Positions 1 to 64,000 of a stretch of DNA of 64,000 nucleotides are shown here, one piece after another. A program made the position numbers and the translations under genes. The notes beneath the pieces are model-generated. The model saw only the letters and a list, made by a program, of their open reading frames with translations. It ran no database searches and had not been told where the DNA came from. The stretch lies in contig NZ_JACKUK010000020.1 of assembly GCF_025822765.1 (NCBI RefSeq), positions 1 to 64,000 of the forward strand, given 5' to 3'. The DNA is from Mycobacterium barrassiae (GTDB lineage: Bacteria; Actinomycetota; Actinomycetes; Mycobacteriales; Mycobacteriaceae). Each line of letters opens with the position of its first letter. The stretch's first letter is position 1.

Positions 1-1
1 C

Positions 2-595
2 ACACCCGCGGACTTCAACGCCTCCATGGCATCAGCGCCCGACATCGGCTCGTCAGTAGTCACATCCATCGATACTGCTCCATTCATCAGGAGCCACTGC
101 TACACAAACCATCTGACACGCCCGCAGTGGCGGGATCTGACGTGCCGTTGGCCGGGCTGCGACAAGTCGGCTGAGAAGTCCGATGTCGACCACACGGTGC
201 CGTACCCGTGGGGGCGGACGCATCCGTCGAACGCCAAGCACTACTGCCGGATTCACCATCTGCTCAAGACTTTTGGCGGATGGAGCGATCGGCAGCTGTC
301 CGATGGCACCGTGGTGTTGACCTCACCGACCGGACACGTCTACTCGACCGAGTCGCATGGTGGGGCGATGTTCCCCACGCTCGCCACCCCTACCGGCGAT
401 CTGGACCTTTCGCCGCACATCCCCGACCCGGAGGCCGACCGCGCGGCGAAGATGCCGCGGCGCACACAAACGCGTGCCCAGGACCGTCGGGACCGCATCA
501 ACGCCGAACGACGCGAACGCACCGAACTGATCGCAGAAGAAGAGCGCCAACACCGAGCCTGGCTCGCCGCCAATTACAGGCCGCCGCCCTTCTGA
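2..595 (+). CDS. HNH endonuclease domain protein of the 13E12 repeat family (5' end outside the window)
   Basis: The frame is open back to the first bases of the window, so this is the C-terminal part of a longer protein; an internal ATG at 26 is unlikely to be the real start. It carries the HNH core CRWPGCD, then DHTVPYPWG, then CRIHHLLKTFGGW, with the two CxxC-type cysteine pairs and the DH/HH residues of mycobacterial 13E12/DUF222 proteins. The charged Arg/Glu-rich tail is also usual for that family. Members usually have an N-terminal DUF222 domain of a few hundred residues, presumably upstream of the window. They occur in many copies in mycobacteria and are often linked to mobile DNA. Nuclease activity here is inference. 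Confidence 0.75.
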   Translation, partial: TPADFNASMASAPDIGSSVVTSIDTAPFIRSHCYTNHLTRPQWRDLTCRWPGCDKSAEKSDVDHTVPYPWGRTHPSNAKHYCRIHHLLKTFGGWSDRQLSDGTVVLTSPTGHVYSTESHGGAMFPTLATPTGDLDLSPHIPDPEADRAAKMPRRTQTRAQDRRDRINAERRERTELIAEEERQHRAWLAANYRPPPF

Positions 596-835
596 ATGTG
601 AAAGTCGCGGTCATCGGGCCGGCTCAGCATCGCGGTCATTGTCTTGCGGTCGTACGGTCACAGGTCGACATTGCCCTCATCGGTGAGATACCAAGAGTTG
701 CAACCGGTATTCCAAGCGGTGGCTTTCTTCGCTCGATTGACCCGTCCGTGCCTGTCGACGGATTGGTCGACATTCTGCGCCTGGTCAGCCGCCAAACCGG
801 AAGCAATCGCCGCGAGTTCTGGCATGCTGGTTGCC

Positions 836-1225
836 ATGACTGAGCCGCAGTTCGGTGGCAGCGAATACGGAAGCCAGCCAACGCCGCCGCCCCCGCCTGG
901 CTATTCAGCGCCCCCGCCGCCCACGGGCTACCCACAGCCGTACGCGGATCCGAGCGCGCCGTTCGGCCGTCACCCGCTGACTGGTGAGCCGTTCTCGGAC
1001 AAGTCCAAGGTCATCGCCGGCCTGCTGCAGCTGCTCGGGCTGTTCGGGATCGTCGGCATCGGCCGCATGTATATCGGCCAGACCGGCCTCGGCGTCGCCC
1101 AGCTCGTCGTGGGCCTCGTGACCTGCGGCCTCGGCGCCATCATCTGGGGAATCATCGACGCAGTGCTGATCTTCACGGACAAGGTGCGCGACCAGGAGGG
1201 GCGTCCTCTGCGCGATGGCACTTAG
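836..1225 (+). CDS. TM2 domain-containing membrane protein (Rv1615-like)
   Basis: A protein of about 129 residues with a Pro/Gly/Tyr-rich cytosolic N-terminus (PTPPPPPGYS and similar) followed by a TM2 domain: two hydrophobic helices separated by a tight turn, with the typical GLFGIVGIGRMYIGQ and GLGAIIWGIIDAVLIF segments. The function of bacterial TM2 proteins is unknown. I start at ATG 836; ATG 824, four codons earlier in frame, is an alternative. The stop overlaps the start of the DUF2752 gene by 11 bases, so the two are probably co-translated. The same pair precedes pykA in M. tuberculosis; here gltBD lies between. Confidence 0.8.
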   Translation: MTEPQFGGSEYGSQPTPPPPPGYSAPPPPTGYPQPYADPSAPFGRHPLTGEPFSDKSKVIAGLLQLLGLFGIVGIGRMYIGQTGLGVAQLVVGLVTCGLGAIIWGIIDAVLIFTDKVRDQEGRPLRDGT

Positions 1226-1625
1226 CACGGCGCCCAGCCGGGAAAGGCTGTACACCGCGCTCGGAACGGGCGCCGTGGCCGTGGGTGCGCTTGCCTACAT
1301 CGGCATCGGCGATCCCCATTCGCCGAGTTTCGTGTTCCTGCCGTGCCCCTTTTTTGCGATCACGGGCCTGTACTGCCCGGGCTGCGGCGGTATGCGGATG
1401 GTCCACGACGTGCTCCACGGCGACCTGGCCGCCGCGGTCGTCGACAACGTCGTGGCGCTGGTCGGTCTGCCGCTGCTGCTGGCCTGGTTTCTGGTGCGTC
1501 GCCGCAGCGGACGGCCCTGGATGACGCCGGTCGCCGCCGTCGTCATCCTCGGCATCGCCCTCACCTGGACGGTCGTGCGCAACCTGCCCGGGTTCCCGCT
1601 GGTCCCGACCGTTCTCGACGGGTAG
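1215..1625 (+). CDS. DUF2752 membrane protein (Rv1616-like)
   Basis: A 136-residue integral membrane protein with about three hydrophobic segments and the DUF2752 hallmark CPGCGGMRMVHDVLHGD, in which the CPGCGG motif resembles a metal or haem ligand site. Its function is not established. It overlaps the TM2 gene by 11 bases in another frame and is followed by 85 bases holding the gltB leader. Family assignment is secure from the motif; the start ATG at 1215 fits the length of homologues. Confidence 0.8.
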   Translation: MALSTAPSRERLYTALGTGAVAVGALAYIGIGDPHSPSFVFLPCPFFAITGLYCPGCGGMRMVHDVLHGDLAAAVVDNVVALVGLPLLLAWFLVRRRSGRPWMTPVAAVVILGIALTWTVVRNLPGFPLVPTVLDG

Positions 1626-1642
1626 CCGCTTTACCGCGCTGA

Positions 1643-1648
1643 TATGAT
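1643..1648 (+). promoter_or_regulatory. Possible -10 element for gltBD
   Basis: TATGAT, one mismatch from the sigma-A -10 consensus, 63 bases before the gltB ATG. No good -35 is visible at 16-18 bases upstream. If used, transcription would begin near 1655 and the leader would consist almost entirely of the hairpin that follows. Confidence 0.35.
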
Positions 1649-1665
1649 CGCCATTCGGGCCGGTG

Positions 1666-1693
1666 CAGTCCCGGGCCATGTTTTCCCGGACTG
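1666..1693 (+). promoter_or_regulatory. Leader hairpin directly before the gltB ribosome-binding site
   Basis: CAGTCCCGGG and CCCGGACTG form a stem with one bulged base and a 9-base loop. The 3' arm ends two bases before the GGAGG at 1695-1699. Its position suggests control of gltB translation or transcript stability, but this is inference. Confidence 0.4.
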
Positions 1694-1710
1694 TGGAGGT
1701 TCTTCCTTCG

Positions 1711-6232
<4,522 letters not shown>

Positions 6233-6240
<8 letters not shown>

Positions 6241-7741
6241 TCCGACAGGTTTTCTCAAGGTTCCCAAAGTCGAAGCCGCCAAGCGGGCCGTCGACGAACG
6301 GGTCGGCGACTGGCGCGAGGTGTATGAACAGCAGGATCCGCACGAGCGCGCCGGCGAGGTCGCACAGCAGGCCCGGCGGTGCATGGACTGCGGAATCCCG
6401 TTCTGCCACTCCGGAAGTGCGGGGTGCCCGCTCGGCAATCTGATACCGGAATGGAACGACCTCGTGCGACGCGGCCGCTGGGACGCCGCGAGCGACCGCC
6501 TGCACGCGACCAACAACTTCCCGGAGTTCACCGGGCGGCTGTGTCCTGCGCCGTGCGAGGCCGCGTGCGTGCTGTCGATCGGCGAGGAGCGGACCGGCGG
6601 AAGCGTCACGATCAAACGCATCGAGCAGACCATCGCCGACCAGGCCTGGATGGACGGGATCGTCGAACCGCAGCCCGCGGCGATCGCGACGGGCCGCAAG
6701 GTGGCCATCGTCGGATCGGGACCCGCCGGACTGGCTGCGGCACAGCAGCTCACGCGGGCCGGCCATGACGTCACGGTGTATGAGCGTGACGACCGCATCG
6801 GCGGTCTGATGCGTTACGGCATCCCGGAGTACAAGCTCGAGAAGGCCACCCTGAACCAGCGGCTGGCGCAGATGCGTGCCGAGGGAACGCGTTTCGTCAC
6901 CGAATGTGAAGTCGGTGTGGATCTGCCCGTCGAGCAACTCAGGCAGCAGTACGACGCCGTCGTGCTCGCGGTCGGCGCCTTGCGGGCCCGCGACAGCGAC
7001 GTGGAAGGCCGGTCGCTCAAGGGTGTTCACCTCGCGATGGACCATCTGGTTCCGGCGAATAAGGAGTGCGAGGGCGACGGTCCGAGTCGGATTTCGGCGG
7101 CCGGCAAGCACGTCGTGATCATCGGTGGTGGCGACACGGGGGCCGACTGCCTGGGCACCGCGCATCGGCAGGGTGCGAAATCCGTCACCCAGCTGGACTA
7201 CAACCCGGAGCCGCCGGAATATCGCGACGAATCCCGCTCGCCGTGGCCGATGTGGCCGATCGTGCTGCGTACGCGGCTGTCGCCAGCGCATGCCGAAGGC
7301 GGCCACCGCCGTTACGAAGTGGCGGTACAACGCTTTCTCGGCGACGAGAAGGGCCATCTTCGCGCCATGGAGATCGCCGAGGTGAAGGTCGACCGCGACG
7401 CGGAAGGTCGCCGCATCATCACTCCGGTCGGCGAGTCGCTGGAACTTCCGTGCGACCTTGCCCTGCTGGCGATCGGCTTCGACGGCGTCGAGCACATGCC
7501 GCTACTGGACGGGCTCGGGGTGAAACTCAACCGGCGCGGCACCGTGCCCTGCGGATCGGATTGGCAGACCGACGCGCCCGGCGTGTTCGTGTGCGGCGAC
7601 GCACACCGCGGTGCCTCGCTGATCGTGTGGGCCATCGCGGAGGGCCGCAGCGCGGCCCACGCCGTCGACAAATACCTGATGGGGGAGTCGGATCTGCCCG
7701 CTCCGGTGGTACCGGGCGCGTTGCCGCTGGCCGTCGTCTGA
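6233..7741 (+). CDS. gltD: Glutamate synthase small subunit
   Basis: A 502-residue FAD- and NADPH-dependent subunit that feeds electrons to GltB. The start is GTG 6233, overlapping the gltB stop by eight bases, which suggests translational coupling. The N-terminus has the 4Fe-4S cysteines (CMDCGIPFC from residue 50, then CPLGN and CPAPCEAAC). An FAD-binding Rossmann motif ([13 protein letters not shown]) and a second nucleotide site for NADPH ([11 protein letters not shown]) follow. Near the C-terminus [19 protein letters not shown] is the usual FAD-domain closing motif. All expected motifs are present and the length is normal. Confidence 0.96.
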
Positions 7742-7767
7742 ATCGATCAACGACTATGCTCGCAGAC

Positions 7768-9186
7768 GTGAATAGACGCGGAAAGATCGTCTGCACCCTC
7801 GGCCCGGCCACTGCTACTGACGATGCGGTCAAGGCATTGGTCTCGGCCGGAATGGACGTCGCGCGGCTGAACTTCAGTCACGGCGAATACGCCGATCACG
7901 AAGCCAACTACAAACGGGTGCGCGCCGCATCCGACGCCACCGGGCGCGCCGTCGGCATCCTCGCCGACCTGCAGGGTCCCAAGATCCGCCTCGGCCGGTT
8001 CAAGGACGGACCCACCGAATGGGTCGAGGGCGAGACGGTGCGGATCACGATCGACGACTGTGAGGGCACCCACGACCGGGTGTCGACCACGTACAAGCGT
8101 CTGGCGGAGGACGCCACTCCCGGCGACCGCGTGCTCGTCGACGACGGAAACGTCGGTCTCGTCGTCGAGATCATCGACGGCAACGACGTGGTGTGCACCG
8201 TCACCGAGGGCGGCACGGTCAGCAACAACAAGGGAATGTCGCTGCCCGGCATGAACGTGTCGGCGCCCGCATTGTCGGAGAAGGACATCGAGGATCTCGA
8301 GTTCGCACTGCAGGTCGGCGTCGACCTGGTGGCGCTGTCGTTCGTGCGATCGCCCGCCGACATCGAACTCGTGCATGAGGTGATGGACCGCGTGGGCAGG
8401 CGGGTGCCCGTCATCGCCAAGCTCGAGAAGCCCGAAGCCATCGACAATCTCGAGGCGATCGTGCTGGCGTTCGACGCGATCATGGTCGCCCGCGGTGACC
8501 TCGGCGTCGAGCTGCCGCTCGAAGAGGTTCCGCTGGTGCAGAAGCGTGCCATCCAGATGGCAAGGGAGAACGCCAAACCCGTCATCGTCGCGACCCAGAT
8601 GCTCGAGTCGATGATCGAGAACTCGCGCCCGACCCGCGCTGAGGCCTCCGATGTGGCCAACGCGGTGCTCGACGGTGCGGACGCGGTGATGCTCTCGGGT
8701 GAGACATCGGTCGGCAAGTACCCGCTGGAGGCGGTGCGGACGATGGCCCGAATCATCAAGGCGGTCGAGGAGAACTCGGTCGTGGTGCCGCCCCTGACGC
8801 ACGTGCCCCGTACCAAGCGCGGCGTGATCTCCTACGCGGCCCGCGACATCGGCGAGCGACTGGACGCCAAGGCCCTGGTGGCCTACACCCAGTCCGGCGA
8901 CACGGTCCGTCGGCTCGCGCGCCTGCACACACCGCTGCCGCTGCTGGCCTTCACGTCGCTGCCCGAGGTCCGTAGCCAGCTCGCGCTGAGCTGGGGCACG
9001 GAGACGTTCATCGTGCCGCACATCCAGACCACGGACGGGATGATCAGGCAGGTCGACAAGTCGCTGCTCGAACTCGGCCGCTACAAGCGCGGCGACCTGG
9101 TGGTCATCATCGCGGGCGCTCCGCCGGGCACAGTAGGCTCCACCAATCTGATCCACGTACACCGGATCGGGGAGGACGACGTCTAG
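7768..9186 (+). CDS. pyk: Pyruvate kinase
   Basis: Transfers phosphate from phosphoenolpyruvate to ADP in the last step of glycolysis. The GTG at 7768 gives VNRRGKIVCTLGP and 472 residues, matching the M. tuberculosis enzyme in length and N-terminus; ATG 7756 in the same frame is an alternative. The (beta/alpha)8 barrel carries ARLNFSHG, the K-E metal and substrate motif (VIAKLEKPEAI), MVARGDLGVE and the signature ATQMLESMI, with the B domain inserted near residues 70-170. The C-terminal domain is complete. It follows gltD after 26 bases and is probably co-transcribed with it. Confidence 0.95.
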   Translation: MNRRGKIVCTLGPATATDDAVKALVSAGMDVARLNFSHGEYADHEANYKRVRAASDATGRAVGILADLQGPKIRLGRFKDGPTEWVEGETVRITIDDCEGTHDRVSTTYKRLAEDATPGDRVLVDDGNVGLVVEIIDGNDVVCTVTEGGTVSNNKGMSLPGMNVSAPALSEKDIEDLEFALQVGVDLVALSFVRSPADIELVHEVMDRVGRRVPVIAKLEKPEAIDNLEAIVLAFDAIMVARGDLGVELPLEEVPLVQKRAIQMARENAKPVIVATQMLESMIENSRPTRAEASDVANAVLDGADAVMLSGETSVGKYPLEAVRTMARIIKAVEENSVVVPPLTHVPRTKRGVISYAARDIGERLDAKALVAYTQSGDTVRRLARLHTPLPLLAFTSLPEVRSQLALSWGTETFIVPHIQTTDGMIRQVDKSLLELGRYKRGDLVVIIAGAPPGTVGSTNLIHVHRIGEDDV

Positions 9187-9208
9187 TCACGGCGAACAGG
9201 AGGATTGA

Positions 9209-10066
9209 GTGTCAGCAGACTTCGACGAGCTGCTGGCAATACTCGATCTCCGCCAGGTAGACGACGACGTCTACGTCGGTTCGCATCCGAGCAAGAATCC
9301 GATTCGCACCTTCGGCGGCCAGATGATGGCGCAGTCGCTGGTGGCGGCCTCCCGCAGCCTCCGGCACGAGTTGCCGCCCAGCGCGTTGTCGGTGCACTTC
9401 ATCGCCGGCGGGGACCCGGAGAAAGATCTCGAGTTCCACATCACCCGGCTGCGCGACGAGCGGCGGTTCGCCAACCGGCGCGTCGATGTCATGCAGGACG
9501 GCGAGGTGCTGACCACCGCGTTGGTGTCCTACCTCGCGGGCGGCCGCAGTCTCGAGCACGGCGTCGAGCCGCCCGAGTTGCCGGATCCGCAGTCGCTGCC
9601 GCCGATCGACGAATTGTTGCGCGGGTACGAGGAAGTCGTCCCGCACTTCGCGTCGGCGCTACGCCCGGTCGACTGGCGCTACACCAACGACCCGACGTGG
9701 GTGATGCGCGACAAGGGCGAGAAGCTGACCTACAACCGGGTCTGGATGAAGACCCGCGGTGAGATGCCCGACGATCCGGCCGTGAACGCCGCGGCGCTGG
9801 CGTACGCATCGGACACCACGGTGCTGGATTCGATCATCACCACCCACGGACTGTCGTGGGGGTGGGACCGCATCTTCGCCGTCACCACGAACCACTCGGT
9901 GTGGTTCCACCGCCCGATCCGGTTCGACGAGTGGGTGCTCTACTCGACGACATCGCCGGTGGCCGCCGACTCACGCGGCCTGGGCACCGGACACTTCTTC
10001 GACCAGCAAGGTCAGCTGTTGGCGACCGTGGTGCAGGAAGGCATCGTCAAGCACTTCCCGCGTTAA
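9209..10066 (+). CDS. tesB: Acyl-CoA thioesterase II (TesB, Rv1618-like)
   Basis: A 285-residue double hot-dog thioesterase that hydrolyses acyl-CoA to free fatty acid and CoA. The GTG start is preceded by AGGAGG at 9199-9204. Recognisable TesB segments are RTFGGQMMAQSLVAA in the first hot-dog unit and SDTTVLDSIITTHG, then NHSVWFHRPIRFDEWVLY, in the second. The gene lies 22 bases after pyk and probably closes the gltB-gltD-pyk-tesB transcript. Its stop codon interleaves with that of the convergent DUF4190 gene in a TTAA. Confidence 0.93.
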   Translation: MSADFDELLAILDLRQVDDDVYVGSHPSKNPIRTFGGQMMAQSLVAASRSLRHELPPSALSVHFIAGGDPEKDLEFHITRLRDERRFANRRVDVMQDGEVLTTALVSYLAGGRSLEHGVEPPELPDPQSLPPIDELLRGYEEVVPHFASALRPVDWRYTNDPTWVMRDKGEKLTYNRVWMKTRGEMPDDPAVNAAALAYASDTTVLDSIITTHGLSWGWDRIFAVTTNHSVWFHRPIRFDEWVLYSTTSPVAADSRGLGTGHFFDQQGQLLATVVQEGIVKHFPR

Positions 10067-10626
10067 CCCGCCGGGGTGGTGAGGGTGATCGAGAACTGAT
10101 CCTCGATGTGCTCGGTGAACTGATCGGCGCACCGCTGGACGGCTTCCTGATCGCTGCCCGCCCTGGACAGGCAGTCGACGTAGTCGGTGCCGCCCACCTC
10201 TTGGAAGCCCCAGACGAACAGCGCGATGACGGCGATGGCCTCGATGATGCTGAGGATGCCGAGGATGATGCCGGCGACCGCGACGCCGCCGTTGGTGGCC
10301 TCGCCGCGCTTGGCCCGGCCCCAACCGATGAAGCCGAGAATGACTGCGACGACGCCCAGCACGATGCCGCCGACGACGCTCAGCAGCGCGATGATCGCGG
10401 TGACCAGCGAGGCGATGCCCATACCGTTCTGGGGAGCCGACGGCGGCGGCGCGTACCCGCCGTAGGGCGGCTGCTGCTGCGGCGGGGGATAGCCGCCCGG
10501 GTAGGCGCCGTACGAGGGTGGTGGTGAGCCGGGTGGCGGCGGTGATGGCGGGGCTCCAGGAGGTGGGGGCGGAGCCGCCGGCGGCGGAGTCGGTGGCGGC
10601 GTTTCGGGTTGGTCCGGCTCGCTCAT
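10063..10626 (-). CDS. Proline-rich DUF4190 membrane protein
   Basis: 187 residues. The first ~68 are almost entirely Pro, Gly and Tyr (PPPTPPPAAPPPPPGAPP and similar). Two hydrophobic helices with the DUF4190 pattern follow (GIASLVTAIIALLSVVGGIV and GVAVAGIILGILSIIEAIAV), separated by a short loop containing GWGRAKRG, then an extracytosolic tail with two cysteines. It occupies the place of Rv1619. Function is unknown. It lies downstream of cydC on the same strand after 11 bases, so it may be the last gene of the cyd transcript. Confidence 0.75.
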   Translation of the reverse strand: MSEPDQPETPPPTPPPAAPPPPPGAPPSPPPPGSPPPSYGAYPGGYPPPQQQPPYGGYAPPPSAPQNGMGIASLVTAIIALLSVVGGIVLGVVAVILGFIGWGRAKRGEATNGGVAVAGIILGILSIIEAIAVIALFVWGFQEVGGTDYVDCLSRAGSDQEAVQRCADQFTEHIEDQFSITLTTPAG

Positions 10627-10637
10627 GGTGCTTGAGG

Positions 10638-12128
10638 TTACCCGCAGGCAGGGAGCTTGACGGTGCTACAGACAAAGTCGGTGGGCAGGTGATGGGTGGC
10701 CACCACGATGGTGCGCCCGGCGGGGAAGAGACCCCCGGGTGTGAGCAGTTCGGTGAGAAACCGCCTGCCGTCGGCGGCGTCGAGGTGTTCGGTCGGCTCG
10801 TCGAGCAGCACGGTGGGTGCGGTCGACACCAGCGCGCGGGCCAGCAGGAGTCTCCTGCGTTGTCCGGCCGAGACGGCCGCATCGCCGCCGACCAGGACGG
10901 TGGACAGCCCTTCGGGCAACGAGTCGAGCCAGTCGCCGAGGCCCACCCGGTCCAGGGCGGCGTGCAGCTCGTCGTCGTTCGCGTCGCCGCGCGCCACGAG
11001 AAGGTTGTCGCGGACGGTGGTGGCGAACAGGTGCGCATCCTCGGGGAAAAACGCGGCGTCCGAGGCGATCTCCTCGGGCAGCAGACCCGCGAGATGCATC
11101 AGCAGCGTCGTCTTGCCCGATCCGCTCGGCCCAGTCACGGCCAGCCGGTCGCCGGGTTCGAGGTCGACCGTCGGGACTGCCGGCCGTCGCGAGTCGTCGT
11201 GGCCGGGGTCGGTGAGCATGCGCAAGCGCCGCGCGGCGACGCGTGAGCGTGCCAGCTGTACACCGGCGCCGGGCAACGCGGTTGTCGCCTCAAATGCGGA
11301 TAGCGGCAAGAGCATCAGAACCGCGAGCGTGGTCGGCGCGGTCGTCGGTGCCAGGGCGATACCGCAGACGACGGCACCGAGCATGCTGGCGCCGATCGCC
11401 GCGATGGGAGTCGCGGACGCGAGCGCCGCCGGTGCTGCCGCCCGATCGATGGCGTCACCCCAGTCGCGTTGTTGTCTGTCGGCGTCGGCGAGCACTTCGT
11501 CGAGGCGCCCGCTGACACGCAGCTCCGGTGCGTGTTCGAGGGCGATCATCGCCGCGGTGTTGCGCTGTGAACGGTGCAGTGCGGCAAGGTTTTCGGCGGC
11601 AGCGACGGCACGGGCGGCCAGCACGGGCGCCGCGACGCCGGCAACGAGCAGGCACAGTGCCAGCACCGCCGCCGCGACGGGTGAAATGATCGCGATGGTG
11701 AGGGTGGCCGCCGAGCCGAGGACCGCGGCGACCGCGATCGGAACCACCGCGCGCACAAGCACATCGGACAACTCGTCGACCGACGAGCCGACGTCGCTCA
11801 CCAGTTCGCCGGTGTGTCGCCGCATGACCGCGTCGGCGGGCCCCGTAGCGAGCCGCGCGTACAGCCGCTCACGCACATCGGCGGCGGCGCGCAGGGCGGT
11901 GTCGTGGGAGGCCAATCTCTCGCAGTAGCCGAGGATCCCGCGGGAGATGCCGAGGGCCCGGACCGCCACGACCGCGACGGACAGGTCCAGTACGGGCGGC
12001 ATCTGCCAGGCCCTGGTGATCAGCCATGCCGCGACGCCCGCCAGTGCCAACGCGCTGCCCAGCGACAGCACCCCGAACAGGATCGCCAAGAGCAGCCGGG
12101 GCAGACGGGGGCGCAACAACTCAAACAT
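10638..12128 (-). CDS. cydC: Thiol reductant ABC exporter subunit CydC
   Basis: A fused membrane/ATPase half of the CydDC heterodimer, which exports cysteine or glutathione (and in recent work moves haem) and is needed to assemble cytochrome bd. Six membrane helices occupy about residues 10-285. The nucleotide-binding domain has Walker A GPSGSGKT at 333-340, a degenerate signature VSAGQ at 419-423, and Walker B LLDE ending at Glu444. Oddities: at 496 residues it is short for CydC. The stretch between Walker A and the signature is compressed, and the usual Q-loop position reads FPEDAHLF, with Glu363 instead of Gln. ATG 12128 overlaps the cydD stop by eight bases. Confidence 0.9.
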   Translation of the reverse strand: MFELLRPRLPRLLLAILFGVLSLGSALALAGVAAWLITRAWQMPPVLDLSVAVVAVRALGISRGILGYCERLASHDTALRAAADVRERLYARLATGPADAVMRRHTGELVSDVGSSVDELSDVLVRAVVPIAVAAVLGSAATLTIAIISPVAAAVLALCLLVAGVAAPVLAARAVAAAENLAALHRSQRNTAAMIALEHAPELRVSGRLDEVLADADRQQRDWGDAIDRAAAPAALASATPIAAIGASMLGAVVCGIALAPTTAPTTLAVLMLLPLSAFEATTALPGAGVQLARSRVAARRLRMLTDPGHDDSRRPAVPTVDLEPGDRLAVTGPSGSGKTTLLMHLAGLLPEEIASDAAFFPEDAHLFATTVRDNLLVARGDANDDELHAALDRVGLGDWLDSLPEGLSTVLVGGDAAVSAGQRRRLLLARALVSTAPTVLLDEPTEHLDAADGRRFLTELLTPGGLFPAGRTIVVATHHLPTDFVCSTVKLPACG

Positions 12129-13725
12129 CGACCAGGCTCCCCAATTGCACGACGCGGTCGCCGATCGCCAGCACCGGCGCGCGGTGACCGACCATGATCA
12201 CCGTCGCTCCGGCCGCCGCGCGCGCCGCGATGGCGTCCAGCACCCGCTGCTCGGTCTCGGCATCGAGGTGAGCTGTCGGCTCGTCGAGCAGCAGTACGGG
12301 TGCGCGGGATCCGAGCAGCCGGGCCAGACCGAGCCGTTGTCGCTGGCCGAGCGAGAGGCCGACACCCTCGCCGCCGACCATCGTGTCCAGCCCATCGGGC
12401 AAAGTGGCGACCACCTCGTCGAAACATGCGTTGTGACAGGCTGTTTCGAGGTCATCGAGCGGTCCGAAGAGCTCAAGATTCTGCCGCACCGTACCGGGAA
12501 TGATCGTGGGGCGGTGCGGCAGCCACGCGACCTGAGCCCACCACGCCGGCAGGTCGAGGTCGGCCACGTCCACACCGTCGACACGTATCCGGCCCGACGT
12601 CGGCTCGTCGAGACCCAAAACGGCCTGGAGGAGCGTGGATTTGCCGATGCCGTTGGGCCCGGCGATCACGGTCACCCGGCCGGGTTCGGCGGCAGCGTCG
12701 TATGCCGTGATGTCGATGGTGGCACCCGCGGCGGTGACCGTGCGCGTTCCGCGGGGCGGGTCGGGCAGCTCCTCGATCAGCCGGAACGCGTTGTCGGCCG
12801 CGGTCTTTCCGTCCTGGGCGGCGTGGAATGCCGCACCGACGCGGCGCAACGGCCAGAACACCTCGGGTGCCAGGAGCAGCGCCGTGAGTGCCGCGGTGAG
12901 CGTCACTTCGCCGTACACCAGGCGCAGGCCCACGCTCACCGCGATCAACGCGACTCCCAGCGTGGCCAGCAGTTCCAGCACGAGGGAGGACAGAAACGCG
13001 ATGCGCAGCGTCGCCATCGTGGAACGGCGATGCGCGGCACCCAGTTCGGCGATCCGGTGCACCGAGCCGCCTACGCGTCGCAGGGCACGCAGCGTCGGTA
13101 GGCCCGCGACCAGGTCCAGCAGCCGAGACTGCAGCGTGGCCATCGCACGCAGCGCGGCGGCCGAACGATCGGCGGTGGTGAGGCCGATCAGCACCATGAA
13201 GATCGGAATGAGCGGTAACGCGATCATGACGATCGCCGCTGCTTGCCAGTCGTAGACCGCGATGACGGCGACGGTCGCCGGTGTCAGGATCGCGGCGACG
13301 AACAGCGCGGGCAGATACGCGGTGAAGTACAGTCGCAGGCCGTCCAGACCGCGGGTGACCAGGATGGCGGCGTCGTCGCGGCGCTCGGCGAGCCTGCGGG
13401 GCGGCAAGGACGTCGTCGCGGTGAGCACAGCATGGCTGAGGTCGGCGATCACCTCGCTCGCCCCACGCTGAGCGAGCCTGCCCTGCAGCCAGGTGAGCAG
13501 TGTCCGGAACATCCACAGCAGCAACAGAATCGACAGCGGGGCGACGAGGCGGTCCAGGCTGCGTTGGTCGGGATCGGTGATGACCCGGGCGACGATGTCG
13601 GCGAGCAGGACCGCGGACGCGATGGTGGTTCCGGCGATCAGCACACCGCACACGGTCGACCATGCGAGGAAGCGGCGCATCGCGGTCGATGCGCGCCACA
13701 GTCGCGGGTCGACCGGGCCGCTCAC
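12121..13725 (-). CDS. cydD: Thiol reductant ABC exporter subunit CydD
   Basis: The partner half-transporter of CydC, 534 residues. I start at GTG 13725, which overlaps the cydB stop in a GTGA; the frame stays open upstream only as antisense-like readthrough of cydB. The membrane domain spans about residues 15-290. The ATPase domain has Walker A GPNGIGKS (356-363), signature LSLGQ (457-461) and Walker B LLLDEPTAHLD with Glu482. The Q-loop region reads WLPHRPTI, so His404 stands where Gln is usual. Together with CydC both subunits deviate at that position. The tight stop-start coupling through cydB, cydD and cydC indicates one operon. Confidence 0.92.
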   Translation of the reverse strand: MSGPVDPRLWRASTAMRRFLAWSTVCGVLIAGTTIASAVLLADIVARVITDPDQRSLDRLVAPLSILLLLWMFRTLLTWLQGRLAQRGASEVIADLSHAVLTATTSLPPRRLAERRDDAAILVTRGLDGLRLYFTAYLPALFVAAILTPATVAVIAVYDWQAAAIVMIALPLIPIFMVLIGLTTADRSAAALRAMATLQSRLLDLVAGLPTLRALRRVGGSVHRIAELGAAHRRSTMATLRIAFLSSLVLELLATLGVALIAVSVGLRLVYGEVTLTAALTALLLAPEVFWPLRRVGAAFHAAQDGKTAADNAFRLIEELPDPPRGTRTVTAAGATIDITAYDAAAEPGRVTVIAGPNGIGKSTLLQAVLGLDEPTSGRIRVDGVDVADLDLPAWWAQVAWLPHRPTIIPGTVRQNLELFGPLDDLETACHNACFDEVVATLPDGLDTMVGGEGVGLSLGQRQRLGLARLLGSRAPVLLLDEPTAHLDAETEQRVLDAIAARAAAGATVIMVGHRAPVLAIGDRVVQLGSLVDV

Positions 13726-14771
13726 GTGCGGCGCCGCGACAATCCGATCGAGGCCGGTATCGCGTCGGCGGTGATCCTGCGGCGGAACACCCAGTACGTC
13801 CAGCCCTGGTAGCCCAGCACCAGCGGCAGCAGGGTCAGCGATGCCCACGTCATGATGGCCAGCGTGTACGGGGTCGACGACCCGTTGTAGATCGTCACGC
13901 TCCAGTCCGGATTGAGTGTGGAGGGCAACAGGTTCGGATACATCGAGCCGAACAGCAGCACCACGACGGAGGCGACGACCATCATCATCGAGAAGAACGC
14001 CCACCCCTCACGCTGCCGCGTCATCATCAACGCGACCGCCGTCAGGAGGGCGATCACCGCGATCCCCAGCGGCAGCCACGTCCATGTCTTGCCGTGTGCC
14101 AGTTGGGTCCACAGCCCGAAGCCGCCTGCGAACACGATGGCGGGCAACGCCAACAGCCGGCCGAAGCGGAACGCATCGTGGCGCACCGGTCCTGCGGTCT
14201 TCAGCGCGACGAACGTCGCCCCGTAGAACGCGAACAGCGACGCCGTCGCCAGACCGCCGAGCACTGTGTAGGCGTTGAGCACATCGCCGAGCGCCAGGTG
14301 TGCCTGTCCGTCGGCGTCGATGGGCAGGCCGCGGACCAGGATCGCGAAGGCGACACCCCATAGGATGGCGGGCAGCCAGGACCCGGCCGCGATACCGGCG
14401 TCGGCCCATGCGCGCCACCGCGGATCATCGATCTTGCCGCGCCATTCGATGCCGACGACTCGCACGATCATCCCCACCAGGATGGCCAGCAGGGGCAGGT
14501 AGAGCGCCGAGAACACGGTGGCGTACCAGTTGGGGAACGCCGCGAACATCGCTGCGCCGGCGGTAATCAGCCAGACCTCGTTGGCATCCCATACCGGTCC
14601 GATGGTGTTCAGCGCGGCGCGTCGGCTCTGTTCGCTATCTGCGCCCCTGGCCTTGCCCGCGGCGCCGAACGGAGCCATCAGCATGCCGACGCCGAAGTCG
14701 AATCCCTCCAGCAGCACGAATCCGCCGAACAGCACCGCGATGATGAAGAACCACAACTCTTGAAGGCCCAT
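13722..14771 (-). CDS. cydB: Cytochrome bd ubiquinol/menaquinol oxidase subunit II
   Basis: Subunit II of the high-affinity terminal oxidase, 349 residues with about eight or nine membrane helices. The N-terminus reads LQELWFF then FVLLEGFDFGVGM, and GPVWDANEVWLI is the conserved loop; both are typical of mycobacterial CydB. ATG 14771 is chosen because AGGAG lies six bases upstream; a GTG one codon earlier is also possible. It begins 10 bases after cydA ends and its stop is shared with the cydD start, fitting the order cydA-B-D-C. Confidence 0.95.
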   Translation of the reverse strand: MGLQELWFFIIAVLFGGFVLLEGFDFGVGMLMAPFGAAGKARGADSEQSRRAALNTIGPVWDANEVWLITAGAAMFAAFPNWYATVFSALYLPLLAILVGMIVRVVGIEWRGKIDDPRWRAWADAGIAAGSWLPAILWGVAFAILVRGLPIDADGQAHLALGDVLNAYTVLGGLATASLFAFYGATFVALKTAGPVRHDAFRFGRLLALPAIVFAGGFGLWTQLAHGKTWTWLPLGIAVIALLTAVALMMTRQREGWAFFSMMMVVASVVVLLFGSMYPNLLPSTLNPDWSVTIYNGSSTPYTLAIMTWASLTLLPLVLGYQGWTYWVFRRRITADAIPASIGLSRRRT

Positions 14772-14780
14772 CACGATCTC

Positions 14781-16241
14781 CTAATACGCGAAGGACAGGG
14801 GAGCAACGTCCTCGTCGTCAGGTGAGGGCGGCGGGACCGGTTCGGAGTCGTGCTCCTGCGGTCCCTCGATCACATATCGGCGTATCAACCAGAACCAGAT
14901 CACGCCCAGCGCGCCGTAAAGCAGGGTGAAGACGGTCATCGACAGCACCACGGTGCCCGTGGCGTGCGCGGATACGCCCTCCTGCACGGTCATTCGTACC
15001 AGTTGATCGCCCGTCGGGTTCGGCACGACGACCCAGGGTTGTCGGCCCATCTCGGTGAAGATCCAGCCCGCCGAATTGGCCAGGAAGGGCATGGGTATCG
15101 AGATCAACGCGAGCCAGCCGAACCACCGCTGGTGCGAGACCCGACCGCGGCGCGTCAGCCACAAGGCGGCGAGTGCGAAAACCACGGGGACGAGCAGCAA
15201 TCCGATCATGGCCCGAAACGCCCAATACGTGACGAACAGGTTCGGCCGGTAGTCCCCGGGGCCGAACTTCTCCTGATACTGCTCCTGCAGATCGTTGACA
15301 CCCTGCAGGGTGACGCCGCTGAACGTGGATTCCGCCAGGAAGGGCAGGACGTAAGGCACCTCGATGAGGTGTTCGACGCTGTCGCAGTTGTTATGGGTGC
15401 CGACGGTCAGGATCGAAAAGTTGGGATCGGTCTCGGTGTCGCACAACGACTCTGCCGATGCCATCTTCATCGGCTGCTGGACGAACATCAGCTTGCCCTG
15501 GATGTCGCCGGTGAAGAACAGTCCGGCCGCGGCGACAAGCGCCACCAGGCTGCCCATGATCGTGGCCGGCCGGTACATGCTGCGGGACTCATCGGTTTCG
15601 TCCTGGCGCTTGTGTGACCGCACCATCAGCCAGGCGCTGATCGCTGCGACGAAAACACCTGCGGTGAGCAGTGATCCGGCAACCGCATGCAGGAACGCCC
15701 AGATCGCGGTGTTGTTGGTCAGCAAGGCGCCGAAGTCGACGAGTTCGGCGCGCCCGGTCTCCGGGTTGAACTTGGCGCCGACGGGATGCTGCATGAACGA
15801 GTTCGCCGCGATGATGAAGTAGGCGGATGCGTTGACCCCGAAGGCGACGATCCAGATACATGCGAGGTGGACCAGACGCGGCAGGCGGCTCCAGCCGAAG
15901 ATCCACAGCCCGATGAACGTCGACTCGAAGAAGAACGCGATCAGGCCCTCGAACGCCAGCGGTGCCCCGAAGATGTCGCCGACGAACCGCGAGTACTCGC
16001 TCCAGTTCATCCCGAACTGGAATTCCTGCACGATGCCGGTGGCGACGCCGAGCGCGAAATTGATCAGAAACAGCTTGCCGAAGAAGCGGGTCAGCCGGTA
16101 CCACGCCGGGTTACCGGTGACGACCCAGGCCGTCTGCATCGCGGCGAGCAGAGGCGCGAGCCCGATCGTGAGGGGGACGAGGATGAAGTGGTAGACGGTG
16201 GTCGTCCCGAATTGCCACCGCGACACATCTAGTGCGTCCAT
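14781..16241 (-). CDS. cydA: Cytochrome bd ubiquinol/menaquinol oxidase subunit I
   Basis: Subunit I carries haems b558, b595 and d and oxidises menaquinol. At 486 residues it is of the short-Q-loop type usual in actinobacteria. His18 (TTVYHF) fits the high-spin haem ligand, and the His in AFLHAVAGS fits the b558 ligand. GWIFTEMGRQPWVV is the conserved motif near the other b558 region, and about nine membrane helices are visible. GGGAGGG before the ATG is a strong ribosome-binding site. A Crp-like palindrome lies 54-69 bases upstream, and the M. smegmatis cyd operon is known to respond to cAMP/Crp and hypoxia. Confidence 0.96.
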   Translation of the reverse strand: MDALDVSRWQFGTTTVYHFILVPLTIGLAPLLAAMQTAWVVTGNPAWYRLTRFFGKLFLINFALGVATGIVQEFQFGMNWSEYSRFVGDIFGAPLAFEGLIAFFFESTFIGLWIFGWSRLPRLVHLACIWIVAFGVNASAYFIIAANSFMQHPVGAKFNPETGRAELVDFGALLTNNTAIWAFLHAVAGSLLTAGVFVAAISAWLMVRSHKRQDETDESRSMYRPATIMGSLVALVAAAGLFFTGDIQGKLMFVQQPMKMASAESLCDTETDPNFSILTVGTHNNCDSVEHLIEVPYVLPFLAESTFSGVTLQGVNDLQEQYQEKFGPGDYRPNLFVTYWAFRAMIGLLLVPVVFALAALWLTRRGRVSHQRWFGWLALISIPMPFLANSAGWIFTEMGRQPWVVVPNPTGDQLVRMTVQEGVSAHATGTVVLSMTVFTLLYGALGVIWFWLIRRYVIEGPQEHDSEPVPPPSPDDEDVAPLSFAY

Positions 16242-16294
16242 GAACCCTCCCGCGGCTGTTTCACCAGCCTACGACAGAGTGTAGTAGAACGCAG

Positions 16295-16310
16295 TGTGCG
16301 TTAGCTCACC
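16295..16310 (-). promoter_or_regulatory. Possible Crp binding site upstream of cydA
   Basis: TGTGC-N6-TCACC matches eight of ten positions of the mycobacterial Crp consensus TGTGA-N6-TCACA. It overlaps the last codons of the HdeD-like gene, 54-69 bases before the cydA ATG. Supported by position and by the published Crp control of cydAB in M. smegmatis; not proven here. Confidence 0.4.
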
Positions 16311-16900
16311 GATTCTTCCGCCGCAGGTGTTGGTGCGGTGCCGCCGCCGAGATCCTTCGCCGCTTTGCGAATCCCGAACGCCGACACGACTTCGAACACC
16401 CCGATGACGATCAGCCAGATGCCGACCACCCTGGTCAGGGTTTCCAGGGACTCCAACGGCCAAGCCAGCATGAAGACGCCGGCGATGAGGCTGAGCAGAC
16501 CGATGAAGATCTCCCAGGCCCGGCCGGGAAGGGTGGCGTCGCTGATGGCCGACACGGCCGTCGCGACACCTCGGAAGATGAAGCCGATGCCGATCCAGAT
16601 GGACAGCAAAAGAATCGACTGCTGGAGGCTGCGGAAGCAGAGCAGCGCCAGGATCAGGGCGGCGGCGCCGCTGATGAACAGCAGGACCCGGCCGCCCGCC
16701 GACACGTGCAGGCTGAAGGCGAAGACCACCTGGGTGACGCCGGTGACCAGAAGGTAGGCGCCGAAGAAGATCGCGGTCACGATGATCGTCAAGGTCGGCC
16801 ATGTCCAGGCCAGTACGCCGAGGATGACGGCCAGAACTCCCGACAGCAGGGTCGACCACCACAGGTGCTTCAGCAGGCTCGGAGGAGCAGGAGTTTCCAT
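16301..16900 (-). CDS. HdeD family membrane protein (Rv1624c-like)
   Basis: 199 residues with six hydrophobic helices arranged as three pairs, the pattern of HdeD/DUF308 proteins (LLSGVLAVILGVLAWTWP early, LESLETLTRVVGIWLIVIGV late). HdeD was named for acid resistance in Escherichia coli; its role in mycobacteria is unknown. ATG 16900 fits the start METPAPPSLLKHLWW; a GTG at 16918 is an alternative. It lies directly upstream of cydA on the same strand, as Rv1624c does in M. tuberculosis. Confidence 0.82.
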   Translation of the reverse strand: METPAPPSLLKHLWWSTLLSGVLAVILGVLAWTWPTLTIIVTAIFFGAYLLVTGVTQVVFAFSLHVSAGGRVLLFISGAAALILALLCFRSLQQSILLLSIWIGIGFIFRGVATAVSAISDATLPGRAWEIFIGLLSLIAGVFMLAWPLESLETLTRVVGIWLIVIGVFEVVSAFGIRKAAKDLGGGTAPTPAAEESVS

Positions 16901-17085
16901 GGCCGCAGTTTCGCACAACGGCTATTTGGCAGCCCCGCTATTTGCCTGATCCGTATGCAAACTGTGTCATTGGCGCGCCCGAAATCAATCGCCCGTTCGT
17001 TCCCCTGCCGCTGCGGTAGCTCTCCATTAATGTTCCGGTACCGGCGCTTCGCGCTGGATCCACGAGGCAGAAAGAAGAGGCAACC

Positions 17086-18003
17086 GTGCTACGTGAATGT
17101 CAAGACCGGCGAGGCAAACTGTGGCAATTCGCGGCGGTGTTTGCTGCGACTGGCGCGCTGCTCCTGTCGGGGTGTGCGAGCGGTACCAACACGAGCGATG
17201 AGACGACCGGCACCACGACAGCCACGGCTGAGAAGGTCGACGAGATCGCGAACACCGTTCCGGAGGCGATAAAAGAGTCCGGCAAGCTGATCGTCGGCGT
17301 CAACATTCCCTACGCGCCGAACGAATTCAAGGATCCCAGCGGCAAGATCGTCGGTTTCGACGTCGACCTGATGAACGCGATCGCAGGCACTCTCGGCCTG
17401 ACCGCGGACTACCGCGAGTCGGACTTCGCCAAGATCATCCCGTCGATTCAGCAGGGCACCTACAACGTCGGCATGTCGTCGTTCACCGACACCAAGGAAC
17501 GCGAAGAGTCGGTCGACTTCGTGACCTACTTCAGCGCCGGCATACTCTGGGCCCAGCGGCCGGGGTCGCCGATCGATCCAAACAACGCGTGCGGCAAGAA
17601 GGTTGCGGTACAGGCCACCACGACTGAGGAGGTCGACGAGCTGCCCGCCAAGAGCAAGGCATGCGTCGACGCGGGCAAGCCGCCGATCGAGATCGTCTCG
17701 TTCGACGGGCAGGACGCGGCCACCAACGCGGTGATCCTCGGTCAGGCGGACGCCATGTCCGCGGATTCGCCGGTGACCTCCTATGCGATCAAGCAGAGCA
17801 ACGGAAAGCTGGAGGCCGCAGGGGAGATCTTCGATTCCGCGCCCTACGGTTGGCCGGTTCAGAAGGGTTCGCCACTGGCGCAGTCTCTTCAGAAGGCCCT
17901 CGAGCATCTCATCGAGTCCGGTAAGTACGAGGAGATCGCCAAGAACTGGGGCGTCGAGAGCGGCATGATCGACAAGCCCGTGATCAACGGTGCAGTGAGC
18001 TAG
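17086..18003 (+). CDS. Polar amino-acid ABC transporter substrate-binding lipoprotein
   Basis: 305 residues with a lipoprotein signal ending in LLLSGC, so Cys30 would be lipidated. The mature part is a family 3 solute-binding protein (PF00497): GKLIVGVNIPYAPNEF near the start, GFDVDLMNAIAG and KIIPSIQQGTYNVGMSS in lobe 1, and a closing YEEIAKNWGV. This family binds polar or acidic amino acids such as glutamate, glutamine or cystine; the ligand is not predictable here. The GTG start is preceded by a weak AAGAAGAGG. Permease and ATPase genes follow at once, giving a complete importer. Confidence 0.9.
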   Translation: MLRECQDRRGKLWQFAAVFAATGALLLSGCASGTNTSDETTGTTTATAEKVDEIANTVPEAIKESGKLIVGVNIPYAPNEFKDPSGKIVGFDVDLMNAIAGTLGLTADYRESDFAKIIPSIQQGTYNVGMSSFTDTKEREESVDFVTYFSAGILWAQRPGSPIDPNNACGKKVAVQATTTEEVDELPAKSKACVDAGKPPIEIVSFDGQDAATNAVILGQADAMSADSPVTSYAIKQSNGKLEAAGEIFDSAPYGWPVQKGSPLAQSLQKALEHLIESGKYEEIAKNWGVESGMIDKPVINGAVS

Positions 18004-18020
18004 ACACCTAGGAACCCGAA

Positions 18021-18959
18021 ATGACTGATGTCGACACGTCGCCGCCCACCGCTCCGGCCGCTATCGATGCCGTTCCGCTGCGTCATCCGTGGCGGTGGGT
18101 GGCGGCGGTCGTCATCATCGTTCTCGTCGGGTTGTTTCTTTACGGCGCAGCCACCAACCCGGCGTATCGCTGGCACGTCTTCGGGGAGTACCTCTTCAAC
18201 AAGCGGGTGTTGACGGTCGGCCTCCTCAACACCCTGCAGTTGACCATCTACTCGATGGCACTGGGAATCACGCTGGGCGTCATCATCGCGGTGATGAGGC
18301 TCTCGCCCAACCCCATCTTCAAAGCGGTGTCGTGGGTGTACCTGTGGATCTTCCGCGGTACGCCGATCTACGTGCAGCTGGTGTTCTGGGGTCTGATTCC
18401 CACCATCTACCAAGACATCCGGCTCGGGGTGCCCTTCGGTCCGGCGTTCTTCCAGCTCGACCTGCAGGCCCTGTCGATTCCGTTTCTGCTGGCGATTCTC
18501 GGATTGGCGATCAACGAGGGCGCCTACATGGCCGAAATCATCCGAGCGGGAATCACTTCCGTGCCCGAGGGGCAGTTCGAAGCGTCCACCGCACTCGGCA
18601 TGTCCTGGGGAATGACGATGTGGCGCACCGTGTTACCGCAGGCGATGCGCGTCATCATCCCGCCGACCGGCAACCAGGTCATCAGCATGCTCAAGACGAC
18701 ATCGCTGGTGACCGCTGTGCCGTTCACACTCGACCTGTACGGCATCACATCCCGCGAGATAGCGGCCCGGGAGTTCGAGCCGGTGCCGCTGCTGCTGGTT
18801 GCCGCATTCTGGTATCTGATCGCCACCAGCGTCCTGATGGTCGGGCAGTATTACCTCGAGCGGTACTTCGCCCGTGGCGCGTCGCGCAAGCTGACCACCA
18901 AACAACTCGAAGCGCTGGCCAAAGCGCAGGGAGTCGGCGACGCGGGAGCTGCCCCATGA
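18021..18959 (+). CDS. Amino-acid ABC transporter permease (HisM/GlnP family)
   Basis: 312 residues with a cytosolic N-terminal extension, about five or six membrane helices and the coupling motif [20 protein letters not shown] around residue 190, the EAA loop that docks onto the ATPase. [16 protein letters not shown] is the typical first helix of family 3 amino-acid permeases. The gene starts 17 bases after the binding protein and its stop overlaps the ATPase start in an ATGA. A single permease gene implies a homodimeric channel. Confidence 0.92.
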
Positions 18960-19717
18960 CACCGATGGTGAAGGCCGAAGCGGTCTGCAAAAGCTTTGGC
19001 GCGCTGGAAGTCCTGAAGGGCATCACGCTCGAGATCGGCAAGGGCGAGGTGCTGGTCATGGTCGGCCCCTCGGGATCGGGCAAGTCGACGTTCCTGCGGT
19101 GCATCAACCATCTCGAACAGGTCAACGCCGGACGGCTGTACGTCGACGGTGAACTGATCGGCTACCGGGAACGTGGTGGAAAGCTGCACGAGATGTCGCC
19201 GCGCGGCGCCGCCAAACAACGCCGTGACATTGGAATGGTGTTCCAGCACTTCAACCTGTTCCCGCATCGCACCGCGCTGGAGAACATCATCGAGGCGCCC
19301 ATCCACGTAAAAGGCGTCAAGAAGGACGACGCGGTGGCTCGGGCGAAGGATCTGCTCGACCAGGTCGGGTTGTCGGCGAAGGCCGGTGCGTATCCTGCCC
19401 AACTCTCGGGCGGTCAGCAGCAGCGGGTGGCGATTGCGCGTGCCCTCGCGATGAACCCGAAGCTGATGCTGTTCGACGAGCCGACCTCGGCCCTGGATCC
19501 GGAGCTGGTCGGCGAAGTTCTCGAGGTGATGAAAAAGCTTGCCGCCGAAGGCATGACGATGGTGGTGGTCACCCACGAGATGGGATTCGCCCGCGAGGTC
19601 GCCAACCACCTGGTGTTCATGGACGGCGGCGTGGTGGTCGAAAGCGGCCCTCCGCGAGAGGTGCTGGGCAACCCGCAGCACGAACGGACGAAGGCGTTTC
19701 TGTCAAAGGTGCTCTAG
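18956..19717 (+). CDS. Amino-acid ABC transporter ATP-binding protein (GlnQ family)
   Basis: 253 residues with all ATPase motifs: Walker [10 protein letters not shown]-loop [11 protein letters not shown], signature LSGGQQQR, Walker [15 protein letters not shown] and the switch histidine in [10 protein letters not shown]. It resembles GlnQ/HisP/ArtP in having an insertion ([14 protein letters not shown]) before the Q-loop. The ATG at 18956 overlaps the permease stop by four bases; ATG 18965 is a possible alternative. Only five bases separate its stop from the sensor kinase gene, so transporter and two-component system are probably one transcript. Confidence 0.93.
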
Positions 19718-19722
19718 ATCGG

Positions 19723-20850
19723 ATGCCGGCGCACTCACCGGATCCCGCTGCGCCGCTCTGGCGGGCGGCGCAGGTCTTCCGCCTGCTGAGTTGCATCTAC
19801 GCATTCGGCTTCCAGATCGCCGTGAACGGCGAACTCGCCCGCCCGACGATCGGATGGGCGCTGTTCGCCGTCCTGCTCGGGTGGAGTGCGTTGTGCGCGT
19901 TCGCATATCTGCAGGGCTTCGGCAGGCGCGCGTCGTGGGTGCTCGCCGAAATACTCGTGGTGGTCGCGCTGGTCTTGTCGACCAAGTTCGTCGCCTCCGA
20001 GCAATGGGCCTTCGACAACCAGTCGTGGCCGACGACGTTGTGGGCCACCAACGCCACGATCTCAGCGGCCATCCTGGCCGGGCCCATCGCCGGAATGCTG
20101 GCCGGTGTGGCGGTGATGATCGCCAGCACGATCGTGAAGGGCTTCATCAACTACGACCTGGGCCGCAACGCGACCATCGTGATCGAGCTCGCGGTGGGCC
20201 TCGCCGTCGGCATGGCTGCGCAGACCGCGCGCCGCGCGCACGCCGAACTCGAAGAGGCGGCACGACTGGCAGCCGCTCACCAGGAACGGGAGAGGTTGTC
20301 TCGCCGCGTGCACGACGGCGCCATCCAGGTGCTGGCACTGGTATCGCGGCGCGGCCGCGAAATCGGCGGGGAGACCACCGAACTGGCCGAGCTGGCGGGG
20401 GAGCAGGAGCGCGCCCTGCGCCGCCTGGTCAGCTCGGCAGACACCGAGCCGCGGGCCGGGGAGAAGGCCGATCTCGGCGGGTTGTTGCGCACGAGGGCAT
20501 CGGATCAGGTGTCGGTCAGCGTGCCTGCCGATCCGGTGCTGCTGGACGCGGACACGGCGAACGAGGTGTACGCCGCAGCCGTGAACGCGCTGGAGAACGT
20601 CGCCGCGCACGCCGGCCCCGACGCGCACGCCTACGTCCTGCTCGAGGATCTGGGCGATTCGGTCACCGTGAGCATCCGCGACGACGGTGTCGGAATCGCG
20701 GACGGGCGGCTGGAGGAGGCGGTCGGCGAGGGCCGGGTGGGGGTGGCCAAATCGATTGTCGGACGGATGGATTGGCTCGGTGGCAGCGCGAAGCTCACCA
20801 CTGCGCCGGGATGTGGGACGGAATGGGAGCTGACAGTACCCCGACGGTGA
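19723..20850 (+). CDS. MacS-type sensor histidine kinase
   Basis: 375 residues. The N-terminal half has about five or six membrane helices and almost no extracytosolic domain. It is followed by a short helical linker and the dimerisation/phosphoacceptor segment RERLSRRVHDGAIQVLALV with His197. The ATPase domain has the N-box NALENVAAHAG, G1 box DDGVGI and G2 region GRVGVAKSIVGRM. This layout matches actinobacterial MacS-like kinases paired with NarL-type regulators. It starts five bases after the ABC ATPase gene and overlaps the regulator gene by 28 bases. A role in sensing transport activity or the membrane is inference. Confidence 0.85.
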   Translation: MPAHSPDPAAPLWRAAQVFRLLSCIYAFGFQIAVNGELARPTIGWALFAVLLGWSALCAFAYLQGFGRRASWVLAEILVVVALVLSTKFVASEQWAFDNQSWPTTLWATNATISAAILAGPIAGMLAGVAVMIASTIVKGFINYDLGRNATIVIELAVGLAVGMAAQTARRAHAELEEAARLAAAHQERERLSRRVHDGAIQVLALVSRRGREIGGETTELAELAGEQERALRRLVSSADTEPRAGEKADLGGLLRTRASDQVSVSVPADPVLLDADTANEVYAAAVNALENVAAHAGPDAHAYVLLEDLGDSVTVSIRDDGVGIADGRLEEAVGEGRVGVAKSIVGRMDWLGGSAKLTTAPGCGTEWELTVPRR

Positions 20851-21488
20851 TGGTGGTCGACGACCATCCGATCTGGCGTGACGCGGTGGCCCGCGACCTC
20901 GCCGAAGACGGGTTCGACGTCGTCGCCACGGCCGACGGCGTGGCCGCGGCGCGACGGCGGGCCGCGGTGGTGCTGCCCGACGTCGTTGTGATGGACATGC
21001 GACTGTCCGACGGTGACGGGGCGCAGGCGACCGCCGAGGTGCTCGCGGTTTCGCCGTCGTCGCGGATTCTGGTGCTGTCGGCATCGGATGAACGTGAGGA
21101 CGTGTTGGAAGCGGTAAAGGCAGGCGCAACAGGCTATCTGGTGAAGAGTGCGTCGAAGCAGGAACTCGGCGACGCGGTGCGTGCCACGGCAGAGGGCCGG
21201 GCGGTCTTCACGCCGGGGCTCGCGGGCTTGGTGCTCGGCGAGTACCGGCGCATCGCGCAATCCGGTGATAAGGGCCCGACCGGAACGCCGACGCCGAGCC
21301 TCACCGAGCGGGAGACCGAGATACTGCGCCACGTCGCGAAGGGGCTGACGGCCAAGCAGATCGCCGCCCGGCTCTCGCTGAGCCACCGCACCGTCGAGAA
21401 CCACGTTCAGGCCACCTTCCGCAAGCTCCAGGTCGCCAATCGGGTGGAATTGGCCAGATACGCGATCGAACACGGCATCGACGAGTAG
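20823..21488 (+). CDS. NarL/FixJ-family response regulator
   Basis: 221 residues. The receiver domain has acidic residues in MVVDDH, the phosphoacceptor Asp58 in VVVMDMRLSDGDG, and the conserved Thr/Ser and Lys in LVLSASD and TGYLVKSAS. A LuxR-type helix-turn-helix (SLTERETEILRHVAKG, then LSLSHRTVENHVQATFRKL) fills the C-terminus. I take ATG 20823, in frame with ATG 20811; both lie inside the end of the kinase gene, so translation is coupled. It is the natural partner of the preceding kinase. Confidence 0.9.
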   Translation: MGADSTPTVMVVDDHPIWRDAVARDLAEDGFDVVATADGVAAARRRAAVVLPDVVVMDMRLSDGDGAQATAEVLAVSPSSRILVLSASDEREDVLEAVKAGATGYLVKSASKQELGDAVRATAEGRAVFTPGLAGLVLGEYRRIAQSGDKGPTGTPTPSLTERETEILRHVAKGLTAKQIAARLSLSHRTVENHVQATFRKLQVANRVELARYAIEHGIDE

Positions 21489-21524
21489 TCCTACTCATCC
21501 GAAAACGGCCGACGGGCTGTCACG

Positions 21525-23333
21525 ATGTCACCCATGACCGAACCGCATCGTGCCGTCATCGCCCGGGTGTCCGCCGACTTCGCCGCGATATCGCAGTACA
21601 TGGCGAGGGTGTCGGCGGACCTGGCGACGTTGGACCGGATGCTTTCCGAACAGTCGCAGGCCCAGCCGGTTCAGCAACCCCAGCCGTACCCCCTTCCGTA
21701 TTGGCCGCAATATCAGCCTCAACCGCAGTACCAACGCGCCTATCAGCCGCAACACCAACCGCAGCAGCCGATTCCGGTGCCGCAGCCGGGTGTGCAGAAG
21801 CCGCCGCGGGACGAAGGCTGGGTCGGCAAGCTGCTCGCGGTCGCCGGCGTGGCAGTCACGCTGATCGGCGTCGCGCTGCTGCTCGTCCTGGCCGCTCAGG
21901 CGGGAATTCTGCGACCGGAGGTCCGCGTAGCGGGCGGCGCGGCGCTGGCCGCTGCGTTGGTGGCGGTCGGTGCCTGGCTGTACCGGCGGCCCGGTGGGCG
22001 AGTCGGTGCCATCGCACTGGCCGCGACCGGAATCGCAACGGCCTATATCGATGTCATCGCCATCACCGCGATCTACGACTGGGTGTCCGCGCCGGTCGGT
22101 CTGGTGGTCGCGGCCGTCATCGGCGGCGGCGGCCTGATGCTGGCCAGGCTCTGGGACTCACAGCATCTCGGCGTCCTGGTCCTCGTTCCGCTCATCGTGC
22201 TGGCGCCGGTGGTGGCCGGTGGCGTCACGCTGCTTCTCGTCGGCTTCATGCTCGCGCTCGCCGCCGCGTCGCTGCCGGTGCAACTCGGCAAGGACTGGAT
22301 CTGGCTGCACTGCGCGCGCATCGCCGCCGCGACACTCCCGCTGCTCATCGCCCCGCTCGCGCTGCACTTCGACGATCGCCGCGACCCGTGGCTGGTTGCG
22401 GCGTGTGCCATTGCCGCGGGCCTGGCAATCGTCGCTGCGTTGATACTTCTGCCCAGAACCTCCAATCGCATCCTGATGGCGCTGGTGACCGGCGCCGGTG
22501 TGCTGCCCGTGCTGTGTGTGGCACTGGTTGCCGACCGGGTGGTCGCCGCGCTGATGGCGGTGGTTCTCGCGGCGGTGCTGCTGGCGATCGTGCTCATCGG
22601 TGGCCGCTTGCCCGGCGTCGACAAGGCCGTGCGGCACGTGTGGGCGGCGCTGTCGGCAGTATCCGCGACGATCGCCGTGCTGGTCGCGTTCGACGGCCAT
22701 ATCGCGGGTCCGGTCCTGCTGGCGATGGCGATCGTCGTGGCCGTCGTCGCGCGGCGCGAGGCGGTTGCGAGATGGGTCGCACTCGGCCTCGCCGTGGTGG
22801 GCGCGGCCTTCTACCTGAGCTATACACCCCCGAGCTCGTTGGCCTTCGCCACCGAAACCACCACCGCGGCAGCCGTTTCCACGTTGATCAGCAGCCTGCT
22901 GCTGATCGCGTTCGCCGCCGTGATCGTGTGGACCACCGACCAGCGCGATTCCCTGCTGTGGGCCGGCGCCGCGGTGGTGGCGGTCTATGCGATCACCAGC
23001 TTCACCGTCACCGCCGGGGTGCTGATCGGCGGCGAGGAGCGCGGATTCTTCGCCGGGCACATGGCGGCGACGATCTGCTGGATCGTGTTGGCGGCGGCGC
23101 TGTTGATCTACGCGGCGCGGATACCTCGGGCCAACCGGTCCCTGCCGATCGGCGGGGGATTGGCCCTCGTGGGGGCCGCGATGGCCAAGCTGTTCCTGTT
23201 CGACCTCGGCACCCTGGACGGCATCTTCCGGGTCGTGGTGTTCATGGTGGTCGGCCTGATACTGCTGGGCTTGGGCGCCGGCTACGCGCGCCTTCTCGAG
23301 AAGCAGGACCAGCAACAAGACCAGCAGGTGTGA
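21525..23333 (+). CDS. DUF2339 multi-spanning membrane protein
   Basis: 602 residues. A short helical N-terminus (VSADFAAISQYMARVSADLATLD) is followed by a Gln/Pro/Tyr-rich stretch at about residues 45-90. Then come 14 or more closely spaced hydrophobic helices to the end, with a cytosolic charged tail EKQDQQQDQQ. This is the architecture of DUF2339 proteins, whose function is unknown. The start may instead be ATG 21534 (MTEPHR). It lies 36 bases after the response regulator on the same strand, so it may share the transcript. Confidence 0.75.
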   Translation: MSPMTEPHRAVIARVSADFAAISQYMARVSADLATLDRMLSEQSQAQPVQQPQPYPLPYWPQYQPQPQYQRAYQPQHQPQQPIPVPQPGVQKPPRDEGWVGKLLAVAGVAVTLIGVALLLVLAAQAGILRPEVRVAGGAALAAALVAVGAWLYRRPGGRVGAIALAATGIATAYIDVIAITAIYDWVSAPVGLVVAAVIGGGGLMLARLWDSQHLGVLVLVPLIVLAPVVAGGVTLLLVGFMLALAAASLPVQLGKDWIWLHCARIAAATLPLLIAPLALHFDDRRDPWLVAACAIAAGLAIVAALILLPRTSNRILMALVTGAGVLPVLCVALVADRVVAALMAVVLAAVLLAIVLIGGRLPGVDKAVRHVWAALSAVSATIAVLVAFDGHIAGPVLLAMAIVVAVVARREAVARWVALGLAVVGAAFYLSYTPPSSLAFATETTTAAAVSTLISSLLLIAFAAVIVWTTDQRDSLLWAGAAVVAVYAITSFTVTAGVLIGGEERGFFAGHMAATICWIVLAAALLIYAARIPRANRSLPIGGGLALVGAAMAKLFLFDLGTLDGIFRVVVFMVVGLILLGLGAGYARLLEKQDQQQDQQV

Positions 23334-23345
23334 GCGGAGTCACGC

Positions 23346-23351
23346 TATAAT
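23346..23351 (+). promoter_or_regulatory. -10 element upstream of dps
   Basis: A perfect TATAAT, 37 bases before the dps ATG and 13 bases after the stop of the DUF2339 gene. No clear -35 hexamer is seen, which is common in mycobacteria. Transcription would begin near 23358, leaving a leader of about 30 bases. Confidence 0.5.
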
Positions 23352-23388
23352 TTGGAGTCATTCCAGATTGCGGATCGTTGATCAAGAC

Positions 23389-23877
23389 ATGGGAACAAAT
23401 CGACGCAGTGAAATAGACGTAACCGGATTCCAGGCCTCAGCGGAACTGAGCGCGAACCTGCAGCGGGTCCTGGTCGACTTGATTGAGCTGCACCTGCAGG
23501 GCAAGCAGGCGCACTGGAACGTGGTCGGCACCAACTTCCGCGATCTTCACCTGCAACTCGACGAGCTGGTCGACTTCGCGCGCGAGGCCAGCGACACGAT
23601 TGCCGAACGGATGCGGGCACTTTCGGCCGTACCGGACGGACGCTCCGACACCGTCGCGGCGAGCACCACGCTGCCGCAGTTCCCGCCGTACGAGCACAGC
23701 ACCGACGAGGTCGTCGATCTGATCACCGCGCGCACCTATGCGACCGTCGACACCATTCGCGCCGTGCACGACGCGGTGGATGCCGAGGATCCCAGCACCG
23801 CGGACATCCTCCATCAGCTCATCGATGGCCTCGAGAAGCTGGCCTGGCTGATCAAGTCGGAGAACCGCAAGGTCTAA
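23389..23877 (+). CDS. dps: Dps-family DNA-binding ferritin (Dps2-like)
   Basis: 162 residues forming a four-helix ferritin-like subunit that oxidises and stores iron in a 12-mer and protects DNA. LHLQGKQAHWNVVGTNFRDL and the following HLQLDELVDFAREASD contain the inter-subunit ferroxidase ligands (His, Asp, Glu) of Dps. The sequence closely resembles M. smegmatis Dps2 in length and motifs, including the end LAWLIKSENRKV. ATG 23389 gives the family N-terminus; a TTG at 23368 is less likely. A TATAAT box lies just upstream. Its stop interleaves with that of the convergent adenylate cyclase gene. Confidence 0.92.
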   Translation: MGTNRRSEIDVTGFQASAELSANLQRVLVDLIELHLQGKQAHWNVVGTNFRDLHLQLDELVDFAREASDTIAERMRALSAVPDGRSDTVAASTTLPQFPPYEHSTDEVVDLITARTYATVDTIRAVHDAVDAEDPSTADILHQLIDGLEKLAWLIKSENRKV

Positions 23878-25169
23878 GACGGACCGACGACCGCGCCTTG
23901 TTCGACAGCGTTTCGCACGGCGCGGTCGTCGCGCCGTGCGACCAGGTACCAGGTCCGCATCAAGCCCTTGCCCTTGATGTCGACCTCGCCACGCTCTTCG
24001 AGGACAAACGCGTCTTTCAGGCGTTCACGGACGTCGCTGGGTACCTGGATTCGGCCCTCGACATCCGTGGTCTCCATGCGCGACGCGACGTTGACGGCGT
24101 CGCCCCACACGTCGTAGAAGAACTTTCGCGCGCCGACGACACCGGCGACCACGGGACCCGTCGCCAGGCCGATGCGTAGCGGCACCGCGCGACCCTTCGG
24201 ATCCTTGAGGTTGGCGACGGCCTCGGCCATGTCCAACGCCAGGCACGCGAGTGCCTCGACATGGTCGGGTCGGGGTTCCGGTACCCCGCTGACCACCATA
24301 TACGAGTCGCCGCTGGTCTTGATTTTCTCCAGGCCGTGCCGGTCGACGAGTTGGTCGAAGGCCGTATAGAGCTGATCCAGGAACCGCACGAGTTCGCTCG
24401 GCGTGATGTCACTCGCTCGCTTGGTGTAATCGGCGATATCGGCGAAGAGGATCGACGCGTCGTCGTACTGGTCGGCGATGATGTCCCGCGTTGGATCCTT
24501 GAGTCGTTCGGCGATCGTGGCAGGCAAGATGTTGGTGAGCAGTTGCTCGGATCTGTCGTACTCCGCCTCCATCGCCTCGCGCGCGCGGCGGATCTCGCGC
24601 AGTGCGTACCCGATCGTTACGACGACCAGGATCCATGCGGTGATGACCGTCAGAATGAACGACACCCGGAACGACCACGCCGGCTGGGTGCCCGTGTCGT
24701 TGGGCACGTAGAACTCCAGAAAGATCACAGTGATAGCGGCGATCGCGGAAAGCGTTGCGGCCAAAGCGATGTGGTCGGTGCCCAGAATGACCACCATGAG
24801 CGCGGCGGCCACGATGTAGTAGAACTGCAGGCCCGAACCGGTACCGAGATAGATGCACAGCACCAAGATCGTGAAGTACGACACCGCGAAGAAAACCAAC
24901 GGCGGCACGATCTCGCCCCAACGGCAGAGCCGTGGAATCATCACGAACGCGGCCGCGCTGGCGAGGTTGACGACCGACACCCACCAGTCCTGACCGATCA
25001 GGAATCCCTGGATGCCGAAGAACGCGGTGATGGCGGCGCTGATCATCGCGGTCATGTTCAGCACGCGTCGGTGCCGGGCGGCCCGCTCGGCGTGATAGGG
25101 GGTACGCCCCGGTGCGCGACCGTCCACCGCCACGTCGGGCAGGCAGACCGGTCGGGCTTTTATAGCCAC
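23874..25169 (-). CDS. cya: Membrane-bound class III adenylate cyclase (Rv1625c-like)
   Basis: 431 residues. Six membrane helices occupy about residues 40-190, followed by a cytosolic helical linker and one class III cyclase domain. All catalytic residues are present: metal ligands Asp244 (LFADIADYT) and Asp288 (KTSGDSY), adenine-selecting Lys284 and Asp353 (YDVWGD), and transition-state residues Asn360 and Arg364 (NVASR). These correspond to Rv1625c residues with a constant offset of 12, so this is an active-looking homodimeric adenylate cyclase. The spectrum of activators is unknown. It is flanked by dps (convergent) and by a 1-kb non-coding stretch upstream. Confidence 0.94.
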   Translation of the reverse strand: MAIKARPVCLPDVAVDGRAPGRTPYHAERAARHRRVLNMTAMISAAITAFFGIQGFLIGQDWWVSVVNLASAAAFVMIPRLCRWGEIVPPLVFFAVSYFTILVLCIYLGTGSGLQFYYIVAAALMVVILGTDHIALAATLSAIAAITVIFLEFYVPNDTGTQPAWSFRVSFILTVITAWILVVVTIGYALREIRRAREAMEAEYDRSEQLLTNILPATIAERLKDPTRDIIADQYDDASILFADIADYTKRASDITPSELVRFLDQLYTAFDQLVDRHGLEKIKTSGDSYMVVSGVPEPRPDHVEALACLALDMAEAVANLKDPKGRAVPLRIGLATGPVVAGVVGARKFFYDVWGDAVNVASRMETTDVEGRIQVPSDVRERLKDAFVLEERGEVDIKGKGLMRTWYLVARRDDRAVRNAVEQGAVVGPS

Positions 25170-26100
25170 AGTTCAAAGCGTAACGCTGCGCTGGAACTAC
25201 CTGCGGTTTTTGGCTCCTGCGACGGCCGGCGCCGGGATGCTTCGTTTTTTGGCCTGGAGCTTTTGCTTGTCGGACCGCCTCTCGCAATCTTCTGCGTTTG
25301 CTTCGGGCCTGCTCCGCGTCCGAAGCGGAGTCGGTGCCGCTGGCGCGCCGAGGTGGATGGCGGTGAGGCGCGGCGCGCTGGATTGGACGCGGAAATTGGC
25401 ACTCAGTGCCATTCGGGCTCACGCACTGGGGTGGCGAGGTCACCAGGAATTAACGCAGAAAACATGTACGAATTCTTACACCGCGTGCCGAAATTCCGCG
25501 CAGGCTGATTCATTTGTTGAGGCGCGACGTTGCCAACGTTGAATAGTCACGCAACGTCGCGCAGTGGTCGGACCGGGACGACCGTCCCTAAACCCCCTCG
25601 GTACTTTCGTTACCAGTAGTTTTGTAGCCGTCGCTGGACTTTTGTCACTTTTGACAAAGTGCTGGTCATGGCCTGCGGCATGTTGCCAAATTCGCATCTG
25701 AATGCGCGACTCGTCGGCGCGACAAGCTAGCGCCGAACTTTGTATGGCGAGCCTTATCGGCATCGGATTTCAAAAGCCGAAAATTTCTCCCAATTACGCG
25801 CCCCAAGATCGCACGAGCGTGTAATTTGAATGCATCGTTCCTGTTAGTACTCGACCGAGATTGGAACACGAGTGGCGATGAGGTCCGTTGGGAAGTGTCG
25901 GCAGTCGCGAGTTGACGACGCGTCGGCAGTTGCCGCGGAGCCGAAGGCCGTCCCGTGTGGCGATGTGAACAGTTTGCTCGTGCCGATGAATGGTGCTCTG
26001 TCCGACTGGGACGGCTCGACGTGCGGCGGCTATTTCGGGGGAAGCCCCACCGCCTCGTCCGGCCCACGTCGCGTTATCGGCGCAGCATAAAACGAGGGGT
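25170..26100. other. Long non-coding region between adenylate cyclase and the tRNA gene
   Basis: About 930 bases with no credible gene on either strand: the open frames present have no family resemblance and poor mycobacterial codon use. The part from 25440 to 25900 is noticeably AT-richer than its surroundings. Two inverted repeats stand out: GCGCGACGTTG at 25522-25532 with its exact complement at 25552-25562, and TTTGTCA-CTTT-TGACAAA at 25641-25658. The cyclase promoter must lie near 25170-25250 on the minus strand. Confidence 0.6.
25522..25562. repeat. Perfect 11-bp inverted repeat with nested palindrome
   Basis: GCGCGACGTTG (25522-25532) and CAACGTCGCGC (25552-25562) are exact complements. 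The 19-base interval contains CAACGTTG, which is itself a palindrome and shares the CAACGT core with the arms. It may be an operator or a hairpin; no function can be assigned. Confidence 0.5.
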
Positions 26101-26135
26101 ACCTGCTGCGGATCACAATGTGGTCCGCAGCAGGT
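26101..26135 (-). terminator. Strong hairpin downstream of the tRNA gene
   Basis: A 16-bp stem with a single G-U pair (ACCTGCTGCGGATCAC against GTGGTCCGCAGCAGGT) and a three-base loop. On the minus strand it is followed by ACCCCTCGTTTT, so it fits an intrinsic terminator for the tRNA transcript. Confidence 0.6.
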
Positions 26136-26145
26136 CTGTGCAAGA

Positions 26146-26175
26146 GTCGCAGGAGACACAGTCGCAGGAGACACA
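26146..26175. repeat. Tandem 15-bp direct repeat
   Basis: Two perfect adjacent copies of GTCGCAGGAGACACA lie between the tRNA 3' end and its terminator hairpin. Probably a local duplication; no function is apparent. Confidence 0.6.
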
Positions 26176-26198
26176 GACGAAGCGCACCAGCGGGGGTG

Positions 26199-26275
26199 TG
26201 GTGCCCTCGGTGAGACTCGAACTCACACTGTCTGGGTTTTGAATCCAGTTCCTCTGCCAATTGGGATACGAGGGC
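26199..26275 (-). tRNA. tRNA with CAA anticodon (tRNA-Leu), short variable arm, encoded CCA
   Basis: The acceptor stem GCCCTCG/CGAGGGC is perfect, discriminator A is followed by an encoded CCA, and the T arm GTGAG-TTCGAGT-CTCAC is canonical. The D stem has three pairs (TCC/GGA). The anticodon loop TTCAAAA gives CAA at 26241-26239, the leucine UUG decoder. Two features are odd. The variable loop is only five bases, whereas leucine tRNAs are class II with a long arm, and the last pair of the anticodon stem is an A-C mismatch. It is either an unusual tRNA-Leu or a tRNA-like gene with another role. Confidence 0.75.
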
Positions 26276-26369
26276 GGTGAAGCCAACTGACGTCGACCCC
26301 GTGCGGCCTTCAACCATAGAGGATGCCCCCGCGGTCGCTCATCGCGGTCACTACCGCCACAATAGTTCC

Positions 26370-27002
26370 ATGGCAGCTGCTCCCGGCGCATCGACTGGCG
26401 ACGAAAAACCGCGCCGCGTTCTCGTCGCCGAAGACGAAGCGCTCATCCGGATGGACCTCGCCGAGATGCTGCGCGAGGAAGGCTACGAAATCGTCGGTGA
26501 GGCCGGCGACGGGCAGGAGGCCGTCGACCTGGCCGAGAGTCTCAAGCCCGACCTGGTGATCATGGACGTGAAGATGCCGCGCCGCGACGGCATCGACGCG
26601 GCGTCGGAGATCGCCGCCAAGCGAATCGCTCCGATCGTCATCCTGACCGCGTTCAGCCAGCGCGAGCTCGTCGAGCGGGCCCGCGACGCCGGTGCCATGG
26701 CGTACCTCGTCAAGCCGTTCAACATCAACGACCTCATCCCCGCCATCGAGGTGGCGGTGAGTCGATTCGGCGAGATCGCCGCGCTGGAGCAGGAAGTCGC
26801 CGAGTTGTCCGACCGGTTGGAGACGCGAAAACTCGTCGAACGCGCCAAGGGTTTGCTGCAGGCCAAGCAGGGCATGACCGAACCCGAAGCGTTCAAGTGG
26901 ATTCAGCGCGCGGCCATGGACCGGCGGACCACCATGAAGCGCGTCGCCGAGGTCGTGTTGGAAACCCTCGACACGCCCAAGGACGCTTCACCGTCAAGCT
27001 AG
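26370..27002 (+). CDS. pdtaR: ANTAR-domain response regulator PdtaR (Rv1626-like)
   Basis: 210 residues. The receiver domain has EDE at 21-23, phosphoacceptor Asp66 (VIMDVKMP), Thr93 and Lys115 (YLVKPF). A coiled linker leads into an ANTAR RNA-binding domain (LVERAKGLLQ, GMTEPEAFKWIQRAAMDRRTTM). Phosphorylated ANTAR proteins bind paired hairpins in mRNA leaders to prevent termination. The partner kinase PdtaS is encoded elsewhere in mycobacteria and is not in this window. ATG 26370 matches the length of Rv1626 (about 205 residues). CACAAT six bases upstream could be a -10 for a leaderless transcript, though it is a weak match. Confidence 0.94.
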   Translation: MAAAPGASTGDEKPRRVLVAEDEALIRMDLAEMLREEGYEIVGEAGDGQEAVDLAESLKPDLVIMDVKMPRRDGIDAASEIAAKRIAPIVILTAFSQRELVERARDAGAMAYLVKPFNINDLIPAIEVAVSRFGEIAALEQEVAELSDRLETRKLVERAKGLLQAKQGMTEPEAFKWIQRAAMDRRTTMKRVAEVVLETLDTPKDASPSS

Positions 27003-27200
27003 CGATCACCCGGACAACCGTTAATTGTGCGTTTCCGACGCCGCAGTTTGACCGGGTCGCCCGCCCGTCCGACACGGTCCCTTCGCCAACATCGCGCACC
27101 ACCGCCATGTGTTGGCTATGGTCGTCCCGAAGCATTGCCGCCCCCGCCGACCTGGGAAGGGCTGCCGATGCCGATGAAAACACTGACCCGGAGGTGAAGC

Positions 27201-28418
27201 GTGCGCGGTCGCGTGGCACGGAAAGCATTTGCTATCGGTAGCGCTGGTCTGGTTGTGCTCGGCATAGCGGGTTGCCAACAACAATCCGAGCCGAGCGAGG
27301 GAGGCGCGGCACCGGCTGATTTGAAGATCGTCGAACAGGTTCAGATCGACGAGAACGGCGCCGAGGTGCCACCCCCTGCGGAAGAGGCGGCCGCTGACCC
27401 CGCGGGTGACGGCAACGCGCAGTGCCCACCGGTGTCCATCGCCATGGCCGGCGCGCTGAACGGCCCCGACGCGGCGCTGGGGATCAACATCAAGAACGGC
27501 ATCCAACTGGCGGTCGACAAGCACAACGCCGCCAACCCGGGGTGCCAGGTGCAGTTGAAGACGTTCGACACCGAGGGTGACCCGCAGAAGGCGACCCAGA
27601 TCGCGCCGCAGATCATCAACGACGCGTTCACGATCGGTCTGATCGGCCCCGCATTCTCGGGCGAGACGATGGCGACCGGAGACGTCTTCAACCAGGCCGG
27701 TCTGGTTGCGGCCACCGCGTCGGCGACGAACGTGACGCTTTCCGAGAAGGGATGGAAGACGTTCTTCCGGGGTCTCGGAAATGACGGCGTGCAGGGCCCG
27801 TCGGTCGCCAACTACATGAAGAACACGTTGGGCTTCAAGAAGGTCTGCGTCGTCGACGACAGCACCGACTACGGTGTCGGTCTCGCGCAGGCGGTGCGCG
27901 AGACCCTCGGCCCGATCGCGGATTCGGCCTGCAACATCGCGGTGAAGAAGGGCGACAAGGACTTCTCCGCGGCGGTGACGCAGATCAAGGGCGCCAATCC
28001 GGACGGCGTGTTCTTCAGCGGGTACTACGCCGAGGCGGCTCCGTTCGTCCAGCAGCTCAGGGACGGTGGCTTTGAAGGCGCCTTCGTCAGTGCCGACGGC
28101 ACCAAGGATCCTCAGTTCGTCCAGCAGGCCGGTGAGGCATCGAAGGACGCGGTCCTGTCATGCCCGTGCGGTCCGGCGACGGGATCGTTCGCCGAGGAGT
28201 ACTCCAAGAAGTTCAACCAGGAGGCCGGCACGTACAGCGCGGAAGGCTATGACCTGGGCACGATCCTCTTGAAGGGCATCGACTCTGGCGCCATCACACG
28301 TCCGGCGCTGCTGGAGTACGTCCGCAACTACAACGGCCCGGGTGTGGCCCGTCAGTACCAGTGGACACCCGAAGGTGAGTTGACCACCAGCCTGATCTGG
28401 ATCTACAAGGTTCAGTAG
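27201..28418 (+). CDS. livK: Branched-chain amino-acid ABC transporter substrate-binding lipoprotein
   Basis: 405 residues with a lipoprotein signal ending LGIAGC (lipidated Cys25), a flexible Glu/Ala/Pro-rich stretch to about residue 70, and a type I periplasmic-binding fold (PF13458). Typical segments are ISIAMAGALNGPDAALG-like ligand-site strands, FDTEGDPQKATQIA, GLIGPAFSG and FSGYYAEAAPFVQQL. The bound ligand may be a branched-chain amino acid, amide or urea; the sequence does not decide. GTG 27201 is the start. It heads a five-gene operon. Confidence 0.9.
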   Translation: MRGRVARKAFAIGSAGLVVLGIAGCQQQSEPSEGGAAPADLKIVEQVQIDENGAEVPPPAEEAAADPAGDGNAQCPPVSIAMAGALNGPDAALGINIKNGIQLAVDKHNAANPGCQVQLKTFDTEGDPQKATQIAPQIINDAFTIGLIGPAFSGETMATGDVFNQAGLVAATASATNVTLSEKGWKTFFRGLGNDGVQGPSVANYMKNTLGFKKVCVVDDSTDYGVGLAQAVRETLGPIADSACNIAVKKGDKDFSAAVTQIKGANPDGVFFSGYYAEAAPFVQQLRDGGFEGAFVSADGTKDPQFVQQAGEASKDAVLSCPCGPATGSFAEEYSKKFNQEAGTYSAEGYDLGTILLKGIDSGAITRPALLEYVRNYNGPGVARQYQWTPEGELTTSLIWIYKVQ

Positions 28419-28428
28419 GAAGCTGATC

Positions 28429-28466
28429 GAGACGCGTCCGAAGCCAGCAGGCTCGGGCGCGTTCTC
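28429..28466 (+). terminator. Intercistronic hairpin between livK and livH
   Basis: GAGACGCGTCCGA and TCGGGCGCGTTCTC pair with one bulge and one G-U, with an 11-base loop, followed by GTTGG. A partial terminator or RNA-stability hairpin here would leave the binding protein more abundant than the membrane subunits, as in other periplasmic-binding systems. Confidence 0.5.
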
Positions 28467-28501
28467 GTTGGCACGACGATTTTGCGAGGAGCCGCCCCCG
28501 G

Positions 28502-29548
28502 ATGAGCCACCCGTGCGTAGATGCTGGGGCCCAGTACGCCTGTCTGGCCGCGAATATCAACTTCAATCTCGACGGCCTGCGAAACGGCTTCTGGCAGTTG
28601 ACGATCGACGGCCTCTCCTGGGGCGCGATCTATGCACTGGTGGCGGTGGGCTACACCTTGGTCTACGGCGTGCTGAAGCTGATCAACTTCGCCCACTCCG
28701 AAGTCTTCATGTTCGGGATGTTCGGTGCGTATTTCTGCCTGGATGTGATCCTGGGTTTCACCCCGAGCGGGAACACCTACCAGGTGGGCGTCGGGCTGAC
28801 GGTGGTCTATCTGGGTATCGCGATGCTGTTCGCGATGCTGGTGTCAGGGGCCACCGCGTTGGGCTTGGAGGCCGTCGCTTACCGGCCGCTGCGAAGACGC
28901 AACGCCGAACGACTGTCGTTCCTCATCACCGCGATCGGTATGTCCTTCGTACTCCAGGAGTTCGTGCACTTCATCCTGCCGAAGATCCTCGATGGATACG
29001 GTGGCTCCAATGCGCAACAACCGATCAGGTTGATGGCGCCGCAAACCCAGTTCACCATTTTCGGGGCCGCGGTCTCCAACATCACGCTGCTCATCATCGT
29101 GGCGGCGCTGATCTTCGCTCTGTTGGCCGATGCGGCGATCAACCGAACGAAGTTCGGACGTGGAATCCGGGCCGTCGCCCAGGATCCCGACACTGCGACG
29201 TTGATGGGGGTTTCCCGCGAACGCATCATCATGACGACGTTTCTCATCGGTGGCCTGCTCGCTGGTGCGGCCGCGTTGCTGTACACCCTGAAAGTGCCGC
29301 AGGGCATCATCTACTCCGGTGGCTTTTTGCTTGGTATCAAGGCCTTTTCGGCGGCGGTGCTTGGTGGCATCGGAAATCTGCGAGGGGCACTGCTCGGCGG
29401 TCTGCTGCTAGGGGTGATGGAGAACTACGGGCAGGCGGTGTTCGGCACGCAGTGGCGCGACGTGGTCGCCTTCGTGCTGCTGGTGCTTGTGTTGCTGTTC
29501 CGCCCGACGGGGATACTCGGTGAGAGTCTCGGAAAGGCACGAGCATGA
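28502..29548 (+). CDS. livH: Branched-chain amino-acid ABC transporter permease LivH
   Basis: 348 residues with about eight membrane helices. The region GLSWGAIYALVAVGYTLVYGVLKLINFAHSE is the characteristic LivH N-terminal motif. GIRAVAQDPDTATLMGV is the conserved coupling loop, and GIKAFSAAVLGGIGNLRGA is the usual C-terminal motif. A short extracytosolic N-terminus with two cysteines precedes the first helix. It starts 83 bases after livK and overlaps livM by four bases (ATGA). Confidence 0.93.
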   Translation: MSHPCVDAGAQYACLAANINFNLDGLRNGFWQLTIDGLSWGAIYALVAVGYTLVYGVLKLINFAHSEVFMFGMFGAYFCLDVILGFTPSGNTYQVGVGLTVVYLGIAMLFAMLVSGATALGLEAVAYRPLRRRNAERLSFLITAIGMSFVLQEFVHFILPKILDGYGGSNAQQPIRLMAPQTQFTIFGAAVSNITLLIIVAALIFALLADAAINRTKFGRGIRAVAQDPDTATLMGVSRERIIMTTFLIGGLLAGAAALLYTLKVPQGIIYSGGFLLGIKAFSAAVLGGIGNLRGALLGGLLLGVMENYGQAVFGTQWRDVVAFVLLVLVLLFRPTGILGESLGKARA

Positions 29549-30747
29549 GTCAGCAGCGAGCCGAAGGTGCGCCTCGGTCGACCGCGACCCAGCGGCTGAT
29601 GGCCCCGGGCGACGCGCTGCGCCGGTGGTGGGACCGGCTGTCCCGCGTGCAGAAGTGGGGTTTCGGCGTGGTCGCCTTCGGGCTGCTGGCGCTGTTGCCG
29701 TTGTTCCCCCCGCCGCTGCTGAACACCCCGAACGTCAGCTTCGGTGGCACCCTGGCGCAGTTCGGCATGATCGCGATCATCGCGATCGGACTGAATGTCG
29801 TGGTGGGACAGGCGGGATTGCTCGACCTCGGTTACGTCGGGTTCTACGCGGTCGGGGCCTACACCGTCGCGCTGCTGACCAGTCCGAACAGCCCATGGAA
29901 CAAGATGGGCCCGACCGGTTGGTTCAACGAGGATTGGGCCTGGCTCGCGTGTGTTCCGTTGGCGATGTCCATCACCGCGATCACCGGGCTGATCATCGGC
30001 ACGCCGACGCTTCGGTTGCGCGGCGATTACCTGGCCATCGTCACCCTCGGTTTCGGGGAGATCATCCGGTTGCTGGCCGACAATCTCGCCGACATCACCA
30101 ACGGCCCGCGGGGTCTCAACGAGGTGGCGTTCCCGCATATCGGTCAGAGTGAGCGTCTGCCCGAAGGCGTGTTCTCGAGCGGGAACTCGGCGGGCAATGC
30201 CAACTACGGCACGTGGTGGTTCTGGGTCGGCATCATCCTGATCATCGTGATCCTGCTGTTCGTCGGAAACCTCGAGCGCAGCCGTGTTGGGCGGGCGTGG
30301 ATCGCCGTGCGCGAAGACGAGGACGCCGCAGAAGTGATGGGCGTCAACACGTTCAAGTTCAAGATGTGGGCGTTTGTGATCGGCGCGGCAATCGGCGGAC
30401 TGTCCGGCGCGCTCTACGCCGGCCAGGTGCAGTTCGTCGCACCGCCGACGTTCAACATCATCAACTCGATGCTGTTCCTCTGCGCGGTGGTGCTCGGCGG
30501 GCAGGGCAACAAGCTCGGGGTGGTCGTCGGCGCGTTCGTCATCGTCTACCTGCCGAACCGGCTGCTCGGGGTGGAGTTCCTCGGCATCAACCTCGGCGAC
30601 TTGAAGTATCTGTTCTTCGGCCTCGCGCTGGTGATGTTGATGATCTTCCGGCCGCAAGGCCTCTTCCCGGCCCGCGCGCAGCTGTTGGCCTACGGCAAGG
30701 CCGCTCGCGAGTATCTGCGGTCGCCGGCAGGGGAGTCGGCGAAATGA
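29545..30747 (+). CDS. livM: Branched-chain amino-acid ABC transporter permease LivM
   Basis: 400 residues, with about nine membrane helices after a cytosolic N-terminus of about 35 residues. LivM signatures are GLNVVVGQAGLLDLGYVGFYAVGAY (positions about 80-105), TLRLRGDYLAIVTLGFGEIIR and the coupling loop AWIAVREDEDAAEVMGVN. It overlaps livH and livG by four bases at each end, indicating coupled translation. It forms the channel with LivH. Confidence 0.93.
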   Translation: MSQQRAEGAPRSTATQRLMAPGDALRRWWDRLSRVQKWGFGVVAFGLLALLPLFPPPLLNTPNVSFGGTLAQFGMIAIIAIGLNVVVGQAGLLDLGYVGFYAVGAYTVALLTSPNSPWNKMGPTGWFNEDWAWLACVPLAMSITAITGLIIGTPTLRLRGDYLAIVTLGFGEIIRLLADNLADITNGPRGLNEVAFPHIGQSERLPEGVFSSGNSAGNANYGTWWFWVGIILIIVILLFVGNLERSRVGRAWIAVREDEDAAEVMGVNTFKFKMWAFVIGAAIGGLSGALYAGQVQFVAPPTFNIINSMLFLCAVVLGGQGNKLGVVVGAFVIVYLPNRLLGVEFLGINLGDLKYLFFGLALVMLMIFRPQGLFPARAQLLAYGKAAREYLRSPAGESAK

Positions 30748-31571
30748 GCATCGAGGAACTGGCAGGCGTTCACCGTGACATCCACGCCGCTGAGGGTGAA
30801 ATCCTCTTGCAGACAAAGGATTTGACGGTCAAGTTCGGCGGCCTGACGGCACTTGACTCGGTGACGTTCGATATCCGGCGCGGTGAGATCCTCGGCATGA
30901 TCGGTCCGAACGGCGCCGGCAAGACCACGTGCTTCAACGCCATCACGGGGGTGTACCGGCCCACCTCGGGAACTGTGACGTTCGACGGCGCCGTACTGGG
31001 TCGCATCAAACGGCACCAGATCACCCGTCGCGGCATCGCCCGCACTTTCCAGAACATCCGGCTGTGGGGCGAGATGACCGCGCTGGAGAATGTCATGGTC
31101 GGCACTGACGCCCGCCACTTCACCTCGGTACCCGGGGCGCTCGTACGGACTCCACGCCACCGCCGAGAGGAGCGCTCGGCGATCGAACGCTCGGCGGCTC
31201 TGCTGCATTTCGTCGGGATAGCGCATCGCGGCGAGGAGAAAGCCAAGAACCTGTCCTACGGGGACCAGCGACGGCTGGAGATCGCCCGTGCGCTGGCCAC
31301 CGAGCCGAAGCTGCTGTGCCTCGACGAGCCTGCCGCCGGGTTCAACCCTCGCGAGAAGGCCGCCTTGATCGAGCTCATCCAAAAGATCCGCGATGACGGC
31401 TATACGGTGTTGCTGATCGAGCACGACATGCGGCTGGTCATGGGGGTGACGGACCGCATCGTCGTGCTGGAGTTCGGCCGTAAGATCGCCGACGGCCTGC
31501 CGGCGCAGATCCGCGAGGACCCCAAGGTCATCGCCGCTTACTTGGGAGTGCCCGATGACGACAGCCAGTGA
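30744..31571 (+). CDS. livG: Branched-chain amino-acid ABC transporter ATP-binding protein LivG
   Basis: 275 residues. Walker A GPNGAGKT, Q-loop ARTFQNIRLW, signature LSYGDQRR (the degenerate form common in LivG), Walker B LLCLDEPAAGFNP and switch His in IEHDM are all present. The insertion between Q-loop and signature (DARHFTSVPGALVRTPRHRR) is the usual LivG length marker. ATG 30744 overlaps the livM stop; the end overlaps livF by 17 bases. Confidence 0.93.
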   Translation: MSIEELAGVHRDIHAAEGEILLQTKDLTVKFGGLTALDSVTFDIRRGEILGMIGPNGAGKTTCFNAITGVYRPTSGTVTFDGAVLGRIKRHQITRRGIARTFQNIRLWGEMTALENVMVGTDARHFTSVPGALVRTPRHRREERSAIERSAALLHFVGIAHRGEEKAKNLSYGDQRRLEIARALATEPKLLCLDEPAAGFNPREKAALIELIQKIRDDGYTVLLIEHDMRLVMGVTDRIVVLEFGRKIADGLPAQIREDPKVIAAYLGVPDDDSQ

Positions 31572-32298
31572 CGACAGGCCGGTCGTGCTCGAAGTGCGCG
31601 ACCTCGTCGTGCAGTACGGGCAGATTCGTGCGCTGCACGGCATCTCGTTGCAGGTGCGTGAAGGCGAGTTGGTCACACTGCTGGGATCCAACGGCGCGGG
31701 CAAGACGACCACGATGCGGGCGATCTCGGGCCTGCTGCCGTTGACATCAGGGTCGGTATGGTTCCACGGCTCCGACATCTCGAAGGTCAAGGCTCACAAC
31801 CGCGTCGCTCAAGGCTTGGTGCAGGCGCCCGAAGGCCGCGGTGTCTTCCCGGGTATGACGGTGATCGAGAATCTCGAAATGGGCTGTTACGGGAGGAAAT
31901 TCGATTCCCGGGCCGAACACAGAGAGCGCCTCGACTGGATTCTGGAGACGTTTCCCCGGTTGGCGGAACGCCGCTCTCAGGTCGGCGGGACACTGTCGGG
32001 CGGCGAGCAGCAGATGCTGGCAATCGGCCGAGCGCTCATGGCGCGCCCGCGGGTCCTGCTGCTCGATGAGCCCTCGATGGGCCTGGCGCCGATGGTGATA
32101 TCGCAGATCTTCAAGATCATCGCCGAAATCAACGCCAGCGGTACCACCGTCCTGCTGGTGGAGCAGAACGCGCAGCAGGCGTTGAGCCGCTCCGACCGCG
32201 CCTACATCCTGGAGACCGGCGAGGTCACTCGCGAAGGCAATGCGCGAGAACTGTTGGCCGACGACAGCATTCGCGCCGCTTACCTCGGCGTCGCCTGA
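31555..32298 (+). CDS. livF: Branched-chain amino-acid ABC transporter ATP-binding protein LivF
   Basis: 247 residues. Walker A GSNGAGKT, LivF-type Q-loop region LVQAPEGRGVFPGMTV, signature LSGGEQQM, Walker B VLLLDEPSMGLAP and a switch position VEQNA (Gln/Asn instead of His, normal in LivF). It is the last gene of the liv operon. A palindromic 64-bp element begins 12 bases after the stop and could end both this transcript and the convergent DUF167 transcript. Confidence 0.93.
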   Translation: MTTASDDRPVVLEVRDLVVQYGQIRALHGISLQVREGELVTLLGSNGAGKTTTMRAISGLLPLTSGSVWFHGSDISKVKAHNRVAQGLVQAPEGRGVFPGMTVIENLEMGCYGRKFDSRAEHRERLDWILETFPRLAERRSQVGGTLSGGEQQMLAIGRALMARPRVLLLDEPSMGLAPMVISQIFKIIAEINASGTTVLLVEQNAQQALSRSDRAYILETGEVTREGNARELLADDSIRAAYLGVA

Positions 32299-32309
32299 GC
32301 CGTCGTTGG

Positions 32310-32373
32310 GCCGTCGAGACTACGGTTTGTGACGGAATTCGGCCGAAAGTCGTCAGAAACCGTAGTCTCGGCG
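32310..32373. repeat. Palindromic intergenic element, copy 1
   Basis: Arms CGAGACTACGGTTT (32315-32328) and its exact complement (32357-32370) extend after one mismatch by five more pairs. The loop holds the palindrome TTCGGCCGAA. A near-identical second copy lies at 32967. It sits between convergent livF and the DUF167 gene and could serve as a two-way terminator. Confidence 0.85.
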
Positions 32374-32377
32374 AGCG

Positions 32378-32605
32378 TTAGTCGATGCGAAACCGCTTGA
32401 CCCGTGACGTCGCACCCGATACCAGTGCCACCCGGCTGCGCGGCACTCCCAGGTGCTTGGCCAGTAGTTTGACGACGGCCTCGTTCGCCTTACCCTCGAC
32501 GGCCCGTTCCTGGACATAGATCGTCAGCTCGCCGCTGCCCGCGGCCTCGACGAGCGGCCCCTTTCGGCTACCGGGTTTCACCCGGACGACGACTGTCTCG
32601 CTCAT
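32378..32605 (-). CDS. DUF167 (YggU-like) protein
   Basis: 75 residues, the full length of the family. VVVRVKPGSRKGPLVE, ERAVEGKANEAVVKLLAKHLGVPRS and VSGATSRVKRF-type segments define DUF167 (PF02594). It is a small alpha/beta protein of unknown function found in all domains of life. Its ATG overlaps the stop of the upstream gene in an ATGA, so the two small genes form an operon. Confidence 0.85.
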   Translation of the reverse strand: MSETVVVRVKPGSRKGPLVEAAGSGELTIYVQERAVEGKANEAVVKLLAKHLGVPRSRVALVSGATSRVKRFRID

Positions 32606-32919
32606 CGGGCCGCGGCACGCGCCTCGAACGCGTCGAGCACCTCGACGTGCACGCCGGGAACCTCGATCCGCATCACGACGTCATCGTCAGCGGAATCGAA
32701 CTCGAAGGTGAAGAACGAGCAGCATTGGCTCTCGCGCTGGGCGAGATCGCGCGCTGCGGGTAAGAGTTCGGCGGGCAGCACCAGCTGCAACTGGGTCGGT
32801 TGCACGCGCTCCGACCGCAGGACTCGGGTGAACAGATCGTCGAACTCGGCAACCCGGACTGGGCGTCCCGGCGTCGGCAGCGTGCACGCGTCGGGAACCC
32901 AACCGTCGGGAACTGTCAC
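32602..32919 (-). CDS. Conserved hypothetical protein with a CC-FF motif
   Basis: 105 residues, soluble, no signal peptide. The stretch AQRESQCCSFFTFEF resembles the cysteine-containing motif of small uncharacterised actinobacterial proteins often found near metal-resistance regulators. I cannot assign a function; metal or thiol chemistry is only a guess. It is translationally coupled to the DUF167 gene. Upstream lies the second palindromic element and then the thiolase gene. Confidence 0.6.
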   Translation of the reverse strand: MTVPDGWVPDACTLPTPGRPVRVAEFDDLFTRVLRSERVQPTQLQLVLPAELLPAARDLAQRESQCCSFFTFEFDSADDDVVMRIEVPGVHVEVLDAFEARAAAR

Positions 32920-32966
32920 GGATTCAGGTTAGCGCCCGGTTCCGCCGCACAGCCGGGTCGACGTGT

Positions 32967-33031
32967 GCCGTCGAGACTACGGTTTGTGACGGGATCCGGT
33001 CGAAAAGTCGTCAGAAACCGTAGTCTCGGCG
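32967..33031. repeat. Palindromic intergenic element, copy 2
   Basis: The same 14-bp arms and flanks as copy 1, with only a few loop changes and one inserted base. It lies between the stop of the thiolase gene and the start of the hypothetical gene, both on the minus strand, 15 bases after the thiolase stop. Confidence 0.85.
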
Positions 33032-33045
33032 CTCCGGGGGTCGGG

Positions 33046-34245
33046 CTAGCGGGCGACGACCACCGACGAGCCGTGTCCGAACAGGCCCTGGTTGGCGGTG
33101 ACGCCCACCTTGGCGCCCTCGACCTGGCGGCCGGTGGCCTGCCCCTTCAGCTGCCAGGTGAGCTCGCAGACCTGCGCGATCGCCTGTGCCGGAATGGCTT
33201 CGCCGAAGCACGCCAGTCCGCCCGACGGGTTCACCGGGATCTTGCCGCCGATGGTCGTCGCGCCGCTGCGCAACAACTGCTCGGCCTCACCCTTGGCGCA
33301 CAGGCCCAGGTGCTCATACCAGTCCAGCTCCAGGGCGGTGGACAGGTCGTAGACCTCGGCAAGGCTCAAATCCTCGGGGCCGATACCGGCCTCGGCGTAG
33401 GCAGCGTCCAGTATCTGATCCTTGAACACCCGCTCAGGTGCGGGCACCGCCGCAGTGGAATCCGTTGCGATGTCCGGTAATTCGGGCAGATGCTGCGGGT
33501 ACTGCGGCGTCTGCAGGCTGATCGCGCGCACCGAGGGCACACCGGAGACCGAACCCAGATGCTTCTCGGCGAACGACTTGCTCGCCACGATCACTGCGGC
33601 TGCGCCGTCGGAGGTGGCGCAGATGTCCAGCAGCCGAAGGGGATCAGAGACCACCGGGCTGGCCAGCACGTCCTCGACCGAACTCTCCTTGCGGTAGCGG
33701 GCGTTCGGGTTGTTCAGGCCGTGGCGGGCGTTCTTCACCTTCACCTGAGCGAAATCCTCGAGCGTGGCGCCGTAGAGGTCCATCCGCCGGCGCGCCAGCA
33801 GCGCGAAGTACACCGTGTTGGTCGCGCCGATCAGATGGAAGCGCTGCCAGTCGGGGTCGTTGCGGCGTTCGCCGCCCACCGGGGCGAAGAAACCCTTGGG
33901 CGTGGTGTCGGCACCGATGACCAATGCGACGTCGCAGAAGCCCGCGAGGATCTGGGCCCGCGCGCTCTGCAGCGCCTGCGAACCGCTGGCACACGCGGCG
34001 TAGCTCGACGTGACCGGGACGCCGTTCCAGCCCAGCTTTTGGGCGAACGTCGCCCCGGCGACGAACCCCGGATACCCGTTGCGGATGGTGTCGGCACCGG
34101 CGACGAGCTGGATCTGGCGCCAGTCCAGGCCGGCTTCGGCCAGCGCGGCGCGGGCGGCCACAACGCCGTATTCGGTGAAGTCGCGCCCCCACTTGCCCCA
34201 CGGATGCATCCCCGCACCCAGGATGTACACCGGTTCAGGACTCAT
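33046..34245 (-). CDS. Lipid-transfer protein / thiolase-like enzyme (Rv1627c-like)
   Basis: 399 residues with the thiolase fold. The nucleophile region SYAACASGSQALQSA has the Cys at about position 85. The C-terminal half has NPSGGLACFGEAIPAQAIAQ and GVTANQGLFGHGSS. It belongs to the SCP-x/lipid-transfer thiolases that in mycobacteria act with DUF35 partners on sterol side-chain or acyl-CoA substrates, and lacks the classical HEAF motif of degradative thiolases. The start overlaps the stop of the DUF35 gene. A KstR-type operator upstream of the pair points to cholesterol or lipid catabolism. Confidence 0.88.
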   Translation of the reverse strand: MSPEPVYILGAGMHPWGKWGRDFTEYGVVAARAALAEAGLDWRQIQLVAGADTIRNGYPGFVAGATFAQKLGWNGVPVTSSYAACASGSQALQSARAQILAGFCDVALVIGADTTPKGFFAPVGGERRNDPDWQRFHLIGATNTVYFALLARRRMDLYGATLEDFAQVKVKNARHGLNNPNARYRKESSVEDVLASPVVSDPLRLLDICATSDGAAAVIVASKSFAEKHLGSVSGVPSVRAISLQTPQYPQHLPELPDIATDSTAAVPAPERVFKDQILDAAYAEAGIGPEDLSLAEVYDLSTALELDWYEHLGLCAKGEAEQLLRSGATTIGGKIPVNPSGGLACFGEAIPAQAIAQVCELTWQLKGQATGRQVEGAKVGVTANQGLFGHGSSVVVAR

Positions 34246-34679
34246 GACGCGATCCTCCAGGCGTGTACGACGCGCTCGACGCCGTCGTCATCGAAGTACA
34301 GCGGCATGGTGGTCAGCTCCATCTCCATGCCGACCTTCAGGTCGGCGGCCAGCGTGCCCTCGACCACCTTGCCCAACACGATCAAACCCTCGTCGGCCAA
34401 CTGGACCGCGGCCACCGCGAACGGCTCGAACGGATCAGGCGCCGGATAGGGAGGTGGTGGGGCATAACGGTTTTCGGTGTAGCTCCACAGCGTCCCGCGT
34501 CGCGACAACGGCACCTGCGCCAACTCGTCGGCCTCACACGCGGGGTTGGGACAGTTGTTGGCACGCGGCGGGAAGACGAACGTCCCACATTCATGGCACT
34601 TGCTGCCGATCAGATACGCCGCACCCGATTCGTCGGTGGCGAACCACCCGTCGATGGCGGGCTGAGTAGAAGCTGACAC
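34242..34679 (-). CDS. DUF35 OB-fold protein, partner of the thiolase (Rv1628c-like)
   Basis: 145 residues starting at GTG 34679. An N-terminal zinc ribbon (KCHECGTFVFPP, then CPNPAC) is followed by an OB-fold with the family sequence RRGTLWSYTENRYAPPPPYP and PFAVAAVQLADEGLIVLGKV. DUF35 proteins form complexes with thiolases or MaoC hydratases in steroid degradation. The frame stays open far upstream into the antisense strand of polA, but that extension has no coding character. A near-perfect 26-bp palindrome lies 26 bases upstream. Confidence 0.88.
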   Translation of the reverse strand: MSASTQPAIDGWFATDESGAAYLIGSKCHECGTFVFPPRANNCPNPACEADELAQVPLSRRGTLWSYTENRYAPPPPYPAPDPFEPFAVAAVQLADEGLIVLGKVVEGTLAADLKVGMEMELTTMPLYFDDDGVERVVHAWRIAS

Positions 34680-34704
34680 GCGGTCAGCGTACCCAGTCCG
34701 GGCA

Positions 34705-34730
34705 CCAAACTGAAACGTGTTCCAGTTTGG
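34705..34730 (-). promoter_or_regulatory. KstR-type operator
   Basis: Positions 34711-34724 read TGAAACGTGTTCCA, an exact fit to the KstR consensus TNNAACNNGTTNNA. The symmetry extends to CCAAACTG and CAGTTTGG on the two sides. It lies between the DUF35/thiolase pair and the divergent gene at 34896. KstR represses cholesterol-catabolic genes in mycobacteria, and to my recollection Rv1628c-Rv1627c belong to that regulon. Confidence 0.75.
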
Positions 34731-34895
34731 CCGGTCCGGGCCGCGTCGCTCCAGGGTGGTCATTTCCCCACGACAACGACCGCCACAGGACGAAAATGGC
34801 GAGGTGGTTCTTGGGATCGGTAGCCACGGCCACGGTCTGTACTCATTGCACGGCGACGCCAACGGGGCGGGCGCCCGAGAGATCTGGAGACAGCG

Positions 34896-35276
34896 ATGGG
34901 GTTTTTCGACAAGGCGAAGCAAGCCGCGCAGCAGGCCAGTCAGGCGTTCGCGCCGCCGCAGAACGACGGCACGGTGCACGTCAAGGGCGCTGGAGGCATG
35001 ATCGACCCGGCCATGTTCGGTGGGCCTTCGACCCGTTCGGTCGCCAATGACGACCCGATCTGGCAGCCCATCAACGGCATCTCGCTTCAGGACTACGCCG
35101 AGCTGGCGCGCGACGCGCAGGCCAGGGGCATCAACGACGAGGCCGGCATGATCACCCTCGCGCAGGAGCGCGGATGGGATCCCGCCGACACCAAGGCCGC
35201 GCTCGACGGCTGGGTGCAGCGGATGGGCCAGTCGATGGCCGTCGGTCAGCAGTTCCGCAAGTTCCTCGGCTACTGA
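34896..35276 (+). CDS. Conserved hypothetical protein
   Basis: 126 residues, soluble. An N-terminal helix (MGFFDKAKQAAQQASQAF) could be amphipathic. The centre has a Gly/Met-rich stretch, and the C-terminus is helical (ISLQDYAELARDAQARG, then WDPADTKAALDGWVQRMGQ). I do not recognise a family of known function. It is followed after 15 bases by a second hypothetical gene and the two are probably one operon, divergent from the DUF35/thiolase pair. Confidence 0.7.
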   Translation: MGFFDKAKQAAQQASQAFAPPQNDGTVHVKGAGGMIDPAMFGGPSTRSVANDDPIWQPINGISLQDYAELARDAQARGINDEAGMITLAQERGWDPADTKAALDGWVQRMGQSMAVGQQFRKFLGY

Positions 35277-35291
35277 TCGGGGCTGATCCGT

Positions 35292-35786
35292 ATGCCCAAC
35301 CCCTTCAAGGACTGGGCGCGAATGTACGGCGCCAACAAGCAGTACCTGGAATCGCAGGGCCGCCCGTCGTCGTTCTTCGGCCAGATCGGGGACATCCCCA
35401 ACCGCATTCATGAAGCGGCCGATGCCAGTGAGATCGGCATGAAGATGATGCGGCACTCGCAGCTGACGAATGGTGGCGGCCTGCCCGCCACCGTCACCGT
35501 CGAAGGTGTGTGGCAGGTCGGGTCCTACCTGAACATGTCGCCGGTCCTGCGACTCCAGGTGCGGGTGCAGCGTGAGGACGGCACGCCCGCCTACGGCGCA
35601 GTCTTCGATGAGGTCGTGGCCGATATGCACCTCGCGCGGGTGCAGCAGGGCATGACCCTCGCGGTCTACGTGGACCCGCAGAATCCGGTCGATATGGCGA
35701 TCGACTGGATTCGCACCGGTCAGTTGGGTCCACCGCCGCCGGGTGCCGTCCCGGGTCCGGGTGCGCCGGGGGCACGTCCGATTTAG
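35292..35786 (+). CDS. Conserved hypothetical protein
   Basis: 164 residues, no signal peptide or membrane segment. The middle third looks like a beta-barrel or OB-like unit (ATVTVEGVWQVGSYLNMSP, LRLQVRVQREDGTPAYGAVF, GMTLAVYVDPQNPVDMAIDW), and the tail is Pro/Gly-rich (PPPPGAVPGPGAPGARP). The pattern resembles the nucleic-acid- or polymer-independent beta domains of actinobacterial hypotheticals; no function can be given. It sits between its hypothetical partner and polA. Confidence 0.7.
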   Translation: MPNPFKDWARMYGANKQYLESQGRPSSFFGQIGDIPNRIHEAADASEIGMKMMRHSQLTNGGGLPATVTVEGVWQVGSYLNMSPVLRLQVRVQREDGTPAYGAVFDEVVADMHLARVQQGMTLAVYVDPQNPVDMAIDWIRTGQLGPPPPGAVPGPGAPGARPI

Positions 35787-35822
35787 CGCTCGGCGGCTAC
35801 AGCGCGTGTCACCGGCCGTGCA

Positions 35823-35828
35823 TAGAGT
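35823..35828 (+). promoter_or_regulatory. Possible -10 element for leaderless polA
   Basis: TAGAGT fits the mycobacterial -10 pattern TANNNT and ends six bases before the polA GTG. There is no convincing ribosome-binding site, so the transcript may be leaderless. Confidence 0.4.
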
Positions 35829-35834
35829 AGGGCC

Positions 35835-38540
35835 GTGACCGCGAGCGCAACGACCGAGAAGGCGACCGAAAAGCCGACATTGATGCTGCTGGACGGCAAT
35901 TCGTTGGCGTTCCGGGCGTTCTACGCGCTGCCCGCCGAGAACTTCAAGACCCAGGGTGGCCTGACCACCAACGCGGTGTACGGGTTCACCGCGATGCTGA
36001 TAAACCTGCTGCGCGACGAGCAGCCGACCCACATCGCGGCGGCGTTCGACGTGTCCCGGCAGACGTTTCGGCTGGAGAAGTACCCCGAGTACAAGGCGGG
36101 CCGCTCGGCCACGCCCGACGAGTTCCGCGGGCAGATCGACATCACCAAGGAGGTGCTGGGCGCGCTCGGCATCACCGTGCTGGCCGAGCCCGGCTACGAA
36201 GCCGACGACGTGATCGCCACACTGGCGACGCAGGCCGAGAACGAGGGCTACCGGGTGCTGGTGGTCACCGGCGACCGTGACTCGCTGCAGTTGGTCAGCG
36301 ACGACGTCACGGTGCTCTACCCGCGCAAGGGGGTCAGCGAGCTGACCCGGTTCACACCGGAAGCCGTCCTGGAGAAGTACGGGCTCACCCCGCAGCAGTA
36401 CCCCGACTTCGCGGCCCTGCGCGGCGACCCGAGCGACAACCTGCCCGGCATCCCCGGCGTGGGGGAGAAGACGGCCACCAAGTGGATCGCCGAGTACGGG
36501 TCGCTGCAGGCGCTGGTCGACAAGGTGGACACGGTGAAGGGCAAGGTCGGCGATGCGCTGCGCGCCAACCTGTCCAGCGTCGTGCTCAACCGTGAGCTCA
36601 CCGACCTGGTCAAGGACGTGCCGCTCGCCCAGACGCCCGACACGCTGCGGATGCTGCCGTGGAACCGTGACCAGATCCATCGGCTCTTCGACGACCTCGA
36701 ATTCCGTGTGCTGCGCGATCGGCTGTTCGACACGCTGGCCTCCGCCGACCCCGAGGTCGATCAGGGCTTCGACGTCCGCGGTGGCGCCCTGGCCGAGGGC
36801 GAACTGGCCGGCTGGTTGGCCGAACACGCGGCTAAGAGGTTCGGATTGGCCGTCGTCGGTACGCATTTGGCGTTCGACGCCGACGCCACCGCGCTGGCGA
36901 TCGTCGCCGCCGACGGCGACGGCCGCTACATCGACACCGCGACACTGCATCCCGACGACGAGGCCGCGCTCGCAGCGTGGCTGGCGGACCCGGACCAGCC
37001 GAAGGCGCTGCACGAGGCCAAGCTCGCGATGCACGACCTCGAGGGCCGCGGCTGGAAGCTCGCCGGTGTCACCTCCGACACCGCCCTGGCCGCCTACCTG
37101 GTGCGCCCTGGTCAGCGCAGCTTCGCGCTCGACGACCTCTCGCTGCGGTATCTGAAACGCGAACTCCGTGCGGATAACCCTGAGCAACAACAACTTTCGC
37201 TGCTCGACGACAGTGAGGGCGTCGACGACCAGGCGGTCCAGACGGTGATCCTGCGGGCCAGTGCCGTGATGGACCTCGCCGATGCGCTCGACGAGGAGCT
37301 GGCGCGCATCGATTCGACGTCGCTGCTGAGCAACATGGAGCTGCCGGTGCAGCGGACGCTCGCCGAAATGGAGACCGCGGGTATCGCCGTCGACCTGAAT
37401 CTGCTCTCGGAGCTGCAGAGCGAGTTCGCCGATCTGATCCGCGACGCCGCCGAGTCGGCATACGGCGTGATCGGCAAGCAGATCAACCTCGGCTCGCCGA
37501 AACAGTTGCAGGTCGTGCTGTTCGACGAGCTGGAGATGCCGAAGACCAAGCGCACCAAGACCGGCTACACCACGGACGCCGATGCGCTGCAGTCGCTGTT
37601 CGACAAGACCGGCCACCCTTTCCTGCAGCATCTGCTGGCACATCGCGATGCGACCCGACTCAAGGTCACCGTCGACGGCCTGCTGAACTCCGTCGCCTCC
37701 GACGGCCGCATACACACCACGTTCAACCAGACCATCGCCGCGACGGGCCGGCTCTCATCGACCGAACCCAACCTGCAAAACATCCCGATCCGCACCGAAG
37801 CCGGGCGGCGGATCCGCGACGCGTTCGTGGTCGGCGAGGGCTATTCCGAACTCATGACGGCGGACTACAGCCAGATCGAGATGCGGATCATGGCGCATCT
37901 CTCCCGGGACGAGGGTCTGATCGAAGCGTTCAACACCGGTGAGGACCTGCACACGTTCGTGGCGTCGCGGGCGTTCAGCGTGCCGATCGAAGAGGTCACC
38001 CCGGAGCTACGGCGTCGGGTGAAGGCGATGTCGTACGGGCTGGCGTACGGGCTGTCCGCCTACGGCCTGGCCGCCCAGCTGAAGATCTCCACCGAGGAAG
38101 CCAAGGTCCAGATGGAGCAGTACTTCGACCGGTTCGGTGGGGTACGCGACTACCTGCGCGACGTGGTCGACCAGGCGCGCAAGGACGGTTACACGTCGAC
38201 GGTGTTCGGCAGGCGTCGCTATCTGCCGGAACTGGACAGCAGCAACCGCAACGTGCGCGAGGCCGCCGAACGGGCCGCGCTCAACGCGCCGATCCAGGGC
38301 AGCGCGGCCGACATCATCAAGGTGGCGATGATCAACGTCGACGCGGCGCTCAAAGAGGCGGGCCTGAAATCGCGGATGCTGCTGCAGGTGCACGACGAGC
38401 TGCTCTTCGAGGTCGCCGAGGGCGAGCGGGACACGGTCGAAAAGCTGGTCCGCGACAAGATGGGCAACGCGTATCCGCTCGACGTGCCGCTGGAGGTCTC
38501 CGTCGGGTACGGCCGCAGCTGGGACGCCGCGGCGCACTAA
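35835..38540 (+). CDS. polA: DNA polymerase I
   Basis: 901 residues. The N-terminal 5' nuclease domain (to about residue 310) has MLLDGNSLAFRAFYALP, GYEADDVIATLA, VVTGDRDSLQLV and the helix-hairpin-helix GIPGVGEKTATKW. The middle domain has the size of a 3'-5' exonuclease but lacks its acidic DxE motif, so proofreading is probably absent, as in M. tuberculosis PolA. The polymerase domain has motif A DYSQIEMRI with Asp677, motif B RRRVKAMSYGLAYG and motif C VHDELLFEV with Asp854. It repairs gaps left by UvrABC excision and replaces RNA primers. Confidence 0.96.
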   Translation: MTASATTEKATEKPTLMLLDGNSLAFRAFYALPAENFKTQGGLTTNAVYGFTAMLINLLRDEQPTHIAAAFDVSRQTFRLEKYPEYKAGRSATPDEFRGQIDITKEVLGALGITVLAEPGYEADDVIATLATQAENEGYRVLVVTGDRDSLQLVSDDVTVLYPRKGVSELTRFTPEAVLEKYGLTPQQYPDFAALRGDPSDNLPGIPGVGEKTATKWIAEYGSLQALVDKVDTVKGKVGDALRANLSSVVLNRELTDLVKDVPLAQTPDTLRMLPWNRDQIHRLFDDLEFRVLRDRLFDTLASADPEVDQGFDVRGGALAEGELAGWLAEHAAKRFGLAVVGTHLAFDADATALAIVAADGDGRYIDTATLHPDDEAALAAWLADPDQPKALHEAKLAMHDLEGRGWKLAGVTSDTALAAYLVRPGQRSFALDDLSLRYLKRELRADNPEQQQLSLLDDSEGVDDQAVQTVILRASAVMDLADALDEELARIDSTSLLSNMELPVQRTLAEMETAGIAVDLNLLSELQSEFADLIRDAAESAYGVIGKQINLGSPKQLQVVLFDELEMPKTKRTKTGYTTDADALQSLFDKTGHPFLQHLLAHRDATRLKVTVDGLLNSVASDGRIHTTFNQTIAATGRLSSTEPNLQNIPIRTEAGRRIRDAFVVGEGYSELMTADYSQIEMRIMAHLSRDEGLIEAFNTGEDLHTFVASRAFSVPIEEVTPELRRRVKAMSYGLAYGLSAYGLAAQLKISTEEAKVQMEQYFDRFGGVRDYLRDVVDQARKDGYTSTVFGRRRYLPELDSSNRNVREAAERAALNAPIQGSAADIIKVAMINVDAALKEAGLKSRMLLQVHDELLFEVAEGERDTVEKLVRDKMGNAYPLDVPLEVSVGYGRSWDAAAH

Positions 38541-38830
38541 TCAGCGTGCGTCGGCGGCCAGGCCCACGCCCAGCGCCATGAGCGCGGCGCCCATGACCCG
38601 TTCTATGCGGCGACGAATGTGGGTGCGGCTCAACACCTCTCGCGCCCGAGATGCCGCCAGCACCACACCTGCGCACCATGCGGTGTCGATCACCAGCTGA
38701 ATGCCCGCCAGCACCAGCAGCGTCGGAATCAGCGGACCGCTGGACGGCAGGAACTGGGGGAGCACCACGATGCCGAACGCCGCCGCCTTCGGGTTGGCGG
38801 CGATGGACAGCAGCGCCGCACGGGCATGAC
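38541..38830 (-). pseudogene. Truncated LysE-family exporter
   Basis: The frame encodes only the C-terminal half of a LysE/RhtB amino-acid exporter: SIAANPKAAAFGIVVLPQFLP, which is the conserved NPKA segment normally near residue 110, then two hydrophobic helices and GAALMALGVGL. Full proteins have about 200 residues. The N-terminal three helices are missing. Upstream of about 38830 the similarity stops within 55 bases of the PrsW gene, so there is no room for the rest. An ATG at 38879 is formally available, but the first 20 residues are unrelated. It abuts the polA stop with no spacer. Confidence 0.65.
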
Positions 38831-38884
38831 GTCGATCAGGTGCTGCATCTGCATGCGAGCAGTATCGCCGAGGCGCCAAGCGAT

Positions 38885-40117
38885 TTATCGAACGGGCGGG
38901 GCGTGGAACCCGGCAAGCCCGGCCAGGGCGGGCGCCGACATACGGGCGGCGTGCACCGCGTAGGCCTCTTCCGTCTGCATCGCGTACACCCGCTCGTCAC
39001 CGAAACCGCGATCGATGCGGTCGCGGACGAATGCCAGCTCGATGACCTGGGCGGCGAAGTTCTCGACCGCCTTGCGGGCGGGTTTTCCGCCGATCCGGTG
39101 GGCGTGCGCGATCGCCAGCTTGCGGTTGCGGATCGAATTCAGCCACGTCGCCTCGCTCGGGGTGACGAGTTGGGCCGCCACCATGCCCGGCAGCTTCTCG
39201 GCCACGATCTGCTGCTCTTTCCTGCGGCTGCGGATGCCGAGCACGATCGCGAACACGAACACCGGCACCATCCAGAAGAAGTACACGGCGAAGTACGTCT
39301 CGGGCCCGATCAGCGACGACCCGTTCCACAGCCCGTGCATGATCACCGCGGCCAGGTACCCGAGCAGGATGCAGCCGGCCTTCGCGAGGGCGCTGCGCTT
39401 GTGCAGGGCGAACCAGACGCCGATGCCGAACATCGTGGTGAACAGCGAGTGCGCGAACGGCCCCATAATCAGCCGGACGGCGGCCGTCAGCAGCGAGTCG
39501 CCCAGCGACGCGCCGTCGGCGATGTAGAGGATGTCCTCCAACCAGGCGAAACCGGCGCCGACGAGGCCGGCGTACACCAGGCAGTCGGTCAGTGAGTTGA
39601 GTTCGCGGCGTCGCCGCCCGGTCATCATGAGCAGCAGGAACGCACCCTTGGCGGCTTCTTCGACGACGGGTGCGCCGATCGCGATGGACACCCAGCTCAC
39701 GTCCTCGGACACGCCTCGGACGATCATCGACTCCAGGACGAGGCCGATGATCACCGAGAGGATCACCGCGACCGACGCGCCCCACAGGAACGCGAAGATC
39801 AGCAGCCGGGGCGGTTCCGGTTCCCACCGGTCCAGCCAGATATAGGCGAACACGACCACGGCGATCGCCACCCCGGACAGCACGAACCCGACCGAGGCGC
39901 CGACCGGGTTGAGCGCGGTCAGGCCGATGACGATCAGGCCCGCGATGATGCCCAGCAGGATGAGCACGCCCAACGGCGCGCCGACGTGGCGGATTTTGCG
40001 CTGAAAGGGTGGGTGAATCGGCCATGACTGCTGCGGAGCACCGGCGTATGCCACGTAGGCAGGGTAATCAACGAGGTGGCGGGTTGCGCTGCTACTGGGA
40101 CCGAGTTTGTCCTGCAT
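38885..40117 (-). CDS. PrsW-family intramembrane metalloprotease
   Basis: 410 residues from ATG 40117; the frame is open to 40240, but that part lies in the rpsA promoter region. Seven or eight membrane helices carry the family's catalytic-type motifs: VVEEAAKGAFLLL (Glu-Glu), GPFAHSLFTT (His) and AVIMHGLWNGSS (His). YIWLDRWEPEPPRLL is the conserved N-terminal motif. In Bacillus, PrsW cleaves an anti-sigma factor at site 1; the substrate here is unknown. The C-terminal ~90 residues form a soluble helical domain. It is divergent from rpsA. Confidence 0.85.
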   Translation of the reverse strand: MQDKLGPSSSATRHLVDYPAYVAYAGAPQQSWPIHPPFQRKIRHVGAPLGVLILLGIIAGLIVIGLTALNPVGASVGFVLSGVAIAVVVFAYIWLDRWEPEPPRLLIFAFLWGASVAVILSVIIGLVLESMIVRGVSEDVSWVSIAIGAPVVEEAAKGAFLLLMMTGRRRRELNSLTDCLVYAGLVGAGFAWLEDILYIADGASLGDSLLTAAVRLIMGPFAHSLFTTMFGIGVWFALHKRSALAKAGCILLGYLAAVIMHGLWNGSSLIGPETYFAVYFFWMVPVFVFAIVLGIRSRRKEQQIVAEKLPGMVAAQLVTPSEATWLNSIRNRKLAIAHAHRIGGKPARKAVENFAAQVIELAFVRDRIDRGFGDERVYAMQTEEAYAVHAARMSAPALAGLAGFHAPPVR

Positions 40118-40233
40118 GTACCCAGTCGAGTAACCTCTACGGGTACCTGTCTGTGGTTTTTCTATAGGTCTATGGCGGGTAACACCCTTAACAACTGTCC
40201 CTACGACCCAACCTGTCCGGAGCAACCCACCAC

Positions 40234-41682
40234 ATGCCAAGTCCCTCCGTCACCTCGCCGCAAGTAGCCGTCAACGACATCGGCTCGGCCGAGGACTTTC
40301 TCGCCGCCATCGACAAAACCATCAAATACTTCAACGATGGCGACATCGTCGAGGGAACCATCGTCAAGGTTGACCGTGACGAAGTCCTGCTCGACATCGG
40401 TTACAAGACCGAAGGCGTCATCCCTTCCCGTGAGCTCTCCATCAAGCACGACGTCGACCCCAACGAGGTCGTCTCCGTGGGCGATGAGGTCGAAGCCCTG
40501 GTCCTCACCAAGGAGGACAAGGAAGGCCGCCTGATCCTGTCCAAGAAGCGCGCTCAGTACGAGCGGGCCTGGGGCACCATCGAAGAGCTTAAAGAGAAGG
40601 ACGAGGCCGTCAAGGGCACCGTCATCGAGGTCGTCAAGGGCGGCCTGATTCTCGACATCGGCCTGCGCGGCTTCCTGCCCGCGTCGTTGGTCGAGATGCG
40701 TCGTGTCCGCGATCTGCAGCCGTACATCGGCAAGGAGATCGAGGCCAAGATCATCGAGCTGGACAAGAACCGCAACAACGTGGTGCTGAGCCGCCGCGCC
40801 TGGCTGGAGCAGACGCAGTCCGAGGTGCGCAGCGAGTTCCTCAACCAGCTGCAGAAGGGCGCGATCCGCAAGGGCGTGGTCAGCAGCATCGTCAACTTCG
40901 GCGCGTTCGTCGATCTCGGCGGTGTCGACGGCCTGGTGCACGTCTCCGAGCTGTCCTGGAAGCACATCGATCACCCGTCCGAGGTCGTGCAGGTGGGCGA
41001 CGAGGTCACCGTCGAGGTCCTCGACGTCGACATGGACCGCGAGCGGGTTTCGCTGTCGCTCAAGGCGACTCAGGAAGATCCGTGGCGCCACTTCGCCCGT
41101 ACCCACGCCATCGGCCAGATCGTGCCGGGCAAGGTCACCAAGCTGGTGCCGTTCGGTGCGTTCGTCCGCGTCGAGGAGGGCATCGAGGGTCTGGTGCACA
41201 TCTCCGAGCTGTCCGAGCGCCACGTCGAGGTCCCGGACCAGGTGGTCCAGGTCGGCGACGACGCGATGGTCAAGGTCATCGACATCGACCTGGAGCGTCG
41301 CCGCATCTCGCTGAGCCTCAAGCAGGCCAACGAGGACTACACCGAGGAGTTCGACCCGTCGAAGTACGGCATGGCCGACAGCTACGACGAGCAGGGCAAC
41401 TACATCTTCCCCGAGGGCTTCGACGCCGAGACCAACGAATGGCTCGAGGGCTTCGAGAAGCAGCGCGAGGAGTGGGAGTCGCGCTACGCCGAGGCGGAGC
41501 GCAGGCACAAGATGCACACCGCGCAGATGGAGAAGTTCGCTGCAGCCGAAGCTGCCGAGGCTGCGAAGCCGGCGTCGGCCAATGGTTCGTCTCGCTCCGA
41601 GGAGGAGCCCGCGGCCGGTGGGTCGCTGGCCAGCGACGCCCAGCTGGCGGCGCTGCGGGAGAAGCTCGCAGGGAACGCCTGA
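40234..41682 (+). CDS. rpsA: 30S ribosomal protein S1
   Basis: 482 residues with four S1 RNA-binding repeats at about residues 36-105, 123-188, 209-277 and 294-363 (GDIVEGTIVKVDRDEVLLDI, VEVVKGGLILDIGLRGFLP, SSIVNFGAFVDLGGVDGLVH, TKLVPFGAFVRVEEGIEGLV). An acidic/helical region and an Ala/Ser-rich tail ending ALREKLAGNA follow. S1 brings mRNAs to the 30S subunit; in mycobacteria, rich in leaderless mRNAs, its role is partly distinct. The 116 bases before it hold the promoter region shared with divergent prsW. A clear terminator follows. Confidence 0.96.
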   Translation: MPSPSVTSPQVAVNDIGSAEDFLAAIDKTIKYFNDGDIVEGTIVKVDRDEVLLDIGYKTEGVIPSRELSIKHDVDPNEVVSVGDEVEALVLTKEDKEGRLILSKKRAQYERAWGTIEELKEKDEAVKGTVIEVVKGGLILDIGLRGFLPASLVEMRRVRDLQPYIGKEIEAKIIELDKNRNNVVLSRRAWLEQTQSEVRSEFLNQLQKGAIRKGVVSSIVNFGAFVDLGGVDGLVHVSELSWKHIDHPSEVVQVGDEVTVEVLDVDMDRERVSLSLKATQEDPWRHFARTHAIGQIVPGKVTKLVPFGAFVRVEEGIEGLVHISELSERHVEVPDQVVQVGDDAMVKVIDIDLERRRISLSLKQANEDYTEEFDPSKYGMADSYDEQGNYIFPEGFDAETNEWLEGFEKQREEWESRYAEAERRHKMHTAQMEKFAAAEAAEAAKPASANGSSRSEEEPAAGGSLASDAQLAALREKLAGNA

Positions 41683-41701
41683 TCTCTAGAACAACAACGT
41701 G

Positions 41702-41738
41702 CGCCCCGGCTCGGTCGAGCTGGGGCGTTCGTTGTTTT
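41702..41738 (+). terminator. Intrinsic terminator of rpsA
   Basis: An 11-bp stem (CGCCCCGGCTC against GAGCTGGGGCG, one G-U pair) with loop GGTC, followed by the T-rich GTTCGTTGTTTT. The flanking AACAAC and GTTGTT lengthen the pairing. It lies 19 bases after the rpsA stop. Confidence 0.8.
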
Positions 41739-41760
41739 CGGGTACTGACAAACTGGTGCG

Positions 41761-42984
41761 GTGCTGCGTATAGGCCTGTCCGGAGGAATCGGCGCCGGAA
41801 AATCGACGGTGTCGGCGACGTTCAGTGAGCTCGGAGGGATCGTCGTCGACGGCGACGTCATCGCCCGCGAGGTCGTTGAGCCGGGGACCGAGGGGTTGGC
41901 CAAGCTGGTCGACGCGTTCGGTCGTGACATCCTGCACGCCAGCGGACCGATGGCCGGCGCGCTGAACCGGCCCGCCCTGGCGGCCATCGCCTTCAGCGAC
42001 GACGAGAAACGGCAGATGCTCAACGGCATCGTGCATCCGCTGGTCGCGCACCGTCGGTCGGAGCTGATCGCGGCCGCTGCCGATGATGCCGTGATCGTCG
42101 AGGACATCCCGCTGCTCGTCGAGTCCGGGATGGCGCCGATGTTCCCGTTGGTGGTGATCGTGCACGCCGACGAGGATGTCCGCGTGAAGCGGCTGATCGA
42201 ACACCGCGGCTTCACCGAGGAGGATGCCCGGGCCCGGATCGCGGCGCAGGCCACCGAGGAACAGCGCCGCGCTGTGGCCGACGTGTGGCTGGACAATTCG
42301 GGCAGCACCGCCGACCTCATCGGCAAGGCCCGTGAGCTGTGGCATCAGCGCATCCTGCCGTTCGCCCACAACCTCGACCACGGACAGCCCGCGCGCACCG
42401 AGCCGGTCCTCGTGCCGAGCGATCCGTCGTGGCCCGAACAGGCGCGCAGGATGACGGCCCGGCTCAACACCGCATGCGGTCACCGCGCCGTGCGCATCGA
42501 CCACATCGGTTCCACGGCGGTTCCCGGGGTCGACGCCAAAGACGTGATCGACATGCAGGTGACGGTGGCCTCGCTCGAGGCGGCCGACGAGCTCGCCGAA
42601 GCGCTGGTCAATGCGGGGTATGTACACACGCCGATCACTGCGGACGTGGGTAAGCCCGACGCACGCAGCACCGCCGCCGCGTTCGATCACACCAACGATG
42701 AATCGTTGTGGCACAAGCGACTTCACTGCTCAGCCGACCCCGGCCGGCCGACCCACGTCCATCTTCGGGTCGACGGTTGGCCGGGGCAGCAGTTCGCCCT
42801 GCTGTTCGTCGACTGGTTGCGGGCCAACCCGTCGGTGCAGGCCGACTATGTCGCGCTGAAACGGCGGGTGGCGGCGCAGGCGCACCCCAACACCGGCGCA
42901 TACGCCGATGCAAAGGAGCCATGGTTCCTCGACGCCTACCGGCGGGCCTGGGAATGGGCTGACACCACCGGTTGGCGGCCGTAA
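41761..42984 (+). CDS. coaE: Dephospho-CoA kinase fused to a GrpB/UPF0157 domain
   Basis: 407 residues, the same length as the mycobacterial CoaE fusion. Residues 1-200 are the kinase that phosphorylates dephospho-CoA in the last step of CoA synthesis: P-loop GLSGGIGAGKS, DGDVIAREVVEPG, and the lid with EHRGFTEEDARARI. Residues ~215-405 are a GrpB domain of the nucleotidyltransferase fold (VRIDHIGSTAVPGVDAKDVIDMQV); its role is not settled, with suggestions of folding help or regulation. The GTG start lacks a strong ribosome-binding site. The gene lies after the rpsA terminator, so it has its own promoter. Confidence 0.95.
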   Translation: MLRIGLSGGIGAGKSTVSATFSELGGIVVDGDVIAREVVEPGTEGLAKLVDAFGRDILHASGPMAGALNRPALAAIAFSDDEKRQMLNGIVHPLVAHRRSELIAAAADDAVIVEDIPLLVESGMAPMFPLVVIVHADEDVRVKRLIEHRGFTEEDARARIAAQATEEQRRAVADVWLDNSGSTADLIGKARELWHQRILPFAHNLDHGQPARTEPVLVPSDPSWPEQARRMTARLNTACGHRAVRIDHIGSTAVPGVDAKDVIDMQVTVASLEAADELAEALVNAGYVHTPITADVGKPDARSTAAAFDHTNDESLWHKRLHCSADPGRPTHVHLRVDGWPGQQFALLFVDWLRANPSVQADYVALKRRVAAQAHPNTGAYADAKEPWFLDAYRRAWEWADTTGWRP

Positions 42985-42986
42985 CC

Positions 42987-43003
42987 GTTGGGAACTTCCC
43001 AAC
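42987..43003 (+). terminator. Short perfect hairpin after coaE
   Basis: GTTGGGA-ACT-TCCCAAC begins three bases after the coaE stop. It is a perfect inverted repeat without a T-tract and could end the coaE transcript or act as an operator for the exported protein gene downstream. Confidence 0.4.
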
Positions 43004-43086
43004 AAAAGTGTCCACTTGACCGACGCCCGTAGCTCCTACCGGTAGCAGCGGCCCGACCGGGCCTGCGCCCACCAGAGGAGTACGTC

Positions 43087-43425
43087 ATGTCCCATGCAGT
43101 GGCACGGGCGGCGGAGACCGTTCTCATCGCCGCGAGTCTCGGCGTCGTCGGTATCGGCGTCGCACTTGGATCCGCCAGCATCGCCGGAGCCGAGCCCAAG
43201 AAGTTCAACCAATCCGAGAGCGGCCTCAAGCTGATGTGCGACCGCTACGGCGGCAAATTCAGCCCGTCGGGCGAACACACGGGAGCGATGTGTTCATGGA
43301 AGGACGGGTCGGACACGATTTGCAATAAGAAGCAGGAATGCGTGGTCGTCGAACCGATTGACACGCAACGTGATCCGGGCCTGCCAGTGCTGCAGCCACT
43401 GGGCTCGTTGCAGGTAGTCGCTTAG
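43087..43425 (+). CDS. Small exported four-cysteine protein
   Basis: 112 residues. A Sec signal peptide of about 35 residues (TVLIAASLGVVGIGVALG core, cleavage after IAGA) precedes a mature part of about 77 residues with four cysteines (51, 69, 79, 85) in MCDRYGG, GAMCSW and ICNKKQEC, likely forming two disulfides. GAGGAG lies seven bases before the ATG. It resembles small mycobacterial exported proteins of unknown function. Its stop interleaves with that of the convergent exported protein gene. Confidence 0.75.
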   Translation: MSHAVARAAETVLIAASLGVVGIGVALGSASIAGAEPKKFNQSESGLKLMCDRYGGKFSPSGEHTGAMCSWKDGSDTICNKKQECVVVEPIDTQRDPGLPVLQPLGSLQVVA

Positions 43426-43988
43426 GCGGCCGGTTCCGTCGCCGCCGCCTCGGACGCCTCGGTGGACGGCTCGGCAGGCGCGGAGTCGGGTGCCGGAGCC
43501 ACCGGGTTCGCGATGTTCAGCGGAGCGCCGCACTGCAGGGTGCCGTACAGCGGATCGTCCTTGACGCGGAACAACCGAGGCGCGATGAACTGATCGGCCT
43601 GAGCGACGATCTGATCGTCGACCAGGATCTCGCAGTGCAGGTTCGATCCGTACGGCCACCCGATGGACAACTCCATCCCCGCCAGCTTGGGGTCGTCGAG
43701 AACGGTGTTCACCTCGAAGGTCTGGCCGGGCAGCATCGTCGGCGTGGCGCTGTTGACGTTGTGGTCATCCTGCTTGTAGGCCACCACCGCGTCACGCGAT
43801 GTGCCGTCGGCCCGCGCGCGGTAGATCACGTTGTGGAGCACCTGAGGCGGATCGGCGGCCGCTGGCGTCGGTGGCGGCTCGGGCTCGGTGACTGGTTGCG
43901 CGAACGCGGCCGCCGGAGACAAGAGCGTGCCCGCGCCGGCGGCAGCGACGGCGGCAAGAGCAAGCCACCGGCGCTTGGTAGAACTCAT
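43422..43988 (-). CDS. Exported alanine/proline-rich protein
   Basis: 188 residues from ATG 43988. The signal peptide is MSSTKRRWLALAAV and following residues, with cleavage after AAAFA. Short Pro/Glu linkers stand at both ends (TEPEPPPTPAAADPP near the start, PAPDSAPAEPSTEASEAAA at the end). The globular middle has two cysteines (LHCEIL and TLQCGAP) that may pair, and strands such as HNVIYRARADGTSRDAVVAY. It looks like a secreted or cell-wall-associated protein of unknown function. Confidence 0.75.
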   Translation of the reverse strand: MSSTKRRWLALAAVAAAGAGTLLSPAAAFAQPVTEPEPPPTPAAADPPQVLHNVIYRARADGTSRDAVVAYKQDDHNVNSATPTMLPGQTFEVNTVLDDPKLAGMELSIGWPYGSNLHCEILVDDQIVAQADQFIAPRLFRVKDDPLYGTLQCGAPLNIANPVAPAPDSAPAEPSTEASEAAATEPAA

Positions 43989-44085
43989 GAGAGCTGACTT
44001 TACCGGCTTTGCCCATGTCAGAGAGATGCAGCCGGTTTTCGCAGAAATTGCCATCACTTGGTCATCGATCAAGATCAACCAGGCG

Positions 44086-44562
44086 TTACGTCGCATTCCG
44101 CCAGGTCAGGACCACGCCGTGGCTGGCGAGCCAGCGGTCGAGGTCATAGTCGTGCCGCGACAGTCCCTCGATCGTTGATACGGCGGTCTGAACTGCATGT
44201 TCGCCGGTCTCGGGACTGAGTAAGCGGTGCCGGACGGCGGTGAGCAGCTCGTCGACGTCGGCCAGCTCGACGCCGAATCCGGTCCGCACCACCAGGTCGA
44301 GGTAATGATCCTCCGATTTCCACTCGGTTTCGCCCGGCGTGTAGCGGCCGACGTCGAGGTAGAAGTTTTGGTCGCGTTCATGACCAGGGTTGAAGTGGAA
44401 CACGGTGACCCGCAGGCTCAGCTCGGGCAGCAGCCACGACTCGAGATAGTGGAATTGGGCGCGACCAGGCGTAGGCCGGGCCATGTACAGGCCCCAGGGC
44501 TGGACGGTGTAGACGTCCACGGCCCGCTCGATGCCCTTCGGATCGGTGTTGGTGCGGGCCAC
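44086..44562 (-). CDS. DUF402 protein (Rv1632c-like)
   Basis: 158 residues from GTG 44562. The DUF402 fold is shown by [39 protein letters not shown] and [15 protein letters not shown]. Some DUF402 proteins are nucleoside di/triphosphatases or ribonuclease-E-associated, but this one is not characterised. The coding pattern continues upstream ([10 protein letters not shown]) as far as an ATT codon at 44595, directly after an in-frame TAG, so the true start may be the rare ATT. It diverges from uvrB, and the damage promoter of uvrB lies 40 bases from that ATT. Confidence 0.8.
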
Positions 44563-44634
44563 CAGGTCGAATGTCTCGTGTTTGGGAGGGTGAATGGAGA
44601 CAGCCTACGGTCGGCTCGGTCTGCGGAACAGAAC

Positions 44635-44657
44635 ATGTCGGTGCGGGGTTCTACCCT
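44635..44657 (+). promoter_or_regulatory. RecA-independent (PafBC-type) damage promoter of uvrB
   Basis: ATGTCGGTG-N8-TACCCT differs at one position from the mycobacterial RecA-NDp consensus TTGTCRGTG-N8-TANNNT. The -10 ends seven bases before the ATG at 44665, so the mRNA should be leaderless or nearly so. Promoters of this class are activated by PafBC after DNA damage. Confidence 0.75.
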
Positions 44658-44664
44658 GGTGAAT

Positions 44665-46815
44665 ATGGCTTTCGCTACCGAACATCCCGTGCTGGCGCAC
44701 TCGGAGTACCGCCCTGTCGACTCGATCGTGCGCGCCGGCGGACGCTTCGAGGTGGTCAGCCCATACGCGCCGGCAGGTGACCAGCCGGCGGCCATCAACG
44801 AGCTCGAGCGCCGGATCAATGCGGGGGAGCATGACGTGGTGCTGCTCGGCGCCACCGGCACCGGTAAGTCGGCGACGACGGCATGGCTCATCGAACGGGT
44901 ACAGCGGCCGACGCTGGTGATGGAACCCAACAAGACGCTCGCCGCGCAGATGGCGAACGAGCTACGGGAGATGTTGCCGCACAACGCCGTTGAGTACTTC
45001 GTCTCGTACTACGACTACTACCAGCCCGAGGCGTACATCGCGCAGACCGACACCTACATCGAGAAGGACAGCTCGATCAACGACGATGTGGAGCGGCTGC
45101 GGCACTCGGCGACGTCCAGCCTGCTGTCGCGGCGTGATGTCGTGGTGGTGGCGTCGGTGTCCTGTATCTACGGTTTGGGCACCCCGCAGTCCTACCTGGA
45201 CCGGTCGGTCGAGCTGAAGGTCGGCCAGGAGGTCCCGCGCGACGCGTTGCTGCGGCTTCTGGTGGACGTGCAGTACACCCGCAATGACATGGCGTTCACC
45301 CGCGGCTCGTTCCGCGTCCGGGGCGACACCGTCGAGATCATCCCGTCGTACGAGGAACTGGCGGTGCGCATCGAGTTCTTCGGCGACGAGGTCGAGGAGC
45401 TGTACTACCTGCACCCCCTGACGGGAGACGTGGTTCGCAAGGTCGACTCGCTGCGGATCTTCCCGGCCACCCACTACGTCGCAGGACCGGAGCGGATGGC
45501 CCACGCGATCTCCACCATCGAGCAGGAACTCGAGGAGCGACTGGCCGAACTGGAAGGCCAGGGCAAGCTGCTCGAGGCGCAGCGGCTGCGCATGCGCACC
45601 AACTACGACATCGAGATGATGCGCCAGGTCGGGTTCTGCTCGGGCATCGAGAACTATTCGCGCCACATCGACGCCAGGCCTGCCGGCTCGGCACCCGCCA
45701 CCCTGCTGGACTACTTCCCGGACGACTTCTTGTTGGTCATCGACGAGTCGCACGTGACGGTCCCGCAGATCGGCGGCATGTACGAGGGCGACATCTCCCG
45801 TAAGCGCAACCTCGTGGACTTCGGATTCCGGTTGCCGTCAGCGATCGACAACCGGCCGCTGACGTGGGAGGAGTTCGCCGACCGGATCGGGCAGACGGTG
45901 TATCTGTCGGCCACACCCGGCCCCTACGAGCTGAGCCAGTCCGCCGGCGAGTTCGTCGAGCAGGTGATTCGCCCGACCGGCCTGGTCGACCCGAAGGTTG
46001 TGGTGAAGCCGACCAAGGGGCAGATCGACGATCTGATCGGGGAGATCCGCCTTCGCGCCGAGCGCGACGAACGCGTGCTGGTCACCACGCTGACCAAGAA
46101 AATGGCCGAGGACCTGACCGACTATCTGCTCGAGATGGGCATCAGGGTGCGTTACCTGCACTCCGAGGTCGACACACTGCGCCGGGTCGAGCTGCTGCGA
46201 CAGCTGCGGCTCGGTGACTACGACGTCCTCGTGGGCATCAACCTGCTGCGGGAGGGGCTCGACCTGCCGGAGGTGTCGCTGGTCGCGATCCTCGATGCCG
46301 ACAAGGAAGGCTTCCTGCGGTCGCCGCGCAGCCTGATCCAGACCATCGGTCGTGCGGCGCGCAACGTGTCGGGCGAAGTGCACATGTACGCCGACAAGAT
46401 CACCGACTCGATGAAGGAAGCCATCGACGAGACCGATCGCCGCCGGGCCAAGCAGATCGCCTACAACAAAGAACACGGCATCGATCCAAAGCCGTTGCGC
46501 AAGAAGATCGCCGACATTCTCGACCAGGTGTACCGCGAGGCCGACGATGTGGAGGTCGGTGGTTCGGGGCGCAACGCGTCGCGCGGCCGTCGCGCTCAGG
46601 GCGAGCCGGGCCGTGCCGTCAGCGCAGGCATCATCGAGGGCCGCGATACCACCAACATGCCCCGCGCCGAGTTGGCCGACCTGATCAAGGATCTGACCGA
46701 GCAGATGATGGCCGCCGCCCGCGATCTGCAGTTCGAGTTGGCGGCGCGGATCCGCGACGAGATCCACGATCTGAAGAAGGAACTGCGCGGGATGGACGCC
46801 GCGGGGTTGAAGTAG
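44665..46815 (+). CDS. uvrB: Excinuclease ABC subunit B
   Basis: 716 residues. UvrB is the helicase-like damage-verification subunit of nucleotide excision repair. Walker A is GATGTGKS. The damage-probing beta-hairpin is [14 protein letters not shown]. The helicase motifs include VIDESH (Walker B), YLSATPG and QTIGRAARN. The C-terminal UvrB/UvrC-interaction domain is [34 protein letters not shown] 44665 gives [18 protein letters not shown], the mycobacterial N-terminus, and fits the leaderless promoter just upstream. The frame remains open further upstream only antisense to DUF402. Confidence 0.97.
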
Positions 46816-46826
46816 CTCATCGCCCA

Positions 46827-46853
46827 AGGCGGGCGGCCCGACTCCGCCCGCCT
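46827..46853 (+). terminator. GC-rich hairpin after uvrB
   Basis: A perfect 10-bp stem AGGCGGGCGG/CCGCCCGCCT with a seven-base loop, 11 bases after the uvrB stop. It has no T-tract, as is frequent in mycobacteria. It lies between convergent genes and could stop both. Confidence 0.55.
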
Positions 46854-46879
46854 GCATCGGGTGCTCAAACGAGGCAGCC

Positions 46880-47326
46880 TCAGCGGCGAATGATGTCGGG
46901 GACCCCCCAACCGGGGCGTGGTGGCGGTGCGGGTTGCGTTGGCTGCGCCACTGGTTCCGGCGGCGCTGCTGGCGGCGGGTTCTGACCACCCACGACCGGC
47001 CCTGGGTTTGCCACTTCGGGGCTATCCGAGGGCATGGGAGGCCCTTGCATCGGGGCCGGTTCGCATCTGGACCCATTCAGCTGTCCACCAGCTCTCCAGC
47101 AGCAGAATTTGACCTCTTCCAACGCTTGCGGCGCCGTGGTCTTTCCGTCTTCGTGACGCTTTAACGCTGCATTGCTGCAGTTCTCGTAGGACTTAGGGTC
47201 CCACTTTCTTTCCGCGTGCGAGACCGCGGGTTGACTGAGGCCGCCGAGCGCCAATGCGAGCGCCGCCGCCCCGAACACCGTCGCCGCGGTCGATCGTTTG
47301 AATGTACGCACCTGCTGGGTGTGCAT
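46880..47326 (-). CDS. Exported proline-rich four-cysteine protein
   Basis: 148 residues from ATG 47326, which has GAAGGAAGAG just upstream. The signal peptide (STAATVFGAAALALALGGL core) is cleaved after SHA near residue 38. The mature domain is about 55 residues with cysteines 50, 75, 76 and 88 (ENCSNAAL, FCCWRAGG, GSRCEP). A Pro-rich tail ends PPPRPGWGVPDIIRR. The cysteine-domain-plus-Pro-tail layout is common in mycobacterial secreted proteins of unknown function. An in-frame ATG at 47395 would place a non-signal stretch first. Confidence 0.72.
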   Translation of the reverse strand: MHTQQVRTFKRSTAATVFGAAALALALGGLSQPAVSHAERKWDPKSYENCSNAALKRHEDGKTTAPQALEEVKFCCWRAGGQLNGSRCEPAPMQGPPMPSDSPEVANPGPVVGGQNPPPAAPPEPVAQPTQPAPPPRPGWGVPDIIRR

Positions 47327-47714
47327 TTCTCTTCCTTCGGTTGATGGCCCGTCGAGCATCCAAAGAGGCTTGCCGAGCTTGTTGCGTGTCGTCATGTGGG
47401 TTCCTTGCTTGATGGGCTTCTGACGCGTACATGTCTGGCCGCACGGAACGGCCGGCACATGAGCGATTGCCTCAATTCGCAGGCGCGGCAACACACGAGG
47501 CAGAAGATCCGCACCCCATGCCGCGGAAGGCGGGTTGACCCGCGCCTCGAGTAGTCGTTTCGACGCTTGCGATTTCGGTCATGCCACGAACGTAGAAGCG
47601 GCGACGTGGGCGGCGCATCGCCCTATGCGGCCATCTTCTGCAGATGGCCCGTTTCGGCTACCTCACAAGATGCTGAGGCGCGCAACCTCCGCGCCGGCCG
47701 CGGGGCTGAAGTAG
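47327..47714. other. Non-coding region between two minus-strand genes
   Basis: 388 bases upstream of the exported-protein gene and downstream of the hydrolase gene. It should hold the promoter of the exported protein. I see no credible gene, tRNA or clear hairpin in it. Confidence 0.5.
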
Positions 47715-48776
47715 TCAGTCCCGCAGGTGGCTCTCGAAGAAGCGGCTTGCGGCGTCGGCGATCTCGCGATGCAGGGCCGCCCGGTCGACACCTGGTGCGT
47801 CGATGCAGGCTTCTGGGAACTCGTCGCGACCGATCTGGTTGCACTGGTTGGTGAAGATCTCGTGGTCGACGTCGCCGGGCAGGATGTTCAGCTCAGAGCC
47901 GGGAATATTGTGCGCGGCGAATTCGGCGTTCTCGTCGGGCGGCGTCTGGGTGTCGCGGGCGCCGACGATGAGATAGGTCGGCAACTTCAGTTCGTGCAGC
48001 CCGGCCTCGTCCATCCCGAACGCCTGGATGATCCCCGGCGCCATGGCGAAGACCGCCTTGATCCGCGGATCCGCGACATCGAGGGCGGGAGCGGCGTCGA
48101 GCGGTAGCTGATCGCGTAGATGTTGGGGCACCGCCCGGTTGTTCTTCCAGCCGCGCTGGAAGTCCAGATACCTCTCGGCGTTGACCCGGGCTCCACCGAT
48201 CCACAGCGATGTGAACCCGCCCTGCGAATGTCCGGCCACCCCGATCCTGTCCTTGTCGATCAATGGCCCCCAAAAGGCGTCGCCGACAAGGAAATTCGCG
48301 GTGAGCGTCAGGTCCTTCGGCCGCTGCCACAGCTTGTTGGCGAGATACACGATCGACGAGTCGTAGCTGTTGGCGCGGTAGTGGTCCAAGGCCGCGACGA
48401 TGTAGCCGCGGCTGGCGAGTGCCTGCGCGAACCATGCGTAGACCAACCCGTTGCTGCCCCGCCCGTGTGAGAACAGGATCAACGGGTGACGTTCGATGTC
48501 CACCGGGGACAGGTCGGGATAGACCGTCACGTCGGTGTAGAACGGCATCGGGAACGCCTCGGCGCCGGGCGGAGCCGCGACGGCTGGGTAGAAGACGTCC
48601 AAGGCCAGATGGCGGTCTGTCCCGTCCGGGCCGCGGTCGACGAACTCGACCTGCCGGATACCGACGGTGACGGCGGGATCCGGGGCGACGGGAGCGGGCT
48701 CGTTTCGGGTGTCGCCGCCCTGACCGCAGCCCGCGACCAGTACGGCGATCAACGTGCAAACCAAAGCTCGCAACAT
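47715..48776 (-). CDS. Alpha/beta hydrolase lipoprotein
   Basis: 353 residues from ATG 48776. The short signal peptide ends in the lipobox LVAGC with Cys17, so the protein is probably membrane-anchored outside the cell. The hydrolase core has the oxyanion region ILFSHGRGSNG, the nucleophile elbow GHSQGG with Ser184, and a C-terminal VGARDTQTPP and DVDHEIF that fit the Asp and His of the triad. It resembles platelet-activating-factor acetylhydrolase/chlorophyllase-like lipases. The substrate is unknown. It diverges from the MFS gene, and a SoxR-like operator lies between them. Confidence 0.8.
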   Translation of the reverse strand: MLRALVCTLIAVLVAGCGQGGDTRNEPAPVAPDPAVTVGIRQVEFVDRGPDGTDRHLALDVFYPAVAAPPGAEAFPMPFYTDVTVYPDLSPVDIERHPLILFSHGRGSNGLVYAWFAQALASRGYIVAALDHYRANSYDSSIVYLANKLWQRPKDLTLTANFLVGDAFWGPLIDKDRIGVAGHSQGGFTSLWIGGARVNAERYLDFQRGWKNNRAVPQHLRDQLPLDAAPALDVADPRIKAVFAMAPGIIQAFGMDEAGLHELKLPTYLIVGARDTQTPPDENAEFAAHNIPGSELNILPGDVDHEIFTNQCNQIGRDEFPEACIDAPGVDRAALHREIADAASRFFESHLRD

Positions 48777-48837
48777 GAGTTGCAACCTAGCGTCAGCCAG
48801 GGACTTTTGCGGTCTGAGCGCCACCTATCGGAATAAC

Positions 48838-48868
48838 TTGACCTCAACCGCGGTTGAGCTCCTAGCGT
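48838..48868 (+). promoter_or_regulatory. SoxR/MerR-type operator-promoter of the MFS gene
   Basis: A -35 TTGACC and a -10 TAGCGT are separated by 19 bases, the overlong spacing typical of MerR-family promoters. The perfect palindrome CTCAACCGCGGTTGAG (48843-48858) fills the spacer and resembles SoxR boxes (CCTCAAN..TTGAGG). The expected start of transcription is at about 48875. Confidence 0.7.
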
Positions 48869-48875
48869 GAGCGGC

Positions 48876-50279
48876 GTGTCCGTAACCGCAACGAAAGCCA
48901 CCGGTGGCTGGCGTGAATTGTTGGGGCCGAAGTACCTCGGAGCCTCGACCGTGTTGGCCGGTGGCGTTGCGTTGTACGCCACCAACGAGTTCCTCACCAT
49001 CAGCCTGCTTCCGAGCACGGTCGCCGAGATCGGCGGCCAGCGCCTCTACGTATGGGTCACCACGGTGTACCTGGTGGCGTCGGTGGTGGCGGCGACCACC
49101 GTGAGCGCTGTGCTGGCACGGGTGGGCCCCCGGTGGGCCTACCTTTCGGGACTCGGCGTGTTCGGACTCGGCAGCTTGTTCTGCGCGCTGGCGCCGACGA
49201 TGGAACTGCTGTTGGTCGGCCGAGTGATACAGGGCGCGGCCGGCGGACTGCTCGCAGGGCTCGGCTACGCGGTCATCAATTCCACGCTGCCACAAACGCT
49301 CTGGACCAAAGCGTCGGCCCTCGTGTCGGCGATGTGGGGCGTCGGTACGCTCCTCGGCCCCGCGGCAGGCGGCTTGTTCGCCCAATACGGTTCGTGGCGT
49401 TGGGCTTTCGGCGTGCTCGTCGTGCTGGCCGCCGCCATCGCCGTGCTGGTGCCGTTCGCCCTGCCCGCGCGCACCGATGCGCCGCCGGTGCGTGACCGGA
49501 TACCGGTGTGGTCGCTGCTGCTGCTCGGTGCGGCGGCGCTGGCGATCAGCATCGCGGGTGTCCCTCGCAATATGCTCTGGACCGTCGCACTGGTTGGGGT
49601 GGGCGCCGGGCTGGTCGCGGTGTTTTTGATCGTCGACCGTCGGGCGAGCGCGGCGGTGCTGCCGCCCACGGCTTTTCGGCCCGGCCCGCTGAAGTGGATC
49701 TACCTCACCCTCGGCATGCTGATGGCCGCGACGATGGTCGACCTGTACGTGCCGTTCTTCGGCCAGCGGCTCGCGCATCTCGCGCCGGTGGCGGCGGGGT
49801 TCCTCGGGGTCGCATTGGCTGTCGGCTGGACGCTGAGCGAGATCGCCAGCGCATCGGTGACCCGGACGAAGGTCGTCGTGCGCATCGTCGCGGTGGCGCC
49901 GCTGGTGATGGCCGCGGGGCTGGCTTTGGCGGCGGCGACTCAGGTCGACGACGCGTCGGGCCTAGTGATCGCGGTCTGGGTGGTCGCGCTGGCGCTCACG
50001 GGGACCGGGGTCGGCATGGCGTGGCCGCATCTGTCGGCGTGGGCGATGGGCTCTGTCGACGACGCCAGCGAGGGCGGCCGTGCGGCGGCAGCCATCAACA
50101 CCGTGCAGCTGATCTTCGGAGTTTTCGGGGCGGGCCTGGCGGGCATCGTGGTCAACGCCACCGACCGCGGGGATGCGACGGCGGCACGGTGGATGTTCGT
50201 GACCTTCGCGGTGCTGGCTGTCGTCGGCCTTGTGGCCTCTACGAGAAGCGGTAGTCGGACAGGTCAATCGACACCATGA
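48876..50279 (+). CDS. MFS drug efflux transporter (Rv1634-like)
   Basis: 467 residues with 12-14 membrane helices and the DHA2-like arrangement. The N-terminal half has ALYATNEFLTISLLPSTVAEI, VGRVIQGAAGGLLAGLGYA and VGTLLGPAAGGLF (motif C-like, typical of drug antiporters). The C-terminal half has GTGVGMAWPHLSAWAM. I prefer GTG 48876 to GTG 48867 because the promoter's -10 covers the latter and transcription should start at 48875-48876, giving a leaderless mRNA. Its 3' end overlaps the convergent gene by 41 bases. A SoxR-like operator suggests induction by redox-cycling compounds. Confidence 0.88.
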   Translation: MSVTATKATGGWRELLGPKYLGASTVLAGGVALYATNEFLTISLLPSTVAEIGGQRLYVWVTTVYLVASVVAATTVSAVLARVGPRWAYLSGLGVFGLGSLFCALAPTMELLLVGRVIQGAAGGLLAGLGYAVINSTLPQTLWTKASALVSAMWGVGTLLGPAAGGLFAQYGSWRWAFGVLVVLAAAIAVLVPFALPARTDAPPVRDRIPVWSLLLLGAAALAISIAGVPRNMLWTVALVGVGAGLVAVFLIVDRRASAAVLPPTAFRPGPLKWIYLTLGMLMAATMVDLYVPFFGQRLAHLAPVAAGFLGVALAVGWTLSEIASASVTRTKVVVRIVAVAPLVMAAGLALAAATQVDDASGLVIAVWVVALALTGTGVGMAWPHLSAWAMGSVDDASEGGRAAAAINTVQLIFGVFGAGLAGIVVNATDRGDATAARWMFVTFAVLAVVGLVASTRSGSRTGQSTP

Positions 50280-50961
50280 GCTGATCCAAAAGCGGGCGGC
50301 CGTCGTCACCACGCCGGTAGGCCCGTCGTTTGGTCGGCATCTTGATGCCGTCGGCGTCCACGAAGTCCGAGATGTACTGAATCGCGGCGAACCCGCCTGC
50401 GACGTCGACGCGGTACTCGTGCCGCGCCAGGAGCAGGTCGGGCCCGAAGTAGAACTCCTGCAGGGTGCTGTGACTGGCAACGCCGGCCGGAAACGTCACC
50501 TGCAGACCGGTCAGTTCTCGACCATCGTCTTCGATCGGATCGAGCGGTCGCAGAGTGAATCCCGGCAGTGTCAACAGGAATGGGCCCGTCAGGTACGTCC
50601 ACATCGCGTAGCCGTTGAAGTAGGCCCGTTGCAAGGGATTCCACGGGGTGTCGAGCTCGTGGCCGGCGAACGACGACCTCGGGTCCGCTTGCTCGGCGAC
50701 CAGGGTGCCGTCGAGCTTCTGGATCGCGACCCGGTCCGGTGCGAAGTCGGTTCTCTGGTCGTCGGCGCCAAACGGGTGCACCGAGGCCCATTCGCGGTGC
50801 AGCGCTGCAGTCATCCTGCGAGGGGTCGGGTCCGGCTGTTGGCCCTTCATCTCGAACAGCAGGCCGCCGCTGACAATCGTGGCCTCGACGCGGGTGAAGC
50901 GCCGCCAGACGGCGAGTCCGCCGTGCGCGTCGAGCACCGCGGTCAGGAGATCGGGCGCCAT
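50239..50961 (-). CDS. Conserved hypothetical protein (DUF-type, LolA-like beta-rich)
   Basis: 240 residues from ATG 50961, soluble with no signal peptide. The sequence is beta-strand-rich (VEATIVSGGLLFEMKG, RVAIQKLDGTLVAEQA, LTGLQVTFPAGVASH, FYFGPDLLLARHEYRVDV). It has a helical N-terminus LLTAVLDAHGGLAVWRRF, a pattern seen in actinobacterial proteins annotated as hypothetical and vaguely like outer-lipid carriers. Function unknown. It overlaps the convergent MFS gene by 41 bases, and its ATG overlaps the neighbourhood of the MTAN stop (50967), indicating an operon with MTAN. Confidence 0.7.
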   Translation of the reverse strand: MAPDLLTAVLDAHGGLAVWRRFTRVEATIVSGGLLFEMKGQQPDPTPRRMTAALHREWASVHPFGADDQRTDFAPDRVAIQKLDGTLVAEQADPRSSFAGHELDTPWNPLQRAYFNGYAMWTYLTGPFLLTLPGFTLRPLDPIEDDGRELTGLQVTFPAGVASHSTLQEFYFGPDLLLARHEYRVDVAGGFAAIQYISDFVDADGIKMPTKRRAYRRGDDGRPLLDQLMVSIDLSDYRFS

Positions 50962-50966
50962 GGACG

Positions 50967-51683
50967 TCACAGTACGGGCAGCAGGTGCCGCAGAATGCGC
51001 GCCGAGGTCGCCGACGCCTGTTCGACGAATTCGGTGAAGTCGAACAGCGCATTGCCGCCTGCGAGGTCGGACAGGGCGCGGATGACGAGCCAGGGGAGAC
51101 CGAACGCCTCGCACACCTGCGCGACCGAGCCGCCCTCCATTTCGATCGCCTGGCCACCGAGTTCGGCGAGCAGCCGTCGCCGGGTGCTGTCGCAGTTCAG
51201 GTACTGGTCCCCGGTAAGGACTGTGCCGTAGACGATTTGGCCGGGGATCGACAGCTCGGCGAGTCGTTCCTTCACTCTGGCGAGCAGCTCGGGATCAACG
51301 GGGTAGCCGAGCCGGTCGGACGGGTTGATGATCGGCGCGTGGCCCGGCTGATAGGTCCGGACCTGTTGGTTCTCGAGCACACCGGCGTCGTGCTGGACGA
51401 TCTGGTCCGCCACGACGACGTCGCCGATCGACAGCGCGGGATCGAGGCCACCCGCGACGCCGGAGAAAACGATTGTGCGACAACCGAACCGATCGGCCAG
51501 CACCGTGGTGACGATCGCGGCGTTGACCTTGCCCATGCCCGACCCGGCGAGCACGACCTCGTGACCGTCGAGAACCCCGGTGACGAATCGCGTGTGGGCC
51601 ACCGCTTCGGAGTGAGTCTCGGTCAGGGCACTCTGGAGGGCGGCAAGCTCCTGCGGGATCGCGCAGATGAGTCCGATGGTCAC
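50967..51683 (-). CDS. mtnN: 5'-methylthioadenosine/S-adenosylhomocysteine nucleosidase
   Basis: 238 residues from GTG 51683 ([16 protein letters not shown]). It splits methylthioadenosine and S-adenosylhomocysteine into adenine and the thioribose. Family motifs are [47 protein letters not shown], the ribose-binding [13 protein letters not shown] and the catalytic Asp in [11 protein letters not shown]. The frame is open further upstream to 51806, but that part crosses the tRNA-Cys gene on the other strand and is not coding. It is separate from the Rv0091-type gene of M. tuberculosis in its position. Confidence 0.88.
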
Positions 51684-51780
51684 AGTGCATTGTGACCCAA
51701 GGCCGCGCGCCGTGCGGTTCGCGTCACGACGATCCGAACTGTGGGCCGGGGGATCGCATGGTGGCAGGGTCGGTTCTGCT

Positions 51781-51854
51781 GCGGGTGTGGCCGAGTGGCT
51801 AGGCACCGGCCTGCAAAGCCGTTTACGCGGGTTCGAATCCCGCCACTCGCTCCA
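51781..51854 (+). tRNA. tRNA-Cys (GCA), CCA encoded
   Basis: Acceptor stem GCGGGTG/CACTCGC with one G-U pair. The D arm is GGCCGAGTGGCTAGGCACC, the anticodon loop CTGCAAA gives GCA, and the T arm is GCGGG-TTCGAAT-CCCGC. Discriminator T at 51851 is followed by encoded CCA. The tRNA is 71 bases without CCA, typical for cysteine. Confidence 0.97.
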
Positions 51855-52000
51855 GCATCAGCGCGTCGAGCGCTCCCGGACCACGTGCTCCAGCGTCTTG
51901 ACCAGTCGTTTCTCCGCGACCGGGAGCATCCGCCCGGCCCTGGGCTCGACCACAACACGCAGACCGTCACCCCGCGGGAGCCGGTGCCTAGTATTTCTGG

Positions 52001-52432
52001 ATGGCCAAACTGGAGTTGACTCGCGAGTTGTCGCTGAGCCCCGACGAGGCGTGGCAGCACGCGTCGAACCTGTCTGACCTCGGGGACTGGCTCCAGATGC
52101 ATGAGGGCTGGCGGGGCGACGTGCCGTCGGAACTGGCGGTGGGCACGACGATCGTCGGTGTCGCAGGTGCGAAAGGGATGCGTAATCGCGTCAAGTGGAC
52201 CGTCCGCGAGTTCGACCCACCGAAGCTGCTCGCGATCACCGGCGACGGCGTCGGCGGCACCAAGTACGCGTTGAAGATGACGGTCGCGCCGACCGAATCG
52301 GGCTGCGCGTTCACCGTCAAGATCGACCTCGGGGGCAGGCCGTTGTTCGGGCCGATCGGGGCGGTGGCCGCACGTGCCGTGAAGGGCGACATCGAGCGCT
52401 CGATCGAACGCTTCGAGTCGCTGTACAGCTGA
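52001..52432 (+). CDS. SRPBCC-family protein (Rv0910-like)
   Basis: 143 residues forming the START/Bet v1-like fold: MAKLELTRELSLSPDEAWQHASNL, then GMRNRVKWTVREFDPPKLL and ITGDGVGGTKYALKM, ending in a long helix DIERSIERFESLY. It closely resembles Rv0910, reported as the toxin of the Rv0909-Rv0910 pair. No antitoxin-like gene lies next to it here, so a solitary ligand-binding role is as likely. The start ATG is 147 bases after tRNA-Cys. Confidence 0.78.
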   Translation: MAKLELTRELSLSPDEAWQHASNLSDLGDWLQMHEGWRGDVPSELAVGTTIVGVAGAKGMRNRVKWTVREFDPPKLLAITGDGVGGTKYALKMTVAPTESGCAFTVKIDLGGRPLFGPIGAVAARAVKGDIERSIERFESLYS

Positions 52433-52646
52433 GCTCCGCGCCTCGGCCGTGTCTTTACGATCTTCGCGGTATTGACGCAGACGAAAATGATATACGCCCA
52501 ATTCGTCTGCGGCAGAAGCACGTTCAATGCCTGACCAGTATTGTTTGCTGAAGCTCACACGGCTGTGGCGCGGAATATTTGTTGCGCGACGGGGTTAAGA
52601 TTATGTCGGGTCGGAACTGAAATTGATGCGGTAGTTGAGGTTGATC

Positions 52647-52937
52647 GTGAAGATGAAGAAGATCGCCGCCGGTGCGGCGTTTATCGGAACGTTGGGTTTC
52701 ACGGCAGTCGGGTTGAGCGCGGGGCTCGCCAACGCTGAAGAGGCGCTACCGAATTCACCCGCGGTGACGTTGAAGCTCAACAAGCCCAAGCCCCACTGGG
52801 ATGACTGGCGCGGCCCCGACCATTGGCGTGGCGCTCGCTGGGATGCTCCGCCTCCGCCTCCCTACTATTACGGCCCTGGCCCCTGTCCATGGGTGCCGCC
52901 GGCCGTATCCGGTTGGGTGCCACCAGCGGTCTGCTAG
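52647..52937 (+). CDS. Small exported Pro/Trp/Tyr-rich protein
   Basis: 96 residues from GTG 52647, with TTGAGG six bases upstream; ATG 52653 is an alternative. The signal peptide (KKIAAGAAFIGTLGFTAVGLS core) is cleaved after LANA. The mature part, about 65 residues, is dominated by Trp, Pro and Tyr (PHWDDWRGPDHWRGARWD, PPPPPYYYGPGPCPW) and ends WVPPAVC, leaving two cysteines. Function unknown; possibly cell-wall-interacting. Upstream sequence from 52480 is AT-rich and probably holds the promoter. Confidence 0.65.
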   Translation: MKMKKIAAGAAFIGTLGFTAVGLSAGLANAEEALPNSPAVTLKLNKPKPHWDDWRGPDHWRGARWDAPPPPPYYYGPGPCPWVPPAVSGWVPPAVC

Positions 52938-53052
52938 GCCTGCAGCGCGAATAGTCGATCTGGCGTTAGGCATTACGGCGACTGCACGCTTGTTTGCGCC
53001 CGTTCTCGGGCTTGGATTCAGGCGATGCGTACAACAAGCGTGCAGTCGGCGC

Positions 53053-53694
53053 TCAGCCCAGCAGTCCGGCGGCGAATCGCAGATCTGACACCAGCGCCTC
53101 GAAGGCCTTTTCCCGGTCTTCGGGTCGGCCGCGCAACACCGACGACGGGTGCGCGCTGACCACGACGGTCGGATCGGCCCCGAGTTCGTCGGAGTCGGGC
53201 AGGTGTAATGCCTCGCCACGATGGGCCGTGAGGCGAAAAGCGCTTCCCATCAACGACTGTGCGGCCGTCGCTCCCAGCAGCATCAGCACGTCGGGTCGCA
53301 CCGCGTCCAACTCGGCCAGCAGCCAGGGGCGGCACGACACCACTTCGGTCCGGCTCGGAGTCTTGTGGATGCGGCGCTTTCCACGCTCCGGCAGCGTGAA
53401 TTTGAAGTGTTTGACCGCGTTGGTGACGTACAGCCGGTCCCGGTCCACGCCCGCGGCCACTAGCGCCTTGTCCAGCAGCCTGCCTGCGGGCCCGACGAAC
53501 GGCGCGCCCGCCTTGTCCTCCTGATCACCGGGCTGTTCGCCGACCAGCATGAGGTCGGCCGTTGCCGGGCCGGCGCCGAAGACCGTCTGGGTGGCGTCGA
53601 GGTACAGGTCGCAGCCTTTGCAGCTGTTCGCGGCATCGGCCAGCTCAGTCAGGTCGCGACTGTCCGGAACGAAGTCGTCTGCCGTCGCTGCCAT
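53053..53694 (-). CDS. udgX: UdgX-type uracil-DNA glycosylase
   Basis: 213 residues. The family 4-like fold has motif A GEQPGDQED (residues 52-60), cysteines 25, 28 and 121 consistent with a 4Fe-4S cluster, and the C-terminal HPSSVLR motif. The decisive feature is the extra loop KRRIH with His110, equivalent to His109 of M. smegmatis UdgX, which forms a covalent bond to the abasic sugar after uracil removal. UdgX therefore traps itself on uracil-containing DNA, and RecA is needed to resolve the complex. It is a neighbour of repair genes in this window but absent from the equivalent M. tuberculosis locus. Confidence 0.93.
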   Translation of the reverse strand: MAATADDFVPDSRDLTELADAANSCKGCDLYLDATQTVFGAGPATADLMLVGEQPGDQEDKAGAPFVGPAGRLLDKALVAAGVDRDRLYVTNAVKHFKFTLPERGKRRIHKTPSRTEVVSCRPWLLAELDAVRPDVLMLLGATAAQSLMGSAFRLTAHRGEALHLPDSDELGADPTVVVSAHPSSVLRGRPEDREKAFEALVSDLRFAAGLLG

Positions 53695-53800
53695 GGCACG
53701 CGGATACCCGGCAATTGATACCGATACTCAAGACGATCTGTAATGTTTTCCGGACTTCACGCCATTGATCGTCTTACTCGCCGACCATAGCGTCGAAGTC

Positions 53801-54550
53801 ATGAAAACAGTTCTCATCACGGGTTGCTCCTCAGGCTATGGGCTCGAAACCGCGCGCCACTTCCATGCGAACGGCTGGAACGTGATCGCGACGATGCGCA
53901 CACCGCGCGAGGGTCTGCTGCCCGCATCCGACCGAACCCGGGTGTTGCCGCTCGACGTGACCAAGCCCGACAGCATCGCCGCGGCTATCGAGGCGAGCGG
54001 CCCGATCGACGTGCTCGTGAACAACGCCGGAATCGGAGTCGTCGGCGCGTTCGAACCCATGCCGATGGCCACGATCCGGGAAGTGTTCGAAACCAACACC
54101 TTTGGGGTGATGGCGATGACGCAGGCCGTCGTGCCCCAGATGCGTGAACGCGGGTCCGGCGTGGTGGTCAACGTGACATCGAGTGTGACGTTGACGGCGA
54201 TGCCGCTGGCCGCTGTCTACACGGCCAGCAAGATGGCGATCGAAGGGTTCACCGCGTCGCTGGCGCTCGAACTCGCCGCGCTCAACGTCACCGTCAAGCT
54301 CGTCGAGCCGGGTTACGGCCCGTCGACAAGCTTCACCAGCAACGGCGCATCCCGGATGGACGGGCTGGTGTCCGAGCCGTATCAGGCCTTCGCGGCCCGG
54401 ATCTTCGAGTCATTCGGGCAGGCCAGTCTCTTCACCACCGAATCCGACGTGGCCGAGACCGTCTACCGCGCCGCGACCGACACGTCGGGCCAACTTCGGT
54501 TTCCGGCCGGGGCCGACGCGGTGGAGCTGGCGGACGCCGGGGTCCGTTAG
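53801..54550 (+). CDS. Short-chain dehydrogenase/reductase
   Basis: 249 residues from ATG 53801. It is a classical SDR: coenzyme motif TGCSSGYG, structural motif NNAG at about residue 78, catalytic Ser in VNVTSSVT, and the YTASK active site. The Arg in TMRTP after the second strand favours NADP(H). The substrate is unknown; the nearest resemblance is to SDRs annotated as 3-oxoacyl-ACP reductases or retinol-dehydrogenase-like. An AraC regulator follows after 39 bases and may control it. Confidence 0.88.
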   Translation: MKTVLITGCSSGYGLETARHFHANGWNVIATMRTPREGLLPASDRTRVLPLDVTKPDSIAAAIEASGPIDVLVNNAGIGVVGAFEPMPMATIREVFETNTFGVMAMTQAVVPQMRERGSGVVVNVTSSVTLTAMPLAAVYTASKMAIEGFTASLALELAALNVTVKLVEPGYGPSTSFTSNGASRMDGLVSEPYQAFAARIFESFGQASLFTTESDVAETVYRAATDTSGQLRFPAGADAVELADAGVR

Positions 54551-54589
54551 GGACCGGCGTCGGCACGGCGAAGGCGATATCTTGTCGGC

Positions 54590-55549
54590 ATGCCCGTCCG
54601 GGACGTCTCGCCGACGGATATCGCACCAGCCGCCGATCCGCTCGAAGCGATCATTCCGTTGTTGCGCCCCCAGGTTGTGCTGTCGAAAGTGGTGAGCGGC
54701 GCCGGAGACTGGAGCGTCCGCAAGCCGCGATATGCCGATCCGTCCTTCTGTCTGATGATCGAGGGAAGCTGCTGGCTCCATCCAGACGGAATCGACCCGC
54801 TGGAGCTTCATCAAGGCGACTTCCTGCTGCTGCCCGCGACGCCGAGCTTCGTGATGGCCAGTGAGCCCACCATCGAGCCCGTCGACGTCGAGCTCTATCC
54901 CACGGGTGATGCGCACTACGGCTCACCCGATGGCCCATCGCCGATGCGCATGCTCGGTGGATACTTCCGCTTCGACCGTGCCAACGCCGCGCTGCTCGTA
55001 AAGCTGTTGCCGCCAACGGTTCTCGTTCGTCGCGGAGAACCCGGCTCTGCCCGCCTGAGTCGGATCGTCGACCTCATCACCGAGGAGGCCGTAGCGCAAC
55101 ATCCGTGCCGCGACGTGATTCTCGAGCGGCTCGTCGAGGTGCTGCTGATCGAGTCCTGCCGGTTCCGCACAGAACGTCCTGCGGCAGGGGAGCACGGCCT
55201 CATCGCGGGCCTGTCAGATCCCGGCCTGGCCGGCGCGCTGCGCGAGATCCACGCCGACGTGGCACAACCCTGGACGGTCGAGAAGTTGGCAAGGGCCGCG
55301 AACATGTCGCGCGCCGTATTCGCAGAACGGTTCACCCGCATCATCGGCATGCCGCCGATGCAGTACGTGTTGGAGTGGCGGGTGGCACTGGCCAAGGACA
55401 TGCTGCGCGACGAACGGCCGTCGCTCGCAGAGGTCGCCGACCGAGTTGGCTATCAGTCCGCAAGCGCATTCACGACCGCGTTCACCCGAGTGAACGGCTG
55501 CTCCCCGCGGGAGTATGCGCGCAGTGCTGCCGTACGCCAGAACAATTGA
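54590..55549 (+). CDS. AraC-family transcriptional regulator with N-terminal cupin
   Basis: 319 residues. The N-terminal half is a Cupin_6-type sensor domain (DPLEAIIPLLRPQVV, then FCLMIEGSCWL and LHQGDFLLLPATPSFVMAS). The C-terminal ~100 residues are a double helix-turn-helix (WTVEKLARAANMSRAVFAERF, IGMPPMQYVLEWRVALA, LAEVADRVGYQSASAFTTAF). This architecture is typical of regulators of a neighbouring oxidoreductase, here the SDR just upstream on the same strand. The ligand is not predictable. Confidence 0.88.
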   Translation: MPVRDVSPTDIAPAADPLEAIIPLLRPQVVLSKVVSGAGDWSVRKPRYADPSFCLMIEGSCWLHPDGIDPLELHQGDFLLLPATPSFVMASEPTIEPVDVELYPTGDAHYGSPDGPSPMRMLGGYFRFDRANAALLVKLLPPTVLVRRGEPGSARLSRIVDLITEEAVAQHPCRDVILERLVEVLLIESCRFRTERPAAGEHGLIAGLSDPGLAGALREIHADVAQPWTVEKLARAANMSRAVFAERFTRIIGMPPMQYVLEWRVALAKDMLRDERPSLAEVADRVGYQSASAFTTAFTRVNGCSPREYARSAAVRQNN

Positions 55550-55768
55550 CGTGACCGCTCATTCGATTCCGTTCTCCGGCAGCATTTCTGCCGTTCGCAC
55601 ACGTTATGTAGGACTGGTCACGTCGGGCGTGACGAGGTGATGTTGCCAGCGCAACCCTGTGCGAATGAGCAGGCGAATGGTATCCAGGTGTGGTGATTCG
55701 CACCCATGTTCCCGTGAGGACGGGTTACTGTCTCGGGTGGCGATCCAACTGACACTGGGAGGACTTGG

Positions 55769-56215
55769 ATGAGCGGCTACACGACCATCGTTGTCGGCAC
55801 GGACGGATCGGATTCGTCGCTGCGCGCGGTGGAGAGGGCCGGCCAGATCGCCGCCGGGTCAGACGCCAGGGTTGTCGTGGCGACGGCGTACTTCCCTCAG
55901 AGCGAGGATCAGCGGGCCGCCGACGTGCTCAAGGACGAGGGCTACAAGATGTCGGGCAACGCCCCCATCTACGCAATCCTGCGTGAGGCCCGCGATCGCG
56001 CGGTACAGGCGGGAGCGAAGAACGTCGAGGAGAAGGCGGTCGTCGGTGCCCCCGTCGATGCGCTCGTTGACCTCGCGGATGAAGTGAAGGCGGATCTGCT
56101 CGTCGTCGGCAATGTGGGCCTGTCCACCATCGCGGGCCGGCTGTTGGGATCGGTGCCCGCGAACGTCGCGCGCCGGTCTAAGACCGACGTACTGATCGTG
56201 CACACCACACCGTAA
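55769..56215 (+). CDS. Universal stress protein, cAMP-binding type (Rv1636-like)
   Basis: 148 residues, one UspA domain. TIVVGTDGSDSSLRAV opens the fold, and GNVGLSTIAGRLLGSVPANVARRSKTDVLIV contains the G-2x-G-9x-G-S nucleotide-binding motif. The sequence is close to Rv1636 and its M. smegmatis homologue, abundant proteins that bind cAMP with higher affinity than ATP and may buffer it. GGGAGGA precedes the ATG. Its 3' end overlaps the convergent Lnt-like gene by 38 bases. Confidence 0.93.
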   Translation: MSGYTTIVVGTDGSDSSLRAVERAGQIAAGSDARVVVATAYFPQSEDQRAADVLKDEGYKMSGNAPIYAILREARDRAVQAGAKNVEEKAVVGAPVDALVDLADEVKADLLVVGNVGLSTIAGRLLGSVPANVARRSKTDVLIVHTTP

Positions 56216-57449
56216 AGACCAGCGCCGCAAACACAATCGGCCAATCGCCGAGTTTGTCGTAGAGGGTCGAGCGCGATCCGAGCGGAACGTCGACCACCAA
56301 CACGCCGCGATCACTTGCGGGCAGCCAGCCCAGCTTGCGGCCGCGTGCGTCGAACGCCGAACTGACACCGGACAACCCGGCATGCACCGCCGGATGGCCC
56401 ACCTCGACGGCGTGGACAGCGACCATGCTCGCCAGTTGCGGCTGCGCCCAGCTGCCTTGATAACTCGACGTCGAACTTTGGTACGCCAGCAACTCCGCAC
56501 CCAGCCGCACCGCCCGTCGCGGCAGGTCCGAGAACGTCGTCTCGAAGCTGATCAGTGGGCCGACGGCCAGTGATCCGGTGTGTAGTACCACTGGCCCGGT
56601 CCCGCGCCGACGGTCCTCGCCTGCGGCCTTCGTATGACGGGTCGCCCACCCGAGCAGCGGCCGCAGCGGGACGTATTCACCGAACGGCACCAGCCGGGTC
56701 TTGGCGTACGAGCCCCGCACCCCGTCCGGCCCGATGAGCACCGAGGACTTGTAGATTCCGCCCTCCGGCGCGCGCGCATCGACGTTGACCAGCAGATCCG
56801 CGCCGATTCGTCGGCGAAGGTCGACCACGCGGCGCAGCGTTTCCGGATCACTCTCGAGGTCGACGCCGACGCTGCTCTCGCCCCAGACCACGAGGTCGAG
56901 CCGCTGGCCCGCCAAACCTTCGGTGAGCGCCTCGCTTGCCGCCTGCCGCGCCGTCGACTCCGCGATGTCGCCGGGCTGGACCAGCGCGATCCGCGCCGTG
57001 GCTCCCTCGTCGGGTGCCGGTCCCGCCCAGAACCACACCGGGCCGACGACCGCGAGGACGGCGGGCAGCGCGACCGCGCGCCAGGAGCGCAGCAGGATCG
57101 CCCCGACGACCGCAGTGTTGACGGTGACCAGCAGGAAGCTGACGAGCCACACGCCGCCCACCGACGCGGGGGCGAGTGTGGCCGGCTGATTCCACTGCGA
57201 GGCGCCGAGCGGTGCCCACGGTCCGCCGAGGCGGTGCCACGAACGGACGGCCTCGGCGAGTACCCAGGCGGAGGGGAGTACCGCCACCGCGGTGAGCAGC
57301 TGTCGCATCGTGACGTCGCCGGAAAGCAGTCGATGCGCGGCCCAGCCCCACGGAAACCAGAGCACGCCGATCGCGGCTGCAAAGACAACCAGGAGAGGGC
57401 CGGCGCTCGGCCCCAGCCAGTATTGGTTCGCCAGTACGAATCCGGCCAT
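56178..57449 (-). CDS. lnt: Apolipoprotein N-acyltransferase homologue with Cys-to-Ser change (start probably further upstream)
   Basis: 423 residues from the first canonical ATG. Several membrane helices are followed by a nitrilase-like domain: VVWGESSVGVDLESD (catalytic-type Glu), YAKTRLVPFGEYVPLRPL (Lys) and GPLISFETTFSD, where Ser stands in place of the nucleophilic Cys usually found as CYE/CFE. The coding pattern continues upstream for about 55 residues (AGALLALAFPAPSWWW, then LAWIGLAPLLLLVRAAP), the normal first helices of Lnt, but no ATG, GTG or TTG opens it. A CTG at 57620 overlaps the fba stop (CTGA), and an ATT lies at 57611. Activity is uncertain. Confidence 0.8.
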   Translation of the reverse strand: MAGFVLANQYWLGPSAGPLLVVFAAAIGVLWFPWGWAAHRLLSGDVTMRQLLTAVAVLPSAWVLAEAVRSWHRLGGPWAPLGASQWNQPATLAPASVGGVWLVSFLLVTVNTAVVGAILLRSWRAVALPAVLAVVGPVWFWAGPAPDEGATARIALVQPGDIAESTARQAASEALTEGLAGQRLDLVVWGESSVGVDLESDPETLRRVVDLRRRIGADLLVNVDARAPEGGIYKSSVLIGPDGVRGSYAKTRLVPFGEYVPLRPLLGWATRHTKAAGEDRRRGTGPVVLHTGSLAVGPLISFETTFSDLPRRAVRLGAELLAYQSSTSSYQGSWAQPQLASMVAVHAVEVGHPAVHAGLSGVSSAFDARGRKLGWLPASDRGVLVVDVPLGSRSTLYDKLGDWPIVFAALVFTVWCARSVRRS

Positions 57450-57616
57450 ACCGCACCAGGCCCGTCCACCACCCTGTGCGGCGGTGGGTGCCGCCCGGAC
57501 GAGGAGCAGCAGGGGCGCCAGCCCGATCCATGCCAGCCACCACCACGACGGCGCGGGGAAGGCCAGCGCAAGCAGGGCACCGGCGATCGGTGCCGCCGTG
57601 TAGCCCCGAATCGATG

Positions 57617-58504
57617 TCAGGTAGCGGATGCCTTGGCGATGCTCCCGATCGCCGCGTCGAGGGTGGTGTTGAACTCCTCGTCGCTCTGCTGCGCGGTGAG
57701 GCCCTCGGTCAGGGCGCGCGAGAAGCTCGCGATGACGCCGTTGTTGCGGGCCAGCCGCTCGCAGGCCTCGTCACGGCTGTAGCCGCCGGACAGGGCGACC
57801 ACGCGCAGCACGTTGGGGTGCTCGACGAGCTCCTTGTAGAGGTTGTCGGTGTCGGGCAGCGTCAGCTTGAGCATGACCGTCTGGTTGGCGCCCAGGGCGT
57901 TCACCCCGGCGAGCAACGCGGCCTTGAGCTGCTCCTCGGCCTCGGCTTTCTTGGGGCTCTTGATGTCGACCTCGGGCTCGATGATCGGAACCAGGCCCTT
58001 GGCGAGCACCTGCTGGCCGACCTCGAATTGCTGGGCGACCACGGCGTCCAGGCCGGCGCCGGGCAGCTTGATGACGGAGCGCTCCTTGGTGCCGAAGACG
58101 CCGTTGGCCACCGCCCGGTCGAGCAGCTCGTCCAGCCCGGGCATCGGCTTCATGGTCTGGGCGCCGTCCTTCTCCTCGTTCAGACCCTTGTCGATCTTGA
58201 GGAACGGAACGATGTTCTTGACGTTCCACAGGTAGTCGGCGGTGGGACGGCCCTCGATCTGGCGGTCCATCGTCATCTCGAAGAGGATCGCGCCCATGAT
58301 CCGATCGCCGTCGAAGGCGGGGCTGGTGATGATGCGGGTGCGCATCTCGTGGACCAGATCGAACATCTGGTCATCGCCCGAGTAGGCGTCCTCGGAAATG
58401 CCGTAGAGCTTGAGCGCCTTGGGGGTGCTGCCACCGCTCTGGTCGAGTGCTGCGATGAAACCGGCGCCGCTCTGCGCCTTGTTCAACTGATCCTGATTCA
58501 CCAT
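57617..58504 (-). CDS. fba: Fructose-bisphosphate aldolase class I
   Basis: 295 residues. It is a Schiff-base aldolase that interconverts fructose 1,6-bisphosphate and the two triose phosphates. Signature segments are [16 protein letters not shown] near the N-terminus, the region [21 protein letters not shown] and [10 protein letters not shown], with a C-terminal [13 protein letters not shown] phosphate-binding loop. The lysine in VMLKLTLP is the likely Schiff-base residue. Class I enzyme occurs beside the class II enzyme in many rapid-growing mycobacteria. AGGAGAA lies just before the ATG. Confidence 0.93.
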
Positions 58505-58760
58505 TTCTCCTGGGTATCTCCTCGACGAGTCCTGCGCATCAGCCTAGGACAGCGCGTTCACGGCATTGCCGCGGCCCATTGCATGTGGCCCTCGAAGCCC
58601 AGGGACGTCGCCGGGGAACCCGATGTCGCCAACGGTCGACATACATCAAACGCGGTCAGAAGTCGGCAGGCCGGCGAGACATCACGATGCACCGAACGCT
58701 GCATAGGACGGGAACAACGTCGATGACGAAGGTCCTCATCCACGTAAACTCCTGGCAGCG
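58505..58760. other. Intergenic region upstream of fba and the toxin-antitoxin operon
   Basis: 256 bases between divergent genes, plus the operator region that follows. It should contain the fba promoter. The reading frame of the antitoxin is open back to 58579, but that stretch lacks coding character. I see no gene here. Confidence 0.5.
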
Positions 58761-58811
58761 AGACTCAGGTGTTGTTTCCGGTGTTGTTTGCGGTGAGTCT
58801 AGTGGTAATCT
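58761..58811 (+). promoter_or_regulatory. Operator-promoter of the RES/Xre toxin-antitoxin operon
   Basis: AGACTCA (58761-58767) and its exact complement TGAGTCT (58794-58800) enclose two copies of GGTGTTGTTT with a 12-base period (58768 and 58780). TTGTTT at 58784 and TAATCT at 58806 are 16 bases apart and could be the -35 and -10. The overlap of repeats and promoter suggests binding by the antitoxin. Confidence 0.6.
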
Positions 58812-58845
58812 TGCGGGTGGATACAGCCGGTCCGGAGGTTACAGA

Positions 58846-59241
58846 ATGTCTGTTCTAACAGCTAGTGCCGCTGAGCGACTCGATTTCGAGGCAACAACCC
58901 GCTCAATTCGTGAGATTGCCGGCTACCTGCAGAAAACGGTCGGTCAACGAATCACCGCAGCTCTCGCAGGTCTTGCCGATGCAAAACAGATCGGCAGGTA
59001 CGCGCGGCCAGGCGGCCCGGAGCCACACGATGTAACCGAACGCAGGCTGCGTGAGGGCTACAAAGTTGTCCGAATGCTCGTTGATGCGTACGACGACACG
59101 ACCGCCCGGGCCTGGTTGTTTGGCACAAACACACGTCTCGACGATCGTGCGCCAGTCGAGGTTCTCGGCGACGCGTCTGACACGGCTGATTTCGCGATGG
59201 TTGTGCAAGCGGCCAGACAGGTCGCTAGCTTTCAGGCGTGA
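58846..59241 (+). CDS. MbcA/ParS/Xre-type antitoxin (DUF2384)
   Basis: 131 residues from ATG 58846, with GGAGG nine bases upstream. The C-terminal half is the toxin-binding domain of Xre/MbcA/ParS antitoxins: RRLREGYKVVRMLVDAYDD, AWLFGTNTRLDDRAPVEVLGD and DFAMVVQAARQV. The N-terminal part is helical (IREIAGYLQKTVGQRITAALAG, then DAKQIGRYARPG) and fits the DNA-binding half, though it is a divergent helix-turn-helix. Its stop overlaps the toxin GTG in a GTGA. The pair resembles M. tuberculosis MbcA-MbcT and Rv3188-Rv3189. Confidence 0.88.
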   Translation: MSVLTASAAERLDFEATTRSIREIAGYLQKTVGQRITAALAGLADAKQIGRYARPGGPEPHDVTERRLREGYKVVRMLVDAYDDTTARAWLFGTNTRLDDRAPVEVLGDASDTADFAMVVQAARQVASFQA

Positions 59242-59897
59242 CCAAAGTCGGCTCCGAGCTGCTGTTGTGGCGAGTTGGCTATCACGCAAGTCCACTTGAT
59301 TTCACACCGCTCGAGCTATACAGCTTTAACCATCGCTTCGACGACATTCACCACCGCTTCCGAACCCTTTATCTGGCCGAAGTGCCCGAAACCTGCCTTC
59401 GTGAAGTGCTGGCAGATCTCCGGCCAAATCTCGGTGCCAAGCTCAGGCACATCGAGCGATACGGGCCCGAGGCGGCTGAAGATTTCGCCTCCGAGCCGGT
59501 GACTGCAAGCTGGCGCCGCCAGCACGTACTAGTTCCGGCGCTACTAAGACTTGACGGCCCAATGATTGACCTAACCGACGGCGCGGTGCGCCAACAGGTT
59601 GAAGACAGGCATGCGTCGCTTCTGGTCGAAAACGGCATGGAACACCTTGATCTGCACGAAATCACGACAAGTCGTCGCGTAGTCACCCAGACGATTGCTG
59701 GTGACCTCTACGACTGCGGCGTGGCTGCCGTGAGGTTTTTGTCTCGGCTTGACGCTCAACCTTGTGTGGCCCTATTTGAGGGTCACGGAGATGCGGACCC
59801 CGTGGGCGAGATCATTCCACTGACGGACCCCGCTCCCGGTCCGCTTCTTACTGTCACGACTGAGTGGAATCTGGACCTGGAGGAATGTCCTGCCTAG
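59238..59897 (+). CDS. RES-domain toxin (MbcT-like NAD+-degrading)
   Basis: 219 residues from GTG 59238. The RES fold is shown by LLLWRVGYHA (Arg12), then FDDIHHRFRTLYLAEVPETCLREVLADL with Tyr45 and Glu51/Glu56, the Arg-Tyr-Glu set of the active site. Characterised RES toxins destroy cellular NAD+, MbcT by phosphorolysis. This one carries a longer C-terminus than minimal RES domains. It is co-translated with the antitoxin, and the pair is absent from the equivalent M. tuberculosis locus. Base composition is slightly lower in GC than in neighbouring genes, in line with acquisition. Confidence 0.87.
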   Translation: MTKVGSELLLWRVGYHASPLDFTPLELYSFNHRFDDIHHRFRTLYLAEVPETCLREVLADLRPNLGAKLRHIERYGPEAAEDFASEPVTASWRRQHVLVPALLRLDGPMIDLTDGAVRQQVEDRHASLLVENGMEHLDLHEITTSRRVVTQTIAGDLYDCGVAAVRFLSRLDAQPCVALFEGHGDADPVGEIIPLTDPAPGPLLTVTTEWNLDLEECPA

Positions 59898-60048
59898 TTC
59901 AAAGCCGCGCTCTCGCAGGACGTTCAGACGTTATGCGGTGCGTTACCAGCGGCTGACATTGGCTCGATTGGCCAGGTTGAGTGTTACTCGGTGCTGGTCT
60001 TGCGAGTTTCCTTCCGTGGTGGACTACCGCTCATAGCCTTCGGAGGGA

Positions 60049-60720
60049 TCACCAACCGCGTTCTTTCCACTCCCCGAGGTGGGGCCGCTCAGTGCCGAGC
60101 GTCGTGTCGTCGCCGTGGCCGGGATAAACGACCGTTGAGTCGCCGTAGACGTTGAACACCCGGCTGGTCACGTGGTCGAGCAGCTTCTCGAAGTCGCCCT
60201 CCTGCCAGGTCTTGCCGACCCCGCCCGGAAACAGGCAGTCACCGGTGAACAGGTGCGTCGCCTCGTCGGCCCCGTCGAGCGCCAGTGCCACCGATCCGGG
60301 GGTGTGGCCCTGCAGGTGGATGACGTCGAACGACAGCTCGCCGATCTTCACGGTGTCCCCGTGGGCCAGGATTCGATCGGGTTTGACGGGTAAGGGCTCG
60401 GCGTCGAGTTGATGTGCCGCGGTCGGCGCACCGGTGGCCTTGGCGACCTTCTCCAGCGCCTGCCAGTGATCGAAGTGCTGATGGCTGGTGACGATCAGGC
60501 TCAGTTTCGGCGCGAAGCGCTCGATGAGTTCGAGCAGGATCTCGGGGTCGTTGGCCGCGTCGATGAGTAGCGTCGCGCCCGTCTGGGAACACGTCACCAG
60601 GTACGCGTTGTTGTCCATCGGGCCGACCGAAACCTTGACGATCGAGGCACCCGGAAGCGTTTGTTTGGCTGCGGTCTGTGGGTCAACATGGCCGGTGTAG
60701 TTGTCGCTGACGACGGTCAT
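60049..60720 (-). CDS. Metallo-beta-lactamase-fold hydrolase (Rv1637c-like)
   Basis: 223 residues from ATG 60720 (MTVVSDNYTGHVDPQ). The metal site motif is TSHQHFDHW, a THxHxDH variant with Ser-His-Gln-His. Further ligands fit LQGHTPGSVAL, TGDCLF and VYPGHGDDTT. It belongs to the glyoxalase II-like group of small hydrolases; thioester hydrolysis is possible but not shown. The upstream frame to 60792 overlaps the uvrA damage promoter and is not needed. It is divergent from uvrA, as in M. tuberculosis. Confidence 0.88.
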   Translation of the reverse strand: MTVVSDNYTGHVDPQTAAKQTLPGASIVKVSVGPMDNNAYLVTCSQTGATLLIDAANDPEILLELIERFAPKLSLIVTSHQHFDHWQALEKVAKATGAPTAAHQLDAEPLPVKPDRILAHGDTVKIGELSFDVIHLQGHTPGSVALALDGADEATHLFTGDCLFPGGVGKTWQEGDFEKLLDHVTSRVFNVYGDSTVVYPGHGDDTTLGTERPHLGEWKERGW

Positions 60721-60760
60721 GTCCTCACGGTATCCGGCCCGGCGCACACTGGCCCAGAAC

Positions 60761-60783
60761 TTGTCGGTGGGGGCACATAGCAT
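60761..60783 (+). promoter_or_regulatory. RecA-independent (PafBC-type) damage promoter of uvrA
   Basis: TTGTCGGTG-N8-TAGCAT is an exact match to the RecA-NDp consensus TTGTCRGTG-N8-TANNNT. Transcription would start near 60790, about 40 bases before the uvrA start. It lies in the space shared with the divergent hydrolase gene. Confidence 0.85.
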
Positions 60784-60830
60784 GGGCTTCAACTATGTCT
60801 TGGAGGACTTCTTCTTGAAAGAGAATGCGT

Positions 60831-63734
<2,904 letters not shown>

Positions 63735-63738
63735 TACC

Positions 63739-63791
63739 GGCTAGCCGGTAATCGAGACTGGGGCTGACGGTCGTCGCGTTGGCCGCTAGCC
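63739..63791 (+). terminator. Possible hairpin after uvrA
   Basis: GGCTAGC and GCTAGCC are exact complements separated by 39 bases, starting five bases after the uvrA stop. The interval holds CGAGACTGGGGCTGACGG, which recalls the arm of the palindromic element at 32.3 kb. A degenerate terminator is possible; the long loop makes it doubtful. Confidence 0.3.
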
Positions 63792-63970
63792 CTGACGACA
63801 TTGGATCGACGCTGCGTGAGGCTGGTCACACAGTCGCCAAAGGGTCCAAGGGGGTCGTCATGACAATCTTCATCGCAACGTCGATCACCGCAGTCGTCAC
63901 CGCATTCGGCGTCGAATGGGGTCAGCGTCAATGCGAGGCATGGGCGTTCAGCCGGGACAAGGACCTGTGA
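63779..63970 (+). CDS. Possible small membrane protein
   Basis: 63 residues from a TTG. A hydrophilic N-terminus (SPDDIGSTLREAGHTVAKGSKG) leads to one hydrophobic helix (VVMTIFIATSITAVVTAFG) and a charged tail. There is no clear ribosome-binding site, and the start lies inside the hairpin after uvrA. I do not recognise it. It may be a small gene or a remnant. Confidence 0.3.
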   Translation: MAASPDDIGSTLREAGHTVAKGSKGVVMTIFIATSITAVVTAFGVEWGQRQCEAWAFSRDKDL

Positions 63971-64000
63971 CGCAACACCTTCGCCGAGACTGCGGGCAGA

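Follow-up and report, generated by a model that had tools for sequence, protein, structure and literature searches.

The two near-identical palindromes that lie close together in the window (the whole stretch of 64,000 nucleotides analysed here) are probably old, non-autonomous, dispersed copies of a mobile palindrome family associated with a nuclease. Elsewhere such palindromes bracket a gene resembling those of homing endonucleases, an arrangement that points to a type of mobile DNA to which little attention has been paid; the link to the nuclease could not be read from the window sequence alone.

Two nested palindromes in the window

The palindromes, here called elements A and B, and the features around them are as follows.

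31555..32298, plus strand: LivF-like ABC ATPase gene (best NCBIfam model LivF, 259.7 bits, under the cut-off of 441)
32312..32373, no strand: palindromic element A, 62 bp (84.1 bits against model R1)
32378..32605, minus strand: DUF167 (YggU family) gene (81.6 bits, cut-off 30.9)
32602..32919, minus strand: 105-aa ORF between the DUF167 gene and element B (no match in Pfam or NCBIfam)
32969..33031, no strand: palindromic element B, 63 bp, of the same family as A (75.9 bits against model R1)
33046..34245, minus strand: lipid-transfer protein/thiolase gene (NF004715, 804.7 bits, cut-off 424)
52976..53051, no strand: related palindrome of the GTGCACGCTTGTT sub-type with 19-nt arms CGGCGACTGCACGCTTGTT (weak R1 match, 35.9 bits)

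An earlier note on this DNA had reported two near-identical palindromes, and both are present where it placed them; its description of perfect 14-nt arms (CGAGACTACGGTTT/AAACCGTAGTCTCG), of the flanks GCCGTC and CGGCG and of a variable loop is likewise correct. What it lacked is a nested inner stem, TGACG..CGTCA, which extends the palindrome to about 62 bp, so that element A folds into a 17-pair outer stem with one G-T pair, the inner stem and a loop. The two nested palindromes, 657 bp apart, take the top two places, as the longest of those listed, when the 64 kb are scanned for inverted repeats with arms at most 70 bases apart (25 of 26 pairs listed). An Rfam scan of the window returned tRNAs only. 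The related sequence that had been proposed at 63983 did not hold up: with a threshold as loose as E <=5, the family model finds nothing in the contig past the window end (L109), and CCGAGACT by itself occurs seven times in the window against 2.9 expected. The palindrome at 52976-53051 had gone unmentioned, and its sub-type occurs at about ten places in the genome.

Both elements stand directly behind genes. The 3' end of the livF-like gene lies 13 nt before element A and that of the convergent DUF167 gene 4 nt after it, while element B is found between co-oriented genes, in agreement with the orientations given before for copies 1 and 2. The earlier note had taken copy 2 as an argument against a pure terminator role; we consider this argument weak, because copy 2 is situated 14 nt behind the stop codon of the lipid-transfer/thiolase gene, on the strand of that upstream gene. 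The 105-aa ORF has a DNA-similar counterpart behind livF in M. tusciae.

A dispersed family in the genome and the genus

The genome from which the window comes (5.9 Mb, 49 contigs) holds eight clear copies, defined as at least 64 bits on the better strand, and 11 weaker places, ten of them with GTGCACGC/GCGCACGC-like arms and one of the TGTAAC type. A covariance model built from 19 copies has matches in 83 of 148 genomes of the genus, this one included (E <=0.001). Since only 36 candidates were scored per genome in that search, the copy numbers per genome are lower bounds; in six rich genomes for which 150 candidates were scored, the model gave 29-33 strand-matches each, or roughly 15 places. 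The 62-nt consensus had no match in phage and plasmid collections. The closeness (657 bp) and likeness of A and B could in principle reflect local duplication of one hairpin inside the window, but the eight clear genomic copies and the relatives elsewhere in the genus contradict this, and we attach almost no weight to it. Thus the outcome that the earlier note had named as fatal to its idea of a REP- or MITE-like spreading family (just two copies, none in relatives) is not what the genomes contain. The dispersed, MITE-like form and the genus-wide spread have been borne out, whereas the family is not REP in the sense of a RAYT-driven repeat.

Movement by a RAYT (Y1) transposase would agree with the occurrence of short, dispersed intergenic palindromes at gene ends, as PMC3733652 describes them. 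For the genome analysed here this reading is contradicted by the lack of any Y1_Tnp match, in a search that did detect Y1_Tnp in 5 of the 14 known genomes used as a control, including E. coli. Furthermore, the elements have no terminal GTAG or CGTC tag: they begin with CGCCGA and end with TCGGCG, and GTAG lies within the 17-pair stem. A RAYT origin is therefore extremely improbable.

Placement at gene ends and the transcript-end reading

Placement was analysed in 86 sources from 14 genomes, chosen from the listed matches, with genes called by a home-made codon-usage script. Among 100 places of at least 40 bits, 46 are convergent, 44 co-oriented and 2 divergent, and 8 overlap a called gene; for the 92 intergenic places, the numbers expected by intergenic length are 5.6, 44.2 and 42.2, respectively. 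Within co-oriented gaps, 35 copies lie closer to the stop codon upstream and 8 to the start codon downstream, with medians of 12 and 43.5 nt. Most solo palindromes follow a stop codon by no more than about 20 nt, and many lie between convergent genes. Nine weaker places comprise six co-oriented, two convergent and one divergent.

This distribution speaks for bidirectional transcript-end hairpins (terminators or 3' barriers) that are selected at gene ends and carried by nuclease genes as bystanders. As in intrinsic terminators, a stable, GC-rich hairpin stands just behind the stop codon, and in the 19-sequence alignment double changes that keep the pairing affect 17 cells (6.8 in shuffles); the count of base pairs showing such a change, six, is nevertheless unexceptional, 69 of 500 shuffles reaching it. 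Mycobacterial intrinsic terminators need a U-tract, however, and none follows the hairpins, T making up 0.167 of the next 15 nt in co-oriented and 0.187 in convergent copies. An RNA hairpin should also favour G-U over A-C on the transcribed strand, but the two are about equal (29 against 32 cells in the 44 co-oriented copies), and the changes between orthologous elements of this genome and its relative G055 are mostly one-sided (four in-register pairs; the C32 pair was left out). Moreover, a role at transcript ends leaves unexplained both the paired palindromes that change with the nuclease subfamily, described below, and an element that resides inside an intein. We regard it as unlikely to be the main explanation; the elements may have a side-role as terminators or 3' barriers. 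A variant, insertion into pre-existing terminator hairpins, was rejected: the flanks of 74 solo elements show no excess of inverted complementarity (2.70 against 2.81 of 10).

The eight elements that overlap a called gene fall into three groups. Three overlap a gene end, and four are in frame near the C-terminus of one protein, 17-23 nt before the stop, which we take to be a CaiB-type CoA-transferase; at L111, L177, L227 and L231, in four genomes, the element forms the in-frame C-terminal tail of this CoA-transferase-like protein. The last is in frame within a GyrA intein (L222 in G011, 2501-2562), in the stretch that joins the intein halves, a part that aligns poorly with the solved Mxe GyrA intein. 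Palindromes in frame inside genes are also a trait of the Rickettsia palindromic elements (RPE), for which we know of no nuclease partner.

A nuclease gene between palindromes at the PPK2 junction

At one chromosomal junction, beside a gene that we take to be PPK2 (the neighbour names PPK2, fadB2 and CMAS are our own assignments), palindromes of the same family as A and B bracket a gene whose product combines an AbiEi-like N-terminus with a Vsr/I-Bth0305I-like nuclease domain. A search for PPK2-like proteins seeded from G102 yielded 19 genomes of the genus with the gene, eight with both the nuclease and the elements and 11 with neither; in these 11 the junction neighbours abut. Taken together with four further genomes carrying both, which had been chosen in the knowledge that they carry elements, palindromes are present in 12 of 12 genomes with the nuclease and in 0 of 11 without it (Fisher 7e-7), with the provisos that the contig of G049 ends after one element, that G148 has both elements on one side and that the second element of G044 is weak (19.5 bits). 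The gene is found in both orientations, and its presence or absence at one site among relatives is as seen for EDxHD/Vsr-like homing endonucleases. G055 carries a decayed version in which the nuclease is truncated before its catalytic part. In the genome analysed here, the same junction (L126) has a solo palindrome; it is of the TGTAAC type and similar to the palindromes beside the nuclease at C29 (scores of 26-33 for the G055 relative L305 and 20-21 for this genome's own L306).

The PPK2 junction is the site of all 12 nuclease genes that score above 440 bits, while solo palindromes are located elsewhere. As in REPtrons, the gene therefore keeps to a home site, and it is the palindromes that are dispersed. 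For the same reason the solos are not plain leftovers of full insertions in the manner of solo LTRs, an idea that we discarded, and movement in trans would be needed.

The fold of the partner protein's catalytic domain can be likened to that of a homing endonuclease (predicted structure, pLDDT 78), in a comparison that covers mostly residues 140-285 and whose Foldseek E-values are all >0.001. Against Pfam MTES_1575 the protein scores 32-35 bits, below the cut-off of 38.2. Of the 16 genomes rich in elements, 12 have a nuclease of at least 430 bits, as do 2 of the 10 that are poor in them (p 0.009). G082, G129, G055 and the genome of the window are element-rich and lack such a nuclease, and G018 has one and no element match. 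The genome of the window yielded no nuclease of the cognate type, and among the matches listed for viral contigs there is one nuclease relative, at 35%.

Palindromes pair with nuclease subfamilies

Each of the 26 genomes searched carries 6-14 members of the nuclease family, and the genome of the window has ten matches, four of 260-298 bits and the rest of 86-196. We compared the 5' and 3' flanks at 79 of about 260 loci, 12 of which are at the PPK2 junction and two of which overlap one decayed gene. The flanks are alike (score >=20) in 58 of the 79 loci, against 4 of 106 control genes from element loci; compared with same-size ORFs of 80 livF loci the figures are 58 of 78 against 2 of 284, these controls comprising few gene families. 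When both flank segments are required to be palindromic, 47 of 78 nuclease loci remain and 0 of 284 livF-locus ORFs. The matching flanks are mostly palindromes, although a few of the 58 alignments take in longer flank or coding sequence, and the 21 loci below the cut-off include L288, L289 and L291 at the PPK2 junction.

The sequence of the palindromes differs between nuclease subfamilies, and closely related nucleases share palindrome arm types. Element similarity follows nuclease similarity (rho 0.24, 0 of 2000 permutations), a correlation that shared descent of whole loci could also give. Because the arms differ between subfamilies, several palindrome families are present together in one genome. 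The genome of the window has a second type as a full unit plus a solo. Its decayed nuclease L317 is bracketed by GAGCGTGCGTGTCTG-type palindromes; this type is also seen at 18 of the 80 livF loci (L026-L091), mostly just behind livF.

The family extends beyond the mycobacteria. Nuclease relatives are found in 10 of 20 genomes from other families of the order (E <=1e-20), and 15 of 23 loci there pass the flank score with 400-nt flanks, a figure that has no control set of its own. At L370, L371, L368 and L383, from other actinobacterial families, the nuclease relatives lie between long, near-perfect palindromes whose sequences are different, such as GTTGATCATGGACTTTGCAAC.

The gene between the arms also bears on whether the elements might be ordinary MITEs, the arms being recognised by the transposase of a conventional insertion sequence. 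Terminal inverted repeats are present, and direct repeats of 6 bp flank 9 of 74 elements (3.2 in shuffled pairs, largest 8) and those of 7 bp flank 5 (0.86 in shuffled pairs, largest 4). This excess is weak, though, and spread over 6-8 bp without a fixed length, and what lies between the arms is a nuclease rather than a known transposase, which makes a conventional MITE very unlikely.

A proposed mechanism and its relation to known systems

Dispersal of a nuclease-associated palindrome could proceed as follows. The full form consists of a nuclease gene of ~860 bp between two cognate palindromes of ~62 bp. The nuclease may recognise and cut its own palindrome, and the break would then be repaired by copying the palindrome, with or without the gene, from another copy into new places. 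The palindrome would thereby serve as target and homology arm at once, and the occurrence of the gene in both orientations would thus be accounted for. Copies at gene ends would survive, being either the least harmful or of use as transcript ends. We put the chances that the nuclease itself moves the palindromes at about even. A broader proposal, to which we incline slightly less, is that these units form a class of mobile element in which a Vsr/EDxHD-type nuclease is coupled to its own palindrome, the latter acting as recognition site, as homology arms for copying the gene in either orientation and as a repeat that, standing alone, is spread in trans to gene ends. Such a class may have diversified, in mycobacteria and other Actinobacteria alike, into many pairs of nuclease and palindrome, and many of the intergenic palindromes there would be explained by it.

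The arrangement is that of an enzyme plus a palindrome, as in REP/RAYT, with an unrelated enzyme. According to PMC3733652, REPtrons likewise have dispersed gene-end palindromes, an enzyme gene between or beside copies and several palindrome types, each with its own enzyme; the same source also mentions CGTC repeats that have no dedicated transposase. Here, by contrast, a Vsr-like nuclease whose N-terminus is AbiEi-like takes the place of the Y1 transposase, and the palindromes are longer, nearly perfect and devoid of a terminal tag. Free-standing EDxHD-type homing endonuclease genes such as that of I-Bth0305I differ in that here cognate palindromes bracket the gene and also occur solo. We know of no homing gene that stands between cognate palindromes of which solo copies are scattered over its genome, and none with both traits was listed in the literature that we searched. 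Integron attC sites, too, are palindromes next to gene ends that bound a movable gene; the likeness is one of analogy, since integron cassettes contain assorted genes, whereas here the same nuclease family recurs between the palindromes.

Among mycobacterial repeats, Myt-1 is described in PMC2267715 as a stem-loop family of M. tuberculosis, of 72 bp, and the passages of PMC10117815 consulted name no repeat like ours. Among the mostly open-access papers listed on DUF559, MTES_1575, EDxHD and palindromic repeats, none links this nuclease family with palindromes. If our interpretation is true, it provides an origin for a set of terminator-like intergenic palindromes in mycobacteria and assigns a role to nucleases so far named only DUF559, MTES_1575 or AbiEi-like. 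The palindromes would not have evolved as terminators but would be scars that selfish nucleases left behind, which would change terminator prediction in these genomes, and each nuclease would have a testable substrate beside its gene.

Age and history of the copies in the window

The copies in the genome analysed here look like relics. For five of them, G055 has an equivalent copy in the same position, with flanks 80-93% identical, and for a sixth (C16:567493) a decayed one; since at least six of the eight clear copies thus stand at the same places in both genomes, they must be old. This genome shows no sign of recent movement, nor did the analysis catch any transposition event.

The locus of A and B itself has changed by loss in a relative. 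G055 lost the 105-aa gene together with element B in one deletion that left a gene stub (window 32627-33043 against L172). Because of this stub the A-B locus cannot be counted as an empty site or taken as proof of an insertion, and we abandoned the idea of a mobile cassette reaching from A to B. In PS03-16 and G058 a single element lies between livF and the thiolase gene, an order that fits recombination between A and B. Finally, the copy on C37 (L113), which stands behind a paralogous thiolase gene and next to what is presumably an Mce gene, is probably a segmental duplicate of element B together with its gene.
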